From: Dictyophora rubrovolvata
Lineage: Eukaryota; Basidiomycota; Agaricomycetes; Phallales; Phallaceae
Assembly: GCA_029959195.1 (NCBI GenBank)
Contig: CP114119.1
Coordinates: forward strand, 248,001 to 312,000
Direction of reading: 5' to 3'
DNA: 64,000 bases
Below, one piece after another: positions 1-64,000 of this stretch (its first letter is position 1; every line of letters starts with the position of its first letter). Made by a program: the position numbers and the translations under genes. Under the pieces are notes generated by a model. The model saw only the letters and a program-made list of their open reading frames with translations. It was not told where the DNA came from and searched no databases.

Positions 1-191
1 TTTTGGAGGATTTTCAATATCGTGCCTAAATATACTTCCACCAGCTGCGTCGAACTGTTAGTCAGACAGTCTGGAGATTTCCGGCTCTATCGAAGGTATG
101 TAAACCGATGCAAGTTCAACTTCTGGGATTTTATTTTTGTACTGATATATTGGTTTTCCTCTCTCCCCCCTCACACAGTGAAGAATATTGA
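1..191 (+). CDS. 3' end of an unidentified gene cut by the window edge
   Basis: The first 95 bases are open in frame 2 and end at a good donor (cgaag|gtatgt). A pyrimidine-rich intron runs to cacacag at 178, and the last exon reads S-E-E-Y-stop, ending at 191. The visible tail contains TSTSCVELLVRQSGDFRLYR. No domain can be named from about 35 residues. The call rests on splice signals and frame continuity only, so it could be chance. Confidence 0.35.
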
Positions 192-569
192 CTCGAAGAG
201 TACACTAATAACGTAGTTTCAATGATTTTGTATTGCGAATTTGTAACGGGCATATTTGAATATTTTCTTGGGATATTGTCCTTGGACAATTATGTGTATT
301 TCAGATTCCGCGAAATGGAAAATAGGTGTCCAATAGGTGTCCAATAGGTGTCTTTCCAATTTTGGGGAAAGATCAAATATGCAATGGGCACACGTCTTCT
401 ATTACATTCCCATATGCAAAGAACTTACCTCTCATTATATTAGAGCGCCTGCCGTTCCCTCTCGGCCTATCAATGGGAATAAGTCTAATCTAATTAGGCA
501 GGAGCTGGGAATATATATATATGCAAAACTGCGAAAAAGAAGGCGAGACAAGTTCGCTCATATACGAAC
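192..569. other. Intergenic stretch upstream of the monooxygenase
   Basis: No supported gene is seen. It holds a short tandem repeat of three 11-bp units (aataggtgtcc) at 321-353. The 5' flank of the following FAD monooxygenase lies here. Confidence 0.5.
321..353. repeat. Three-unit 11-bp tandem repeat
   Basis: Units aataggtgtcc, aataggtgtcc and aataggtgtct follow each other directly. It is a minor microsatellite-like repeat with no visible function. Confidence 0.8.
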
Positions 570-2360
570 ATGCCTCACAGCACTAAAGCCCCAAGATTCA
601 AGGTTGCCATTTGGTGCGCTGAAATTTTGTCTTTTATAACGGCTGCATTATTAACAACACTCCTTTATCAAGCGGAGGTGGAATTGGAGGCCTTTCTTTT
701 GCACTAGCCTTGACCAAGTACGACGATATCCAAATTGATGTATACGAAGCTGCATCGATATTCAAAGACATTGGAGCCGGGATCGGGATCTGGGGAAGAG
801 GAATCGCTGCGTTACGAGAGTGGGGTTTGGAAGACAAAGTTCGTACCATAGCCACAGCCGTCCCAGGGAGATATGACGGTTAGATCATGGCTATCTTTAA
901 AGAGAGAAAAATAAAACCATTGAATTGAATAATAGATGTGAAGTTCGACATCAGACGATCCGATCAACTTACAGAAGGAGAATTGATGGGTCAATGGGTA
1001 ACATCCAGTAAGCAGTCTCAATCGTCGAAAAATGATTGCAATTACTATATCATCTACAGCCAATCTGGGCTTCCATAGATCGCAATTCGTCAGTCTCTTA
1101 GCTGAAGAACTCGTAAAGACAGAACGGGCCACCGCTCATTTCAAAAAACGGTGCATCTCTTTCTCACAAAGGGAAGGGAGCGAAGAAAACGGATTTCAAG
1201 ATCTCGTTGTGATCTATTTCGCCGATGGAACTACTGCGACCTGTGATGTTTTGATAGGATCAGACGGAATTAAGAGCGCCGTGCGAGCTTGCATGTTTTA
1301 TGGAGACCCGAATGAGGAAGGTGAACCAGTAACTACGGCACAGAGATTTGCGGATACCAAGTTTTGCGGTACCGTCGCATATCGAGCGTTGGTCGATCCT
1401 GTTGAATTGGGAAGGATCAATCCAAACCACCCAGCTATCAAAGGAAGAAAAATGGCAGGTTTACGTTTCAAATCATCTTTGATGGAACCCATTAACAAAT
1501 TGAACAGTATTGCGGTAAATTGAGGGTACGTCTCATAAATGACCTTCCTGCATCTATCCCGCTAACAACTTGGGTCCGAAGCATCTCGTATCTTATCCAG
1601 TCGCAAAAGGGAAGTTCCTAAATTTCATCGCTTACTCTTCGGATCCATTTCGATACAAAGAGTGGGCGGAGGGTCCGTGGGAAGTTGAAGCAGATGCAGA
1701 GGAAGTCGATCAATACTTTAAGGATTTCGAACCTGAAGTCCGGGATTTCATGAAAGTACGTACAAACTGAGGGTGATTTATGACAAGACGTAATAATGGC
1801 ATTAAAGTGCATCCGTACCACTTCTCGATGGGCGATGTATGACCTTACTCCGCTTCCGTTTTGGTGTAAGGGTCGCGTTACACTTCTCGGGGATGCGGTA
1901 CGTTGAAGCTGTCGTCTTCGTTCAGTAAGTCAAACCTAATGCGAAACAGGCCCATGCCACCACCCCGTTCATTGGGTCTGGAGGTGGACAAGTACTTGAA
2001 GTAAGTCGGAATTAACAAATGATTAATGAAGGCGAACCATGACAATCCATCGAAATCGCCCAGGATGCATATGTCTTATCAGAACTTCTCGGGTCGTCCT
2101 TAGCGACACGAGAAACCTTACCAGTCATTCTTAAAGCATACGAAGACGTCAGAAAGGACCGTGCTAACAGAGTTATCACCAGTTCTACGAAAGCTAGAAA
2201 CGCCTTTGAGTTTCTTGGAGAGTTTGACAACGGGAGTAACGAGACGATAGCCCGAGCAATTAGAGAAGCTGCTTCGTGGTTGTCAGAGAAACTTGGCCAT
2301 CCCAAGGAAGATGTCTTGGAGGCTGAGAGATTAATAATAGAGAGAACGAAAGGACAGTAA
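570..2360 (+). CDS. FAD-dependent monooxygenase (salicylate hydroxylase-like)
   Basis: A multi-exon gene for a class A flavoprotein monooxygenase, an NAD(P)H-dependent hydroxylase of aromatic substrates. The start ATG at 570 gives MPHSTKAPRFKVAI and is spliced after 613 to 673, which creates the Rossmann FAD motif C-G-G-G-I-G-G-L-S-F-A. This is followed by an acidic strand end (DVYEA) and GAGIGIWGRG. Further exons carry FHRSQFVSLL (the usual R/Q region after the first domain), CDVLIGSDGIKSAVR (GD-type NADPH/FAD contact motif) and GRVTLLGDA, split by an intron from AHATTPFIGSGGGQ. The last pair is the second FAD motif of the family. The C-terminal helices run to the stop at 2358-2360. All diagnostic motifs are present, so the gene looks intact. 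The substrate is not readable from sequence. It converges on the hydrolase gene with about 107 bp between stop codons. Confidence 0.85.
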
Positions 2361-2467
2361 GCTCTAGAAATTTCATACAAAGGGCGCAGGGCTGTGTTTA
2401 GCTAAGTATAAGTTTGTAACGTCGAGCCAAAGTTGTACTAGATCCGGAAAACAAAAAATATACTTTA

Positions 2468-3734
2468 TCAATTTTTGATAAAATTGACGACTACTTCAAT
2501 GATTTCATGGGGCCTTGCCGCATCAACATCGAGGTTAGTTGTGGGAAGGCTGCGAATAACGGAATATCTCACTTCTCTTGGAGGACTAATATTGGAAAGT
2601 AAACAAAATCAAATTAAGTTCTTCAAAACACTAACCCAAGTGTGTTGCATCTATCTCTGTCATCTCAAAATTGGGAAAGAAGTGCTGCACTACAGGTATG
2701 TTATGTTTATTGAGATGTCTATGGCTGCAATTTCAGAACCAAAAGGATATGAAAGCATGAAAAAATATCACACTGACTTGCTCTTTTTTCCTTTGATGAA
2801 CAGTGTCTGACCATTCCACCGATGATCTCCTTGGGTATCGTAAGGAAAATCACCCGTGTTCTCAATACAATTCTCCATCAGTTCAGCGGCAAATCTAAAC
2901 CTAACAAAGCCTGTATCTGGAGTTGAGATAGTATTAGAAAGCAAGTAAGCTCTAATCAACGGATCCTGATCATGAAAATGGTTAGTGATTTGAGTACCAG
3001 CGTAGTTGACAAACGAAATCTTACAGGTTCAACTTCAGCCAATATTTTATCAGCTTCCTCACGGCTCTTGACTTGATCGTTTTGAATCTGTATTACGGCA
3101 ATCGCATGACTCCTAAAATCAAAGGAGGGCACGCCTTTTGTCGGAGCGATATCCACAACAATTAGGTGTGATATGAGATCTTTAGGCGAATTCTGACCGA
3201 GGGCGACAGACATGGCTACTTTACCGCCCCTGATCATAAGCAGTTCATTTCAATTCATGCGGCACGGTGTGTCAAGACTTACATTGAATAACCAAGAAGG
3301 GATATATTGGATAGATTGTGGGCTTGGCAAAAGTAAATGACATCATCTGCCATGGCAGTGTACGTCATTGGGGTAACACAAGGTGATAATCCGTGATTTC
3401 TGAGATCCTTGTTGAACATGGATAAATATAGAAACTTCTGAATAGATGGTGTTTAAATACAAACAAGAGCGTAAACTGGACAACCAAGCCGAGATGCAAA
3501 TATTCGGGAGAATGATCTCCAGTGTATTGAAGAGCCTCTGTTACATTAGCTTGACTTTACACCGGAATTCGTGTGTTTTGCTCACAATATTCCATGACAA
3601 AGGACTAAAGGTCCGATTAAAGGGTTTCTTACCGGAGGTTCGGTTTTCTCGTAGTGCAGCTCTATGGAACCTGTATTATGTGAGATGGACGGGGAAGTCG
3701 AATGGATGGTTAAATTATCCATGTGCGGTGACAT
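2468..3734 (-). CDS. ABHD11/Imo32-type alpha/beta hydrolase, copy 1
   Basis: A complete, hand-spliced gene on the minus strand. ATG at 3734 (MSPHMDNLTIHSTSP) leads into SIELHYEKTEPP and PLVLCHGIL (oxyanion region). An intron follows at 3585, then GSSIHWRSFSRIFASRLGCPVYAL, DLRNHG..SP..MTYTAMADDV, and the nucleophile elbow ISLLGYSM|GGKVAMSVAL with the catalytic Ser. Next come IVVDIAP, TGFVRFRF, GDFPYDTQGDHRWNG, HRHLNKHNIPVVQHFFPN and DATHL with the catalytic His. The last exon is KPHEIIEVVVNFIKN-stop at 2468-2470. Family members are mitochondrial serine hydrolases. This copy has a short N-terminus with a weaker presequence than copy 2 at 25377. It has GYSMGGK where the family usually has GHSMGGK, and DATHL where copy 2 has DAGHW. 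It is probably a diverged but intact paralogue. Confidence 0.78.
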
Positions 3735-3950
3735 GAGAAAGGCAAGAGGACGAATGCAGCTGTATTAACCAACTGCATGGACTGGTCTTATACTGCCCAC
3801 AGCCGCCAACGGGTCCTTAATACTTTAATTCGGAGACCTGAAACTAATGATAAATCCAGTTCCATTGAAACTGTTGTGCGCGAAAACGCCGTACAAGGAG
3901 AAACAGTAGAAGTTGACGCTTCGGGCTCAGTACCACCCGAGCCGGAATAA
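3733..3950 (+). pseudogene. Unidentified open C-terminal fragment upstream of ABHD11 copy 1
   Basis: Reading + from the start region of the divergent hydrolase, an open stretch encodes EKGKRTNAAVLTNCMDW, SYTAHSRQRVLNTLIRRPE and a hydrophilic tail ending SVPPEPE-stop at 3948-3950. The composition is protein-like, but an in-frame stop lies just upstream and no start is seen. It may be the tail exon of a lost gene or a 3' exon of an unmodelled one. The function is not recognised. Its antisense reading is also open and was rejected as a shadow. Confidence 0.25.
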
Positions 3951-5525
3951 CCAAGACTCGCACAGCCCGTCCGACGTATATGCACTAAGATTGGGTTCCA
4001 TATGACAATTATTAAGGCCGTGTCGCCTTTAAACTTAGCTTTTCTTAGTGTTCACATTTTACTATATATTTTTCCCTTATTTTACATTTTAATAACTCGG
4101 CGAAACCTTTTCCTTTCTCTTAAATTCCAATCCCCAGACCATGAATTCATTTCTCCACATGGTCTTACCTTGTTTCAATCACTTTAGATAACCGGTGTTC
4201 CGTTTTTCACTCAGACACTGAACTACTCATGTATATAAAAATCTGTGGTTTTAAGACCAACAATATCATCAAATTCCTTAGTTTTGTATCGCAACTTTTC
4301 CCTCAGTTTGAATTCGAACACAAGCTTATTTTCACTCTTCTACCTTTACAATTTTATTCTACACTATTCTCCTCGACTCACACTTCCCACTTGGTTCCCC
4401 TTTCCTTTCTGTTCGCTCCTGTTGCGCACGTATCAAAACACTGGCAGCATCCAGTTCAGTTCCGTTTGGAACCTGTTTGGGAATTAAACCGGAACTGAGA
4501 CTAAAATATTGAACTGGTTTGAGACTGGATGATTAAAGCCCTAGTATATCAGAAAGTGAGAATAGGCTTGAGTGGTTCCGATACCGATACGACGGAGCCT
4601 GCGGCTCCCCAAGACGATTTATAGACAAAGGGGGAAGGAAAACTACCTTCGGAGGAGAGACAGAAGTGCACAAAGGAGAGATTAAATCTGGTGATCCCAG
4701 ATTTCTAGATTCTTTCAATATTATCACTACCGGAAATTAGTAACCGACTTGGCACGGAAAATGAGAATAGAGCAATCACTCGTCATCGTCATTCGTCATT
4801 TGTTTCGTCCTGCTGGGCTTCTCGAATACGCTTGTTACGATGTTGGTAAAAAAAATCCGGAGATTTCTAGTGGACATGATGATGCTGAATCCTGTCTATG
4901 TAAGGCACTGAGAAGAGATAGCAGAAATGTTTCAAAGAACATACTTACAGTATGAAGTCGCGGAAGAGGAATGTCAGCAATTATGTACATATAGGCCAGC
5001 TTTGTGCCGTCATTTTGACATGAGTCAAATCTTCTCAGATGGCAGGGCTGCCATAGCTTGTCCTGTTCAGTAACCCTCCAATCTCAGGCTCAGAACAGGT
5101 CAACTAATTAGTCTTAGTCTAAGCCTTAGTTCTTACATAGCCAGTTTTTTGTTTGGTGGGTGGCATAGACTAAAACAAGACAATTAATAGAAGGAACTAG
5201 GCTAATAAAGAACGTACCTCATTTGGTGTAATGACACGAGTGAGGAAATAGGCGCTATGCGTAACAGTTAACGCTTAGTCATGGTGTGACTGTAAGATTG
5301 TAACGCTGTAACTCAACAGTTTGCTAGTCGTGGGGCTCATTTTCATATGGATTTTGAATATGTCTTAGGTGTCGATCAATACCGATTTGGGTCTACGAGC
5401 GACGGGCGTGATCTCAACCCAATCACTGCTCGGCGCTCGCTTTGATAAGCTTTTTGAAACCCCGCCACTTCCAATCACACCTCAGTGAAGTCCCATCGTC
5501 TGCACGCTCTTCTACTTGGACTCCA
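3951..5525. other. AT-rich gene-free stretch
   Basis: About 1.6 kb with only short, low-complexity, T/C-rich or broken reading frames. No gene, repeat family or RNA is supported. It may include the promoter of the orphan gene at 5526. Confidence 0.5.
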
Positions 5526-6395
5526 ATGGCTAATCACATTAGACTTGCGAAATCCTGTAGTGACTGGTCCAATGACGATTTGATTTCTTACAATATCAAA
5601 CTCATCGAAAGGGACGAACAGCAATTTTTCGGTGGCCCTCTTCCTGCTTACACTGGTCCAGCCGGTTTCATCCAGTATGAAAATCGCGCACAAGGCATTG
5701 ATAGCAAATCACTCGCGCTCATTGGGCATCTCGACCTCGCTATGAATGTGGAAGAAGGTGAAGAATCGGCCGTTGATGATTTTGCTGCAGAAGTTTTCCG
5801 TGCACTGGGATACGAGACGGAAGACACGGTAGTTCGCACACGCAAGAGCCTTCGGCTCAGGATGTGTTCAGAGCATGTGTACGTGAAAACTGACATTTGC
5901 GTTCAAAATGTCGACTCCCGCGTCCTACTTCTTGTTCAAGAAGACAAATCGCATATTAGACCGGACGATCCAGAACCACAACTGGTGGCTGAGATGATTG
6001 CTGCTTTTCAAACAAATAATGCTATTCGACACACGAATCCCTCCCTTTCACCGTTGCAGAGCTACGTCTTCCCAGGCATCACAATGGTTGGAACTTTTCC
6101 GCGCTTTTATAAGATGAAAGTCACAAGTGACTTGGATCTATCTATACGGGCTGGACAATACCCTGAGATAGAAACTATTGTTGAGCGACATACTCCCCGT
6201 GTACCCAGACGTCGCAGTGATGGAATGAAACCTTTGGAAAACCGAGTCAAAATTCTACAATGCTATGAAGCGTTCAAGCAGTTTGTTTTTCGGCAAGAAG
6301 GTGAGCACAACCCCTTGTTTTACATTCGTTATCTCAATGCTCCCAATCCTCTAGGAGATGGCACTCATCAACATCCAGTCTCCACGCTTACTTGA
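5526..6395 (+). CDS. Single-exon orphan protein, possible PD-(D/E)XK nuclease-like core
   Basis: A 289-aa open frame with the first ATG at 5526 (MANHIRLAKSCSDWSNDDLI). It is hydrophilic, without signal peptide or membrane segments. Visible features are FFGGPLPAYTGPAGFIQYENRA near the N-terminus, an acidic region around LDLAMNVEEGEESAVDDFAAEVFRALGYE, and the segment VYVKTDICVQNVDSRVLLLVQEDKSH. In that segment a D and an E-x-K pair sit on adjacent predicted strands, as in PD-(D/E)XK nuclease-like folds. This family guess is inference only. It lacks introns, unlike most neighbours, which can mark retrocopies or mobile-associated genes. It converges with a decayed minus-strand gene starting about 7434. 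I do not recognise a named family. Confidence 0.6.
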   Translation: MANHIRLAKSCSDWSNDDLISYNIKLIERDEQQFFGGPLPAYTGPAGFIQYENRAQGIDSKSLALIGHLDLAMNVEEGEESAVDDFAAEVFRALGYETEDTVVRTRKSLRLRMCSEHVYVKTDICVQNVDSRVLLLVQEDKSHIRPDDPEPQLVAEMIAAFQTNNAIRHTNPSLSPLQSYVFPGITMVGTFPRFYKMKVTSDLDLSIRAGQYPEIETIVERHTPRVPRRRSDGMKPLENRVKILQCYEAFKQFVFRQEGEHNPLFYIRYLNAPNPLGDGTHQHPVSTLT

Positions 6396-7434
6396 GCTTT
6401 CGGGGTGTGACAAGGTCTGCGCGAGGTTGGGCTGAAAGTGGAGCGTTAGCTCAACTTGGACCGTGGAGTGAAGAGTGCTGGTGGGGTTCTTTCGACGGGC
6501 TCGTTGGGGCACCCCGTGTCCTTTTTGTTCGATTATGGTTGTATTCCTCCGATCTGTGTTCAAAGTTGTGTTTGGTATTGATCGCACCTCCTCAGTCACA
6601 ACAGCATAAAGGTTTTCCAAACTTTGCTGGTCAAAGTGGAACACGAGGGATTTCCATACTTGTACGGATCCTAAGGCATCAAAAACCTCCAATATATCAT
6701 CAGCCTGTCCGGGGTGTACAGACTTGAACAGACGCATTAGGTTGGGACATATAAATTGCCTTTGGATCCGCACATCTACTGGATACCCAAAGGTGAGGTT
6801 TTCAAGACATTTCTCAAGGTCGGGTATGGGGTTGGGATAATCACAGAGAATTTTATGTAGAAGTTCGTGGTTTTGCGGCATGAACAGTAGTGTGATCATA
6901 CCGGATGATCAACTAAAATCACTTTAGACTTGTTCGACGACTCCGGCTCGTTCGAGAACTAGCGTAAGAAAATAGTGAGCGGAATATCTGAAAATATCGA
7001 GAGCACCATTGATATACACAGAGAAGGTCTTAACATCCTCCAAAAAGAAAGTGATTGACATTATGCATTTTGCTATACATAGGAATGCCACATTTTCAAG
7101 ACCCGCAGCTGCATTGCTTTGGCTGGAATGCGACATAGGCTCAGGCTTGTTCACAAATACATCTCTACACAAAATGTAATTGCTTTGGAGAGATGCGTGA
7201 TTTGCCAGCTGAAAACAGTTGACCGAGGTTCTGAAACAAATTTTTCAAGGACTTCAGCATCACTTCTGTTGTAACGAAGGGCCAAGGCGAAGTAAAGTTA
7301 TGATAGATAGGGACATGGAGGTGGTAATATTCTTCGAACGATCTGCGTCTTTCGGTGTGGGCATCACATTTAGCATCGTCAGAGAAATAGCGGAAAAGGT
7401 GGTCAAGTATGCATTTGTTCAGCTTCCCACTCAA
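6396..7434 (-). pseudogene. Decayed unidentified helical-protein gene
   Basis: Three minus-strand open blocks follow each other: 7434-7165 (KLNKCILDHLFRYFSDDAK...), 7172-6924 (CRDVFVNKPEPMSHSSQ...ERAGVVEQV) and 6899 to about 6540 (MITLLFMPQNHELLHKIL...NLYAVVTEEVRS). The first and second are joined by a +1 frame change with no good intron. The second and third share one frame but are separated by two stops within seven codons. The composition suggests an all-helical or ARM-like protein, but no family is recognised. No ATG opens the first block. It is most likely a host pseudogene; an unusual set of very short introns is the less likely alternative. Confidence 0.4.
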
Positions 7435-7653
7435 TTAAAGAAAAGGTGCCATGTTGATTGGCATTTTATGCTTTGGTTTATCTGAATCCGGTGATGGTAA
7501 AGTAAGGACGACATGTTTAATGAAACGCGTAACCACGCAGCGTTTCACGCTGAAAGAAAGTGCCCGTTTAGAATACATCATTTCAACACAGTTTCTCGTC
7601 TCGAACACGATATACGATGTTATATTCTGCACACAAGACATGCTGATGCAACT

Positions 7654-8848
7654 TCATTGGTAATATCTACCCCACTCAGGAAACTTCTTTTCAGGGTTTC
7701 TCACCCAGTCAATCCACTGCTCGCGGCACGCATCAGTCTCGACATATCCCACAGAAGACAGTATAGCCTTGAAACCCCACTCTTTAAACTTTTTTTTATC
7801 ACCCAAAACCCCCGACAGCTTCATCATACACATGTAAAAAACGGGAGCGGCGATGGATTCAATACCTTCATTCGTGATGGATACCAGCCTGCCGATGAAG
7901 GCGTTCAAAAACATTTCAGTTTCTTGACGACCCACGTGATGAGGTATTACAATTCCAGGCCCGACGAGGTGATTATATAAAAATTCAAAGTAGTGGGATG
8001 TGCCATCCGGCTTCAAGATTGCCCGAGTTCGATCGGAGACTGGTGATGATTTTGTACAGTATGGGCATTTGCATTTGAATTTGTAGGTGTCTTGGAGAAT
8101 AGATCGGCGGTCGGCGCAAGGCAGGAATATGTCTACGTATGAGACAGTTAGTTCTTGACCTGCACGGATTGGGCGGACGGCTTGAACGGAAAAGGTGAAG
8201 AGGCGGGGATTCCACATGCCTCTGAGGTTAGGACCACAGCTGGGGAATAATTATTGGACAATGAAGACACTTTGAGTATATATGAGATGCAGGGTACCTG
8301 TGATTTAAACGCGAAAGTTCGAGAAAAACGCCACTATAACCCTCTTTTCCTTTCCACAAATCGATTCCAAACGCGTTTGTGAATCTAATTCCATCAAATT
8401 CGGGAATGGTATCTTTCACATTCACCAGATCGCTAAACTTGATCCAATCTTCCTGATCCATCAATCGCTTTGCGTACATTTGGAAGCGCATGAGAGAATC
8501 CAGGTCAACCATCAAACGTGGGGATATAAGGATCGGACGTTCGACTATGACAATTTCACCGAGGGCAATATCTCGAGTTGCAACCATGCCTTTTCCTTTT
8601 CCTGGAATGTCGCGCATTTCATACGCTGGAGGATTTTGTAAGGGCGGTAATAAGGTAGGAAGCAGCGAAGGGAGAGTCTTGTGTACTACGTTGTACACCG
8701 CGCTAACGATAATTTTTTTGTTGTTATTGTGATCGAAGTAAGGAATATCCGTAAACACGATGTGTTGGGGATTGAGTCCGCCGAATATGATGTCAAAGTC
8801 TTTTTGGTGTTCAGGTGGGAGAACTCCTTTGGGGGGGTTCATATGCAT
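7654..8848 (-). CDS. SET-domain protein, copy A
   Basis: Two exons, 8848-8298 and 8239-7654, with a 58-bp intron, give about 378 aa. The order is a short family-specific N-terminus (EHQKDFDIIFGGLNPQHIVF, FDHNNNKKIIVSAVYN), then SET-N with GKGMVATRDIALGEIVIVERPIL, an insert region, SRLNH|SCGPN formed across the splice junction (the NHSCxPN cofactor/substrate motif), AVRPIRAGQELTVSYVD (SET-C), a Cys cluster after it (CADRR...YKFKCKCPYC) as in post-SET of SMYD-like enzymes, and a helical C-terminal tail ending FPEWGRYYQ. It lacks a MYND finger. The family suggests S-adenosylmethionine-dependent protein lysine methyltransferase activity. Its N-terminus is about ten residues shorter than in copies B, C and E, and the tail has a short deletion near VETDACREQW. 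Copies B-E lie 8-16 kb to the right. Confidence 0.85.
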
Positions 8849-9786
8849 GCGAAATAGAGCGAAGAAGAAAAAGAAAAGGTCAAATGCCTATGTAGATGTT
8901 CTCCCCCAGCTTGCCTGAAGAAAGTCCACGCGAAACTGCGCGTTCACACTGGCAAACGTGAAAAGATGGGATCGATGAGATACTAAATATATTCAGTGAT
9001 TACTGGACATGAATTGCGGCAAGGTGACTTGACCACAGGGAGTCGCACGTCAGGACACCACATTCCGATTCGATGAGCTCCAAGTCACGGAAAGTTCTGG
9101 AAAGTGGTCGAATGCGTAATACTAATATTTAATAGTACGGCAGTCGATCTCGAGACTTGACATAAACAAAGGATTTATGAAGAGGAAAAAATTAGGATAT
9201 TTGATGGAGAGAATGAATGTAAATATGAACTATTTACAAGGCTGGCCGGGAATGCATGCGACATAGTATGATTCATCAAAAACCATTCCGGACCGACTTG
9301 TATAAAACAATTATTCAATAATTTATTTGTACATAGTACAACCAAAAGATCTTCTACAGTTGATGTTACATGAAGAAAGGAGAAATTCTCGAAATGCTAT
9401 TCTACTAGTATGAAGATTTGTCCGACGGGAAGAGATTTTGAGGTCAAGGCATTACTAAACAGTATACGTAGGTGATATTAAGCCGGCTAAAAATGACACT
9501 AGGGGCGCCTGGCATCAGTGATCTTGGTTTTATCTCTGGATGAAACCAGATCACTGGTGGGGGGTCGCAGGGCCCTTGCATGCACGCCGGTGTTTATTTT
9601 CAAAATATATTTTCAAATGGTCACCCCACACATACACAGATGTAGCAAAAACCTTAATTCTCGACAATTATGCAAACATGCATTGTTTCTAAGATATACC
9701 CAGACAATTATTCAGACCCCAATTTCACCAATCCTGCAGGCTATGCACCCACAATTTTCTTGATTTTTTCGGTGCTGGGAAATGTT
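8849..9786. other. 5' flank of SET copy A and gene-free stretch
   Basis: The first about 130 bp resemble the 5' flanks of SET copies B and E (an A/G-rich run, then a tract like ctatgtagatgttctccccc, then cgcgaaactgcg). A short motif gatcgatgagata near 8970 recurs at 21078, upstream of copy C. The rest shows no supported gene. Confidence 0.5.
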
Positions 9787-10432
9787 TTAGAACGAAAATG
9801 AATAGAATGACATTACGCACGAAATTTGGCCATGTAGGCCACAAGAGGAGCGCAGCTGATCTAGATCACTTTCGGGGCAAACGAATTTAAGGTTGCATTG
9901 CACTTTGCCCACGGAAAAACTGTTCATGGTGAAACTCAGGTAATGTCTGGATTGCACATTAAAATTGGCATGCACACTCCAAGAATTCAGGAAGACGTCA
10001 CTCGGAAACGCTCTCGTCTTGATCTTATTGGAGTTGTTTTGTGCATAGTGCACGATTAAGGAATTGGCATCACCTACTTTACGAGTGCCGAGGAGGATTT
10101 CAGAGTGAATGTTGTCAGGAGGGATAGCGGTGATGAAAGGAGGGAGGAAACTTAGGATTAATCGTCTCCAATTTGCAGTTACACCGACGTATGCGTTCAC
10201 GGACTATAAGTCACAAGGACAAACAGTAAGCCCGGTCATAGTGGATCTAGCAAAACCTCCGAGTGGGAGAATGACGCCGTTCAACGTGTACGTTGCACTT
10301 TCAAGATCCAGGAGTCGGGAAAATGTGTGTTTGTTGAGAGAGTTCGACATCGAATTATTTACTCAACCAATGGATGAAGATTTGCATAAATTCGATCTTT
10401 ATTGCAAAAAATGGACAGAGAAAACACATTAG
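9787..10432 (+). mobile_element. Pif1/Helitron-type helicase C-terminal remnant
   Basis: At 10109-10432 the plus strand encodes the end of an SF1B helicase: LRINRLQFAVTPTYAFTDYK, then SQGQT (motif V-like) and FNVYVALSRSRSRENVCLLR (motif VI-like), followed by a charged tail and a stop. The ATP-binding N-terminal motifs are absent. Upstream to 9787 no frame stays open. In fungi such isolated helicase tails are usually fragments of Helitrons or of Helitron-derived Pif1-like genes. No Helitron ends (5' TC, 3' hairpin-CTRR) were identified, so the boundaries are approximate. Confidence 0.6.
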
Positions 10433-10718
10433 TAAAACCGCAGAGTCGTTGTTGCCTGAAATCGCATGGGACACATCGGGGAGAGGAAAAAGACATATCC
10501 GCTGCAAGACATGGAGTAAGAAATCAGTCAAATAAGATAAGTGAGAATTACGGAGAAGAACAGAATGAACTGTGTTCATAGCTTTGTAAAGCAGGGAAGG
10601 GTCCTAATATCAAAACTCCGAAATAGAAATGGGACCGAAGTGGGAAGAAGCCGGCTCATAATCAACACATACATATAAATATAAACGTGCACAAACAACG
10701 TGCAGATGGAAGCAAATT
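10433..10718. other. Short spacer between helicase remnant and micro-exon gene
   Basis: No gene is supported. It contains the likely 3' region of the minus-strand micro-exon gene. An alternative final micro-exon of that gene, reached after a 58-nt intron ending in ccccgtag, would fall here and read to a stop around 10660. Confidence 0.4.
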
Positions 10719-11495
10719 CTACGGGGGTGGTGAGCCCTTGCTGCATGCAAGGGAATTGGACTGAGCACTCACGAATTCTGGGGAAAGGTTGCGTGACTGA
10801 AGGTCAGTAGCCAAAACTAATGGTCAAGATAAACCACTTACGATCGTCTGGTAAATACAAAATCATCAAACAAATTCAGCATGATGTATCCTTTAAATCT
10901 CTGACGTTTCACTTACCTGTGGTTCAATTGGAAGATTGATTAGATCAAGTAAATTTTCTTTGAATTGTTGAACTCACCGTGGCCGGTTGACTCCGGGAAA
11001 ACAAAAACTAAGTAACATTAGTACATAAATTCTCGCACGTGTTAAAGATCAGTTATTCTTACACCCGCCGCGTTTGAGATTATCGGAAACTGGGAGAACG
11101 ATTAGATATCATTGACTGAGTATTCGATCATCTCACCAGCATTTTTTAAACAACGTGAGTATTTAATTCTCTCATTGTTAAAGATGTATACTTACCGCCT
11201 TTGACGTTAGTGGGTACTGAAGGGACAGTTGAATATCACAGAAGATGAAAGCATTCATCAGTACAATTGAACGTACCATTTGACACAAAGCCTTGAGGAA
11301 GTAATTAAAAATGTGGAGAAGGTTTACGTCACGTATTGAATAACTCACCATTCTCCGGAACTGTAAACGATTTTTAAATTCATTGAGAAAGGGCATAGCA
11401 AATCCAAAACTCGTAAGATTCGTACCGGGGGAAGCAACAACAGACAGCAAGAGAACCGAGAAAAGAGTAACAAAGAAAGAAGATCTGACTTGCAT
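10719..11495 (-). CDS. Small secreted protein built from symmetric micro-exons
   Basis: A hand-spliced minus-strand gene. Exon 1 (11495-11426, 70 nt) encodes a signal peptide starting MQVRSSFFVTLFSVLLLSVV and ending ASP. The micro-exons are 11360-11349 (12 nt), 11291-11277 (15), 11216-11196 (21), 11089-11063 (27), 11007-10978 (30) and 10847-10842 (6). The proposed last exon is 10777-10719. All micro-exons start and end in phase 1 and are multiples of three. Every donor is strong (GTACGA, GTGAGT, GTACGT, GTAAGT, GTAAGA, GTGAGT, GTAAGT), every acceptor is NAG, and branch-like motifs such as TACTAATG are visible. Introns are 55-69 nt, except one of 106 nt and one composite of 130 nt that contains ACAG|GTAAGT. 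The predicted product is 79 aa. The micro-exon peptides share a V-x-x-N-(x-K)-G theme (VPENG, VPTNVKGG, VSDNLKRGG). The terminal exon is the least certain part. The function is unknown; a secreted effector- or signal-like peptide is an inference. Confidence 0.6.
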
Positions 11496-12344
11496 ATTGA
11501 CGTTTGGAATTTGTGGGAAAAAGTATGCGAGAAATCAAAAAGCTTCAAGTTGAGGGAGGAGAACGAGTGAGAGTGCTGGTTGAAGTGAAGAGATATGCGA
11601 TTTGGAAGCTGTTTAAATACCTTTTGAACAGATATAACTCCCTTATCTTTTGAGATTCAATTGTCCAGTCTAAAAAATGGTGGTTGGCATATAGTTATAT
11701 ATATATATATAGTGTGTATGTCTCTCTTAGTATTTTCTTTGAGTATTTGATATAAACCCCCTTTCTTCGCTTTGTCCGTGCTGAACAGAATATTGGTGTG
11801 CTAATCAGTACGCCCCGCTTCGCCTTATACAACGCTATTCTATTCACTTACACTCACACCATTCATATTCCTTTATCGTATTTGTGTCAAATATACACAA
11901 GTCTTCATTTCGTTCCTGCGTGAAGAGCCGCCGGTCAAAATCTTGCAAAATACGTGTGCTCCCGACATTTTAATTTTTGACTCCGATAAAGCAAGGGTGG
12001 TTTCGCGATGACCACTATAAGAGGTGATTAACCCCATACCCGCGCGTCATAATTTGTGAAGAAGTATGCCGGTGTTAAATGGCATTTGATGTAATGTACG
12101 ACTTATTTTAACCGAGTTCGATCTCTAATTTTCTATCAAAAGAGTTACCTTGATTACTTCGCCAGGTAATGTGACATGTCCCCTCTGGCGGTAAGTCAGG
12201 TAGGCTTTGTTTAGACATTTCGTCCAGCCTGAAAATTAAGACCACCAGATGGTATCTTAGTTTGCTGCACCATACGCATACATTGAACACGTTTGATCCT
12301 CGCAAATATAACACCGACAAGCACCATCTCAAAGTAAACCCCTC
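11496..12344. other. 5' flank of the micro-exon gene and gene-free stretch
   Basis: It contains a TA microsatellite at about 11694-11711 and a TATA-like gtttaaatacc near 11610, about 115 bp upstream of the micro-exon gene's ATG. This is compatible with a core promoter for that gene. No further coding region is supported before the SDR stop codon at 12345. Confidence 0.5.
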
Positions 12345-13655
12345 TTATCCGAAAAATGCCCCTCCGTCAATGGAGAGCGTCTGACCTGAGTGTTGGAAAT
12401 CAATACCCAAATCCCTAAGCACGAGTTTCAACATCGACAGCTTGCTTCACTCACCCGTCATAAATCTCGCCTCCTCAGAAGCGAGATAAGACACCACGTT
12501 CGCTACGTCTTGGGGTCCACCGACAGCCAAACTCATATTCGTCGCCTAATAAAAGACAAGGCAAGTCTGAAACCCCGAAAAGAGAAAGAAAATCAGGACG
12601 ACGTACGGAAGAAATTAGTTCAGTCATCTTCTGGATTGTTTCTTCCTCACCCATATTCCCATTAGTCAATGTTCCGCGTGCTAAATAATTTCAACATTTG
12701 GTGAGCATTACCGAAGCTGTTTCCTTGAAAAAGTGATTCCTTTTTACTCATGGGTGAATCTATTAATCCAGGTGCGTAGGCGTTCACCGTTATACCGTGT
12801 GTAGCCATCTCGGCCGCTGTCGGCGTATCATACCATAATTTGTTTCCGTGTGGAGGAGAAAAACGTTTTGCCATACCTAGACACTGAGTTATCCCTCTTA
12901 TCCCAAACTTACTAGCTGCGTAACCCGTTGAAGCCGTTGTGCCTAACAGTGGTAATCTGTCAATTTACTTTTTTACCGCCTTATGAGTCAATTAGTCCTA
13001 ACCTGTCCTTCCCAGAATCGACGATGCACCTGGGAATAAATCAAAATTAAAACCCAGGTTTAAAGAGGAGTTTTATCCTCTAACTTGCCGATTATACGTC
13101 CCCAAGAGTTTTGTTTAACCATCTGCCGAGCGGCTTCTCGATAACAGAGGAATACGCCAACCAAATTGACTTTCAGCACTTTTTCAAAATCTTCCAGTCG
13201 TACTAGAAGAAACAGAGTTGAGGAATAAAGACGCAATATATCGATGAACGATACTCACAATCTAAACATGGAGTTCCGAATGTTAGAGAAATCCCAGCAT
13301 TGGCAACCATCTTCAAAAACATGAGTGTTACAAGAGATACTCCACCATTTAGTCAAGCACTCACCACCCTTAGAATTCCTAACTCAGAAACACACCTTTC
13401 AACCATCCCAACAACGCTCTCCTCACTCGAAACATCAGCAACAACACTGATTCCCTTCCTTCCGATCGACACAATCTCTTTCACCACTTCCCCCAACGCC
13501 TCATCTTTTCCTTGCACATCATTGACAGCCACGTCGTATCCATCTTTTGCTAATCGGAGCGCTATCGCTTTTCCTATTCCTTGTGCCGCGCCTGTTACGA
13601 TTGCTGCACCTTTGCTCCCAGTGCTAGTTTCCGGAGAAGTCGTTGGCGCGGACAT
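12345..13655 (-). CDS. Short-chain dehydrogenase/reductase (diacetyl/acetoin reductase-like)
   Basis: A multi-exon NAD(P)-dependent oxidoreductase of the classical SDR fold. From ATG at 13655 the first exon carries AAIVTGAAQGIGKAIALRLA (TGxxxGIG cofactor motif) and DVAVNDVQGK. An intron then joins MVANAGISLT (NAG motif). Later exons give LEDFEKVLKVNLVGVFLCYR, ASSILGRTG, TTASTGYAASKFGIRGITQ (catalytic Y-x-x-x-K), HGITVNAYAPGLIDSPM, then GGPQDVANVVSYLASEEARF and QTLSIDGGAFFG-stop at 12347-12345. The end motif DGG is typical. The NDVQ segment after the second strand and the overall pattern resemble butanediol dehydrogenase/diacetyl reductase, but substrate specificity cannot be read. The exon between LKLFSTRNID and GGPQDV is loosely defined, so a small internal error is possible. 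It is divergent from the histidine phosphatase gene. Confidence 0.82.
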
Positions 13656-15064
13656 CAGATCAGGCCTTCAAAATGTGGGTAATGAGAATACGATTAGTCC
13701 TACATATTAGCTTTTGATGTCGCATTTATATATAAGGTGCGGGTCTAGGAAGGCAGGATCTCGTACGAAGGCAACTTTTGATCTGCCAATTTGCTAAGCA
13801 CTCGGGAGTCGGAATTAACCTGAGCTCAATCTAAATCACGCCCATCCGATCCACGATTCCAATTTCGCCACATACAAATTCAAATTGCCCGACTGTAGCT
13901 GTACCATATGTTTAATTGAAATTGAAAGAAAAACACTCCACTTTTTTTTGAAACTCACAGTGTAAACTGAACCTTCGTTGGCGACAGATAGGACAAATGG
14001 GGAGATCGGGCTTTCAGCCAACACCACAAAGAATTCTATTACCGATTTTTCGTTTTATAATTATCTTCCAATAACCCGGCGTCCATTGGTAAAAGAAGAG
14101 AACTCGCTTTTTTTACACACCAGAAGTGCCCCCGACTTTGATACTTGAAGCTTGATTCATGATCTACGCCGTAATTAAATTTCTTTCAAGCAAATTCAAA
14201 TGGATTGACACATTCGTTTTGGCGTGGTTCAGATATGCTACCTGAGACCCATTCGTGTCAGGCGGGAGCGGGATGTCAAGGTACCAGTCGCTATTCTTCA
14301 GCCAATGGTCTGTACTTTGTTTGGGAAAAAGACGTTTTTTGCGACCAATCAAATTATGTACTTCCTCACGAGATGAAATCCACGCGTTGGTGACGTATCT
14401 GGAATAATTGGTATTAATAGATTACACAATACTAGTGCCAATGTGAATTCATCACCAACACACTCATTTCATCACATTGTCGATGCGACATTTATAAAAG
14501 CAAGCTTTATAAACTGACGATATGACTTTCATGATGTGCGGATGTGGGTGTTTTAACGACTTTTACTGAACCTCGCCATACTCAATTTTCTTTGCCTGAA
14601 GGTAGTCTACATTAGGTTTTGTGTAATTATGAAAGTGAAGGACTTACGCCGCATTGCACCAAGTCATTGTTCCTTATTACCTACGACCTGGGACTACGCA
14701 ACTATCGTTGGAGTTGGAAGACACTCGTTTCAATACAAATCAAGTGTACATGTTGCGTCTGCTGAATATCCTCCGGAATCCGGACTGCCGCACTTGTCGT
14801 GGGTACGGGCCTGTTCGTAAGACACTCGATTGGAGCGCTCGGCGGTGACAGCGTGAGAATTGTATCATCTCTAATCCATTAGAGTTGTATCGACAACGAG
14901 GGCAATGAAAGAGAAACGATGACAAGAAAAGTAAAACGACGGGCGTCGTTGTTGGTCGGACCGACTCGTGGGCTGTGGTGGTGTCCCGTAGACTTCTATG
15001 GTGGCGCCATTTGTCGGACACCAATCTCGTCACCGCCGCATCACCACCTACTACCGTGGCCACG
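13656..15064. other. Intergenic region between divergent SDR and phosphatase genes
   Basis: About 1.4 kb with no supported gene. An in-frame extension upstream of the phosphatase ATG begins at 14975 (MVVSRRLLWWRHLSDTNLVT) and could encode a mitochondrial-like presequence. It is not included in the model because the downstream ATG already begins the conserved protein. Confidence 0.45.
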
Positions 15065-16397
15065 ATGCCCATAACATATCAAGTAAGTATAATCATGATT
15101 TCATTTTGTGTATTTCTCGTTTTTATATCGTTTAGATTGTTCCAGGATTCTTTGCTGATCCGTTAGATAACGAAGATCCTGACATCCTACAAGTAAAGAG
15201 CTTTCTTCACATAACTACGCGCGCGAACCCATAATTTAATCGTAATTCTTCTTAGGTTGCACCTTTTTTCGGTCTTTTAGACGAAAGTCCGGCTCGCTGG
15301 GAAAACTTGAGATCACGCATTGCAGCTCTTAACCGTGAAGCGCCACCAGATACGTCGTACAAGGTTGTCTTTATCGGACGACATGGCCAAGGTTTTCGTA
15401 TGTCCTACCATCTTTTTTTTGTTCTATTCAAGTCCAAATAGTGAACGTCTTAATTAGATAATCTTGCTGAAGTTTTATATGGTTCTCCCGTATGTTCAAT
15501 CATATTACCTCCCGGCTCTGGACATAAGCTACAACATACTTTTTTGCCCGACAGGAATGGAATAGACATTGGGCTAAATTGAACGGAGACGGGAAATTAG
15601 TCTGGGGTCGTTAGTAGAATTTTGTTTCGTCTAATGTCTCTTTTTCACCATAAGCCCTTTCAGCGGACCCATTACTCACTGATTTGGGTATTCAACAGGC
15701 ATACAACGTCAATAAAATTTGGAAAGCGGAAGCAGAGTTTGGTATTCCCCTTCCAGAGAGTTTATATTCAAGTCCCTTTACGCGAGCGGTGCATACGGCT
15801 GCTGTTACCTTTGAGGATCTACTGTTCTCACCCGCTGGCCCACTACCAGGAAAAAAGAAGGGAATGATCAAAGAGGTACAAAGAATAGGGTTTTACTCTG
15901 AATTTTTTTTTTTCGAAATCCAAGTAATTGGTTTTGTTTATTCTTAGAAACTTCGAGAAGTGAATGGAGTTCATTCCTGTGACATGCGACGACCACGATC
16001 CTACCTTTCGCAAGCTTTTTCACAGTTTGAGATTGAAGAGGGGTTCACTGAGCAGGACGAACTTTGGCAGCCCGATCATCGTGAGACTGAAGATGAGTTA
16101 ACTGTCAGATTACGAGAGGCTTTAGATGAAATTTTCAGAGAAGAAACCGCTACATGTCAGAACACTTTTTATGTTTCTCGAGCTAAGAGTTGAGTTAACT
16201 TGTGAACAGATATATCCATTACAGCGCATGGCGGTGCTATACGGGCTATGCGGAGAGTACTGAACGCTCCGCCTCGGAAGATTCCTACCGGAGGTATGTT
16301 CTGTTGGACATCTGTTTATCTTGTTGATCACGCTATCTATTTTTTTTTCGTAACAGGTTGTTTTGGCGTCGTCATATCCGTTAGAAAATCCCTTTGA
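15065..16397 (+). CDS. Histidine phosphatase / phosphoglycerate-mutase-like protein (Pmu1-like)
   Basis: Seven or eight small exons encode a branch-1 histidine phosphatase of about 300 aa. The N-terminus MPITYQ|IVPGFFADPL leads to VAPFFGLLDESPARWENLR, then KVVFIGRHGQG|FHNLAE, with the phospho-accepting His in RHG. Next come WNRHWAKLNGDG, PLLTDLGIQQAYNVNKIW, LPESLYSSPFTRAVHTA (the second Arg-containing motif), REVNGVHSCDMRRPRS, EEGFTEQDELW, and the C-terminal SITAHGGAIRAMRRVL with the second catalytic His. It ends GCFGVVISVRKSL-stop at 16395-16397. The layout matches fungal Pmu1/YKL128C-type phosphomutase-like proteins. The physiological substrate is unknown. All catalytic signatures are present, and the gene looks intact. 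Confidence 0.82.
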
Positions 16398-16960
16398 CCG
16401 ACTATTTAAAACATATCTTTATAGATCGGATTACTCAGCGTCATTAGATATGTATCAACTAGAATGAGTATATGAGTTTTTAATCACCACGATACGTCTG
16501 GGTATACGCAGACAGGGTGCCGAGCGTATTAAAATGTTTATTAGAAAAATTCGTAAGAGTAATACAGTGTCTTTACCATGCAATGACAAAGTTATAATAG
16601 TAATTAGCGAACTTGAAGGGCATTTTATGGGACCACTTTGGTCTATTTGGAACCGGTGATGTTAGAGTAAGGACACCAAATGAAGTTAATTTATTCTAAT
16701 ATAAGTTTTTTAGATGGTTACAAGGCTTGTTGATCCTTTGGACGGTTAATTAGCCCTAATTAACCTGAGCTGCGCCTCGCGCGTCTCACACGTCTAGTTT
16801 GGATCCTTTGGGTTACTTATTCACATAACCTGTTTAGGTTTTTGCGACAAGAGTAAGGACGACGCGTTTTGCATTGAAAAAACGTCCCCTTTTACAGTAC
16901 TATCGTCTCGAACAAAATATTCAATTTTAGATTCTGCACACTCGACATGCTGATGCAACT
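16398..16960. other. Spacer and 3' flank of SET copy B
   Basis: No gene is seen. The last about 120 bp (from 16855) match the sequence just downstream of the stop codon in SET copies A and E (a tract ending gctgatgcaactt(c/t)attgg). The duplicated unit therefore includes 3'-untranslated sequence. Confidence 0.6.
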
Positions 16961-18185
16961 TTATTGGAATCGACCCCACTCAGGAAACTTCTTTTCAGGG
17001 TCTTTCACCCAGTCAATCCACTGCTCAACCTCCCGGCGCGCCTTTTCACCATCAGTCTCGAGGTGTTTCACAGAAGACAGTATAGCCTTGAAACCCCACT
17101 CTTTAAACTTTTTCTTATCACCCAAAACCCCCGATAGCTTCATCAAACACACGTAAAAAATAAGAGCGGTCATAGATTCAATACCTTCCTTCGTGATGGT
17201 TACCAACCCACCGATTAAATCGTTCAGAAGCAGCTTAGTCTCTTGACGACCCACATGATGAGGTACAAGGCCTGACCTGATGAGGTTATCATATAAAAAT
17301 TCGAAGTGGCGAGATGTGTCGTCCGGCGCCGAGGTTTCGCGATTATGATCGGAGGTGGGTGATGATTTTGTACAGTATAAGCATTTGCACTTGAACTTGT
17401 AGCCGTTTTGGAGAGCAGATCGGCGGTCGGCGCAGGGCAGGAGCGTGTCTATGTATGAGACGGTTAGTTCTTGGCCTGCACGGATTGGGCGGACGGCTTG
17501 AACGGAAAAGGTGAAGAGGTTGGAGTTCCATATACTTCTGAGGTTAGGACCACAGCTAAGGAATAATAATCGGATGATGATGAATTAATAAGGTAGATGA
17601 TGTAGGGTACCTGTGATTCAATCGCGAAAGTTCGAGAAAAACACCACTATAACCCTCTTTTCCTTTCTGCAAATCGATTCCAAACGCGTTTGTAGTTCTA
17701 ATTCCATCAAATTCGGGAATGGCACCACCTCTCACGTTCACCAGATCACTAAACTTGGTCCAATCCTCCTCATCCATCACTTGCTTTGCGTAAATTTGGA
17801 AGCGCGTGAAAGAATCCAAGTCAATCATCATACGAGGGAATATAAGGATCGGACGTTCGACTATAACAATTTCGCCGAAGGCAATATCTCGGGTTGCAAT
17901 CATGCCTTTTCCTTTTCCTGGAATGTCGCGCATCGCATATGCTGGAGGGCTTTGTAAGGGCGGCAATAAGGTAGGAAGCAGCGAAGGGAGAGTCTCGTGC
18001 ACAACGTTGTACGCTGCGCTAATGATGATTTTTTTGTTTTTATTGTGATCGAAGTAAGGAATACCCGTAAACACGGTGTGTTGGGGATTAGGGCCGCCGA
18101 ATATGATGTCCAAGTCTTCTTGGTCTCTAAGAGGGAGATTTTGTTTCAGACGGTTCAGATCATTGGTTGTTTTAGTGCTGAGCAT
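16961..18185 (-). CDS. SET-domain protein, copy B
   Basis: Exons 18185-17611 and 17555-16961 with a 55-bp intron give 389 aa without stops. The intron position and phase are the same as in the other copies: it splits the codon for Ser in NHS|CGPN. It carries the family N-terminus (LNRLKQNLPLRDQEDLDIIF), GKGMIATRDIAFGEIVIVERP, SRLNH|SCGPN, VRPIRAGQELTVSYID, CADRRSALQNGYKFKCKC, and the C-terminal block ending FPEWGRFQ. SMYD-like lysine methyltransferase activity is inferred from the SET motifs. It is followed on the plus strand by a decayed ABHD11 5' end, mirroring the arrangement of copy E and the intact ABHD11 gene. Confidence 0.85.
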
Positions 18186-18329
18186 GGCCAGGTTGGAGGC
18201 GGGACTGCAGAAGAAGAAAAAAAGAAAAAAAAGTCCAGTTGCTATGCAGACGCCCTCCGCCGACTTGTCTACATAAATATATGAAAAGAAAGCCCACGCG
18301 AAACTCCGCCTTCACACAAACGTGAAGCA

Positions 18330-18943
18330 TCTAAAGAAGACAGAGCATCACAAACGTCCACAGGACACCGCGTTCGACTGTCGCAGTCTTTTTTATTTCT
18401 TCGATGTCGACGTCCTTTTTCATTGTAATGTCACCGATGGCGGGTATTCCCAAGGTAGTCCCCAGCATAAAATATTTGCAAGGCACTGGAGGCGATAACA
18501 TCTTCGACGAAATAATACTATGACAGGTTGTGCAAGAACACAACCCAAGTGAATGCATAGCCTTAGACACCAGCCATGGACCGTCCAAGGCCGTATTGCC
18601 TTAGCAAAGAGATAACGCAGGACGTAATGATTAATGAGAGCTTTATTGAGTGGTAGCTCACCGGAGCCCTTAGACCACAGACGTCGTTTACAGGTTCTCG
18701 GCATGAATGCCGGGAGGTGGTCGATCACTTTTTGACACTCAGCTCTGTTACCACCCGTTCGCCTCGAGACTGTCACCGTCGTCATATTATTGGATTGAGT
18801 TCTTTATGCTCTCAGGTTGTAAGCTTCGCCTATGTATTTACACAACAAAAACATAATATCGACGATTCCACACAAAAAAGAAGTGGTGCTCGGCAATTAC
18901 GTCATCCTTTTTTTTGACTTCTTTCCCCCGAATGATTCATTCA
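18330..18943. repeat. Duplicated intergenic unit, left copy
   Basis: This stretch aligns by eye with 24800-25370. Shared anchors include the tract with tttatttcttcgatgt, caaggcact(g/a)gaggcgata, cgacgaaataat, ttaatgagctttattgagtgg, and ctcggcatgaatgccggg versus ctcggcatagatgccggc. A third, shorter copy lies at about 22790-23090. It is the shared promoter side of the duplicated SET/ABHD11 pair. Confidence 0.7.
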
Positions 18944-19467
18944 GCTACTTGGTACAAAAGCGAAACATTCCATTGAAACAACTCCTATATCCAAGGAGAA
19001 ATCGTCATAAGCGTAGATCTATATCACACAGCACAGTGCCGGTTGAGCTGCACTACGAGAGAAAACTGAACCTTCAGGAAAAAAACTCTTCGGTTGGACC
19101 TTTATTGATCCGTCATGGACTATTGTAAGTGAAAGTGAATGGTTTCCTCAAGAAGCTTCCTTAATGAACGATTCTCGACCAAATAGCGGCTCTAAACAAA
19201 TTCGGAGATCGTCATCAAAAACGTTTGCGTCTCGCCTCTGAGGCTGTCCAGTCTACGCTCTTGTTCGTCTCTTTCTTGATTTTAATGACCTTGTTTCAAT
19301 CATCTGCATCTGCAAGGATCTTAAATTACGGAACATCACCCCATGCATCACCAATGACCTATGGCGATATCACCCATTTCTGCCAAACTCATGATCTATC
19401 CGGCATATCCCTCGGTTATTCGATGTAAATTCCAATACATTATTTTTTATCAAAAAGCGGTAATCTA
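18944..19467 (+). pseudogene. Truncated ABHD11 5' copy
   Basis: Homologous to the first three exons of the intact gene at 25377. Recognisable pieces are SISHSTVPVELHYE, PLLIRHGL at the first exon end, the second exon around tcatcaaaaacgtttgcgtctcgcctc, and the third-exon region with aacatcaccccatgcatcacc. An in-frame TGA interrupts the second exon, a 12-nt segment equivalent to Tyr-Ser-Ala-Met-Ala is missing from the third, and the N-terminal part is shifted by an 11-nt deletion. The copy stops abruptly in what would be intron 3, where SET copy C begins about 5 bp later. That junction marks the duplication breakpoint. Confidence 0.75.
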
Positions 19468-19472
19468 TTGCT

Positions 19473-20708
19473 TCATTGGTATCGACCCCACTCGGGAAAT
19501 TTCTTTTCAGGGTCTTTCACCCAGTCAATCCACTGCTCAACCTCCCGGCACGCCTCTTCACCATCAGTCTCGACATATTTCAAAGAAGACAGTATAGCCT
19601 TGAAACCCCACTCTTTAAACTTTTTCTTATCACCCAAAGCCCCCGACAATTTCATCAAACACACATAAAAAAAGACAGCGGCCATGGATTCAATACCTTC
19701 CTTCGTGATGACTACCAACCCGCTGATTAAATTGTTCAAAAGCAGTTTACTCTTTTGACGACCCACGTGACGAGGTACAATACCTGGCCTGATGAGGTTA
19801 TTATAGAACAATTCAAAGTCACGGGACATGTCATCCGACTTCGAGGTTTCGCGACGGTCTTGGTCGGAGGTGGGTGATGATTTTGCACAGTATGGGCATT
19901 TGCACTTGAATTTGTAGGCGCTTTGGAGAGAAGATTGGCGATCGGCGTAGGGCAGGAATGGGTTTATGTACGAAACAGTTAGTTCTTGGCCTGCACGGAT
20001 TGGGCGGACGGCTTGAACGGAAAAGGTGAAGAGGTGGGGATCCCATATATTTCTGAGGTTAGGACCACAGCTGGGGAATAATTATTAGTCAATGAAGACT
20101 CTTTAAGTATATATATATGAGAATGCAGGGTACCTGTGATTCAAACGCGAAAGTTCGAGAAAAACAGCACTATAATTCTCTTTTCCTTTCTGCAAATGAA
20201 TTTCAAACGCGTTCGTGTTTCTAATTCCATGAAATTCGGGGATGGTATCATCTTTCACATTCACCAGATCGCTAAACTTGATCCAATCTTCCTGATCCAT
20301 CGATCGCTTTGCGTACGTTTGGAAGCCCGTGACAGAATCCAGGTGAACCATCAAACGAGGGGATACAAGAATCGGACGTTCAATTATGACAATTTCGCCG
20401 AAGGCAATATCCCGAGTTGCAACCATGCCTTTTCCTTTCCCTGGAATGTCGCGCATTTCATACGCCGGAGGGCTTTGCAAGGGGGGAAATAAGGTAGGAA
20501 GCAGCGAAGGAAGAGTCTGGTGCACTACGTTGTACACCGCGCTAACGATGACTTTTTTGTTGTTATTGTGATCGAAGTAAGGAATATCCGTAAACACGAT
20601 GTGTTGGGGATTGGGCCCGCCGAGTATGATGTCCAAGTCTTCTTGACATTTAGGTGGGAGACTGTGTCCGAGAGCTTTCAGATCATTGATTGTTTTATTC
20701 CTGAACAT
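19473..20708 (-). CDS. SET-domain protein, copy C
   Basis: Exons 20708-20134 and 20070-19473 with a 63-bp intron give 390 aa. The ATG at 20708 (MFRNKTINDLKALGHS) aligns with the starts of copies B and E. An in-frame upstream ATG at 20831 would add a 41-residue Phe-rich leader that the other copies lack, so it was not chosen. Motifs are EDLDIILGGPNPQHIVFTDI, GKGMVATRDIAFGEIVIIERP, NH|SCGPN across the splice site, VRPIRAGQELTVSY, KCKCPYCAKSSP, and a terminal FPEWGRYQ. No disruption is seen. Its 3' side abuts the truncated ABHD11 copy directly. The 5' flank differs from copies B and E after about 100 bp, so it comes from a different breakpoint. Confidence 0.85.
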
Positions 20709-21375
20709 GACCGGGTCGAAGGAGGAACTGCGAAAGACAGCGAAGAAAAAGAAAGAGAAAAAGCCAAGTGGTGTGAATCGCCTATCGCTTTGTCTGTAGA
20801 CGATGCGGAAATACAATGTAAATATCTGCACGAGTGAAAAGGTCCCGAGAATGCTACTCAGAACTGATGAGAGTGATGCGATGATAATCTATCGGAGATA
20901 TAACGAAGGGTTAAATACAAAGCGGGACTTGTGGACATTAAAAGTGAATGATGGACATAGACACAAAAAAAAGAATGTCTGTAAGGATAGTCGGTGGACA
21001 AGGATTAAAATATACTCCGATGAGCGCTCCTGACCCTGCTACCCTTTGGCCATGTAGACGCCCGACGTAAAACGATGAGATCGATGAGATATTTGGGAGC
21101 CACATTCGACTCTTAATTAATAAACTCAGCCTCAAGGCAAACTCATGGTCTCCTCAGGTTTGCCTCTTCACTTTCATGACAAAATATTCCCAGAAGTCAG
21201 CAAGAAGTCCGGCAGGATATTAACTCGGATAGATCCCCAGTCTCGCGTTATGAACGCGTTACATGTCGCGTTTGTGCGCGTCAAAAGATTACCAGCACGT
21301 AATTGAAGTATAGTACATCCTACACCAAGCGTTAGTAGTAGGAGAATTCGAATGTTTCAGATTGTATATTCCATT
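20709..21375. other. Spacer between SET copies C and D
   Basis: No gene is supported. The part near 21050-21090 resembles the 5' flank of SET copy A (gatgagatcgatgagata). Sequence near the SET D stop is not clearly similar to the other 3' flanks, in line with D being the oldest copy. Confidence 0.45.
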
Positions 21376-22561
21376 TCATTGGAACCGAGCCCAGGCGGGG
21401 AACATCTTCTCAGGTTCTCTTACCCAATCGACCCACTGCTCAACATCCCGACGTGCTTTCTCACCCTGACTCTCCACATATGTCAATGATAGCAAAAGAG
21501 CTTTGAAACCCCATTGCCTAAACCTTTTCTTATCACCCAGAAGCCCCGACACTTTCCTCAAAAGCACATAATGGCACCTGGCCGAATCGGATTCGATGCC
21601 TTCCCTTGTGATCAATACCAACGTTCTGATCAGACTGTCTAGGAGCAGCTTTGTGTATTTACGACCCAGCGCATAAGATAGATCGGGCCTCGTCAGCGCG
21701 CCGTACAGTAGCTCGCACTTACGGGAGATGACATGTTCTTGGGTGCGGTGACGGTCTTGATCAGAAGTTGGTGATGTATTTATTATGCAATAATCGCATT
21801 GACATTTAAATTTGTATCTTTGTTGGAGGTCGGATTGGCGGTCAGCGCGCGGCTTGCAGACATCTACATATGCGACGGTCAGTTCCTCGCCCGCACGGAT
21901 TGGACGGACGGCTTGTACAGAAAAAGTAAAAAGAAGAGAATTCCAGGAGTGTTGAAGATTAGGACCACAGCTTTGAAGAATGTGTGTTATTAAAATAGGT
22001 GTGAAATGAAACAACTTAAGTACCTATGATTCAAGCGTGAAAGCTCGAGAAAAACACCACCGTAAGACTCTTTTCCTCCCTTCAACTCGATTATAAACGC
22101 ATTTGTGGCCACAATGCCATCTAATTTGGATCTATCATCACCATGTACATTCGCAAAGTTGTCCAACTAGTCCCAATCCTCTCGATTCATTGATTTTTCG
22201 GCATACTCCTCGAGCAACATGGTGGCATCGCCATACACCATAGCGGGGCATATCAGGACCGGTCGTTCAACTACAACAATTTCACCGAGGGAAATGTCTC
22301 TAGTTGCAATCACGCCTTTGCCTTTTCCTGGAATGTCGCGGATTGCATATGCCGGAGGTCTTTTTAGAGGCGGCAACAGGGCAGGGAGCAGCGAAGGGAG
22401 CATTTTGTGTACTATATTGTATGCTGCGACGACGATGGTTTTCATATTACCGTTGTAATCAACGTAAGGAAGATTTTTGAAAATAATGTGTTGGAGTTAT
22501 ATATAGTGTCCCACTCTTTTTACTGGTCGGGCAGGAGACCTTCAAGTGCGTTGACGTTCAT
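21376..22561 (-). pseudogene. SET-domain copy D, disrupted and most diverged
   Basis: Exon 2 (21970-21376) is fully open and ends FPAWARFQ. The intron 22023-21971 (53 bp) has the family position, again splitting NHS|CGPN. Exon 1 keeps PAYAIRDIPGKGKGVIATRD and GEIVVVERPVLICP but has an in-frame TAG directly after NREDWD (about 22166). Further upstream, the stretch matching DIIFGGPNPQHI is degenerate with stops and a frame change. Divergence is highest among the five copies (for example CKPRADRQSDLQQRYKFKCQ). The most likely reading is a decaying paralogue. Expression of a C-terminal product is possible but unsupported. Confidence 0.75.
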
Positions 22562-23222
22562 AATCTCTGAACTTGAGACATCGTCCGTAAAAACCATTTT
22601 AACGCGAGTTGTCTGATTGTTCGACATGAACTATGTTGGAGGGGAGTTGTTTAAATGAAAAATAACGTAAAAGATAAAAAAAAAGCAAGTGCAGAAGATT
22701 CAGGCTTACTATTAGCAAAAAGACGCGCGAAACTATAGCTTCAAAGATGTAAGACGATGAGGTAATATGTTCAGAAAGAAGAGCGAAATCACCCAAAGTG
22801 AAAACATCTACGACGAAATAATATAACCATCTTTTGAAGAAATTGAAGTCTCAAGTGGGTGTGTAGCTTTGAGCACATTAGTTATAGAGTATATTGTCCC
22901 AGCAAAGAGATAATTCAGCGGGCAATGATTAATGCATTAATGAGCTTTACTGACTCGGAGTGATTGTGGATGACAGAACCTCGAGAGCACACAGACGTCC
23001 ACAGTACGTCACAACATTTGATTCTCGGCATGGATGCCGGCAGGCTTTTGATGCTCAGCTCTGTTGCCGATCACGGTAGTAGCGACATCGAACGCGTAGC
23101 CACGCCGCTTCGCGTTGAAAGAACGTGCCCGTTTACAATACTATATCATTTCAACACAGTCTCTCGCCCTCGAACATAATATTCAATGTTAGATTCTGCA
23201 CACATGACACGCTGATGCAACT
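22562..23222. repeat. Partial copy of the duplicated intergenic unit, then 3' flank of SET E
   Basis: About 22790-23090 matches the tracts seen at 18330-18943 and 24800-25200 (agataattcagcgggcaatgattaatg, ttctcggcatggatgccgg, ctcagctctgttgcc). It then switches near 23090 to the 3'-flank sequence that also follows copies A and B. The switch marks another duplication breakpoint. No ABHD11 coding remnant remains here. Confidence 0.65.
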
Positions 23223-24461
23223 TCATTGGTATCGTCCCCACTCAGGAAACTTCTTTACAGGGTCTCTTACCCAGTCAATCCACTGCTCAACCTCGCTGCG
23301 TGCCTCTTCACCGCCAATCTCAACCAATTTCACAGAAGATAGTATAGCCTTAAAACCCCACTCTTTGAACTTTTTTTTATCACCCAAAACCCCCGACGAC
23401 TTCATCATACACATGTAAAAAACGGGAGCGGCGATGGATTCAATACCTTCATTCGTGATGGATACCAGCCTACCGATGAAGCCGTTCAAAAACATTTCAG
23501 TCTCTTGACGACCCACGTGACGAGGTATTGCAATTCCAGGCCTGACGAGGTGGTTATATAAAAATTCAAAGTAGTGGGATGTGTCATCCGGCCTCAAGGT
23601 TGCGCGAGTTCGATCGGAGGCTGGTGATGATTTTGTACAGTATGGACATTTGCAGTTGAATTTGTAGGTGTTTTGGAGAGTAGATCGGCGGTCGGCGCAA
23701 GGCAGGAATATGTCTACGTATGAGACAGTTAGTTCTTGACCTGCACGGATTGGGCGGACGGCTTGAACGGAGAAGGTGAAGAGGTGAGGATCCCAAATGC
23801 CTCTGAGGTTAGGACCACAGCTGAGAATAATAATCGGACAATGAATTAATGACACTTTGAGTAGATATAAGATAAATGGTGCAGAATACCTGTGATTCAA
23901 ACGCGAAAGTTCGAGAAAAACAACACTATAAGTCTCTTTTCCTTTCCGCAAGTCGATTCCAAACGCGTTCGTGAATCTAATTCCGTCGAATTCGGAGATG
24001 GTATCTTTCACATTCACCAGATTCCTAAATTTGATCCAATCTTCCTCATCCATCGATTGCTTTGCGTAAATTTGGAAGCGCATGAGAGAGTCCAGGTCAA
24101 CCATTAAACGAGGGGATAGAAGAATCGGACGTTCGATTATGACAATTTCGCCGAGGGCAATATCTCGAGTTGCAATTATGCCTTTTCCTTTTCTTGGAAT
24201 GTCGCACATTGCATATGCTGGAGAGCTTTGTAAGGGCGGTAATAAGGTAGGAAGCAGCGAAGGGAGCGTCTTGTGTACTACATTGTACACCGCGCTAACG
24301 ATAACTTTTCTGTTGTTATTGTGATCGAGGTAAGGGATATCCGTAAACACGATGTGTTGGGGATTAGGCCCCCCGAATATGATGTCCAACTCTTCTTGGT
24401 GTCCAGGTGGGAGACTTTGTTTCAGACGGTTCAGATCATCGATTGCTTTATTGATGGGCAT
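23223..24461 (-). CDS. SET-domain protein, copy E
   Basis: Exons 24461-23890 and 23820-23223 with a 69-bp intron give 389 aa. The intron happens to keep an open frame, so an unspliced 412-aa reading also exists, but splicing restores the conserved NHSCGPN motif. Domain order is N-terminus (PGHQEELDIIFGGPNPQHIV), SET-N (GKGIIATRDIALGEIVIIER), insert, NHSCGPN, VRPIRAGQELTVSYVDI, post-SET Cys cluster (FNCKCPYCTKSSP), and helical tail to FPEWGRYQ. It has CDIPRKGKG where the others have RDIPGKGKG. It is divergent from the intact ABHD11 gene, sharing about 0.9 kb of upstream sequence. Confidence 0.87.
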   Translation of the reverse strand: MPINKAIDDLNRLKQSLPPGHQEELDIIFGGPNPQHIVFTDIPYLDHNNNRKVIVSAVYNVVHKTLPSLLPTLLPPLQSSPAYAMCDIPRKGKGIIATRDIALGEIVIIERPILLSPRLMVDLDSLMRFQIYAKQSMDEEDWIKFRNLVNVKDTISEFDGIRFTNAFGIDLRKGKETYSVVFLELSRLNHRYSAPFILYLLKVSLIHCPIIILSCGPNLRGIWDPHLFTFSVQAVRPIRAGQELTVSYVDIFLPCADRRSTLQNTYKFNCKCPYCTKSSPASDRTRATLRPDDTSHYFEFLYNHLVRPGIAIPRHVGRQETEMFLNGFIGRLVSITNEGIESIAAPVFYMCMMKSSGVLGDKKKFKEWGFKAILSSVKLVEIGGEEARSEVEQWIDWVRDPVKKFPEWGRYQ

Positions 24462-25376
24462 GGCCTAGGTTGAAGGCGGGACTGCAAAAGAAAAAGAAAG
24501 AAAAAAGAAAAAGTCAAGTGGCTATGTAGACGCCCTCCGCCGCCTTGTCTACATATATGAAAAGAAAGCTCACGTGAAACTCCACACAAACGTGAAACAC
24601 ATAAAGACTTGATAAAGACAAATGTCCATATCACGCCCAACGGAGGGTGCAGGTTATTTTCACCTGATACAGCAAAACCTGAGATTGCCCAATCACAACA
24701 ATCCGCTTGATGCCGCTTAGAATTTGACGACGGCGATTGACTGAATAGAAGACTGAATTGAAGGTGGATTATGTGAAAACAACCTGCCCCCCCCCCAGTT
24801 GGGCGTGTAGAACATCGCGTTCGATGTCCCAGTCTTTTATTTCTTCGATGTGGGCGTTCTTCTTCACTGTAATGTCACCGGTGGCTGATAGTACCTCAGC
24901 ATGAATATTTGCAAGGCACTAGAGGCGATAGCATCTTTGACGAAATAATGTCCTCCGAAGAAATTGAGCTCTTAGTTTGGGCAAAAACACACACCAAGTG
25001 AATGCGTACCCTTAGGCATCAGTCCAATGTCGTATTGCCCCAGCATAAAGATAACCCAGCGCGCAATTATTAATGAGCTTTATTGAGTGGTGGTGCAGAA
25101 CAGACGTTCACAGGACGGCACAATAAGATTCTCGGCATAGATGCCGGCAGGCCTTTGACACTCAGCTCGGTTACCACATGTTTACCGTTCCCTTGCCGTT
25201 TCCCGAGACTGTCACCGTCGTCATATTATTTCACTCCAGATGAATTGAATTCTTTTATTCTCTCAGGTCGCAAGCTCCGTCCGTGTATTTACACAACAAA
25301 ATCATATATTGACGACTCCACGCCAAAAAACCTAGTGCTCAGTAATTACGTAATCCTTTTTTTTTGACTTACCCGA
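24462..25376. promoter_or_regulatory. Shared upstream region of SET copy E and ABHD11 copy 2
   Basis: A 915-bp spacer between divergent start codons. It is largely homologous to 18186-18943. It includes an A-rich tract just upstream of the SET ATG, a run of ten C at about 24786, and a T-rich stretch just before the ABHD11 ATG. Specific factor sites could not be assigned. Confidence 0.5.
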
Positions 25377-26727
25377 ATGATTCATTCAGCTACCCAGCTG
25401 ACTTGCTTGGTACAAAAGCGTAACATTCCACTGAAACAACTCCTATATCCAAGGAGAAATCGTCATGAGATCAGATCTATATCACATAGCACAGCCCCGG
25501 TCGAGCTGCACTACGAGAAAACTGAACCTTCAGGAAGAAACTCTTCTGTTGGACCTTTGTTGATCTGTCATGGACTATTGTAAGTGAAAGCGAACGGTTT
25601 CTTCAAGAAGCTTCCTTAATGGATAATTCTCAATCAAACAGCGGTTCTAAACAAAACTGGAGATCGTTATCAAAAACGTTTGCGTCTCGTCTCGGCTGTC
25701 CAGTCTACGCTCTTGTTCGTCTCTTTTTGAATTTAATAAACTCGTTTTAATCATCTGCATCTACAAAAGGATCTTAGAAGCCACGGAACATCACCCCATG
25801 CATCACCAATGACCTATTCCGCCATGGCAGGCGATATTGTCCACTTCTGCCAAACTCATGATCTATCCAGCATATCCCTCCTCGGACACTCGATGTAAAT
25901 TTCAGTGCATTATTTTCTTATAATTTGAATTGGACTACTTATTTTCAGGGGTGGTAAAGCAGCCATGTCCGTTGCCCTCAGTCAGGGCTTACCTCAGAAT
26001 CTTTTATCGAAACTAATTGTTGTGGATATCGCTCCCGCGAGAGGTGCACTTTCGTCGGAATTTAGAGACTACACATACGCTATGAGTCGGATTGAGCATG
26101 GTCAAATCAAGAGCCGTAAGGAAGCTGATGAAATTCTGGCTGAGACTGAACCCGTAAGTTCTTCCTGTTTATGAGCTCACCAGGGCCGCGAGTCCTAATA
26201 ATGGTTCGCTAACCATTCATAAACAGGATACCTCAATAAGGGCTTTTCTTCTGACTAATATCACTTTTAATCGAGATACCGGCTTTGTTAGATTTAGAAT
26301 TCCTATTGATTTTATCAAGGATTCTTTGGAGGACGTGGGGGATTTTCCTTACGATACCCAAGGAGACCATCGATGGAATGGTCGAACACTAGTCATTAAA
26401 GGGGAGAAAAGCAAGTTAGTATATATTTTTAAAGCTGTTATAATTTCAATTCTAAAATTACAGCCATAGATATCTCAATAAACATAACATACCTCTCGTA
26501 CAGCACTTCTTTCCTAATTCTGAAATGAAATTGTTAGATGCGGGCCATTGGGGTAAATGATTATTTCGAAGTGATTGCCCTTGATCGCTGATTAACTACG
26601 TTTATTTGTCAATAGTTCATTCCGAGAGGTGAGATAATTCCCCTCACTGTATTGCCTTCATGGATAATTTTTGTCTTGCAGACCTCATGAATTCGTCGAA
26701 CTAGTCACCAGTTTCATTAGAAATTGA
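25377..26727 (+). CDS. ABHD11/Imo32-type alpha/beta hydrolase, copy 2
   Basis: A complete multi-exon gene. ATG at 25377 opens a basic, hydroxylated N-terminus (MIHSATQLTCLVQKRNIPLK, LLYPRRNRHEIRSISHST) that looks like a mitochondrial presequence, as expected for this family. Then come VELHYEKTEPSGRN, PLLICHGL|FGSKQNWRSLSKTFASRL, YAL|DLRSHGTSPHASPMTYSAMA, ISLLGHSM|GGKAAMSVALS with the nucleophile Ser, LIVVDIAPARGALSSEF, TGFVRFRIPIDFIKDSLED, GDFPYDTQGDHRWNGRTLVI, HRYLNKHNIPLVQHFFPN, and MKLLDAGHW|VHSE|RPHEFV with the catalytic His. The stop is at 26725-26727. Two very short exons surround VHSER. The family hydrolyses or edits mitochondrial acyl substrates; the exact substrate is not known here. 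It is divergent from SET copy E. Confidence 0.85.
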
Positions 26728-27624
26728 ATTCAATGCATCTTTCGTCCTCTGGATTAAACAACTCCGACTTCGTAACGAATATGGACTTCTTAGTGTAGAT
26801 GCTTCTCCCTCCAATCTATCAAACTTTTGGTAGATATGATATTGAAAAGGTTTACGGAAATAGATGCGGTTTTCTCAACACGGTTGTATTCTCATTGTCC
26901 CTATAAGAGAGAGAGTGTGTGTATAATTCTAATATGTCTCTACGGTGAAACTTTTACTTCCTGTTCGTTACCTTTTCTCGTTCTTCTGTTCCTCTTGTTC
27001 GCCGTCCTGTTCGCCGTCCCTTTAAGTAACGGCATAATCCACAAGGCGAAAGCTCTCACTCCATAGCTTATTGAATGATGCGGTCCTTCAAGTCTATCCG
27101 GCAAAAGCGGTTATGATCTGTCAAATCTGTCAATAACCTAACGTTAAGTACTCTTAGACTCGGGCGGTTTACCGTACCAATGAATTCTTTTTGTTCTTGC
27201 TAGTGGTATTAAGATAATTGTGTAAATATGATAATTTGAGGTGACATGTTATGTCTAGTGAATATCATGAAAGAGAAAAAGTTTATTTCAAATATACATA
27301 CATAGCCCTTCGCCACGTGTGACGTAGCCAGGCACCTCCTGGACACGAAAGCCAATTTCGGAATGTAACCTTGCACGTAAAAGTGAATGCCCGGTTAATA
27401 GCATTCTACTTAGTGAATTACACCCCTAAGCGAGACACATAATTAATTAATACAATAATACGTAATAATTGTAGGCTTTAAATCAATGGAGCTACGTGCT
27501 ACAGTTGGAAAGAGAACAGAAAATTAATTCAAAGCAATTTCAAAGCGATTTCAGAGCGATTTCAGAGCGATTTCAAAGCAAATACGGTCAAGTCAAAGCA
27601 CCGAGTTTGAGTCTGTGGGATGCA
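26728..27624. other. Gene-free stretch with an 11-bp tandem repeat
   Basis: No gene is supported. A duplicated cctgttcgccgtc element lies near 27000, and five 11-bp units sit at 27530-27584. Confidence 0.5.
27530..27584. repeat. Five-unit 11-bp tandem repeat
   Basis: Units caaagcaattt, caaagcgattt, cagagcgattt, cagagcgattt and caaagcaaata run head to tail. The repeat lies just downstream of the stop codon of the acidic-protein gene (minus strand, stop at 27625). Confidence 0.85.
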
Positions 27625-29011
27625 TCACAACTCTTTTATAAAGTCGGGTGGGTAGGCAGTGTATGGCCGAGGAGCCTCTAATACCCGTTCGTGCGTAGGA
27701 GGTACTATGCGTACCGAGTCTTTTGCAGATCCAGAAAGGGTTTTGAACGAACAGTCGCTAGTATCTTCATCGCTGTCATGCTCAGATTCATCTTCACTGC
27801 TCCCGTCTTCCTCTTCACTTCCATCCTCCTCGTCTTCGTCATCCTCATAATCTTCTCCATCCTCATCCTCATCTTCCTCATCATCTTCACTTTCTTCATC
27901 TGCCTCGCTGAACTCCACATCCTCGTCACCTTCAAGTTCGTACCCATTGAGATCATCATCCGGGACTGCATCAAGCTCGACCATTGCAATCGAGTCAAGC
28001 CACTCGCGAACACGCATTTTTGACCTTGCGAGACCAAGGCATGAAAGGCACATTGGTCGTTGTAGTAAATGTCGGGGAACAGGCCAACGAAATTGCGGTG
28101 GCGGAATTGAGAACTGCGGAACAGCATTGCCATAAAGGCCTAAAATGAGATGAATATCTTAGATTCTGTTTTTTTTTTGGATAGGATGAAACGGAGCGAA
28201 AGACCTTGATTGAGGTGGTTCCACAGTTGAGTCGGGCCGACGTAGTTAAGCGGGTTTATGGCCATGGTATGGCGGTGCAACTGAATAGCACGTAAATAAT
28301 TTGAGAGATCTTGTTGTGAGGTTCGTCCGCGAGCCATCGCAATATCTAATCTTGCTGCTTGAACCATAATCTCCGTTTCTAAGATTGTCAATCGATCTTC
28401 TCTCGACATGAAAGGCCACGGACTCGGACGCATCGGATAAACGTTCTGCGGTGCCAGAGGAGAATAGGAATGCGAAGGTTGCGGCAAGTCCGCGATATTG
28501 AATGATGGTATACATTCTTCTTTGATTGGGAACGCGTAGCTGTTTGTATTTCTTAAAACGTCTTCACTAACGGGCTGCTGGTGTTGGTACACGTAAGACG
28601 GATCGGCTTGATGCATCGCTGGCGCAAACGTGTTATAATGGAAATTGTTATTTTGTAGGACGGGCCGGAACTGGTAAAAAATATATATATTAAAGAACTT
28701 GGAGACCGCAGCAGAAATTCTCGGCTTACCTGTCTGTGATCCTTTCCGAGAGTGTTACACATTGCTGGAGCACCGGGTATGGGATAGCCGGGGAAAAATT
28801 CGTTCTGCGAGGGCGTCGTAACCTGTTGTTGCGCGCCTTCTAAGCCGCCAGTACCGAGGGGGTATCCAGAATTTACTGTCTGTTCATGAGGATAGGGTTC
28901 CTGATTCTTCGCTGGAGCAAGATAGCTGATATCCATCGAATCGTCAATGTATCTTGGTGTAGACTGGCGAGAGGTTATTGTTTCCAAAGGAGAGGGGATA
29001 TCGCAAGTCAT
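27625..29011 (-). CDS. Unrecognised protein with acidic C-terminal tract
   Basis: Three exons on the minus strand. ATG at 29011 opens MTCDIPSPLETITSRQSTPR and a Pro/Gln/Tyr-rich region to KDHRQ. A 60-70 nt intron joins FRPVLQNNNFHYNTFAPAMH and a conserved-looking block, FMSREDRLTILETEIMVQAA, RLDIAMARGRTSQQDLSNYL and HTMAINPLNYVGPTQLWNHL. A second intron joins LYGNAVPQFSIPPPQFRWP, CLSCLGLARSKMRVREWLDS, then about 60 residues almost entirely D/E/S, ending VLEAPRPYTAYPPDFIKEL. No catalytic motif is seen. The long acidic tract and lack of signal or membrane segments suggest a nuclear or chaperone-like partner, which is only inference. An upstream in-frame ATG at 29131 could extend the N-terminus. 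Confidence 0.6.
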
Positions 29012-30113
29012 GATTTGCAACGAGGGTAGTGTAGTGGGCTGGTAAGAGGGAAAACCTGAGGAGGGAGAGACGAAGTGAGGATGAAAGGCCTTTTTATAAA
29101 GAAAAGGGGGTACAGAAGAAGGATTGCACAATCACGTCGGATTGTGGCGGATTTTTTTTGGTAGCGGGGTGAAAACTTGCGAGACGTGGAATGTGCAGAG
29201 GTATTTAAATCACCAGTCAAACTTAATTAAACGCGATGCCCGGCACGGCGAGGGCGCGTAATTGGTACAGAAAATGTAAGATTGACTCTGGCCAGATTTG
29301 AATAAATATGCCGATGACACGTGATATTTATTTTTTCTGGCTCAAAAAGTTTACACGTTGGTAGATAAGACACACGATTCAAAGCGAACAACCGCACCAC
29401 GACTGTCTGGCCACGCAGCTGACTAGAACAATGGAGGACACAGTGTACAAAAACGTGTCAGCAGTGCGTCGGGCCGTTCTGTTGTTCATCCGAATTGAGT
29501 TATCTATTCCCCCCGATAAGGCTTGGTCCTTACCTTTGTCGCCATGTCACATAGCCCTGCAACCGCTTTGGTGATGTGTCCACACTGGCCTTGATAGGGT
29601 TTGATGACAAAAATGATAATCACCTGGCCGCAATGGACCTCAAAGCTCATTCTGTATCGCCTGCGGGGTATCATGCCCGGAAGCGGAAAGCAAGAGATCT
29701 TATATACACTGTTAGGAGTTGTTGAAGAAGAAAGGAAGCCAGCCCCTAGCTATCATTTATTCCTGAAATTGAATGTGTTCTGGTTGTGAAATGAAACATC
29801 AGCAAAAGAATGACGAGGAACAATAAAAAGCACGTGTATCATATATTCGTGTCCACAGAGTCCACAGACATATGAGTCCGTGTCCACAGATCGATCGAGC
29901 CCAATGACTGGCAGGTCCATAAAGTGTGGACACAAAAAACCAGCTGGCGCAGGGATCGCCGGAACCAATTTATTGTAAATACTGATGAGCGCTGTTTTGG
30001 CCAGACTTCGGTCATCGGCAAATCTCAATGGGACAGTTGAGCGGCAATGTCAGCTGGTCTATAAAAAGAAGGCAGAAAAATTACACGAATTGGACATAAA
30101 AAAAATTAGAATC
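29012..30113. other. Gene-free stretch
   Basis: No supported gene. A minus-strand open frame near 29753-30028 lacks an ATG and any recognisable domain. Part of this region is the promoter of the acidic-protein gene, and the end is the 3' flank of the kinase gene. Confidence 0.5.
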
Positions 30114-33100
30114 TCATATCTCTGGCTGTACAATCATAAAACTGTTTTCAACTTCCATAGCATTGATATCTTTTGAGCGTACCCTTCCCATCTCGACGTC
30201 TACATCGACTGGTTGAGTAACGTCGAACCTTGTACTAAGGATCAAAAAAGGGGGATTATCAAGTAATTCAGATTTAAGCACATACCTCCACTCATCTTGT
30301 ATCTTCTCGCACACGGCTTTGAAAGACGACAAAGATCCTTTCTCTGGTATAAATGTGATAATAGTTGTGAAACCGGACTGTTGCAGAGGAAATAATTTAT
30401 AACCACTCGTATTTCTCGATGAATTTTCCGAAGTATTAGATCGTCTATGAGGCTGGAATTCAACTCTGAATTTAATGTAGTTTCGGGAAATAAGACCAGT
30501 TTTCTCTGTATAGGACAAGATATTTAAAGAAATGCAGAACGAGAGCTAAACGAACCTATTCCGAAATTCGCTTTGCATTTGAGAACGTTCCAATTAAATA
30601 GATCCTCCGAGACAATAATTTTCAGCGTTCCCAGCAATCTTTTAACCTCGTCTTTTGACGTCACGCAATTGAGAAAAGAGTGGATTCTATAAACGGGATG
30701 CTTCAAATTGAAAAGGTTTGAGAACCATCCTCGAAATTCTTGCACGATGGGCGTTAACAGAGGAGTGGACGAGGTCGGAGAGCCATCAGACTGAAGACGA
30801 TAGCTAGGAGCTTCTGAAGTCGTCACAGCAGATATCCAGCTGTTATCCATATCCGGAACTGCGCGAATCATGTCAGCATGTTGACATCCGACATTCGAAT
30901 TCAAAAAAAAGTACCCACACTTGAGCCTTCTCATCAAACTCCTGTCATTTCGACTTCGTTTTGAATCTTCGTTCGTAGAGCACCTGTCAGGCATAGACCC
31001 CCGTCCGAACAAATTAGGAACTTTTCTTCCAAACTCGTTGGCAAAAACTTTGATAGGGACGTTTTCCTTCTCAGTGATCGACGCGGTTTCCTTCTGTTTA
31101 GGTTTTGAAGATAGAGCAGAACCTTTGCTGATAGAAATGTCAGAAACATCGTTTTCAGCCAAATCATCTTTGCGCTTGTATTCGGCGTCCTGGAGACAGA
31201 GAGTATTCATCCGTTTCACCAGCTCCTCCATTTCTAGTTGAGCCTTAGGGTGACGCAGGCGGGGAACTTTTATAGGCAGGAAAGGTTCGTCAACAAAAGC
31301 CTCACGAGGCGGTGATGTTCGAAGCTGACATGCCCTTTGATCTGAAACTCGCTTAGATATGTTTGATTTCTGTTGAGAAGAACGATGGCTGGATGCGTCA
31401 GCCACATAGTTAACGTCATATGAATCGACAGCCGCGACTCGTTGACGAAGCTTCGGACGAGATTCGTCGTGGTTGTCAACTGTCGAACCTTGCTTTGTGT
31501 CCCTGTTGACATCGGCGGAGACTTCGTCTTCCACATCCTGGGTTTGAGGAACGACTTGTGGATCGCGAACCTTTTTCGAAACAAGTGTGACTTCAGAAGA
31601 GGTACCTTTCGATTCGGCTGGAATATCTCTAGTTCTATCGGTTTTCCTCATGCGTTTATTGACTACTAATACTGGAAGGCGTGATTGAATAATAGTAGGT
31701 GGAGATTGACGGGGAGGCGACGATCTAGTTCGGGTATGACTGTGTCGTTGAGGGTATTGACGTAAGCTAGAAGGTATTGCGGGCGATGATAAAGTATGAA
31801 GTGTAAAAATCCGAGTACGAGAAGGATGATACGGACGTAAATCTGTCGCTGGTCCGAAGGGATCGCTGTCGTCAAAAGTCTCTTTGCGCCTTTCGCGGAA
31901 TTTCAGAAGTAGAGTGTAGAAAGCCTTAGCACGAGTTGGTTTAGCTGAGAGTAAAGCTTTCCGGATGGCGTCCCCTGTAGCATGTTTTCCATAGATGACA
32001 CGAAGACTAACAAAGATATCAGGATCTATGTCTTTGTCGGATTCAAAGGTAATCTGAAGTTTGGAAGGAGACGGAGGGGGGATGTAGTAAATTCCTGGTG
32101 TATCATGTTTAAAGAAGGAATGCTCCAAAATACCCGCCATCTATGGCAAGAAATTAGTATATGCACGCCTTTTTACCCTGTCTGCGTACAGAAATTCTTT
32201 GGCTAGGATTCACCACAAGCATCTTGCGAATAAGATCTGCCGCATCTGCATGAACACGACTTGGGATCTCAAAGTGTCCACATCTAACTTTACTCAAAAG
32301 CCGAGGGACGTCGGGATCGTCGAAAGGAAGCCTTCCAACAAGCAAAGCATACAAAACAACGCCGACACTCCAGACATCAGCCTTTTCACCATTATACGGT
32401 TCACCGCGAATGACTTCAGGACTTGCATAATGTGGTGACCCGCAACTGGTTTCCAGCTGGGCGTAGGGTGTTTGGAAAGTTGCCATTCCCCAGTCGGCGA
32501 TTTTGACATAGTAGCTGTTAGATCCATGAATTAAGATATTTTCAGGCTTCAAGTCTCTATGAGCTATTGAGAAAGTATGACAGTACGAGAGACCATAAAT
32601 GAGTTGCTTGAAATATATCAATGCTTGTGCATGAGGCAGACATCCGCGTTCCACGATGAGGTCGAAAAGTTCACCCCCTTCGACCCATTCCAGTATCAGA
32701 TAACTAGAAAGAAGATTAGGGTCAGAAATTTTATTGTGATCCGAAGATACTTACAGATTTCCTTTACCTTCCCAGACATCGTACAAGCGCATAATGTTCG
32801 GATGCTCCATGAGTTTCATTAGCACAATCTCACGTTCTACACTAGTTCGATGCTTTTCAACTTTCTTCGACGAAGAGCTCAAGAGATTGTATGGAAGAAT
32901 TTTCACAGCAGCAAGCATTCCAGTGGATCTGTGTCTCGCTATTTTGACGCGTCCTGTTCCGATGAGCACACTGAAGCCAGTAAACCGTGGATAAACGTTA
33001 CCGCTAGCTCCTTTCCCAATTGTCTCTCCTAGAATCCATGGACCAACGAATTTTGGATCACTGGGATAGTCAAATGCGTCCACGCTGCTAGCTGCGGCTT

Positions 33101-33182
33101 TTTCTTTTTCCCATCTTGTCGGATATGTTCTGTTACTTTGTTTAGGAGCGACTGGGGGTATGTTTGAAGTGTCTTCGGCCAT
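30114..33182 (-). CDS. Septin-ring-type protein kinase (Gin4/Hsl1/Cdr2-like)
   Basis: A large multi-exon CAMK-family kinase. ATG at 33182 (MAEDTSNIPPVAPKQSNR) leads to VGPWILGETIGKGASGNV (Gly-rich loop), LAAVKILPYN (VAIK Lys), SVEREIVLMKLMEHPNIMRL, GLSYCHTFSIAHRDLKPENI (catalytic loop), KIADWGMATF (metal site, Trp in place of the usual Phe), CGSPHYASPEVIRGEPYNG, KADVWSVGVVLYALLVGRLP, and LIRKMLVVNPSQRI. After the kinase come EHSFFKHDTPGIYYIPPP and a long, basic, Ser/Pro-rich linker. The C-terminal region (YIKFRVEFQPHRR; SGFTTIITFIPEKGSLSSFK) has the layout of a KA1-like membrane-binding domain and ends MIVQPEI-stop. In yeasts such kinases sit at the septin collar or cortical nodes and control Wee1-dependent mitotic entry. 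The role here is inferred by family. Confidence 0.85.
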
Positions 33183-33497
33183 TCAAGGCTAGTGATAAAT
33201 TGATATTAAAGAACGACGTGTATATTTAGTGAATATTTAATGAATAAATAAAGGAACGTGGAGATGCTAGCCTCGTCGACGAAGGAGGTGAAGAAACATT
33301 GGTCGGGTGGGAATTACGTAACTGATTACTTAATTTGGCTTTGCTTTTAAGCGCCAGGAAAACTTATGCACCACTTTGACGTGTTGACGTATTCATCGAG
33401 CTATAACTTGCGCCAAACTGTCACCAGTTATTGGTAAAAAATCTTCTTGTTATACTTTAACACTAAAGTACATGTACCTACAAGAGAAGAGGCAGGT
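33183..33497. other. Promoter side of the kinase gene
   Basis: 315 bp between the kinase ATG and the stop codon of the next minus-strand gene. It is AT-rich directly upstream of the ATG. No gene is seen. Confidence 0.5.
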
Positions 33498-34562
33498 TTA
33501 GTGAGCTTTATGCCAAAGGGATTCCTCCTCCTCCTGAAGTTTCAAACAATACTCATACAACTTTTTAGGATCCCAGGTACTGTAACTGCAACAAAGCTTC
33601 CTCCACTTCTTCCATGCAGTAGTCTGAGGCAATAATGAAGCCACATCTACCCATTTTCCATTACCGAATCTCCTCAAAAGAAATGCGTATACATGGGTTC
33701 TTGAAGGGACAAAATATGTGTCTTTCAGTTCAAGTTCGGAAAAGCAGTGACTTGCGGCCAAATTCTGACCAATCAGAACGTTCAGCTGGCCGATTATATT
33801 TATCGCAATAAAAGCGAGCTGATCCCATGTCGTTCCATTCGGTATTGTTATAAAAACAAAGAGAATGACGGCCAATGATCCCAATCGCATGAGATAAACG
33901 AGAAACTCCATACCTCGTCCTTCTTTCTGGCGAATCCCTCGACCCGTCCATTTCGCAATATCCCGGCGGTGACCTTCAAGAATAAAACACGAATTCCTTC
34001 TACCCAGAATGAATACTGCATCCTCTTCATCTGGCCTTGATATGTAAAGCGAAGCCGGCTCTGTACAAAGCCTCTCCAACAACCGAACTATTATCGACCA
34101 GGCAACGAAAACAGCGGCGTTTCCAATACCGATCCAAGATAATCCCGGGTGCAAAATAAGCCCCGTGAGGATGCCGCAATACGCTAACCAAGTGCCCAAT
34201 GTCCAAAAGAGAATCAGTTTCGACCATTCACGTCGGGTCTGGTGTGGTGGAACACGATATACGCGACACTGTCCATCATGTAACAACTTTTTGTGGGCAA
34301 GACTATGTGCAAGCCGCATATTTCGAAGCGGGGCGCTTTTCAACCCGAATGGGCTGAAGTACGTGTCCCCAGTGGCCTTCTCGAGCTCCTCGGTGGAAAA
34401 TAAATACGATTGAAGACCAACCACCGGCGCCGCTGTTAGGCATTCTACTATAGAACGCCTCATTGAGCGGTATTTGAATTCCTGTGATTCGCCAACCAGA
34501 ACCGTAAACGATGATACGTCGAATGCCCATGACTTCGAAGTTCCTGAAAATGACTGACTCAT
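33498..34562 (-). CDS. Single-exon four-pass membrane protein, unrecognised
   Basis: The first ATG is at 34562 (MSQSFSGTSKSWAFDVSSFT), giving about 354 aa. There are four hydrophobic segments: LILFWTLGTWLAYCGILTGL, WIGIGNAAVFVAWSIIVRLL, YLMRLGSLAVILFVFITIP and FIAINIIGQLNVLIGQNL. The N-terminal soluble part includes a region EGHRRDI-type linker between segments 2 and 3, and the C-terminus is charged with coiled tendency (CLKLQEEEESLWH). No family is recognised. It lies between a kinase gene and a HET gene, all on the same strand. Similar intronless membrane proteins often accompany HET genes in fungi, but I cannot support a functional link from sequence. Confidence 0.6.
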   Translation of the reverse strand: MSQSFSGTSKSWAFDVSSFTVLVGESQEFKYRSMRRSIVECLTAAPVVGLQSYLFSTEELEKATGDTYFSPFGLKSAPLRNMRLAHSLAHKKLLHDGQCRVYRVPPHQTRREWSKLILFWTLGTWLAYCGILTGLILHPGLSWIGIGNAAVFVAWSIIVRLLERLCTEPASLYISRPDEEDAVFILGRRNSCFILEGHRRDIAKWTGRGIRQKEGRGMEFLVYLMRLGSLAVILFVFITIPNGTTWDQLAFIAINIIGQLNVLIGQNLAASHCFSELELKDTYFVPSRTHVYAFLLRRFGNGKWVDVASLLPQTTAWKKWRKLCCSYSTWDPKKLYEYCLKLQEEEESLWHKAH

Positions 34563-35205
34563 TTCGTTTGTCAAGAGGTTGGACAGGAAGATGATACGTT
34601 GGGATTTAGAAGGTCGATGGAAATGTTTTCAGGTAGGAGGTAGGAGTCGGTTGAAGGTATTTGGTAAAGAGGGCTGCTGTTGAGCTTCTCATACCAACCT
34701 GTTGTGGGAGCCGAGAGATGCGCGGCAAATGTCAGTATTAGGAACTACAGTTGATGGCACACGCATCATGATAGACATTTGGTATTAATTCGATTCATTT
34801 GCTGTCGGATAACATTAACGTCTTTCTATGTACGTTTGTTATGGAAGATATATGTAGCCGGCCAAGAGTGCCATTCGTTTCCCTCGTTAAGCGTATCGAA
34901 ACTGCATATTATCCGAGACCTCACAGAGCCAGACAGAGCCGCGCAAGGCACCTTGGCACTGCCACTGACGATCACATGTGAGGCCTTGAGGCATTCAGAT
35001 ATTAATATGTACGTGACTGGAAAGTAATAGAATTAGACTGGTGCCTTATTTCTCTCGTCACATTGCTATACAGCTCTGTAAATTTGAGCAGGTGACACCC
35101 TCGGAGAACGCCGAATATACAACGACCATTGCCGTTGAGAGAGTTTCTATCCTATTATATGGAGAGTGTACGACTGAAAGTTATTATTAAAACTTCTAAA
35201 TCACC
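34563..35205. other. Spacer between membrane-protein and HET genes
   Basis: No supported gene. Short open frames on the plus strand lack domains and splice partners. Confidence 0.5.
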
Positions 35206-37390
35206 TCATACTATAATAATCTCCTCCATTTCATGGTCGGCCTGCTCAGCTGGAAAACCAGTCACCAGTGATATTCCCCGACAGACAGTGAGATCATCCA
35301 CTCTCCTAACAGTGGGACTAACGACCCAAGAAATTCTTGTCTTATCTCTTCTTGGCGCTTTTTGTAACTCCGGAGTGAATAACTTGGTAGGACCGCCGAC
35401 ATCTGCAATGGCATTTTCATCGCTACTATGCCAAAACTTGCCATCGCGTACTACACGATATGAGATAAACTGATATTCATGGTTGCTAAAAAAAAGATCA
35501 GGAGCATCAGACTCTTGAACATTATACGGTGGTTTGTCCAAGAGATACTGATGAGTGTCTGGATCAATGACTTCTGTGACATCTTTAGGCAGATTGCCCT
35601 GTTTGTCTTGCCGCAACTTGTTTTCTCGTACACACGGTGCACCCCACAGGATTTGGGCAAGATTTATATGACCCAATTCAATTAGTTCACGTAATATATC
35701 CCAGAAGATTTCGACATCCGGGAAACCAATACGTTTTCGGTCGGAGTACCGAAATGCTGCCTCTATGCGTTCTACCCTTTCGAATTGAGGGATTTCATTG
35801 ATGAGAGGGAGAAGTGGGGAAAGCGAATAGCGGGCTTTGGTCTTGGGGAGATAGACGACCTTATTTATTTCCCAGAACCAGCCCTTCACTCGAAGACCTG
35901 CATGATGAAGCTGACAAGAAATTCGACAAGGAGGATCAGCGGTGGTAAACCCGATGGCTTTGAAGGACACTGAGGATGGTGGCGTCCAAGTAAAAGAGCT
36001 ACCGTCGGCTTCACCGGTAACCTGGTCCTCAGTGTTTGCAGTGATCTGAGCAAACGCAGAGGAGAAGCCCATCATAAAAGAAATATCACCATTCAGTATT
36101 GCCAGCGTGAATGCGCAGGCACTGAAGCTTGTAGAAATATTAGGAGTAAGTAGCGTGGTGTCAAGTCGGATGGGATAATCGCAGAGATTCCCCAGGATGG
36201 CGAGTTTGTCAGGAATTCTTGAGTTCTGCAATCTAGCAACATGTTGGAATGCATGCAAACCTGAACGACCGTACAGGTGTATTGCATAGATCCCTTCCAG
36301 GTGGAGCCGGAGAGGCTTGCCATCTTGTGACCGCATTAGACCTGTCTGGTACTCAAGTATATCCAATGAAACAATGATCTCTCCCGGCACATTTCCGAGG
36401 TGGGGTGGTTTATTTAGTTGTGGGTCACAACGAAGGAGGAGCATCATTCGCTTTTGGGCCGCAATAATTTCCTGGTACACCCAAGCACGTGTAAGCCATC
36501 GCTCTTTGGAAATCAACTCGAGGACTTCGTCAACTGCTTCAGGACCAGAGTCACCATAAAATCGATTATACTGCATAACCCATGCCAGAGCATCCATTTG
36601 TGCTTGTGTGTGAATATACCCATCAAGTAAACCAACAGCCCGTCGGGCGTTGAAGTAAACCAAATCCATTGATTGGATACCATGTTCCTTATCAGCACGG
36701 TTATCTTGGTCGATGCATTCTTGGTCAATCCAGATGAGTCGTGTCCCTACCGAGTCTGCATACTTCATTGCTCGATCAATGACATTTCGCGGAGCTCGAT
36801 TGTGGCGGATTCCAGATTTCGTCTGGATGAGATACGGCTCTGTTGTGGTCTATATGATTTTCAGGGCGATATAAGAGAAGGAACAAGACGCTACCTTCAC
36901 TTTGACTTTTAGGACCTTGACTCTCATTATTGCCGGATGACTTCTGAGTATGTTGCCAACAGTACGAGACTGCGACATAATCTCTGCAAGACGGAGCAGC
37001 GCCTCTATTCGAAACATAGAGCATGTCCCCAAGACCCATCGACGAAAATTGTTTGTAATCAAAAAGTGTGTCGCATGAGCATTTTTTGGTCGGGTCCGTA
37101 CGCTGAGGATCAGGAGGTGACAAAGGACCACGGGCTGGGGCGGGCGTTTGAGCAGGAACAGAATGACCAGTAGAATCCGTGGTAGGAAGGGAAAGTGCAG
37201 GATAATAGCTTGGTTCAAACATCACATTGGACAACATACACAAGAATCGCAAGTTCTGAGCCCATTTCTGAACCTGTCTCCGCTCAAGTTGGAACTGTGG
37301 TTGCCGCAATGTGAGAAAGAGATTTCTTAGGTGAGGATTAGGATCGCCATTGTAAATATCGCCCAAGGTCTTCTCGCTGTCTTGCTGCAT
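35206..37390 (-). CDS. HET-domain protein
   Basis: Two exons. ATG at 37390 (MQQDSEKTLGDIYNGDPNP) gives a 160-residue N-terminal region with CSCDTLFDYKQFSSMGLGD, then the HET domain start DYVAVSYCWQ. A roughly 60-nt intron near 36830-36890 is followed by EPYLIQTKSGIRHNRAPRNV, IDRAMKYADSVGTRLIWIDQ, ECIDQDNRADKEHGIQSMDL and VYFNARRAVGLLDG, the classical HET core. Then come LISKERWLTRAWVYQEIIAA and a long C-terminal half without recognisable repeats, ending at 35206. HET proteins trigger incompatibility-type cell death in fungi when heterologous alleles meet. This specific partner is unknown. The intron boundary chosen restores the HET frame; other AG sites are near. It appears intact. Confidence 0.85.
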
Positions 37391-38112
37391 GTTTGGTAGT
37401 GAACGGGCTACACTGATTCAGAGAGATAGGCGAACGTCAGCCCTTAGTAACTTGGATGCCCACGCCAATAATCAATTTAGTGGCATATGGATGATGCGAT
37501 GGTATTACCAATCGACTAAAAGCGGGCAGACCCCAAGCAGACCCAAGTTCTTTCTCTAATGGTTTTAATTCAGTTTTTTGACCAACTTACCCTTGCCACA
37601 AGGACACGAAAGCCCATAAACGCTAGCAGCGCTCGTCGCCAATGAACAAAGGATTGACTGAATGATTCGGCCATGTAACATGAGTCGCACCAGCAGTGGG
37701 AAGCCCAACATTTACCGGGAAAGACCGAGTGTCGTTCGCACGCGTAACCTTTTCGCCATCCTCAACAACAACCTCTTCAGGACGCTAAAATCTCTTGAAA
37801 ATTCACGGTTTTACATCCATATTGTTACTCAATACTCATGTAGAGTTTGAGCATGTGACTGAAGACTCTAAACTTCAGAGTCACGGCAAACGCCGTACAA
37901 CTTTAATTATTTTAGCGCTGGCTCGAGGTTAGCTTAAGTATGTCGTACTGATAACAGGAGACACCATTTTTTTCCGTATTATCATAACTCACAGCCTTTC
38001 GCACCTAGATTCCTACATGAAGAAAACATTTTAACATTTTGGGTTCATCAGTTCGTCTATCATAAAGACGATACCTGGTAATTTTTCGATTCTAATCCCC
38101 CTGACAAAATTT
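37391..38112. other. Gene-free stretch upstream of the HET gene
   Basis: No supported gene. It contains the promoter side of the HET gene and otherwise unstructured sequence. Confidence 0.5.
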
Positions 38113-38542
38113 TCAACTCCATTCTATCTTAGATCGATTAAATTTCCTTTCAGTATCAATCACCGCTAGGGGTACATAAGCCGTGATCTCCGTAGCAAAG
38201 GTCTTGCTGCCGATGCTATGTACTAAGAGCAAGCTACGTGACCATACTTTCAACCAATCCAGACACCATTGGGGTCCTACTGAGGCGAAAAGTTCCCTGA
38301 CTATGGATCTCTGAGAAAGATCACCATCAATCCCGGAAACTGACGTCTCATGCAAGCTCCCAACAGATGTCGATGATTTCTTCCGTAATATGATTAATCG
38401 CTGTCTGTGATCCGACTAAAGAAGGGAGGAGAAGAATGGGCAGACAGGATTCCAGATGGACCAGTTTTTTTCCATCCACCCTTGCTCCAGATAATACAAC
38501 GAATGTCTCGAAGTAGACGATGTCATCCCGTCGCGGCTGCAA
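38113..38542 (-). pseudogene. Two-frame fragment of an unidentified gene
   Basis: Minus-strand open blocks 38542-38348 (RRDDIVYFETFVVLSGARV...ITEEIIDICWEL) and 38355-38113 (SGIDGDLSQRSIVRELFASV...LKVWSRSLLLVHSIGSK...ERKFNRSKIEW) overlap by 8 nt in different frames. A possible acceptor (tttgcag) precedes the first block. There is no ATG, and no domain is recognised. It is most likely a gene fragment with a frame shift, or two exons of an unmodelled gene. Confidence 0.3.
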
Positions 38543-39314
38543 AGGCCTGGAAGGCTTGGAGACTTAGAAGGATGTTGTGTCTTCGCTCCGTCTACTCACA
38601 ATGAAAGCTCATATATATCCACCTCCGGATCCACCACCTCCTATAAAGTTGATGGACAGGTATCTGTCCTTTTGTTCCGCTCTATAACCTCCGGGGATGA
38701 CCTCAAGAACAAAGGGAAGGTCGGTGTTTCAAGCTTCAAGTTCCGTTGATACAACATGTGCTCATTTTCAATATACGCGCATACCAACACAATTAAGCAA
38801 TGATCATTATCTACATGCCGTGGTTTACTTTTTCCCCCTCCGGTTGATTTTTTTTCATCATGAAGAAAGATCGGTTGTTCTTCGCCTTTGTTCGCCGTTT
38901 TTTTTTTGAAGAAGATTTGTACATACGTGGCTTGTTGGTACTTTATTTACGTGGCGCACTTGATTGCCTTTTTTTCATTGGTCTGTTAATTCAGGAACAT
39001 CTTCGTTGACAATAAATACTATTCAGTAATTTGAGTGTGTTGCCAAAATCAAGCCAGCCTATTGCATACTAAAACAGGTAAGGACTAATAGTAGATTCTT
39101 TATTGAGATTTGGCAAAATCGAGACTGAATTCCAAGACTAGATCAAAATCTTATCTTCCGAGTATGTATGTACTTGCGAGACATCTTACTATGAATAATA
39201 GCGGTCAAATTGGCCCTGAAGGTTTGGATACCTCAGGTACGCGATAAACCAGAGAAGAACCTATGTGGTAGTAAGTAGAAGAACACTGACACTCATTGGC
39301 ACGAGAAAAGGCCA
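38543..39314. other. Gene-free stretch left of the transposon
   Basis: T-rich tracts only. No gene or repeat is supported. Confidence 0.5.
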
Positions 39315-39366
39315 GCGACTGGGAAAGTGTCCCATGGGACACTGTCTCATGAGACACTTAGGCGTC
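39315..39366. repeat. Left terminal inverted repeat
   Basis: Starts gcgactgggaaagtgtc and includes the palindromes tgtcccatgggaca and tgtctcatgagaca, followed by acttaggcgtc. It pairs with 40738-40788 in inverted orientation. Confidence 0.7.
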
Positions 39367-39503
39367 TAATTTGAAAGACCGACGGCACCAGCCTCGGCTA
39401 AATTTTAACTCCGCTTTTCAAGCGTAACCCATTATCCATAATACTAATTCTAACATCTACACATTCCACACATACATCAGCTATATGCATATTGATACTC
39501 AAA

Positions 39504-40319
39504 ATGAATGACTCTGAACTTCCAATCCGTCATGTCAAATGTCTGAAATGTCCTGGTGAAATGGGAATATTTGAGGCATGTCTTGGTTCTTCCACCCCTG
39601 AAAATAGAGGAAGGATCATGCAACGGGTTTGTTATCTTTCTCCTTAACTTCTAAGAATTTTATATTTCTGCATTATTTCATGACATTAGTGCCGGAATCG
39701 TACCTGCAATTACACAGTATTTCACAGTGCTGCTTATCCGATTCATGAAGTCGCCCTTCAAATAGCGAATTATTACAATGAGACAATACCTGCATCAAAT
39801 GCTGCAAAGAACACTTTGTTTTACCCACCTGCACTTTTTCTGTCAGTTGATCATGCAACTACTTCAATTTTACGATGTATGGGTGCAACATGCCGTCGCG
39901 AACAAAAGCTCAACAGAGTTGCACAGAAGTGTTCCTTTCAGCGGTGCAGTTCTTGCTGTGATGAAGAGTTTCTGATTGCAAGAAGGGATAACAAGTTTCG
40001 AAAAGAGTGTGCTTTCCACCATAAACGACCAATTCAAAGCACAGGACCTGTGAATATTCCTCTTCCAACTCTGTCTGTTCCATCTCTTTCTCTTAATACT
40101 CAACCACTTCCTGCGCCTACTGTTGACATGACTTCAGTAATGACATCACAGCAGCTCAGCATTACAGCCACACCTTCCCAAACTTCAGCAATGACACAAC
40201 CACTAAGCATTACAGCTGCACCTTCCCAAACTCTCGCCACAAGTATAGGTCCATTGTGGGCTTCAGCAGTAACATCGGCTAGAGCAAGATCACATATTAA
40301 ACAGCAGATTAATTATTAA
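39504..40319 (+). CDS. Cys-rich protein encoded inside the transposon
   Basis: ATG at 39504 opens MNDSELPIRHVKCLKCPGEM, IFEACLGSSTPENRGRIMQR. An intron (about 39630-39710) would join CRNRTC and YTVFHSAAYPIHEVALQIAN, then LRCMGATCRREQKLNRVAQK, CSFQRCSSCCDEEFLIARR and CAFHHKRPI. The tail is Ser/Thr/Pro-rich with a two-unit repeat of LSIT(A)A(T)PSQT. The Cys/His spacing suggests zinc fingers (GRF-like at the front). This is inference. The splice joint is not secure, so the exact protein is uncertain. Confidence 0.4.
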
Positions 40320-40674
40320 GCATACCTAATTCCAATGGCAACCCATACTCCAGGAAGAGGGGAAGCATGGTTGTGAAGTCAACTAGCAGTCCTTTTCCGG
40401 CCTTTACATCGCTGCTCCAGGCAAAATCTTTCAAAGCCATCCAACAAATAGTCATAATGTCTGACTCAAGACGAAGGCAGTTACACAGAAAAGCATGGAC
40501 CTTTGACAGCAGGAACAGTGGTGGTTCATTGCAAGCAGTAGATGTTTGACTGTGCGAAAGGAGTGGCTTCATTTGTTGAACAAGGGATATAAACATAAAA
40601 AGAGTGTCGGCAGAGAAAGAGAATAGAACGGGGTACTGAGCACAACGTTCATATAGTGTATTTAATGTGAGCAT
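40309..40674 (-). CDS. CxC5-like domain fragment (KDZ-associated)
   Basis: From ATG at 40674: MLTLNTLYERCAQYPVLFSF, LFMFISLVQQMKPLLSHSQT, LFLLSKVHAFLCNCLRLESD, IMTICWMALKDFAW, then LPLFLEYGLPLELG. The pattern of a helical bundle followed by VHxFLxxCLxL and W-x-x-x-K/R-D-x-x-W matches the N-terminal domain seen in many Agaricomycete KDZ transposon proteins. The following Cys cluster and the transposase are missing. It ends shortly after a potential donor (ggtatgc), so a lost or diverged second exon is possible. Confidence 0.5.
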   Translation of the reverse strand: MLTLNTLYERCAQYPVLFSFSADTLFMFISLVQQMKPLLSHSQTSTACNEPPLFLLSKVHAFLCNCLRLESDIMTICWMALKDFAWSSDVKAGKGLLVDFTTMLPLFLEYGLPLELGMLNN

Positions 40675-40737
40675 GGTGTATTTGTTGGTTGTAATTGCAC
40701 ATAACGTGCTGTGCAACGACGCTGAGTCTGAACGGAT

Positions 40738-40788
40738 TGACGCCCGTGTCCCATGGGACAATGTCTCATGAGACACTTCCCCAGTCGC
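40738..40788. repeat. Right terminal inverted repeat
   Basis: Reads gacgcccgtgtcccatggga, then caatgtctcatgagacactt, then ccccagtcgc. Its reverse complement matches the left end, except that the order of the two internal palindromes relative to the outer end is exchanged. Confidence 0.7.
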
Positions 40789-40932
40789 GGTCGTTTCGTG
40801 ATTGGCACCAAAGTCGCACGTGACATGCTTACGTAAAACGAGGTTGTTTGCTCCTTGCCACTGTGTGGATTCCAAGCCTAAACGCGCCTTTCGGAGCAAT
40901 AGCACATTTGAGCATTCTCATATTCTCGAAAT

Positions 40933-42262
40933 ATGTTGATACGGGCTCCAAACATTGCTATTGAACAGTCGTTTCCCGCTGATTTCATAGTTCGTATTCA
41001 AGCCCTTTCAAGGGCATAGTAAGTGGTCCTTCCTTTCTTAAAAGCTGTATACTTATTCCTTCCTCAGCCTCGTTAGAAAAAACACCCTCTCAAAAGTTTC
41101 TTCTCATTGTCTATCCCAAATTTCTTCACCACCCTCTCTTCGTAGTCTTTCTAGACAAGCTCGGTATGCCCGAGCAGAAGCTGCACTGCGTTCGGCTCTC
41201 CTGAAGTGCGAAAGTGAACCAAATCCCCTCGCATTACAAATCCGCGTAATGCAAAAAGGTCTTGCGGCATGGAACACGCACGTCATTCTCGGTCAACAGC
41301 GGGTTCAAAACGCTGAGCGTGCTATGGCAGCATTGCAAGCTGGTGACCAGTCGCCGGCATTGTCCAGGGTTAGTCTGAGCGAGCTTCAGAAGGAAAAATG
41401 GATGGGTATCAAAGAGCGAGATGAAGCATTGGAGATGGTGAAGAAGATAAAGCAGCTCACTGATGAGCTCAAGAAAGAGCTTCAATCTGGCTCGAAGAGG
41501 TCTTCGCTAGTACCTACGCCGACTTGCTCCCAAGAAAACGAACCTCCGTCGTCTAAGGCTAAAATTCTATTCTCGGGCCGATTCCCTTACCCGTATCTGG
41601 AACGACTGCCTCGGTCTCGGCACAGTGTTGAACCTTTGCGACTGCCATTGAAGCACCAGGAAAGCCGGAGAAGAGCCTCGAGTTTATCATCACCGTCAAA
41701 ACCAATTCCTCATTCGCCATTATCCGCATCATCATCGTCTTCATCATCCGCTGTCTCTATCAACGAAGATTGCTTTGGAGCCGTCCTCATATATCCACCA
41801 GATCGTCTCCGAACGCCAGACAAGCGTGAACTGCAAGATCACTCCGGGCTTCCTAGCTATGTCGATACTCTGTTGGACGAATTATCTGAAGACAGGCTAG
41901 GTTCCCCGAAGTTCGATCTTAGCAACAATATATTACGAGCCCTATCAGGACCAGCAACACCGACCTCGCAAAAGGCGGTAGCACCTTCGTCTTACCAGAC
42001 TCCTGCAACTCCGAAGCCTAAAACCAGAGTTTTACTGCGCCATAGGCTCAGCAATCTATCGGTATCAACCTTCAAGAATAATCATGAGCCTTCCACTCCT
42101 CGTTCCTCGACAGGGACGTTTGTTTACGTACCGGAAACCGTACCGTTGTCTCCATCAACACCACCCATGACGCCACGCAAGAAACTGAGTAGAATTGAGA
42201 GCGTCATGGACGGCGTTAAGAAGAGTGTCAAGAGAGTATCATTTAAACAGGCGGGTCCGTAG
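40933..42262 (+). CDS. Coiled-coil, Ser/Pro-rich protein, unrecognised
   Basis: Two exons. ATG at 40933 (MLIRAPNIAIEQSFPADFIV) runs to a donor at about 41018 (gcata|gtaagt). After an intron ending cctcag, the frame continues LVRKNTLSKVSSHCLSQISS and ARYARAEAALRSALLKCESE into VMQKGLAAWNTHVILGQQRV. A coiled-coil follows (MGIKERDEALEMVKKIKQLT, DELKKELQSG). The rest is Ser/Thr/Pro-rich with many TP and SP sites, a run of seven or more Ser, and a basic end (KKSVKRVSFKQAGP). It has no enzyme motif. The SP/TP density suggests CDK- or MAPK-regulated scaffolds, which is inference. The gene is intact. Confidence 0.7.
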
Positions 42263-42546
42263 TAATTCGCCCCTTCTTGCATTTTGCCTTGCTACTATCT
42301 TTACGACCGGGCCCCTCATTTTTTCACGTTCTTTCATGATGGACATTTCTTCCGAGACGCATTTCATATATTTATTATTAGCAACAATTTCATTAGGTTT
42401 ATATGGTTGAATACAATCATTGCACTCCCAGCTCCACCCTCTTTTTCGCACTGTGCTTCATTCAAGTTCCTTACGTAATATTAAGGCTCAGAGTCTTTTT
42501 CTTTGCAGAAACTAGCTCATCCGAAATTGTATACTTTGTTCAAAAT

Positions 42547-43170
42547 ATGCGTGTAACAACAATAAGATGCGCAAGCTCACTTTCAAAAGCATCTGCAGAC
42601 CTTCAGGAAGCACGCAAACAGCTCTATCCTCCCATCCCGTACGCAGGACACACTTCCACATCCTATTCTAAAATGACCATCCATTAAGGCTTCCTTCTCA
42701 GATTATTTCGACAAATACTACGAGCACATACGAAGCTTCCTAAAGAGATGCGTATAATTGGTGACGACTACGTCAAAGCTGGTCAGCATTATTCTCGTTC
42801 ACCAATCTCAAATTGGCGAAAAAATTGACACCAAACTGTTTTCGGATTAGAATTCCAGCGGCATAGGGCTACGTCGAATCCTCTTCATATTATTGGTTTC
42901 TTGAAAGAGTGGAAAATCTATCTAGACACGATTCGCGGCACTGAGAACCCCGGGCAGTTTCGGGGGAAGAAGCTTGACGCTGAACTCTTTGAAAAAGTAT
43001 GTTTTAAGGTCAGACATGGAGAAAGGTTACTTAAAACGTTGCAGATGTCTGATGACCAGATACAACAGCTGTATGACGTTATGCATTCCACCAAAGAGAT
43101 CTGGTACCAATCAGACAATACGCCTGGCCCTCCGGGTCAGACCACAAAAGATCATAATCAGTCTCCATAG
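42547..43170 (+). CDS. SDH7: Succinate dehydrogenase assembly factor 3 (ACN9/SDHAF3, LYR family)
   Basis: Four short exons. MRVTTIRCASSLSKASADLQ (mitochondrial presequence-like), PPIP|LFRQILRAHTKLPKEMRIIG with the LYR-type core (L-F/Y-R followed by the helix), GDDYVKA|EFQRHRATSNPLHIIGFL, KEWKIYLDTIRG, then MSDDQIQQLYDVMHSTKEIW and a polar tail ending at 43170. The joint exon order reproduces the ACN9 family signature L-x-R-x-I-L-R-x-H...LP-x-EMR-x-xGD-x-YVK-x-EF-x-x-H. These proteins act in the mitochondrial matrix to help assemble the iron-sulphur subunit of succinate dehydrogenase. It converges with the cyanase gene, with 71 bp between stop codons. Confidence 0.88.
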
Positions 43171-43241
43171 TACGGTGACGTCGTTGTATGTTTCATGATA
43201 TTATTACATAGTTCCAAAAACAACTTATATAAGGTACATCT

Positions 43242-43938
43242 TTACCACTTCGCGTATGGCAAGAACTTTCCACTACGAAAGAAAAGATTGTCAGTTATCA
43301 AAACAACAAGGAGAGGATAAAGTGAACGTACTCAAACGTCAAGAGAACGCGATCACCCTTAGGGTCAGCTTTACGCTCGACTTTGATGAAACAATCAATC
43401 ATGGACATAATACCATCGCCAAACTTTTCATGGATGACTTCTTTAATTGGTTTTCCATAGACCAATATGCCTTCGTATAGACGGTAGATGACTGGGTCGG
43501 TTGGAGGAACCGGTCCTGTAGCACCACGGTGCGGCCACCATTGTTCGCCGGCAAGTTCAGAAACGGCAGAGACTTCTTGGATGCCCAAATATTCGTTCAG
43601 TTTTTGAATGTCTTGGGATGTTGGTTTTGCCTAGATTGACAAGATATATTATGATGAACAAACAGATGGGCTTGAAAACTGGGAATCTTACTTGACCGTA
43701 CATCAAAGAAGCAACCCACACCTCGTCTCTTCCGATAGCCTTTCCGATCTGTTCAAAAGTGACATCTATATAAGCGAGGTTCAACTCTGGTGACAATATG
43801 TAATTCTGAACACGAGTTCCTGACTCTTTCTTTTCTTCGCTTCAAGGAGGTAGTCATAAGGGGCCTAATCGTCGCGGGTCAGAAAACCAAAAAGTCATCG
43901 CCAATAGAAGACGATCTGGGAACACGTACAGTAGACAT
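43242..43938 (-). CDS. cynS: Cyanate hydratase (cyanase)
   Basis: Spliced minus-strand gene of about 150-160 aa. [139 protein letters not shown]-stop at 43244-43242. The catalytic triad region (Arg in YRLYE, Glu in YEGILVYG, Ser in MSMID) is present, as is the terminal GKFLPY. Cyanase converts cyanate and bicarbonate to ammonia and CO2, detoxifying cyanate and supplying nitrogen. The start at 43938 is supported by the short first exon typical of fungal genes. An HGATAR-type motif (TGATAG) lies at 43953-43958, just upstream. Confidence 0.92.
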
Positions 43939-44192
43939 CTTGCTCAGGTTGGTGATAGTGGGGAATGAAATCTCTGAAATTGTCTCAAGAGCCCATCTAG
44001 TTTGTGTGGGATTTATATTCTTCATTATGCGCCCGAGTCGGGTCTTTCATTGGCAGGTGTGACCCGATCGCCCAGAGTCACGGGAATTATCCCAGGAGAC
44101 TCCATGGGAAACAAAACGGAATACACGGAAATTCAAAATGAATATTTAAAAAATGTGCATCTAATTTTTAATCCGTATGTGCTTTAGTTTTT

Positions 44193-46146
44193 TTAGATTC
44201 TTCCTGACATTCGTATCTCTAGCCAACGTAAAGGCGGATAGATGATCAACGCCACCACAAAAGAAAGTTCGAAACCTAAATCGCCCGTGGTTTTCGCAAT
44301 GGGACCCACGTACCATACTTGATCCATCGCCGGCACGGCGACTGAAAAGCCTACAGCCAAGCTCAAGAATGCCGCCAGACCATATGGAAGCTTAGAGGGT
44401 CTATTCCATATTGAGATGTCGTAGTTGGACGTACTTCCGTGACGAAATATAAAATGTTCAAAGACTAATATGACCGTGTACGGACCCGGCCAATAGCTTA
44501 TTATACCCAGGAAGTTACTAAGGACATCGAAAAACCGATGAGCACCTGCTATAGCCAAAGGAATGACGCTATCGGTGTCGGAAAAGTAGCTTCAAGAAGA
44601 TAGAAGTTTAATGAGACTTACATGGCTGTGCCGACGAGGCAGAAAACGTATCTTGAAACACGTAATAATACCGGGAAAATGATTTGGAAATTGAGTGAAA
44701 TTGAGTAGAATGTAGCAGCAATGTTGCCTGTAACGCTTAACGCCAGAAGAACCATGAGGAATTTCCCAAATCCACCGGTAGGTTCGAGCATTGCAGCCAG
44801 CAATCCACCAACGGATCCACTCTCGTAACCTGCCTGCCATGAAGGAACGTTGGATACACACGCTCCAACAGCCGCTCCAAGGCATTGTAGGGTAACCTAA
44901 TTGATCAAATTGAATACCGGTCAATATCTTCTAAAAAAAACGTACTGGTGGAAACAATAAACCCAAGTAGGTATATAAAAATAATCGAAGCCTTGTGCCA
45001 GATAAGATTTTTTCTTCTTTATAAAAGAGCTTTGGTCAAAATACCTTGGGGCACGTGGAGATAAATAGCATGAAAAGTCCGAGCTGAGTCCAACGTAGGT
45101 AAACACGTAACCTGCAATGACCGATGCGAATGATAATACAACCGGTGCTGTAGCAGGCGGAAATTCAGCTGGATGGGTAAGATGATGCCCTCCAACGCCC
45201 ACGGCGATTATGAATGCGATAACGACGGGTATCCATGCCAATCGGTCATACCTAGAGGGATTTTGAGCTCTTGAAGCTCCAAGAAGTTGTGATGACTTAC
45301 CAATGCAATACAGTATATCCCATGAATGATATAACCAATGATATCAATGCTATTATTACAATTCCGACACTGTTTGGCAATTAATTTTAGGGGTAAGAGA
45401 AGGAGAATTTGAGTGAACACGCACGTCCAACTCATAGATTGGTTGGTAATACTCGAAAGGGTCTGCCCTCCGAGAATGATATTGAGGATATTAAAACCCA
45501 CCATACCGACAAGGTTGAACAAAACGGGAAGGAAGACGAGGTAATAACTATTTCAAAAAACGAGTCAGATGCACTCAGCGAGAAATTACATACATAAAAC
45601 TTGAATTACTAACCCAAAACTATATCTAGCAAGGATCATTTGCCTTAGACCTAATTTCGGTCCAAAAGTTACACTAATAAACAAATTAGGAATAAATTAT
45701 TGAAACAAACTAAGGAAAGTACCTACAAATATGCAGGGGGTATGGTACACAGAATGTTTATAAACAAAATGACAAGGCAGCTGTCGCGTCTGCTTAATCC
45801 GTATACCAAAGGACCTAAGGAACCCGTGGAAAACCTAATTATAAAATCTTGAATATATTGGGTCAAAAGGTGCTTCAAACATGATTTACGTCAGAACATT
45901 GATGCTCATTGTTGCCCAAAATGTGAACATTCGACTGTAAGCCACGTCTGTTCGCTCTTCGAGAGGGACAGGGGATATGCCTGTTTATGTGCGATTGTCA
46001 GTCATAGAGCATCATTTAAATTTGAACGTACCTCTAGATTCAACTCCCCATAGTAAAAACCTCTCAACCAATCTCAGTTGTTTCGTTTCGGGAATATCAG
46101 TCGAGTCATAATGATCTTTTTCAGAGACAGAATCTTGTTTGTTCAT
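44193..46146 (-). CDS. NCS1-family purine-cytosine permease
   Basis: A multi-exon 12-pass transporter. ATG at 46146 (MNKQDSVSEKDHYDSTDIPE) leads to RLVERFLLWGVESRG|ISPVPL, EERTDVAYSRMFTFWATMSI, then RFSTGSLGPLVYGLSRRDSC (FSTGxLGP family motif), VTFGPKLGLRQMILARYSFG (GPKxGLRxM, RYSFG), FNLVGMVGFNILNIILGGQT, VFTQILLLL, FVTYVGL-type segments, a long run of membrane helices through FYSISLNFQIIFPVLLRV, AIAGAHRFFDVLSNFLGIIS, YWPGPYTVILVFEHFIFRHG, and cytosolic end LRWLEIRMSGRI. Homologues carry cytosine, adenine, guanine or related purines with protons; the cargo cannot be specified. The upstream in-frame GTG at 46194 was not used. It lies next to cyanase on the same strand (255 bp apart) and shares its promoter region with the dioxygenase. 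Confidence 0.85.
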
Positions 46147-46577
46147 TTTTCGGTATATCTCCGGACTATAGATATCAGTATTATCGACAAACACTTAAGG
46201 AAATGTACAAACGTAGGAATTTGGCAAAACTTTTGTGGAGCAAAGTTCTAAACCTAGAAGGCAAAACTCTTTACCCACTGCGGCCAGGGGCCAGGGATGC
46301 CAGCAATTATTGAGACAAATTCGCCACAAACCAAACTAGATGTGTCGATGCAAGGTGCACGAAGGGTTGAAATGAACTCTCTTCCTGTCGAAAGACAAAC
46401 TTCTTTTGAACTTCTTATCTATGACATTTAAAGTTTTTCATGATCGGCGCTGAACTCTAAGGTCATGTGAGGACTCTCGGCTGACTCAACTTGACAATAA
46501 CATGACGTAAACAATGTCACATCTTTTTCCCCGACTTTTCAAGTTGATAAGCCAGCGTTGAACTGACCTCATTAGCA
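46147..46577. promoter_or_regulatory. Shared promoter of NCS1 permease and 3-HAO genes
   Basis: 431 bp between divergent ATG codons. Two HGATAR-type motifs are visible (an AGATAAG reverse complement at about 46413-46420 and TGATAA at 46545-46550). Such sites can bind GATA nitrogen regulators in fungi. Chance occurrence is quite possible. Confidence 0.45.
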
Positions 46578-47283
46578 ATGCCTCTCTCGCCTCCTTTGAA
46601 TTTTCGTAAATGGCTTTCTGAAAACTCAGAGCTTTTGAAGCCGCCAGTGAACAACTATTGTCTCTACTCAGGGGATGATTTCATCGTCATGGCTGTCGGC
46701 GGCCCAAATGAGCGGAATGATTATCATATTAATGAAACCGAGGTTCTTCTCGTTATCACTTGGATGAAGTTTGAGATAATAGCTTTGGTTGTATCTTCCC
46801 ACAGGAATGGTTTTATCAACATAAAGGAAACATGCTCCTACGTGTGGTCGACGGCGAGGAGTTCAAGGACATTCCTATCAACGAAGGGGAGATGTTTTTA
46901 CTTCCTGGTATGTTCCCGGCCGAAACCATTTCTTTCCCGTATGGTACAAATGGCATGATGTGATCTTGGACAGCAAATACACCGCACAATCCTGTCAGAT
47001 TTGCTAATACAATTGGACTAGTGATGGAACGCAAACGTCCGGCTGCGTCGACTGGTTCGTGTTCTTTGAGCCGACTTCAACTCAGCTTTGATATGATAAT
47101 TCTATAGATCGACTAAGATGGTATTGTCGTTCCGGGCATCACGATTCTCCCGTTATCATCCGTGAAGAAGCTTTTCATTGCGAGGATCTCGGCACACAAC
47201 TCAAGCCTCTTATCAACAATTGGATCAATAGTGCTGAGTTGAGAAAGTGCGGTTCGTGTGGTGTTGTAGCTGAACCGAAATAG
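46578..47283 (+). CDS. BNA1: 3-hydroxyanthranilate 3,4-dioxygenase
   Basis: Four exons encode a single cupin domain of about 175-180 aa. [39 protein letters not shown], then [20 protein letters not shown] with substrate-binding Arg and the iron ligands His and Glu, [25 protein letters not shown], |[20 protein letters not shown] with the third iron-ligand His, KRPAAST, |[51 protein letters not shown]-stop. The order and residues match 3-HAO of the kynurenine route to NAD (Bna1 in yeast). The second, rubredoxin-like metal site typical of fungal enzymes is only partly visible as CGSCG. It is divergent from the permease gene. Confidence 0.9.
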
Positions 47284-47463
47284 AGTGGTATATGTATTGA
47301 GTTGGTTTTAATATTTTTGTATTAAGGAACTTTCAATTATGTAAAGGGTTTTGGAGAATTGCTTTATTTTCATGTCGACTTTGAACATCCAATGTTAAAT
47401 GAACCACTGAGGGGATATGTAAACGCATCAACGTTCGAATCGAAAATGAACAGCGTATTTACT

Positions 47464-49609
47464 TTATAGCTCGCAAACTCCCCTAGAGTCAAAATATTCG
47501 GATCCAACCCCGGCAGGAACAATAAACAACCCATCTGGATCGTATGCTCTCTTAACGGAAAGTAATCTCTCGTAGTTCGGCCCGAAAAATGTTGTTTGGA
47601 AGTTGGGTTCACGGACGTCAGCTTCATTTGAGTATGCACCGCTGTTTTCGCCGCCAGCGAGAGAAGTTAAAATGGGTACTTGATTCGCTGTCATATTCCT
47701 TCTAATTTGTTCCACTTCCTCTGGTGACGTTTTGTCATTCCATGTTCTTACAATGACAATCTATTAGAGGCGATTTCGTAAGTTTTAATTTATGGGTGCT
47801 ATGAAATTCAATTGTTCTTAACGTGTGCTTTTGCAGTTCGCCATTTAGGATTCACGGCGGAGTCGATATCGCGGTTCTCCGAAACTTGACCTAAAGTTTC
47901 AGTGTCCAGTAAGTACGAGCGGTTTGTAACCTAAATAGGGATCGAATAACAGGGCGCACACAACTTACCTCCCGCGACGAGATGGCCCAGTATACTACCC
48001 GGGCGTTAGCATCGGAGCATAACAAAAAAAATGAAGAGCTACCTTCGCACCCCCGAGTCGTATAATTTAGTATACGCTCGACCAATGCGAACAGTATCGT
48101 TTCGGTATACAGTCTCCGGAAGAAGCCTGGATCCGAGGATCACTTCAGACCCTCCGAGGTCAGTAGTTGACGATCCAAGTAAATCGTTCACATTTCTCAA
48201 TTCGACTGAGATATTTGATGTGAATCCCAGGCTGTGGATCCCATCGACGAATGGTTGCATAGCTCCAGTCGCCTTTTCTATCGTTGCTTTAGGAAAGAAC
48301 GTGACAACGTCCCAGGCATATAGAGGTACTCTTGTGGTATAAAAATATTGCCCGGCTTTGAGGGAATCCCAATCAAATATATGACGTGCGTGCAATTCTG
48401 CCAATTCACCGACTTGAATTGAGTTGTTGAGTGCCACGTGTATTGAGTGGTAAACGCCGCTGAAGGTGGGGTAGACGCGAAATGTAGTACTGATGATGAC
48501 TCCCCAACTACCAGCGCCTCCACCACGTAAAGCCCAAAAAACTACGAGCTTGTCGTGAGTGCGTCAAATAAATCGATTTTTGAGGACATACGATCTGGAT
48601 GGGAGACCGAGTTCACAGTCAGAAAAGACCCATCAGCGACGACAATCTCGAATTCTGAGATACAACATAAGCAAAAAGGCTAATTTGAGAACCAATAAAC
48701 AGTCTTACGCAATGCATTATCGGCAGCCAAACCAAGCGAAGGAGAAAGAGCTGAATGTCCAGCACCTTGCACGTAGCCTCCCGAAGGTACAACTCCTGCC
48801 GCTGTTCCACCCACGAATATCTTACCCCTCTTTTTAGCCAATTCGTATAATGTGTGCAAGTCGACACCACTTCCAACAGTAACTGCACTTCCTAGGTCTT
48901 TTCCTCCTACTTGGAAATTATTATGAAAAGTAACATTTTGCATGTACCGAGTCCATATTAAGAACGAGTCCCGAGAGGTTGACCGACCTAGGTAGTCATG
49001 TCCGGAAGCTTTGATCGCGACTTTCAAGTTATGTCGTTTGGAAAAGAGCACACCAACCTACGTGTTGGGTTAGTTAGAAGAAGAAAATTAGTCATTTGGT
49101 AGGTACCTGTATTTGTTCATGGGTAGTTGCGTTGACTCCAAAGATGGGGACGTTGCCCTGACCACATGAGATAGAATTTCGAAAGCAAAGTGAAGGTGGA
49201 TTGGAGGTGTAATCCTTCAAATGTTGAGCCGCACTGATGAAATAAAACATAGTAGATTACCTGTTCCCAATTGACCTAGTTAAACAAGATTCAGCGTCGG
49301 TTTGTGTTGAGGTAAAGCAAAAGGAGATTGACATACTTGTAACATAGCCCCAGGAATCGTTTTCCTAAAATTCCCATTGATCCATTCTGCATCTGAGCAA
49401 CCACCACCAGGTAGGGTTTTGCAAAACTGAGCTGAAGGAATGATTTTGAGCAGACGACCATCTATAGAACGGTTGAAGTTGTTCAAATCGGTTTCATCCG
49501 GGAAGTCAGGGTCGCCTGGAAGTGTTTTGCAATTTTGAGAATTTGGTCGACGATACAAGTATTTGAATAGAGTTGGGTATAATAACCAATGAAGAACGGC
49601 CAACTTCAT
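47464..49609 (-). CDS. Berberine-bridge-type FAD-linked oxidase
   Basis: A multi-exon secreted flavoprotein of the FAD_binding_4/BBE family. ATG at 49609 (MKLAVLHWLLYPTLFKYLYR) then RRPNSQNCKTLPGDPDFPDE, LNNFNRSIDGRLLKIIPSAQ, IKASGHDYLGRSTSRDSFL (His-FAD attachment-type motif), DLGSAVTVGSGVDLHTLYEL, FVGGTAAGVVPSGGYVQGAG, HSALSPSLGLAADNALR, WALRGGGAGSWGVIIST-type core, YPTFSGVYHSIHVALNNSI, RVPLYAWDVVTFFPKATIEK, then the C-terminal BBE signature FFGPNYERLLSVKRAYDPDG, LFIVPAGVGSEYFDSRGVCEL. Enzymes of this group oxidise sugars, nicotine-like amines or secondary metabolites; the substrate is unknown. The N-terminus suggests export. Exon joints were not all verified, but no stop interrupts the conserved blocks. 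Confidence 0.8.
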
Positions 49610-50229
49610 TGCAACAACACCGGCTTTTTTTGGGAGATCGACGTTCTTGAGTCTTGGCCAAGAATCAGGTAGCTAGATACGTGTATTTATGACCGGAAGA
49701 CGAGCGGCGAAGGTCTGAACGATCTGAGCAGGCACACTGAACTGCGCAATGTCAGAAGGGGCTCTCGGCTTTAATTTGAAGATTCTTGAGAAGCATCATG
49801 TCTTCTAGCGTGATTCATAAAAGTCGGGCAGTGACTAGTGAAACATAGCAATGATATAACCATAGGCGACCGTTGCATTTCTCGTGTGTTTTATGTGCTG
49901 GACCTTGTCCAAATACCATAGTCACTGAACGTCTCCATACAAAAAATCACAGGCGACCGTGCTATCTTAGTCACGTGACACGTTCAGGTTGGTACACGAG
50001 GGTCCTGCGGAGCTCGAGTCGGAGTGTGAAGGGTGACCACGTCGTGCCGGAAACGTTTAACGCGGACAATCGGTTTGTACCTCTGTTACCTTGTACCGAA
50101 TTCACAGCTTATTCTTTTCACAAATAGGGAGCAATCCATGACTTCATTCTACTATACCCTAAAACATCGGAGCAGTTCGCTACTTTTGAGCGTCTGAATC
50201 CCTAAGTAGTAGCTAATAGCTACAGGTTT
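49610..50229. other. Gene-free stretch upstream of the oxidase
   Basis: Promoter side of the oxidase gene; no gene is supported. Minor matches to open frames lack domains. Confidence 0.5.
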
Positions 50230-50249
50230 GTTACCCGGAATCCTTGTCA

Positions 50250-50790
50250 ATGTCAAATGGGGTGGGATCTCGAAGAAAAAGTTCGCGTTCTCAAATTCAT
50301 TCCAGGAAATCTGTCTATTCGCAAATCACTGAGGTCACCGCGGCGTTCAGTATTCTTTTATGGAGGAGTGCTTTGACGTGTCATTAAAAAGAATCGTCGA
50401 TACCATGATACTGGCAGAGCCTGACCATGTCGTTGATCTCCAACGTGTTAGCAGAAATGCGTTCACACAAGAGCCGTACTCTTGATTTCGTGTCCGGCGG
50501 ACCATATAACAAATTATACCCTATCTATGGACGCCCAGACATGCTCCTGAGAGTGGGGGATAAGGGAGTATCTCTACCATCGCGAGATGTTCTTAGATTT
50601 TTGTGGGGCCGAACACATCGACGAGCTGTTTAGCTCCCTACCGCACAATGCCCTCACGCATGGTGACCTATTACCTCGTAATATCGCTGTTCAAGGCTCG
50701 AAAAACACTGGTATGATCAATTGGGAGACCCCTGCCCTGCACTCTGGGAGCATCGCGGAATGCATCTTTCTTCAGCGATGACACCGGGCT
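50250..50790 (+). pseudogene. Degenerate APH-type phosphotransferase gene
   Basis: Pieces of a kinase-like phosphotransferase (APH family) in three frames: WDLEEKVRVLKFIPGN (50260 region), NVLAEMRSHKSRTLDFVSGG (50430-50510), MFLDFCGAEHIDELFSSLPH (50587), NALTHGDLLPRNIAVQGSKN (the HGDLLPRN catalytic loop), then TGMINWETPALHSG, where a Trp-Glu-rich motif usually continues to WEYCRMH. Several frame changes and a premature end near 50781 show it is broken. It is a host-type gene remnant, not associated with visible mobile ends. Confidence 0.7.
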
Positions 50791-51049
50791 GAGACCATTT
50801 TCACGCGACATGGTCAACAAGGCTTCAACGTTCAACTCTTCATCGTCAGCATCCATACAAAAGAAAGTCAGTGTGTAGTAGTAAAATCAAATAAACATCA
50901 ATTGATTTAAGTTTCCGCACAGTCGATATGTGAAAACGTTCTTGAGTTGATATTTATCCCAACTCATGACTCGGACACTGGACTTGGGACTTTCGCACAT
51001 CGCGTGACCAAACGCGTCTCATCAAACGTGTTTTTTTTTCGCAACTGCC

Positions 51050-51695
51050 ATGCCACCGCAACCAGCGGATCTTCTTGACTGTAAGCCCAAGGTGTGTGAA
51101 GTTTGAATTAAAAACTGACGGCTAATTAATTATAATCTGGATTATTGACGAAAATGACCATAATAAAATTTGTTGTTCAATCTGTGTTTCGCAATTCCCG
51201 AAGAAGGCATGGATTGCTCGAAAAAATTGCAGGAATCACGTAAAAAGCCAATTTCATCAGAGAAGCGTCGACGTGAAAGGGATGGGTGAAATTGAAAAGG
51301 AGATGATAGCAGGAAGTAAAACTTCGTTTTTCTTTATCTGAGCACCCAGAACACTGGCAGTCAGTTCCTCGAAAACGAACGCACAATGAAATGTTGTGTG
51401 GTGGAGACAAAAATGAGCCCAAGCCGGAATTGTCAGTTGCATTGCGTCGCTCTATTATGAAACAATGTATCACAACCGTGGGGACAGAATTACAGATAGC
51501 TACGGAGGATGAACCAAAGTTGGAGGAATGGGCAGAGGTACGTACTTGGTACGTATATACTGTTCTTACTTTCACGAAGCTTGTGCGTTTAGGCCCACTT
51601 ATATGGAGCTGTTCAGCTTGCGAAAGTTACTTCGCAATTCGGAGTCTGTCAAACTCGGGTGATGACAGTGATCTTTTTTTCTTGTACCGAGATTT
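51050..51695 (+). CDS. Possible small multi-exon gene, very uncertain
   Basis: ATG at 51050 opens MPPQPADLLDCKPK and ends at a donor (aag|gtgtgtg). Downstream plus-strand open segments include MDCSKKLQESRKKPISSEKR and RTHNEMLCGGDKNEPKPELS, RRSIMKQCITTVGTELQIAT, EDEPKLEEWAE before a donor (gtacgt) at 51539, then AHLYGAVQLAKVTSQFGVC. Joining them in a single frame requires choices I cannot justify. It may be a real small gene of the TBC gene's left side, or noise. Confidence 0.2.
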
Positions 51696-51967
51696 GAAAC
51701 GATAGTAACAACGTCTATGTATCAATACTAGCATTCATGATTTTTTTCTTCTTTTTGCTCGTGTGCTTATAGTCTTGGTTCGAGACTTATTTGTCAGCAA
51801 CACGTGTCACGGCTTGCAGTGTGTGGTAATTGCGTGACATATCCAGCAAGACGCTTCGACCACCACCACCACCATCTCTTACTTTGTTATTACATTGCAC
51901 TTTATGCTCACAACGTTGTCCCAATTTCGATAACCGTTTAATTTCGCTTCGTTTATTTGCTCGAATA

Positions 51968-54900
51968 ATGAGCATATCCCTAAATAATTCCTCAATACCC
52001 GTTGATTCACATCCTCTTCTTCCCGAAGACCTGCAAGTAACTGTCGGTCGGCCACCACGTCGACGCGCAAGAACGAGGGTACATGATGCACCTGAGAATC
52101 CTTCTCCCGCTCTTTCGTCTACGCAAAACACAGCAGACACTAGTGAAGATCCCAATCCCCCATTGCGTAATGCCGCTCATGCGTATACATCAGACCACAC
52201 ACGCCGAACGAGTGTCAATTGGGATGGAAGCGTCCGCGGCTTCTCGAAGCAAGGGGATAGGAAAAACATGCTTGATGTTGAAAAATCTCGTACAATGCAC
52301 GTCCCGCCCTCAGTTTCTGGCAGATCCAGTGCCCTTTCTCTCGTCTGGGATCAGCCGACTGTACCACTATTCATTGTTGGCACTTCAAAGGCTGTACATA
52401 CTACCGAAACTGTCTCGTCTGGTGGTCCAGAAACGCCGGTTCAGCGTCCCCTTCTAACAGTTACATCTCCCGGAGGGTCAAACGGTCAAGACCGGACACT
52501 TCACGGCCTTCCTGCACGAGCAGCATCTCATATCCTTTCTACGCCTTTTCACTTACTAAGTGACTCGGATATCCAAACAGCCGTATCTGATCTTTCTGTT
52601 CTGTCCGAAGAAGAAGATGTCAAGTGAGCATTTATTGTCTTCTTACTGGACCTCAAACTGATTGGGTTTCTTCTCCTTGAAGTGTAACTCATCCGTACCA
52701 TTCTGCACTCAGAATTCTATCAGAAGCAGTTGAGAAATTGACTCAAGCTCGTTTAGAACTGGAACGAGATAGACGGTCTCTTATGGAGAAGCAGGCTAGG
52801 ATACGAAATGCCTCAAGTCTCCGGAGGCATGACGACGTCTTTAGCTTACGGGGTTCCATCTTATCCATTCTTGACGAGCAATTGGACGATGTTACTGATA
52901 CCGACGCGCAAGACGCCGACTCTGAAGCGGAGAGCTCCTTGTTTCGATACCGTCAAGACTCGGGCTCACGCGACCAAGTGGTTCGTTATAAATGCTTTAT
53001 CTGTGCTGCCTCGTGCTCTAATAAAAACACTTAGTCTTTACAAGACTCTCTATCTGCAGCGCTGTCTGAAGATTTAACTTCACATGTGGACCCGTTCTAC
53101 CGCGCGCCGTCGCCTTCGTTTAAAGAACTTGACGACACTCGGAGCAATAGAGATCGTATTGGAACTGAAGTTGATTCGAATTCAACCTCTGACCTCGCTA
53201 CCATAATTCCTCAAACTCTGCAGATCAACAATGATGTCCCGTCTTCAGTTGATCAGGTTTCATACCCGTCTACGTCTCATACCCAATCAAGCCCCAAGGG
53301 TTATCGGATAAAGTCACGATCCCCGAAGGCTAGAACTAACAGCGCTAGCTCAAGCCATTCCAGCAATATGGGCGACTGGATGGGCTGGTTCGGGAAGAGT
53401 GCACTTAACAAGGTTCAGTCAAAACAACTCAAGCCCGAGGTGATTAAGAGCGACAGTCCCGGTGTACCAGAAGGTTCTTCGTCTGAATCGGGCGTTACAG
53501 ACGAAACGAGCACAACGAGCACTCCGAAGCCTACCGAAACATTACCTGAAGATGTAAACAAGACCCTGAAAGCCACGCCGAAATCGCTTAAAGAGGCTGC
53601 TTCGAAGCCAACTGTGCGTCTTGCTAGTGGTATGCTGAACGTTTTCCGGCTAGGATCATCGTCTCCCCAGTCTCATCCAACTAATTCTCCCTCGGCCTCG
53701 GCGACTCCGTCTGCAAAACCAGCTCATCAACGTCGAGCATCGCTTGCACTTAACATAAACTCTGTTGCGCCAAGTGTGCTTAGTTCTCCCATTCTGGGCG
53801 CTTTCGTGCTTCCGTCCGTGCCTGCCGTTCCAGTTACGGTATCCTCCAACATTGCTGGGACCACTTCCGTGCAGCCTCAGGAAGATGACGTGAAGACAGT
53901 GGCGAAGAACTCAATTACATCCACAGCACCTTCTATTCTGGAGGACGACGTTGACTCTGTACTCTCTTCCAATCTTTCGCCTGAACGAACCGGAGATGAT
54001 CAGGTCAAGACGCAAGGCTCGTCGTTGCGTGCACTGTCAAATGCCACTCGTGTAATGACCTCAGATCCTTCTTCAATTCTGGTAGCCGATGATGTTGCGC
54101 CTCTCATAAAAACCCTTGCGTGGGAGCTCGTCTCTCACGTACGAGAGAACAATATCACGTATCGCGAGCCTATGAAGCCTAAAACCCGACCAAAGCCTCT
54201 GGTGGTAACCGAACAGTCACCTGATGGGGACCCAGAGCAGGCAGGCAAAATAGCTGTGAAAAGCAGCGTTAAAACGTTCAGCAAGAATACTTCATTGTCT
54301 ATTTTAGGCATTTCTAACGGTCAGGCAGAGAAGCCACGTAGGGCCGGCGGTTTGAGTAACCTAGCTAGTCCGTTACTGATAGGATTTGGGGCCTCATCGA
54401 AATCTAAAGTGACTGTGACTTCGCGGGATGATGCTGTTAATGCCGCAGTTGTTCAGCCTGTTGCTGGTGGGTCGTCGAGCGGGACAGGAGGTAGTGGGCC
54501 TCTGTCTGTTGCTCTGGAGAGCATTATACCAGCTATCGCCAAACCTCCGACGCAATACCTTGCCAGGACGTACACCTCTCTTGTATCACCGGACTTCAAA
54601 CCTCCAAGCTCTTTTGGTGGATTTAGCGGTGACAGGTTCGCTACTCGGCAAGACACCGACGGAAAAGAACCTATTACCGACAGATATGGTTTCGTCTACG
54701 AAGTGTCCTCTTACGATGTCTTGTTGCTGGATCGGGCTTTACGTGCGAACAACTGTGCTCCTGGTTGCCTGACTGGCGTCAAAGTTGCCGATCGTGAAGA
54801 AACTAACGATTGGGTGGTTTCGGAAGCTATTAATGTCGAGCTTGAGGTTGTTCGCGGTGAATGTGGCTGTGTTGATGGGATTAAACAACAGAGTCAACAG

Positions 54901-56380
54901 GAGTTGGACGCAGGTCAGACCAGTCTCGGTGCACAGGCGTCTCTTAAAGCCGTTAATAACAAGAGTGCGGACAATGCGAAGAAATCGTTGAGCCTTTCGT
55001 TACCACTTAGATACGCGAATATGGGATCGCTTCCCGCGCCTGAAACTAACGTGTTAATTCCGACTCATGCTTGTTCGAATACCGTGCAAACCTTGGTTAC
55101 TCAAATGACGAAGGAGCACGATAAGAAGCAGGCGAAGTTGAAAATTGAATGGGATACCTATCTGAAGACACGAAGGGAATCCAGACCAGTTCGGGCATCG
55201 GTGGCAAGCTCCGCACGCGTAACGTCTTCTAGTGGACTGGCCGCCATTTTAGCTTCAGGTTCTCATGGCGGAGAAGACGTTGAAGAATTCCGACAAAGCG
55301 AAGGGCTTGTCGGGTTTGCACAGATGGGGTTATCGGCCAATCAGAATGACCGTAAAGCGTTTGGGCGATTAGTTCAGGGTGGTATACCGTTAGTTTATCG
55401 TGCGAAAATCTGGCTCGAATGCAGTCGCGCGCTGGAAATGGCTGAGCCGGGGACTTTTAGAGATTTGCTTGCTGCAGCAGATAAAGAAGGTGGTATTGCT
55501 GCTATTGAAATTGATAAGGATGTTGGGAGAACTATGCCTTTGAATATTTTTTTCGGAGGTGATGGTGTCGGCGTTCATAAGTTGCGCAGAGTTCTGAGAG
55601 CCTACAGCAAGTGAGTTTATAAAGCTTGGAATACCAAGTACTCATCAAACCATTTTTAGACGAAATCCCCACGTAGGGTATTGTCAAGGAATGAATCTTG
55701 TTGCTTCGACTTTACTTCTCGTTCATGCAGATGAAGAAGATGCCTTTTGGAACCTTGCTGCCATTATCGAACGACTCCTCCCAGAGGATTTCTTTTCTCC
55801 TTCACTCCTTGTCTCCCGAGCTTGTCCCTTGGTTTTGCTAGATTACATTCACGACTTGATGCCGACATTATTTCAACACTTTATGAACCTAGAAGTTGAC
55901 CTTCCCGCCATCTGCTTTTCATGGTTTCTGTCGTTATTCACTGATTGTCTACCTGTAGAGGTATGTAGATTATTAAATTACCTGCGATTCGATCTGGAGA
56001 TTAAATATTGAAACTTCCCTACAGACGTTATTTAGAGTTTGGGATGTATTCATTGTTGATGGTTTGGACGTGATCTTTCGAGTTGCTTTGTCTATACTTC
56101 GTCTAAACGAGTCGGAACTTTTACAAGCCGATTCGATGCCTGCTTTGTATGTTGCTCTGGAAAGTCTCCCGATGCGGATGTGGGAGGTGGAAAAATTGCT
56201 TCGGGTACGTGTATATTTTTCGTCGATTGTTTGCGTTTTTTTTTTTTTGCTCGCAGAATTCTCACTTTTGTTTTTTTTTTTTAGCAAGAGGTTGAACTTA
56301 GAGCGTATATTGTTAATGCTGATATCGTCAAGAAGAGAGATGCACGAGTGAAGGAGCTGCTAGCCTTGGCGACATCATAA
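51968..56380 (+). CDS. TBC-domain Rab GTPase-activating protein
   Basis: A large gene of about 1,250-1,300 aa. ATG at 51968 (MSISLNNSSIPVDSHPLLPE) starts a Ser/Pro-rich disordered region. Short introns at about 52624 and 52980 precede a coiled-coil stretch (ILSEAVEKLTQARLELERDR, RSLMEKQARI). The long central exon (53086-55612) is disordered with many SP sites and a YGFVYEVSSYDVLLLD segment. The C-terminus is a TBC domain: QGGIPLVYRAKIWLECSRAL, EIDKDVGRTMP (catalytic Arg in the IxxDxxR motif), VHKLRRVLRAYSK|RNPHVGYCQGMNLVAS (YCQGMN with catalytic Gln), LLPEDFFSPSLLVSRACPLV, FLSLFTDCLPVE|TLFRVWD, and the closing helices MWEVEKLLRQEVELRAYI. It stimulates GTP hydrolysis on a Rab-type GTPase, probably in membrane traffic; the partner is unknown. 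It is intact in all visible motifs. Confidence 0.85.
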
Positions 56381-57529
56381 TATGACCACATGTGCATTTA
56401 GGGTATATTTTCATATTTTTATTACTTGTTGAGGTGTAATAGTTGCTGTCATCATATATGAAACAGAAGATATTTTTGTCGCAAGGTTTAACCCGCCGAA
56501 GACGGCCGTGACTCGCAGTAAGCTCAGTAAACCATATTGAATGCCATTTCAATGATATTGGGGAGCTACATGTGCGTACCACATGAATAGCGATCAAATC
56601 AAACAGGAATTGGTAATACACATTCAAGTTCACTAGGCTCCTAGTAGACTCGACATCAGGAGCCTTCGGGACGCGGCAATGTTATCCGGAACAACTGACG
56701 CGGATCACTGATGAAAGCATTATGACTAGGTGAAGTGATCCGGAATGCGACGATTACCCTTAAATGGACGTGAATACTGTTTCAGAGCGTTGTGTTGAGT
56801 TGATATCTCATACAAATTCCTGTGTTTTTATCCGGAAGAAGACATTTCAAGCAGTACTTGAAACAAGCTCCGCGGTGGTTGTCGAGTCCTCGCCTCAATA
56901 GCGACATTGCACAGCCGCTCCTTCGAGGGCGCAACGCCGGATCCCGGACAGATCACAGGTGTGCCGGTCCGATCAATATAAGCGGAGATCGACGTATGTA
57001 AGTATCAGACTTCAGTGCCAGTGCAATACCACACTATGCAGAGACGTCTAGGACGCACCAAAACCTTTGCGTGCGCGACCGGAATTTATATCGTACAAAA
57101 AAATAGTATTTTATTCAATTGGATACGCTTTCGCAAGGGAACATATGATTGTTCTTTATGGCTTGCGATTGTAGGGATTGGAAGTGCTTGGCACGTTATG
57201 GTAGATGGTTAACCCAGATCACTGATGTTCATCCGCGATGAGCCGGTTCCTCTTCATACCCGGTATTTTGACAGTTTGTTTCAGTGAAACTTGTTGATGG
57301 AATACGAGTAGTGTATCTTTTTGTGTGGCTGATTTCTATATCTTCAGCTCTTGTATCTAACGTGCCGGCAGGACAGATCCATTAGCTATTCTGCCCGATC
57401 GACTATCGCCTCAAAAACATTCGAGGTAAGTCTTACAAGCATTTGGTATTGCGTGCCAGCATACCCTCAGGGAGAGCTCTCAACTTCTCTCATCAGCTCA
57501 TTTCTTTCCCTTAGCTTCTGTCATAGTAC
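56381..57529. other. Gene-free stretch right of the TBC gene
   Basis: No supported gene. It includes the 3' flank of the TBC gene and the 5' flank of the first small-protein paralogue. Confidence 0.5.
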
Positions 57530-58095
57530 ATGAACTTCACGACTCGCCTTTCCATGGCCTTTTCTTTCACCGAAGACATGGTCCAGATGTGCCGCCAAAA
57601 TCTTCTGATTAGCTCAAATATTTCTCCTCAGATGAAGAGAGAAATTTTGCAAGACTTAGAAGACATAGAAAATATATTGGGGCACCGAAATTTTACAGAT
57701 ATTGACGCGATTGAAGAGGCGTTAGTTGCACTTAATGAGTAGGTCATTAAATCAACCTATCATTTTTCCCTATTTTATATATTCATGGCAGAGTGGTGTA
57801 TGTTCGCCCTGAGAGCTTGTGTGGAGACAGCTATCTTGAAGAGAACTTGAAACATATCTCGGAGTGGCTGAATTATATCAAAAACACGGTGATTCGTTCG
57901 TGTTAAAATTGAAAAATAGTGTTGATTCTTCTACTCTAGATGCAGCAAATAGAAACTGAATCCAGTGACCAAACACATACACAGAGCCAGTGTTCCTTTT
58001 GCACCTCCGGCATTTTACAGGCGGATTATTTTTATGTCGACGATACAGACAGTATAGTCTACCTAAGCGGTAATGCTCATCTTCGAATGGAATAG
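57530..58095 (+). CDS. Small-protein family member I (unrecognised)
   Basis: Three exons (57530-57738, 57792-57888, 57940-58095) give 153 aa. MNFTTRLSMAFSFTEDMVQM, then SSNISPQMKREILQDLEDIE, NILGHRNFTDIDAIEEALVA, LNE|VVYVRPESLCGDSYLEE, NLKHISEWLNYIKNT, |MQQIETESSDQTHTQSQCSF, and the end ADYFYVDDTDSIVYLSG. Introns fall in identical places (phase 2 after ALNE, phase 0 after the IKNT-like helix) in all three paralogues at 57.5, 59.8 and 61.5 kb. The N-terminal half is amphipathic-helical. A short end motif Y-F-Y-[IV]-D-D-x-x-x-x-[IV]-[YH] is conserved. There is no signal peptide and no known domain recognised. Confidence 0.7.
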
Positions 58096-59780
58096 CTTTC
58101 CTTTCTGGACAAAGTTGAACTTGGAGTTAAGCATGAGACTCCCTGATTTTCTCTTGTCTCAGGACTAATCTTAAGAACCCGATTGGGCTCAATTTCTTGA
58201 ACAGTATAGAGGTTTTTACTGGCATGTACACATCATTGGAGTTTACAACCATCAGTCCCCCTTTAAATAACATATACAGCCATATCGTTTTTTTTTGAAA
58301 TGCTTGCAGTATTAAGCTTCTAACTGCGGCGCACAGCTATCTGGCAACATAGCAGCGATATTTCCAAATTGTATTTGATCACGACCATATTGCTCATCAA
58401 AGTCTTCAAACACTTCGATTTATAGATGATCGATATAAATATAGCTGCCACTCAGCCGCTCTTTTAAACCAGGAAGCAGTGACATTGTGGCATATAATGT
58501 GTTCGAATCAGTTCAAGGCGAGTTGCGTGGAGCATCACGTTTTATGGAATACTACTGGAATTGAAAAGTCAGGTACCATTGATTTACGGCATGAGCACCG
58601 ACATCAGCACGAGGACTAAAAGAATCTAATTAACTATCGGAACTGGGCACACCATTGAAAGTCCCACCGTACTGGGCCCAGATCGACTGAGGTTCTTGGA
58701 CTGTAGCCTTGAGAACGCCGATAGGCGGTGATCAAAACTCAAACGGGTAACATCAGTTTGTTTTCAGAATTCTTAGACAAAAAGTAGTGATATTTTACAA
58801 AGTTTGTATCAAATTCGGGCTTGTCAAACCTTCCGGTTGGGGATATGGATGCGGCGCGCATGCTGAGGTTTTTATGTTGTCGTTGTTCGACATGCCACGC
58901 GTGCACCAGTTTTTGAAGTCAACTGAAATATGTGTAGTAAATCGATTTTGTGGACCAATAGAAGCTTGTTGATTGTGATAATAGAATATAAAAAGGGGAG
59001 TCTTGAATTTTCGTGAATTTAATTCAAAGGTTGAAAAAAAATAGCATACAGGACAGGTCATATGTTTGGACGTGTACGGCAAAAAATAAATTGAGCGAGT
59101 GATGAAATACATTATAACTTTATTAGAGGTCATGAATTGAGCTAAAGAAGATGTGTCAAAAAATGTTGTTCAGGGGGTGAGCATATTCTTCGAAAACTCG
59201 TGTTCGGTGTGTTTGGATAAGTCTTCCCTATCTGAATAAATCAAACAATATACATATCTTCATCTTTTGATGAATAAGTACCTCACCTGGCATCTCGGAT
59301 GGTCGTTAAGGTACATAGAAGCCGGGTTACGTAACAGCTGGGGGATACATTGCCGCCACACAGAAATTGACCAAAGTACTCCTCCATTTGACGATTATGT
59401 GGGTTCAATCAAACTTCCTATGCGCTAAACCTAACACTAATATCAGCTAGAGGACGCCATCACTGATCACGTGTTACGGCTCACCTTTTGTTAATGTATC
59501 ATGCTATTTATGTTACATCTATTTACTGGGAAAACGACCGTACTTTTTCAACAATCAGTAAGCCTTTCTGAATTATAATCAAGCCGCTGTTCCTTTACTT
59601 TGTTACATAACCGAAACTTTTTTTTTTGTTTTAGGACTTGGCAATTTCATAGATGCCATAAACATATAAACAAACTCGGGCCTCGGCTTCCCAACCACAC
59701 AAAAACTAGAAAAGATATTTGATGCTTTATTGTGTCTCCCCACTCAGTCCAGCACTCCGACTACCGCGTCTTTCAGTTCG
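58096..59780. other. Gene-free stretch between paralogues I and II
   Basis: About 1.7 kb with no supported gene. Small open frames near 58787-59133 lack splice partners or domains and have low confidence. Confidence 0.45.
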
Positions 59781-60391
59781 ATGTTGACCGACGAACTAAA
59801 AGCTCGACTTTCCGGGTCTTTCAGTTCAGTCGAGAAGAACATCTCCATATGCCGAAATCTTCTCGAAGAATCGTCTATTTCGCCATCAAAAAAAGAGGAG
59901 ATTCTGCACGATTTATGTGATATTGAAAAGATAATGAGGCAAAGGAGCTTCGAAGATGTCGATGCTATTGAAGAAGCGATAATCGCCCTCACTGAGTAAG
60001 CCTACTTTTAGTAAAAGTTCTTGAAAGAACCATTTATCTCCTTTTGTTAGAGTGAAAGCCTATTGCGATGGCATGCGCGAAGAACAACAGTTGAAAATAG
60101 TCGTGACGCATACCCTGCGTTTGTTGAACAACATCAAAAATCTGGTACGAAATCTTTCGTATCAGTTCTTTCAAAATGGTATTCATTCTCGTTCTTAAGT
60201 TGTTAGATCAGGGACTAGTGCCCGGTGACATTGGGATTGTCGAAGACGATCGTCCTAGAGACGGTCCCGCTCGACTGACCTCCGGTCATTCTTCATTCTT
60301 TTATATTGACGATACGGGGAATTCTGTCCATCTGGGCCCACAAGAAGACTACACTTATCCTTTTGGTTTAAACCATATTTTTCGTCTTTAA
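59781..60391 (+). CDS. Small-protein family member II (unrecognised)
   Basis: Exons 59781-59995, 60051-60144 and 60200-60391 give 166 aa. MLTDELKARLSGSFSSVEKN, ISICRNLLEESSISPSKKEE, ILHDLCDIEKIMRQRSFEDV, DAIEEAIIALTE|VKAYCDGM, REEQQLKIVVTHTLRLLNNI, KNL|LLDQGLVPGDIGIVED, then HSSFFYIDDTGNSVHLGPQE, and an extended tail DYTYPFGLNHIFRL. The third exon uses the acceptor cttaag; the alternative acceptor a few bases later gives a stop, so the earlier one was chosen. The conserved core aligns with members I and III across all exons. The function is unknown. Confidence 0.7.
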
Positions 60392-61510
60392 TAGACCTCG
60401 ATGTTAACATTTCCCCGAGCTGAGCTGTGTGATATAATATGCTGAATCCCCATTTCCCTTGCTTGTGAACTAGTTCCCCTAACCCGTATCCTCAAACTCG
60501 TGAAAACAAATCTTAATCTCACATGATTATGCTGTTCATAGAGTGGCAAATTAACGAAAACCTCAAGTGCAGGAAGAAATTCATAAACGGCTCTTTCTCG
60601 GAAAATCGATATTCAAAGCGCTGAAAGTGAAAAGTGACGTTCAATGATGCCGTCTCCGGATTCATGAGCGAACTGTGATCCAATGAGACGAAAGATATTC
60701 TGCATGTTCCCAAGATCGTTAAACCGTGTTTCACTTGCGTCTACAAAGCCACACGGGATCGACCTTTTCCTTTTTAGCTCAGACGAAAGTATAATTGTCT
60801 TCCTAAACCGGTTGGAACCTCATAAGATGCCCGGGCCTCTTAAATCGCAAGGACGTTCCAATTTTTAAACAACGATTATCTTGTTTTCTTGAAACGCGAG
60901 AACAAAGTTTCCGAAATTGTATTTTTGATTGTTTTTTGATTCCCGATTCAAAAGATGTTCACCGATTTGTGGGGCTAAGGTTACTGAAGCGAGAATCTAC
61001 ATGAAAGGGGGTCTACCACCAGATTACGGCGCAATGATACTAAAATATAATAATCACATCTACAAGATTTGCTCATTCAGGGTCAGGGGGGCGAACACCC
61101 ATCGCTGATCACATTGTATTTAATACTACAACTCATCAATATATTTTTGAGAGCACTATGAGTCAAGGTCCTTTGTCATTGACAGGGCAGGTACCAACCT
61201 GGATTCTTGGCTTCTTACAGCTAGCCAAATTTGGTCGCTGGTTCTTTTAGAATTGGCACGTGGCGAACACCGTCGAACAAACGGAAACAATTTAAACAAT
61301 CAAAAGATTAATGTGTATAAACTCGTCAATCTCACAAAAAGATTCCGCGCTAAGCTACCGGGAAAAATTAGATGTACTCATAAGTAGCGGTAAACTGTAG
61401 ATGAGCCAGGGGAATCAAAAAAAATAGATTAGATTAGATTAAAGGAAATGATAAGATACGGTAGGCGCTTGAAAATAAGCTTTTTTTCTCTCCTGAAAGC
61501 CAGTATGAGC
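60392..61510. other. Gene-free stretch between paralogues II and III
   Basis: No supported gene. The region separates a plus-strand and a minus-strand family member, which converge here. Confidence 0.5.
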
Positions 61511-62063
61511 TCAATTATGCAAAGTGAGTGTGTCATCTTCGTCGAGACCCGGATAAACTATGTTTCCCGCATCATCAATGTAGAAATAGTTTGAAATAGC
61601 CTGTGTGTCCTCGAAGTCACCATATGCCGTCTTGAATGGAAATCCTATCAGCGTTGTTTCCCAAATCCCCAGCAGGTAAAAGTAAAGATGCTATACCGTT
61701 CTTCTAATATAATCTAACCAATGCAAAATATGTTCCAAGTGTTCTTTGAGTTGAAGTTCTTCGGAAAGATTCTTGACATACTCATTCACCCTATGACAAA
61801 GACGTGTCCCTCAGCCTACTTGAACGCAAAACGCGACAAAATCAAATGACGACTTACTCAGTAAGGGCAGTTATCGCTTCGTCGATTGCTTCTATATCTG
61901 CAAAATTCCGGCGTTCCATGATAGTCTTCGTGTCTTCCAAATCTTGTAGGATTTCTTCCTTCTTCGTATCAGGAATGGATAGGCCCGAGACAAGATTACG
62001 AGACGCCTGGATCATATTTTCGACGAATGAGAAAGCCATGGAGAGACGAGGCCTAGCATCCAT
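61511..62063 (-). CDS. Small-protein family member III (unrecognised)
   Basis: Minus-strand exons 62063-61858, 61790-61697 and 61630-61511 give 139 aa. MDARPRLSMAFSFVENMIQA, SRNLVSGLSIPDTKKEEILQ, DLEDTKTIMERRNFADIEAI, DEAITALTE|VNEYVKNLSEE, LQLKEHLEHILHWLDYIRRT, |TAYGDFEDTQAISNYFYIDD, AGNIVYPGLDEDDTLTLHN. The third-exon acceptor attcaag restores the frame; a nearer AG does not. The most similar part to I is RLSMAFSF, and the end motif YFYIDDAGNIVYPG is clearest here. It is oppositely oriented to I and II, so the cluster arose by duplication with inversion. The function is unknown. Confidence 0.7.
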
Positions 62064-64000
62064 TTTTGTTACAAAGAGAAAGAAGGGAGGATGATTCAGA
62101 AGTGAGTTGAAGTAACCCTTGATGATATGACACGTAAAACCGCGTGTTTTAAAAGGATTTCTACAGCCAGATTATTTGACTCGGTCAGAGAAGAAATTGT
62201 GGTTAGTTGAGATAAACGTGACAACATTGTTGGCATGAGTCTCAATAAATAGCTCAAGGGTCTGCGGTCGGCGATAAAACATGTTTTTCCCGGTGATCGG
62301 AGGTTCTAGATGGGCTTGAAATTCTCCAAAAGAGAAATGAAACTGCGGGTATGTTCATCTTTATGACTGGAACAGTGAAAAAGACCTAAAAGTACACTTT
62401 AGAAGTTAAATTTAACTGGCTTGCATAGGATAAGTGCGGCGGACGCGGCTTAAATTTTAATAGTAGATTTTTTTTCGGGACTTACGTCAATTACCCGGAG
62501 GGATGTATAGCAAGCACATCGGAGAACGTCAGACTTCAGTGAAAGGCTCCGGTGAAAGGCAAGTGAAAGGAGATATAGAGTCTAATAGGTTGGGATACAT
62601 CGACGCCGTGGAATAACTTATTTCCAGCTTTTTGCCAGGTTCCGAGTCTGCGAGATTGTTAAAGAAAAGCTTTCATCCGTCAAACTCACTAGATTGTTCA
62701 ACGTGGTGCACACTGGTTCACAATCCGCATGTGCGGTTGCGATGATGGCGCTAGTGCCAGCCAATCGGCCGGCAGCCGATAAAACACAGCTCAACTCAGC
62801 TCACAGTCCGACTCCGAGCCGATACGTGTCACCGGCCGGCCCTAACCTCCCAATTATATAACCTTAAACTTTTCAAGTGCTTCAAGTTGCCCCGATGTGC
62901 ATTGCACACATACAAATGCAAATGCATTCAGGTCCAGACAACTGTGCAGAGCTGTGAACACTCCAAGTTTCATGTTTGTGATACGTATCCGTTCTGATTC
63001 TTCCGCAAAAATTCAACATCCCTTGTCCCTAGGGCCTAGAGTTTGTACCGCTGCCTGGGTCTATCACAAGTAAAGTTGCAATGGATAGGACGACCTAATC
63101 TGGTACGGAGTGCATAGAATGACCGTTGAGCCTTCGAGGGGACAGACCGCATATACTCCCATTCATCTTGGAAAAATGAAAAACTCATTCATTACAGAAG
63201 AAAAATTTCCCGGCGGACGAATCGTTCCCCCGGCAGGTGGGTGACAAACAAATATCCGGAATAAACAGGGTTACCCACTGATTATACCGTCCATTTCGGA
63301 TAGTACAGCCGTTTCTTCCCTAATTTCAACAGAAGAATTCGAAGTTGACCACTTCGTCGTCGACGTGTCGATGATACAGAACATTCAATCCATTGGATAG
63401 AAAAGCAGGATAAGAAAGTGATAAATAAATCACCCGTTTGAGAACATAATTAGAACTCGAACTCGGAAGACCAAAAGATTCAGTGAAATTGAATTATTAG
63501 AATTTCGAATGCCATAAAGGTCTTGGCCTGGGTCTTTCTAAGGAAGACAATAGATTTCATGATATTTGCAATAATTCAATAAATACATCCGCTGGTTATT
63601 TTTAGCTTCAGCATTCGTTGATAAAGCTAATGATGGATCAATTGAAACCCTTTTTTTGAACGTGCGCGCGAAGATGAAGTTTGGTTAGCGCTACTGATGG
63701 AATGTGATCTGCGCTTGTTTCTGGTTATGACCCTACAATTAAATTAACCATAACGGATGCATGGAACATGCTAAATAATAAGTCTGAAGTCTATCGGCAT
63801 TATTCATGAACCTATTTTGAATAAATGACAGGCCGGTCAAGATATATGAAATGTAGCTCGAACTCAGGTTTACTCTTAGTAAGACAGTCAGACTCACTTT
63901 CTAAATTTTTCTAAATTTTCTTCCTTACCTGTATAGACACCAGCCCTATGAAATAACGCCCAAACTTCCCTTCTTTGATTGATTTAGCGTCAATGTTTCT
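62064..64000. other. Gene-free right end of the window
   Basis: About 1.9 kb with no supported gene. It contains the 5' flank of small-protein member III. Nothing repeat-like or coding was identified with confidence. Confidence 0.45.

Follow-up and report, generated by a model that had tools for sequence, protein, structure and literature searches.

Results

A signal exon and a train of micro-exons on the minus strand

We analysed a window of 64,000 nucleotides (G000:C3:248001-312000) from chromosome 3 of Dictyophora (Phallus) rubrovolvata, a stinkhorn that is edible and grown in cultivation. Its assembly comprises 11 contigs and 28,239,528 bases. On the minus strand, from a start ATG at position 11495, we find an exon of 70 nt that encodes MQVRSSFFVTLFSVLLLSVVASP, followed by six micro-exons of 12, 15, 21, 27, 30 and 6 nt, each in phase 1 at its entry and at its exit (Table 1). 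The original prediction, made from the letters of this DNA, had placed six phase-1 micro-exons at these minus-strand junctions. All six are present, and the first five are recovered by the scanner described below. That prediction had overlooked a zero-length exon between exons 6 and 7, where an AG and a GT abut at 10917/10916; our full model of this copy, hereafter A, reads 70, 12, 15, 21, 27, 30, 0, 6 and 5 nt and then the stop. These exons are far below the published average of the species, and the introns are ordinary in size (means of 215.6 nt for coding exons and 74.7 nt for introns; PMC10411574). Across the family models described below, introns between micro-exons mostly measure 43-76 nt. 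None of the seven introns of A that were tested (0/7) can be retained without a frame shift or a stop.

The splice sites had been predicted to be uniformly strong. This holds for most donors, which score high, but not for the acceptor of exon 3 (CTCAAG, 0.07) nor for the donor of exon 1 (GTACGA, 1.70). Likewise, any single micro-exon can be skipped in frame as foreseen, but not every combination, since 56 of the 64 exon subsets of A stay open to the common stop; in the copies B and D described below, all 64 of 64 do.

Upstream of the start, the TATA-like box TATTTAAA recurs as the same 8-mer before three further copies (75 nt upstream in B, 126 nt in C and 91 nt in E), and TATATAAA stands 101 nt before the start in F. 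None of the three strings tried occurs upstream in D, so that a box is present in five of the six loci overall.

Table 1. Features of copy A in the window, with their counterparts in the other copies.
Feature	Position	Strand	Remarks
TATA-like box TATTTAAA	11612..11619	-	124 nt upstream of the ATG of A
Exon 1, 70 nt, opens with the start codon and codes for signal-peptide-like MQVRSSFFVTLFSVLLLSVVASP; exit in phase 1	11426..11495	-	Similar exon in B, C, D, E, F
Micro-exon 2, 12 nt	11349..11360	-	12 nt in B, D, E, F
Micro-exon 3, 15 nt, weak acceptor CAAG	11277..11291	-	15 nt in B, D; 9 nt in F
Micro-exon 4, 21 nt	11196..11216	-	21 nt in B, D; 38 nt in F
Ghost 9-nt micro-exon in intron 4	11137..11145	-	B: TTTAG, 9 nt, GTGAGA; A: TTTAA
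Micro-exon 5, 27 nt, likely duplicate of exon 4	11063..11089	-	27 nt in B; 34 nt in F
Micro-exon 6, 30 nt	10978..11007	-	33 nt in B, F; absent in D
Abutting AG/GT (CACAG, GTAAGT), zero-length exon, possible recursive splice site	10916..10917	-	
Micro-exon 7, 6 nt	10842..10847	-	3 nt in B; 6 nt in D, F
Micro-exon 8, 5 nt, enters in phase 1, leaves in phase 0, completes the sense codons	10773..10777	-	5 nt in B, D, F
Helentron-like repeat, 1258 bp, in the last intron	9499..10756	.	Empty site in B
Start of modelled last exon, TAA right after acceptor TGTTTAG	9452..9454	-	TAA in B, TGA in D, TAG in F
AATAAA, possible polyadenylation signal	9322..9327	-	Motif also in B

On the same strand as A and upstream of it, positions 12360-13500 hold a multi-exon gene that looks by eye like a short-chain dehydrogenase. 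This gene and five other places of the window (at about 8.4, 17.7, 20.2, 22.1 and 24.0 kb) match positions 260-473 of L010, the segment of C3 that carries copy C. Further away, a reading frame at 35206-36768 contains a HET (heterokaryon incompatibility) domain (E=4e-15).

The predicted 3′ end falls inside a repeat in the last intron

The gene had been predicted to end at 10719, a position that falls inside a 1258-bp repeat. Comparison with B, C, D and F speaks against this end and indicates that the gene goes on with the 5-nt exon, the intron that bears the insert and the TAA at 9454. A terminal exon at 10777-10719 was hence rejected as the ancestral end, since it reads into an insert that is absent from B. 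Retention of the last intron of A would add 17 C-terminal residues up to a stop at 10719, so the 10777-10719 end is a possible intron-retention product of this copy; the insert may force that retention, or may have impaired A.

The repeat carries CCCTTGCATGC close to one end and the inverse motif close to the other, has a CTAG at its 9499 end (minus strand), and contains a decayed frame that we take to be helicase-like; on these grounds we call it Helentron-like. In four of the six other places examined (on C1, C3, C5 and C10) it is near-full-length and 89.7-94.3% identical over 1195-1226 aligned columns, the last ~61 bases next to 9499 being left out; the remaining two are partial, shorter matches. 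Stretches of 44-91 bases that match the end by 10756 also occur on C1, C2, C4, C6, C7, C8, C10 and C11.

The array exceeds what splice-like sequence yields by chance

To measure how rare such an array is, we used a scanner that combines a general splice consensus with a hydrophobic start. On A it recovered exon 1 and the exons of 12, 15, 21, 27 and 30 nt with a score of 27.2. When A was shuffled by dinucleotides with exon 1 kept, none of 2000 shuffles reached this score (maximum 11.9); 104 of them had at most one micro-exon, four had two and one had three. Since the weights were set by hand from the general consensus with the locus already known, this outcome is a measure of rarity and not an exact probability. 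Signal-exon-like starts numbered six on both strands of the window and four in the reversed window, and among all of them only the start of A was followed by a chain of at least one micro-exon. A chance array was rejected on the strength of the shuffles, of the single chain in the window and of its absence from the reversed window.

A strict scan of 708,426 strand-bases (overlapping loci) returned chains of at least two micro-exons only at A and at two further copies, D and E, one of the chains of D starting from an internal ATG (segment L024). The reversed set gave no chain of at least two, with 27 starts against 94 in the forward set. Under strict settings B yields one micro-exon; C gives one as well. 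Relaxed settings recover a chain in B, with a 9-nt exon in intron 4, and two micro-exons in F. Unrelated micro-exon families could lie elsewhere in the genome, beyond the strand-bases scanned.

Five paralogues, three of which share exon order and splice positions with A

DNA and protein searches of the genome revealed five further loci. B (C2:186524-187310) is complete and 80% identical to A over the array in the DNA search. C (C3:387932-388421) matches at 82% and 79% over its two ends. The central part of the array is missing from C, and the donor of exon 7 has AT where GT is expected, so this copy is probably broken, to judge from its sequence. Directly after its 3′ part, from about position 2984 of L010, the sequence is unlike A and B. 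Searching with the exon-1 protein gave D (C2:184620, minus strand), complete in our model, and E (C5:715666, minus strand), which is short. Finally, the DNA of D led to F (C1, ~2.67 Mb, minus strand), 69% identical over the 3′ micro-exons and their introns and also complete in our model. B and D lie head to head with their ATGs 1.9 kb apart (positions 1-2081 of segment L009, that is, C2:184501-186581). Positions 250-2221 of L009 align in pieces (~69-71%) with positions 559-2689 of L010, upstream of C and into it.

The exon lengths are 70, 12, 15, 21, 27, 33, 0, 3 and 5 nt and stop in B; 73, 12, 15, 21, 24, 6, 6 and 5 nt and stop in D; 73, 12, 9, 38, 34, 33, 6, 6 and 5 nt and stop in F, where the exons of 38 and 34 nt are asymmetric; and 88, 12, 36 (or a 6-nt exon inside it) and 17 nt in E, it being understood that all models were picked by eye with phase in mind, which partly builds in triplet lengths. 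Exon 5 of D measures 24 nt, or 30 nt through an upstream acceptor, the two acceptors standing 6 nt apart. Exon order and splice positions are common to A, B, D and F, exon 6 being missing in D. In these four copies the modelled last exon opens with a stop codon (TAA, TAA, TGA and TAG, respectively) and is preceded by the 5-nt exon.

Genome searches with exon 1, both as DNA and as protein, gave only A-F, and so did DNA queries taken from D, from E, from F and from the 3′ half of B. A pattern for exon 2 had five matches in the genome, three of which are A, B and D (reversed-pattern control, three), and a pattern for exon 8 with its donor had 12 (control, five), with A-F as the only members of the family. 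We observed in addition an intronic motif, GTAAGTRNYTDRTCTTGNC, just after exon 7 of A (window 10823-10841) and in the same place in B, D and F; its four exact genome matches all belong to the family, and two others with one mismatch lie elsewhere (reversed-pattern control, three). The other loci returned by these patterns (two for exon 2, two for the intronic motif and ten for exon 8 with its donor) were scanned and showed no array, one of the two intronic-motif loci giving a chain of one micro-exon.

The layout outlasts the sequence of the introns

Between A and B, both gaps in exons are 3 nt long, while 1 of 20 gaps in introns is a multiple of three. There is no overall difference in identity between exons and introns for this pair (161/183 versus 494/589, P=0.195), nor an excess of changes at third positions (7/49, 2/48 and 3/48 for codon positions 1, 2 and 3). 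Exons 1, 2, 3 and 5, a subset chosen post hoc, differ less than introns do (8/124 versus 95/589, P=0.005). Exon 6 goes the opposite way, with 9 differences in 30 positions (P=0.074); it evolves if anything faster than the introns and has the lowest conservation of all exons between A and B.

In the more distant pairs, differences between A and D over exons 1-4 amount to 13/40, 4/39 and 19/39 at codon positions 1, 2 and 3 (P=0.001; a single 3-nt gap within exon 1 was positioned manually), and those between D and F in exon 1 to 7/25, 4/24 and 11/24. For introns, we compared the interiors, that is, introns minus their first 6 and last 3 bases. Identity over aligned columns was 74.6% for A-D, 77.7% for B-D and 69.7% for D-F, within the range of shuffled controls for all three pairs (means 72.7, 72.6 and 69.3%; maxima 79.1, 79.4 and 77.8%). 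The A-B interiors, at 82.8%, exceed their control maximum of 77.3%. The exons compared are identical at 69.1% (A-D), 70.7% (B-D) and 70.3% (D-F) with few gaps, the aligner having put 1-nt gaps into short exons in the A-D comparison, and at 88.0% for A-B. A plain gapped identity for A-D that came out higher in introns 1-4 (170/216) than in exons 2-4 (31/48) was discarded, as the intron value is that of the shuffled background. Because the interiors of A-D, B-D and D-F stand at control level and the splice positions are common, the alignments indicate that the layout persists between copies whose introns retain hardly any similarity in sequence, single stretches still aligning by eye.

Micro-exons appear to be duplicated, resized and lost

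The micro-exon peptides had been predicted to be related to one another. This proved correct for exons 4 and 5 of A, which share 14 ungapped matches over 21 positions (reached by 2 of 5000 shuffles), and incorrect for the other nine pairs among exons 2-6, which show no significant match; exon 5 is hence a likely duplicate of exon 4. The zero-length site reads CACAG/GTAAGT in A and TATAG/GTAAGT in B, and D and F carry 6-nt exons there between alignable flanks. The micro-exon at this site either shrank to zero or grew from zero, and the abutting AG/GT of A and B is a possible recursive splice site. A 6-nt exon in two copies facing a zero-length AG/GT in two others thus offers a compact natural case of micro-exons vanishing or arising. 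Furthermore, intron 4 of B holds a 9-nt micro-exon-like segment whose counterpart in A (11145-11137) has lost its AG. By eye, this ghost of A resembles the 9-nt exon 3 of F (L042, reverse complement), the two occupying different ranks in the exon series; a micro-exon may have moved or been duplicated.

Predicted products are short, cysteine-free peptides

The predicted peptides measure 50-72 aa with the signal and about 27-49 aa without it. A hydrophobic, signal-peptide-like N-terminus is found in six of six loci, as judged by hydrophobicity, and no cysteine occurs in E or in the definitive models of A, B, D and F. The proposal of a secreted-protein gene laid out like the schistosome micro-exon genes (MEGs) is supported, secretion being predicted from the hydrophobic N-terminus, and the gene is now one of a family.

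Precursors of basidiomycete mating pheromones end in a CaaX box and do not carry a signal peptide. We rejected this identity for the family, given its signal-like N-termini and C-termini of QF, KF, FF, FF and AA (A, B, D, F and E, respectively). Kex2 processing was not built on, a KR dipeptide occurring in A and B only. As for the role of the peptides, extracellular signalling or an antimicrobial activity would be a guess.

Pfam gave no match for A, B, D, E or F. A database of 5.8 billion proteins, fungal ones included, held no homologue of A, and a search with the alignment of A, B, D, F and E produced 655 candidates, none at E 10 or better. Fungi are covered by that database, as the best named matches of a TBC protein of the window come from Sphaerobolus, Hysterangium, Ramaria and Gautieria, at 52-55% identity. 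This negative result weighs little: proteins of this kind seldom reach annotation, and a hit requires words of five residues in common. Among the open-licence papers surveyed, mostly by title and start of abstract, none likewise described a fungal family of this layout, in agreement with the original prediction; in the available text of two Agaricomycete-related papers (PMC4014442, PMC3990503) the word 'microexon' denotes an aligner setting.

Discussion

The array, the family with its common splice positions and the insert are present in the assembly. From their sequence we infer transcription, translation and secretion, as well as constitutive splicing and any function of the peptides. The reading that we consider probable is that of a small paralogous family of cysteine-free secreted peptides, spliced mainly in a constitutive manner and evolving through duplication, shrinkage and loss of micro-exons. 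The pre-mRNA would consist of a signal exon and a train of exons of 3-38 nt, followed in A, B, D and F by the 5-nt exon and the exon that opens with the stop. Short introns are probably recognised one by one, through intron definition, so that joining would occur by default and each gene would yield one main peptide. Variants would be contributed mainly by the paralogues, whose micro-exons are duplicated (4 and 5), changed in length by triplets, represented by a zero site or missing (6 in D), with some alternative splicing as a secondary source. In its favour are the array beyond chance, the common exon order and splice positions, the triplet gaps in the exons of A and B, the A-D and D-F codon-position counts, the stop codons that open the last exons, the seven introns of A closed to retention and the TATA-like boxes. 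The damage in C, the insert in A, the two asymmetric exons of F and the lack of a homologue outside this genome count against this reading, and so do the exons and introns of A and B, equal in overall identity and without a third-position excess, and the skipping of small coding exons known in fungi.

We favour mainly constitutive splicing on two grounds. Short introns of fungi are thought to be recognised as units, which would allow exons of a few bases to be joined without exon definition. In Schizophyllum, exon skipping makes up 1% of the coding-region transcript events and intron retention 43%, the 1,527 skipping events found in coding regions by the junction analysis of the same paper notwithstanding (available text of PMC5034255). 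The same 1% speaks against the main alternative, in which these genes would be equivalent to MEGs in function, optional symmetric micro-exons generating combinatorial secreted variants from one gene. That most donors score high, that introns are short and that F has lost the symmetry of two exons also tell against it. On the other hand, the numbers of open subsets (56/64 in A, 64/64 in B and D) keep it in play, and symmetric phase-1 exons, the weak acceptor of exon 3 and the paired acceptors before exon 5 of D are what it would lead one to expect. Fungal precedents exist too, in the accessible parts of the reports on the regulated, functional microexon of Xlr2 in Trichoderma virens (PMC11121469) and on a 33-nt coding exon that is sometimes skipped in Neurospora (PMC6616335). 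We regard this alternative as unlikely, and give no more credit to the wider proposal that mushrooms independently evolved a micro-exon system in which optional inclusion, together with micro-exons that are duplicated, resized or shrunk to zero from one paralogue to another and so leave recursive splice sites behind, would enable one small family to secrete a large combinatorial set of short peptides.

The constitutively spliced family has also to be weighed against decay, in which the arrays would be remnants and little or no peptide would be made. The state of C, with its middle replaced and its AT donor, the insert in A, the asymmetric exons of F and the missing third-position excess between A and B all fit such a history. 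Yet the models of B, D and E are open, splice sites and frame are kept where intron interiors have diverged to control level, and the A-D differences are biased by codon position, so that we hold decay to be decidedly improbable. Still harder to sustain is a spliced non-coding RNA with an incidental signal-peptide frame: it would accommodate short and mostly unrelated peptide segments and the common intronic motif after exon 7, but not a signal-peptide-like exon 1 with codon-position bias, nor the changes of exon length by triplets between A and B. A chance run of splice-like sites without a gene, for which only the simplicity of the splice consensus speaks, can be dismissed in view of the 0/2000 shuffles and of paralogues with an identical layout.

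Among known systems, the schistosome MEGs come closest. Their symmetric exons of 6-36 bp make up ~80% of the coding region (available text of PMC5825161), and they share with the genes described here a secreted product, predicted in our case, and a train of short symmetric exons. Six exons of A and six of D (12, 15, 21, 24, 6 and 6 nt) are symmetric and within that size range; one of the six of B has 3 nt, and two of those of F are asymmetric. The share of the coding region taken up by symmetric micro-exons is 59% in both A and B and 51% in D, compared with the ~80% reported for MEGs, and the stinkhorn genes differ further in ending with an asymmetric 5-nt exon and an exon reduced to the stop. 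The likeness considered here is one of layout; neither Pfam nor the protein database returned any hit for the peptides.

The bicycle genes of aphids, as far as the available text of PMC9168663 describes them, are likewise fast-evolving putative effectors with many small exons of a single phase, and their relatives were found through gene structure. Their exons are almost all in phase 2 and average ~17 per gene, and their homologues have CYC motifs, whereas the family described here has phase-1 exons, 9 or 10 of them (A, B, D and F), and no cysteine. The SP7-like effectors of Rhizophagus are a fungal secreted family recognised partly by exon-intron structure. The text available for them (PMC11333574) places them in Glomeromycotina only, with one conserved intron before the first repeat, and describes no micro-exon train; our genes are basidiomycete and have seven or more introns. 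The Xlr2 microexon is, in the accessible part of that report (PMC11121469), a single one, in a transcription factor of an ascomycete, and acts as a switch. With respect to fungal stwintrons and recursive splicing, what would be a 6-nt exon in two of our paralogues appears as a zero-length AG/GT in two others.

Coding pieces of 3-38 nt are easily overlooked by standard annotation, and fungal secretomes may hence miss a class of peptides. Schistosomes and aphids have secreted genes built of symmetric micro-exons, and a fungal family would show that this layout arises repeatedly, genomes with short introns included.
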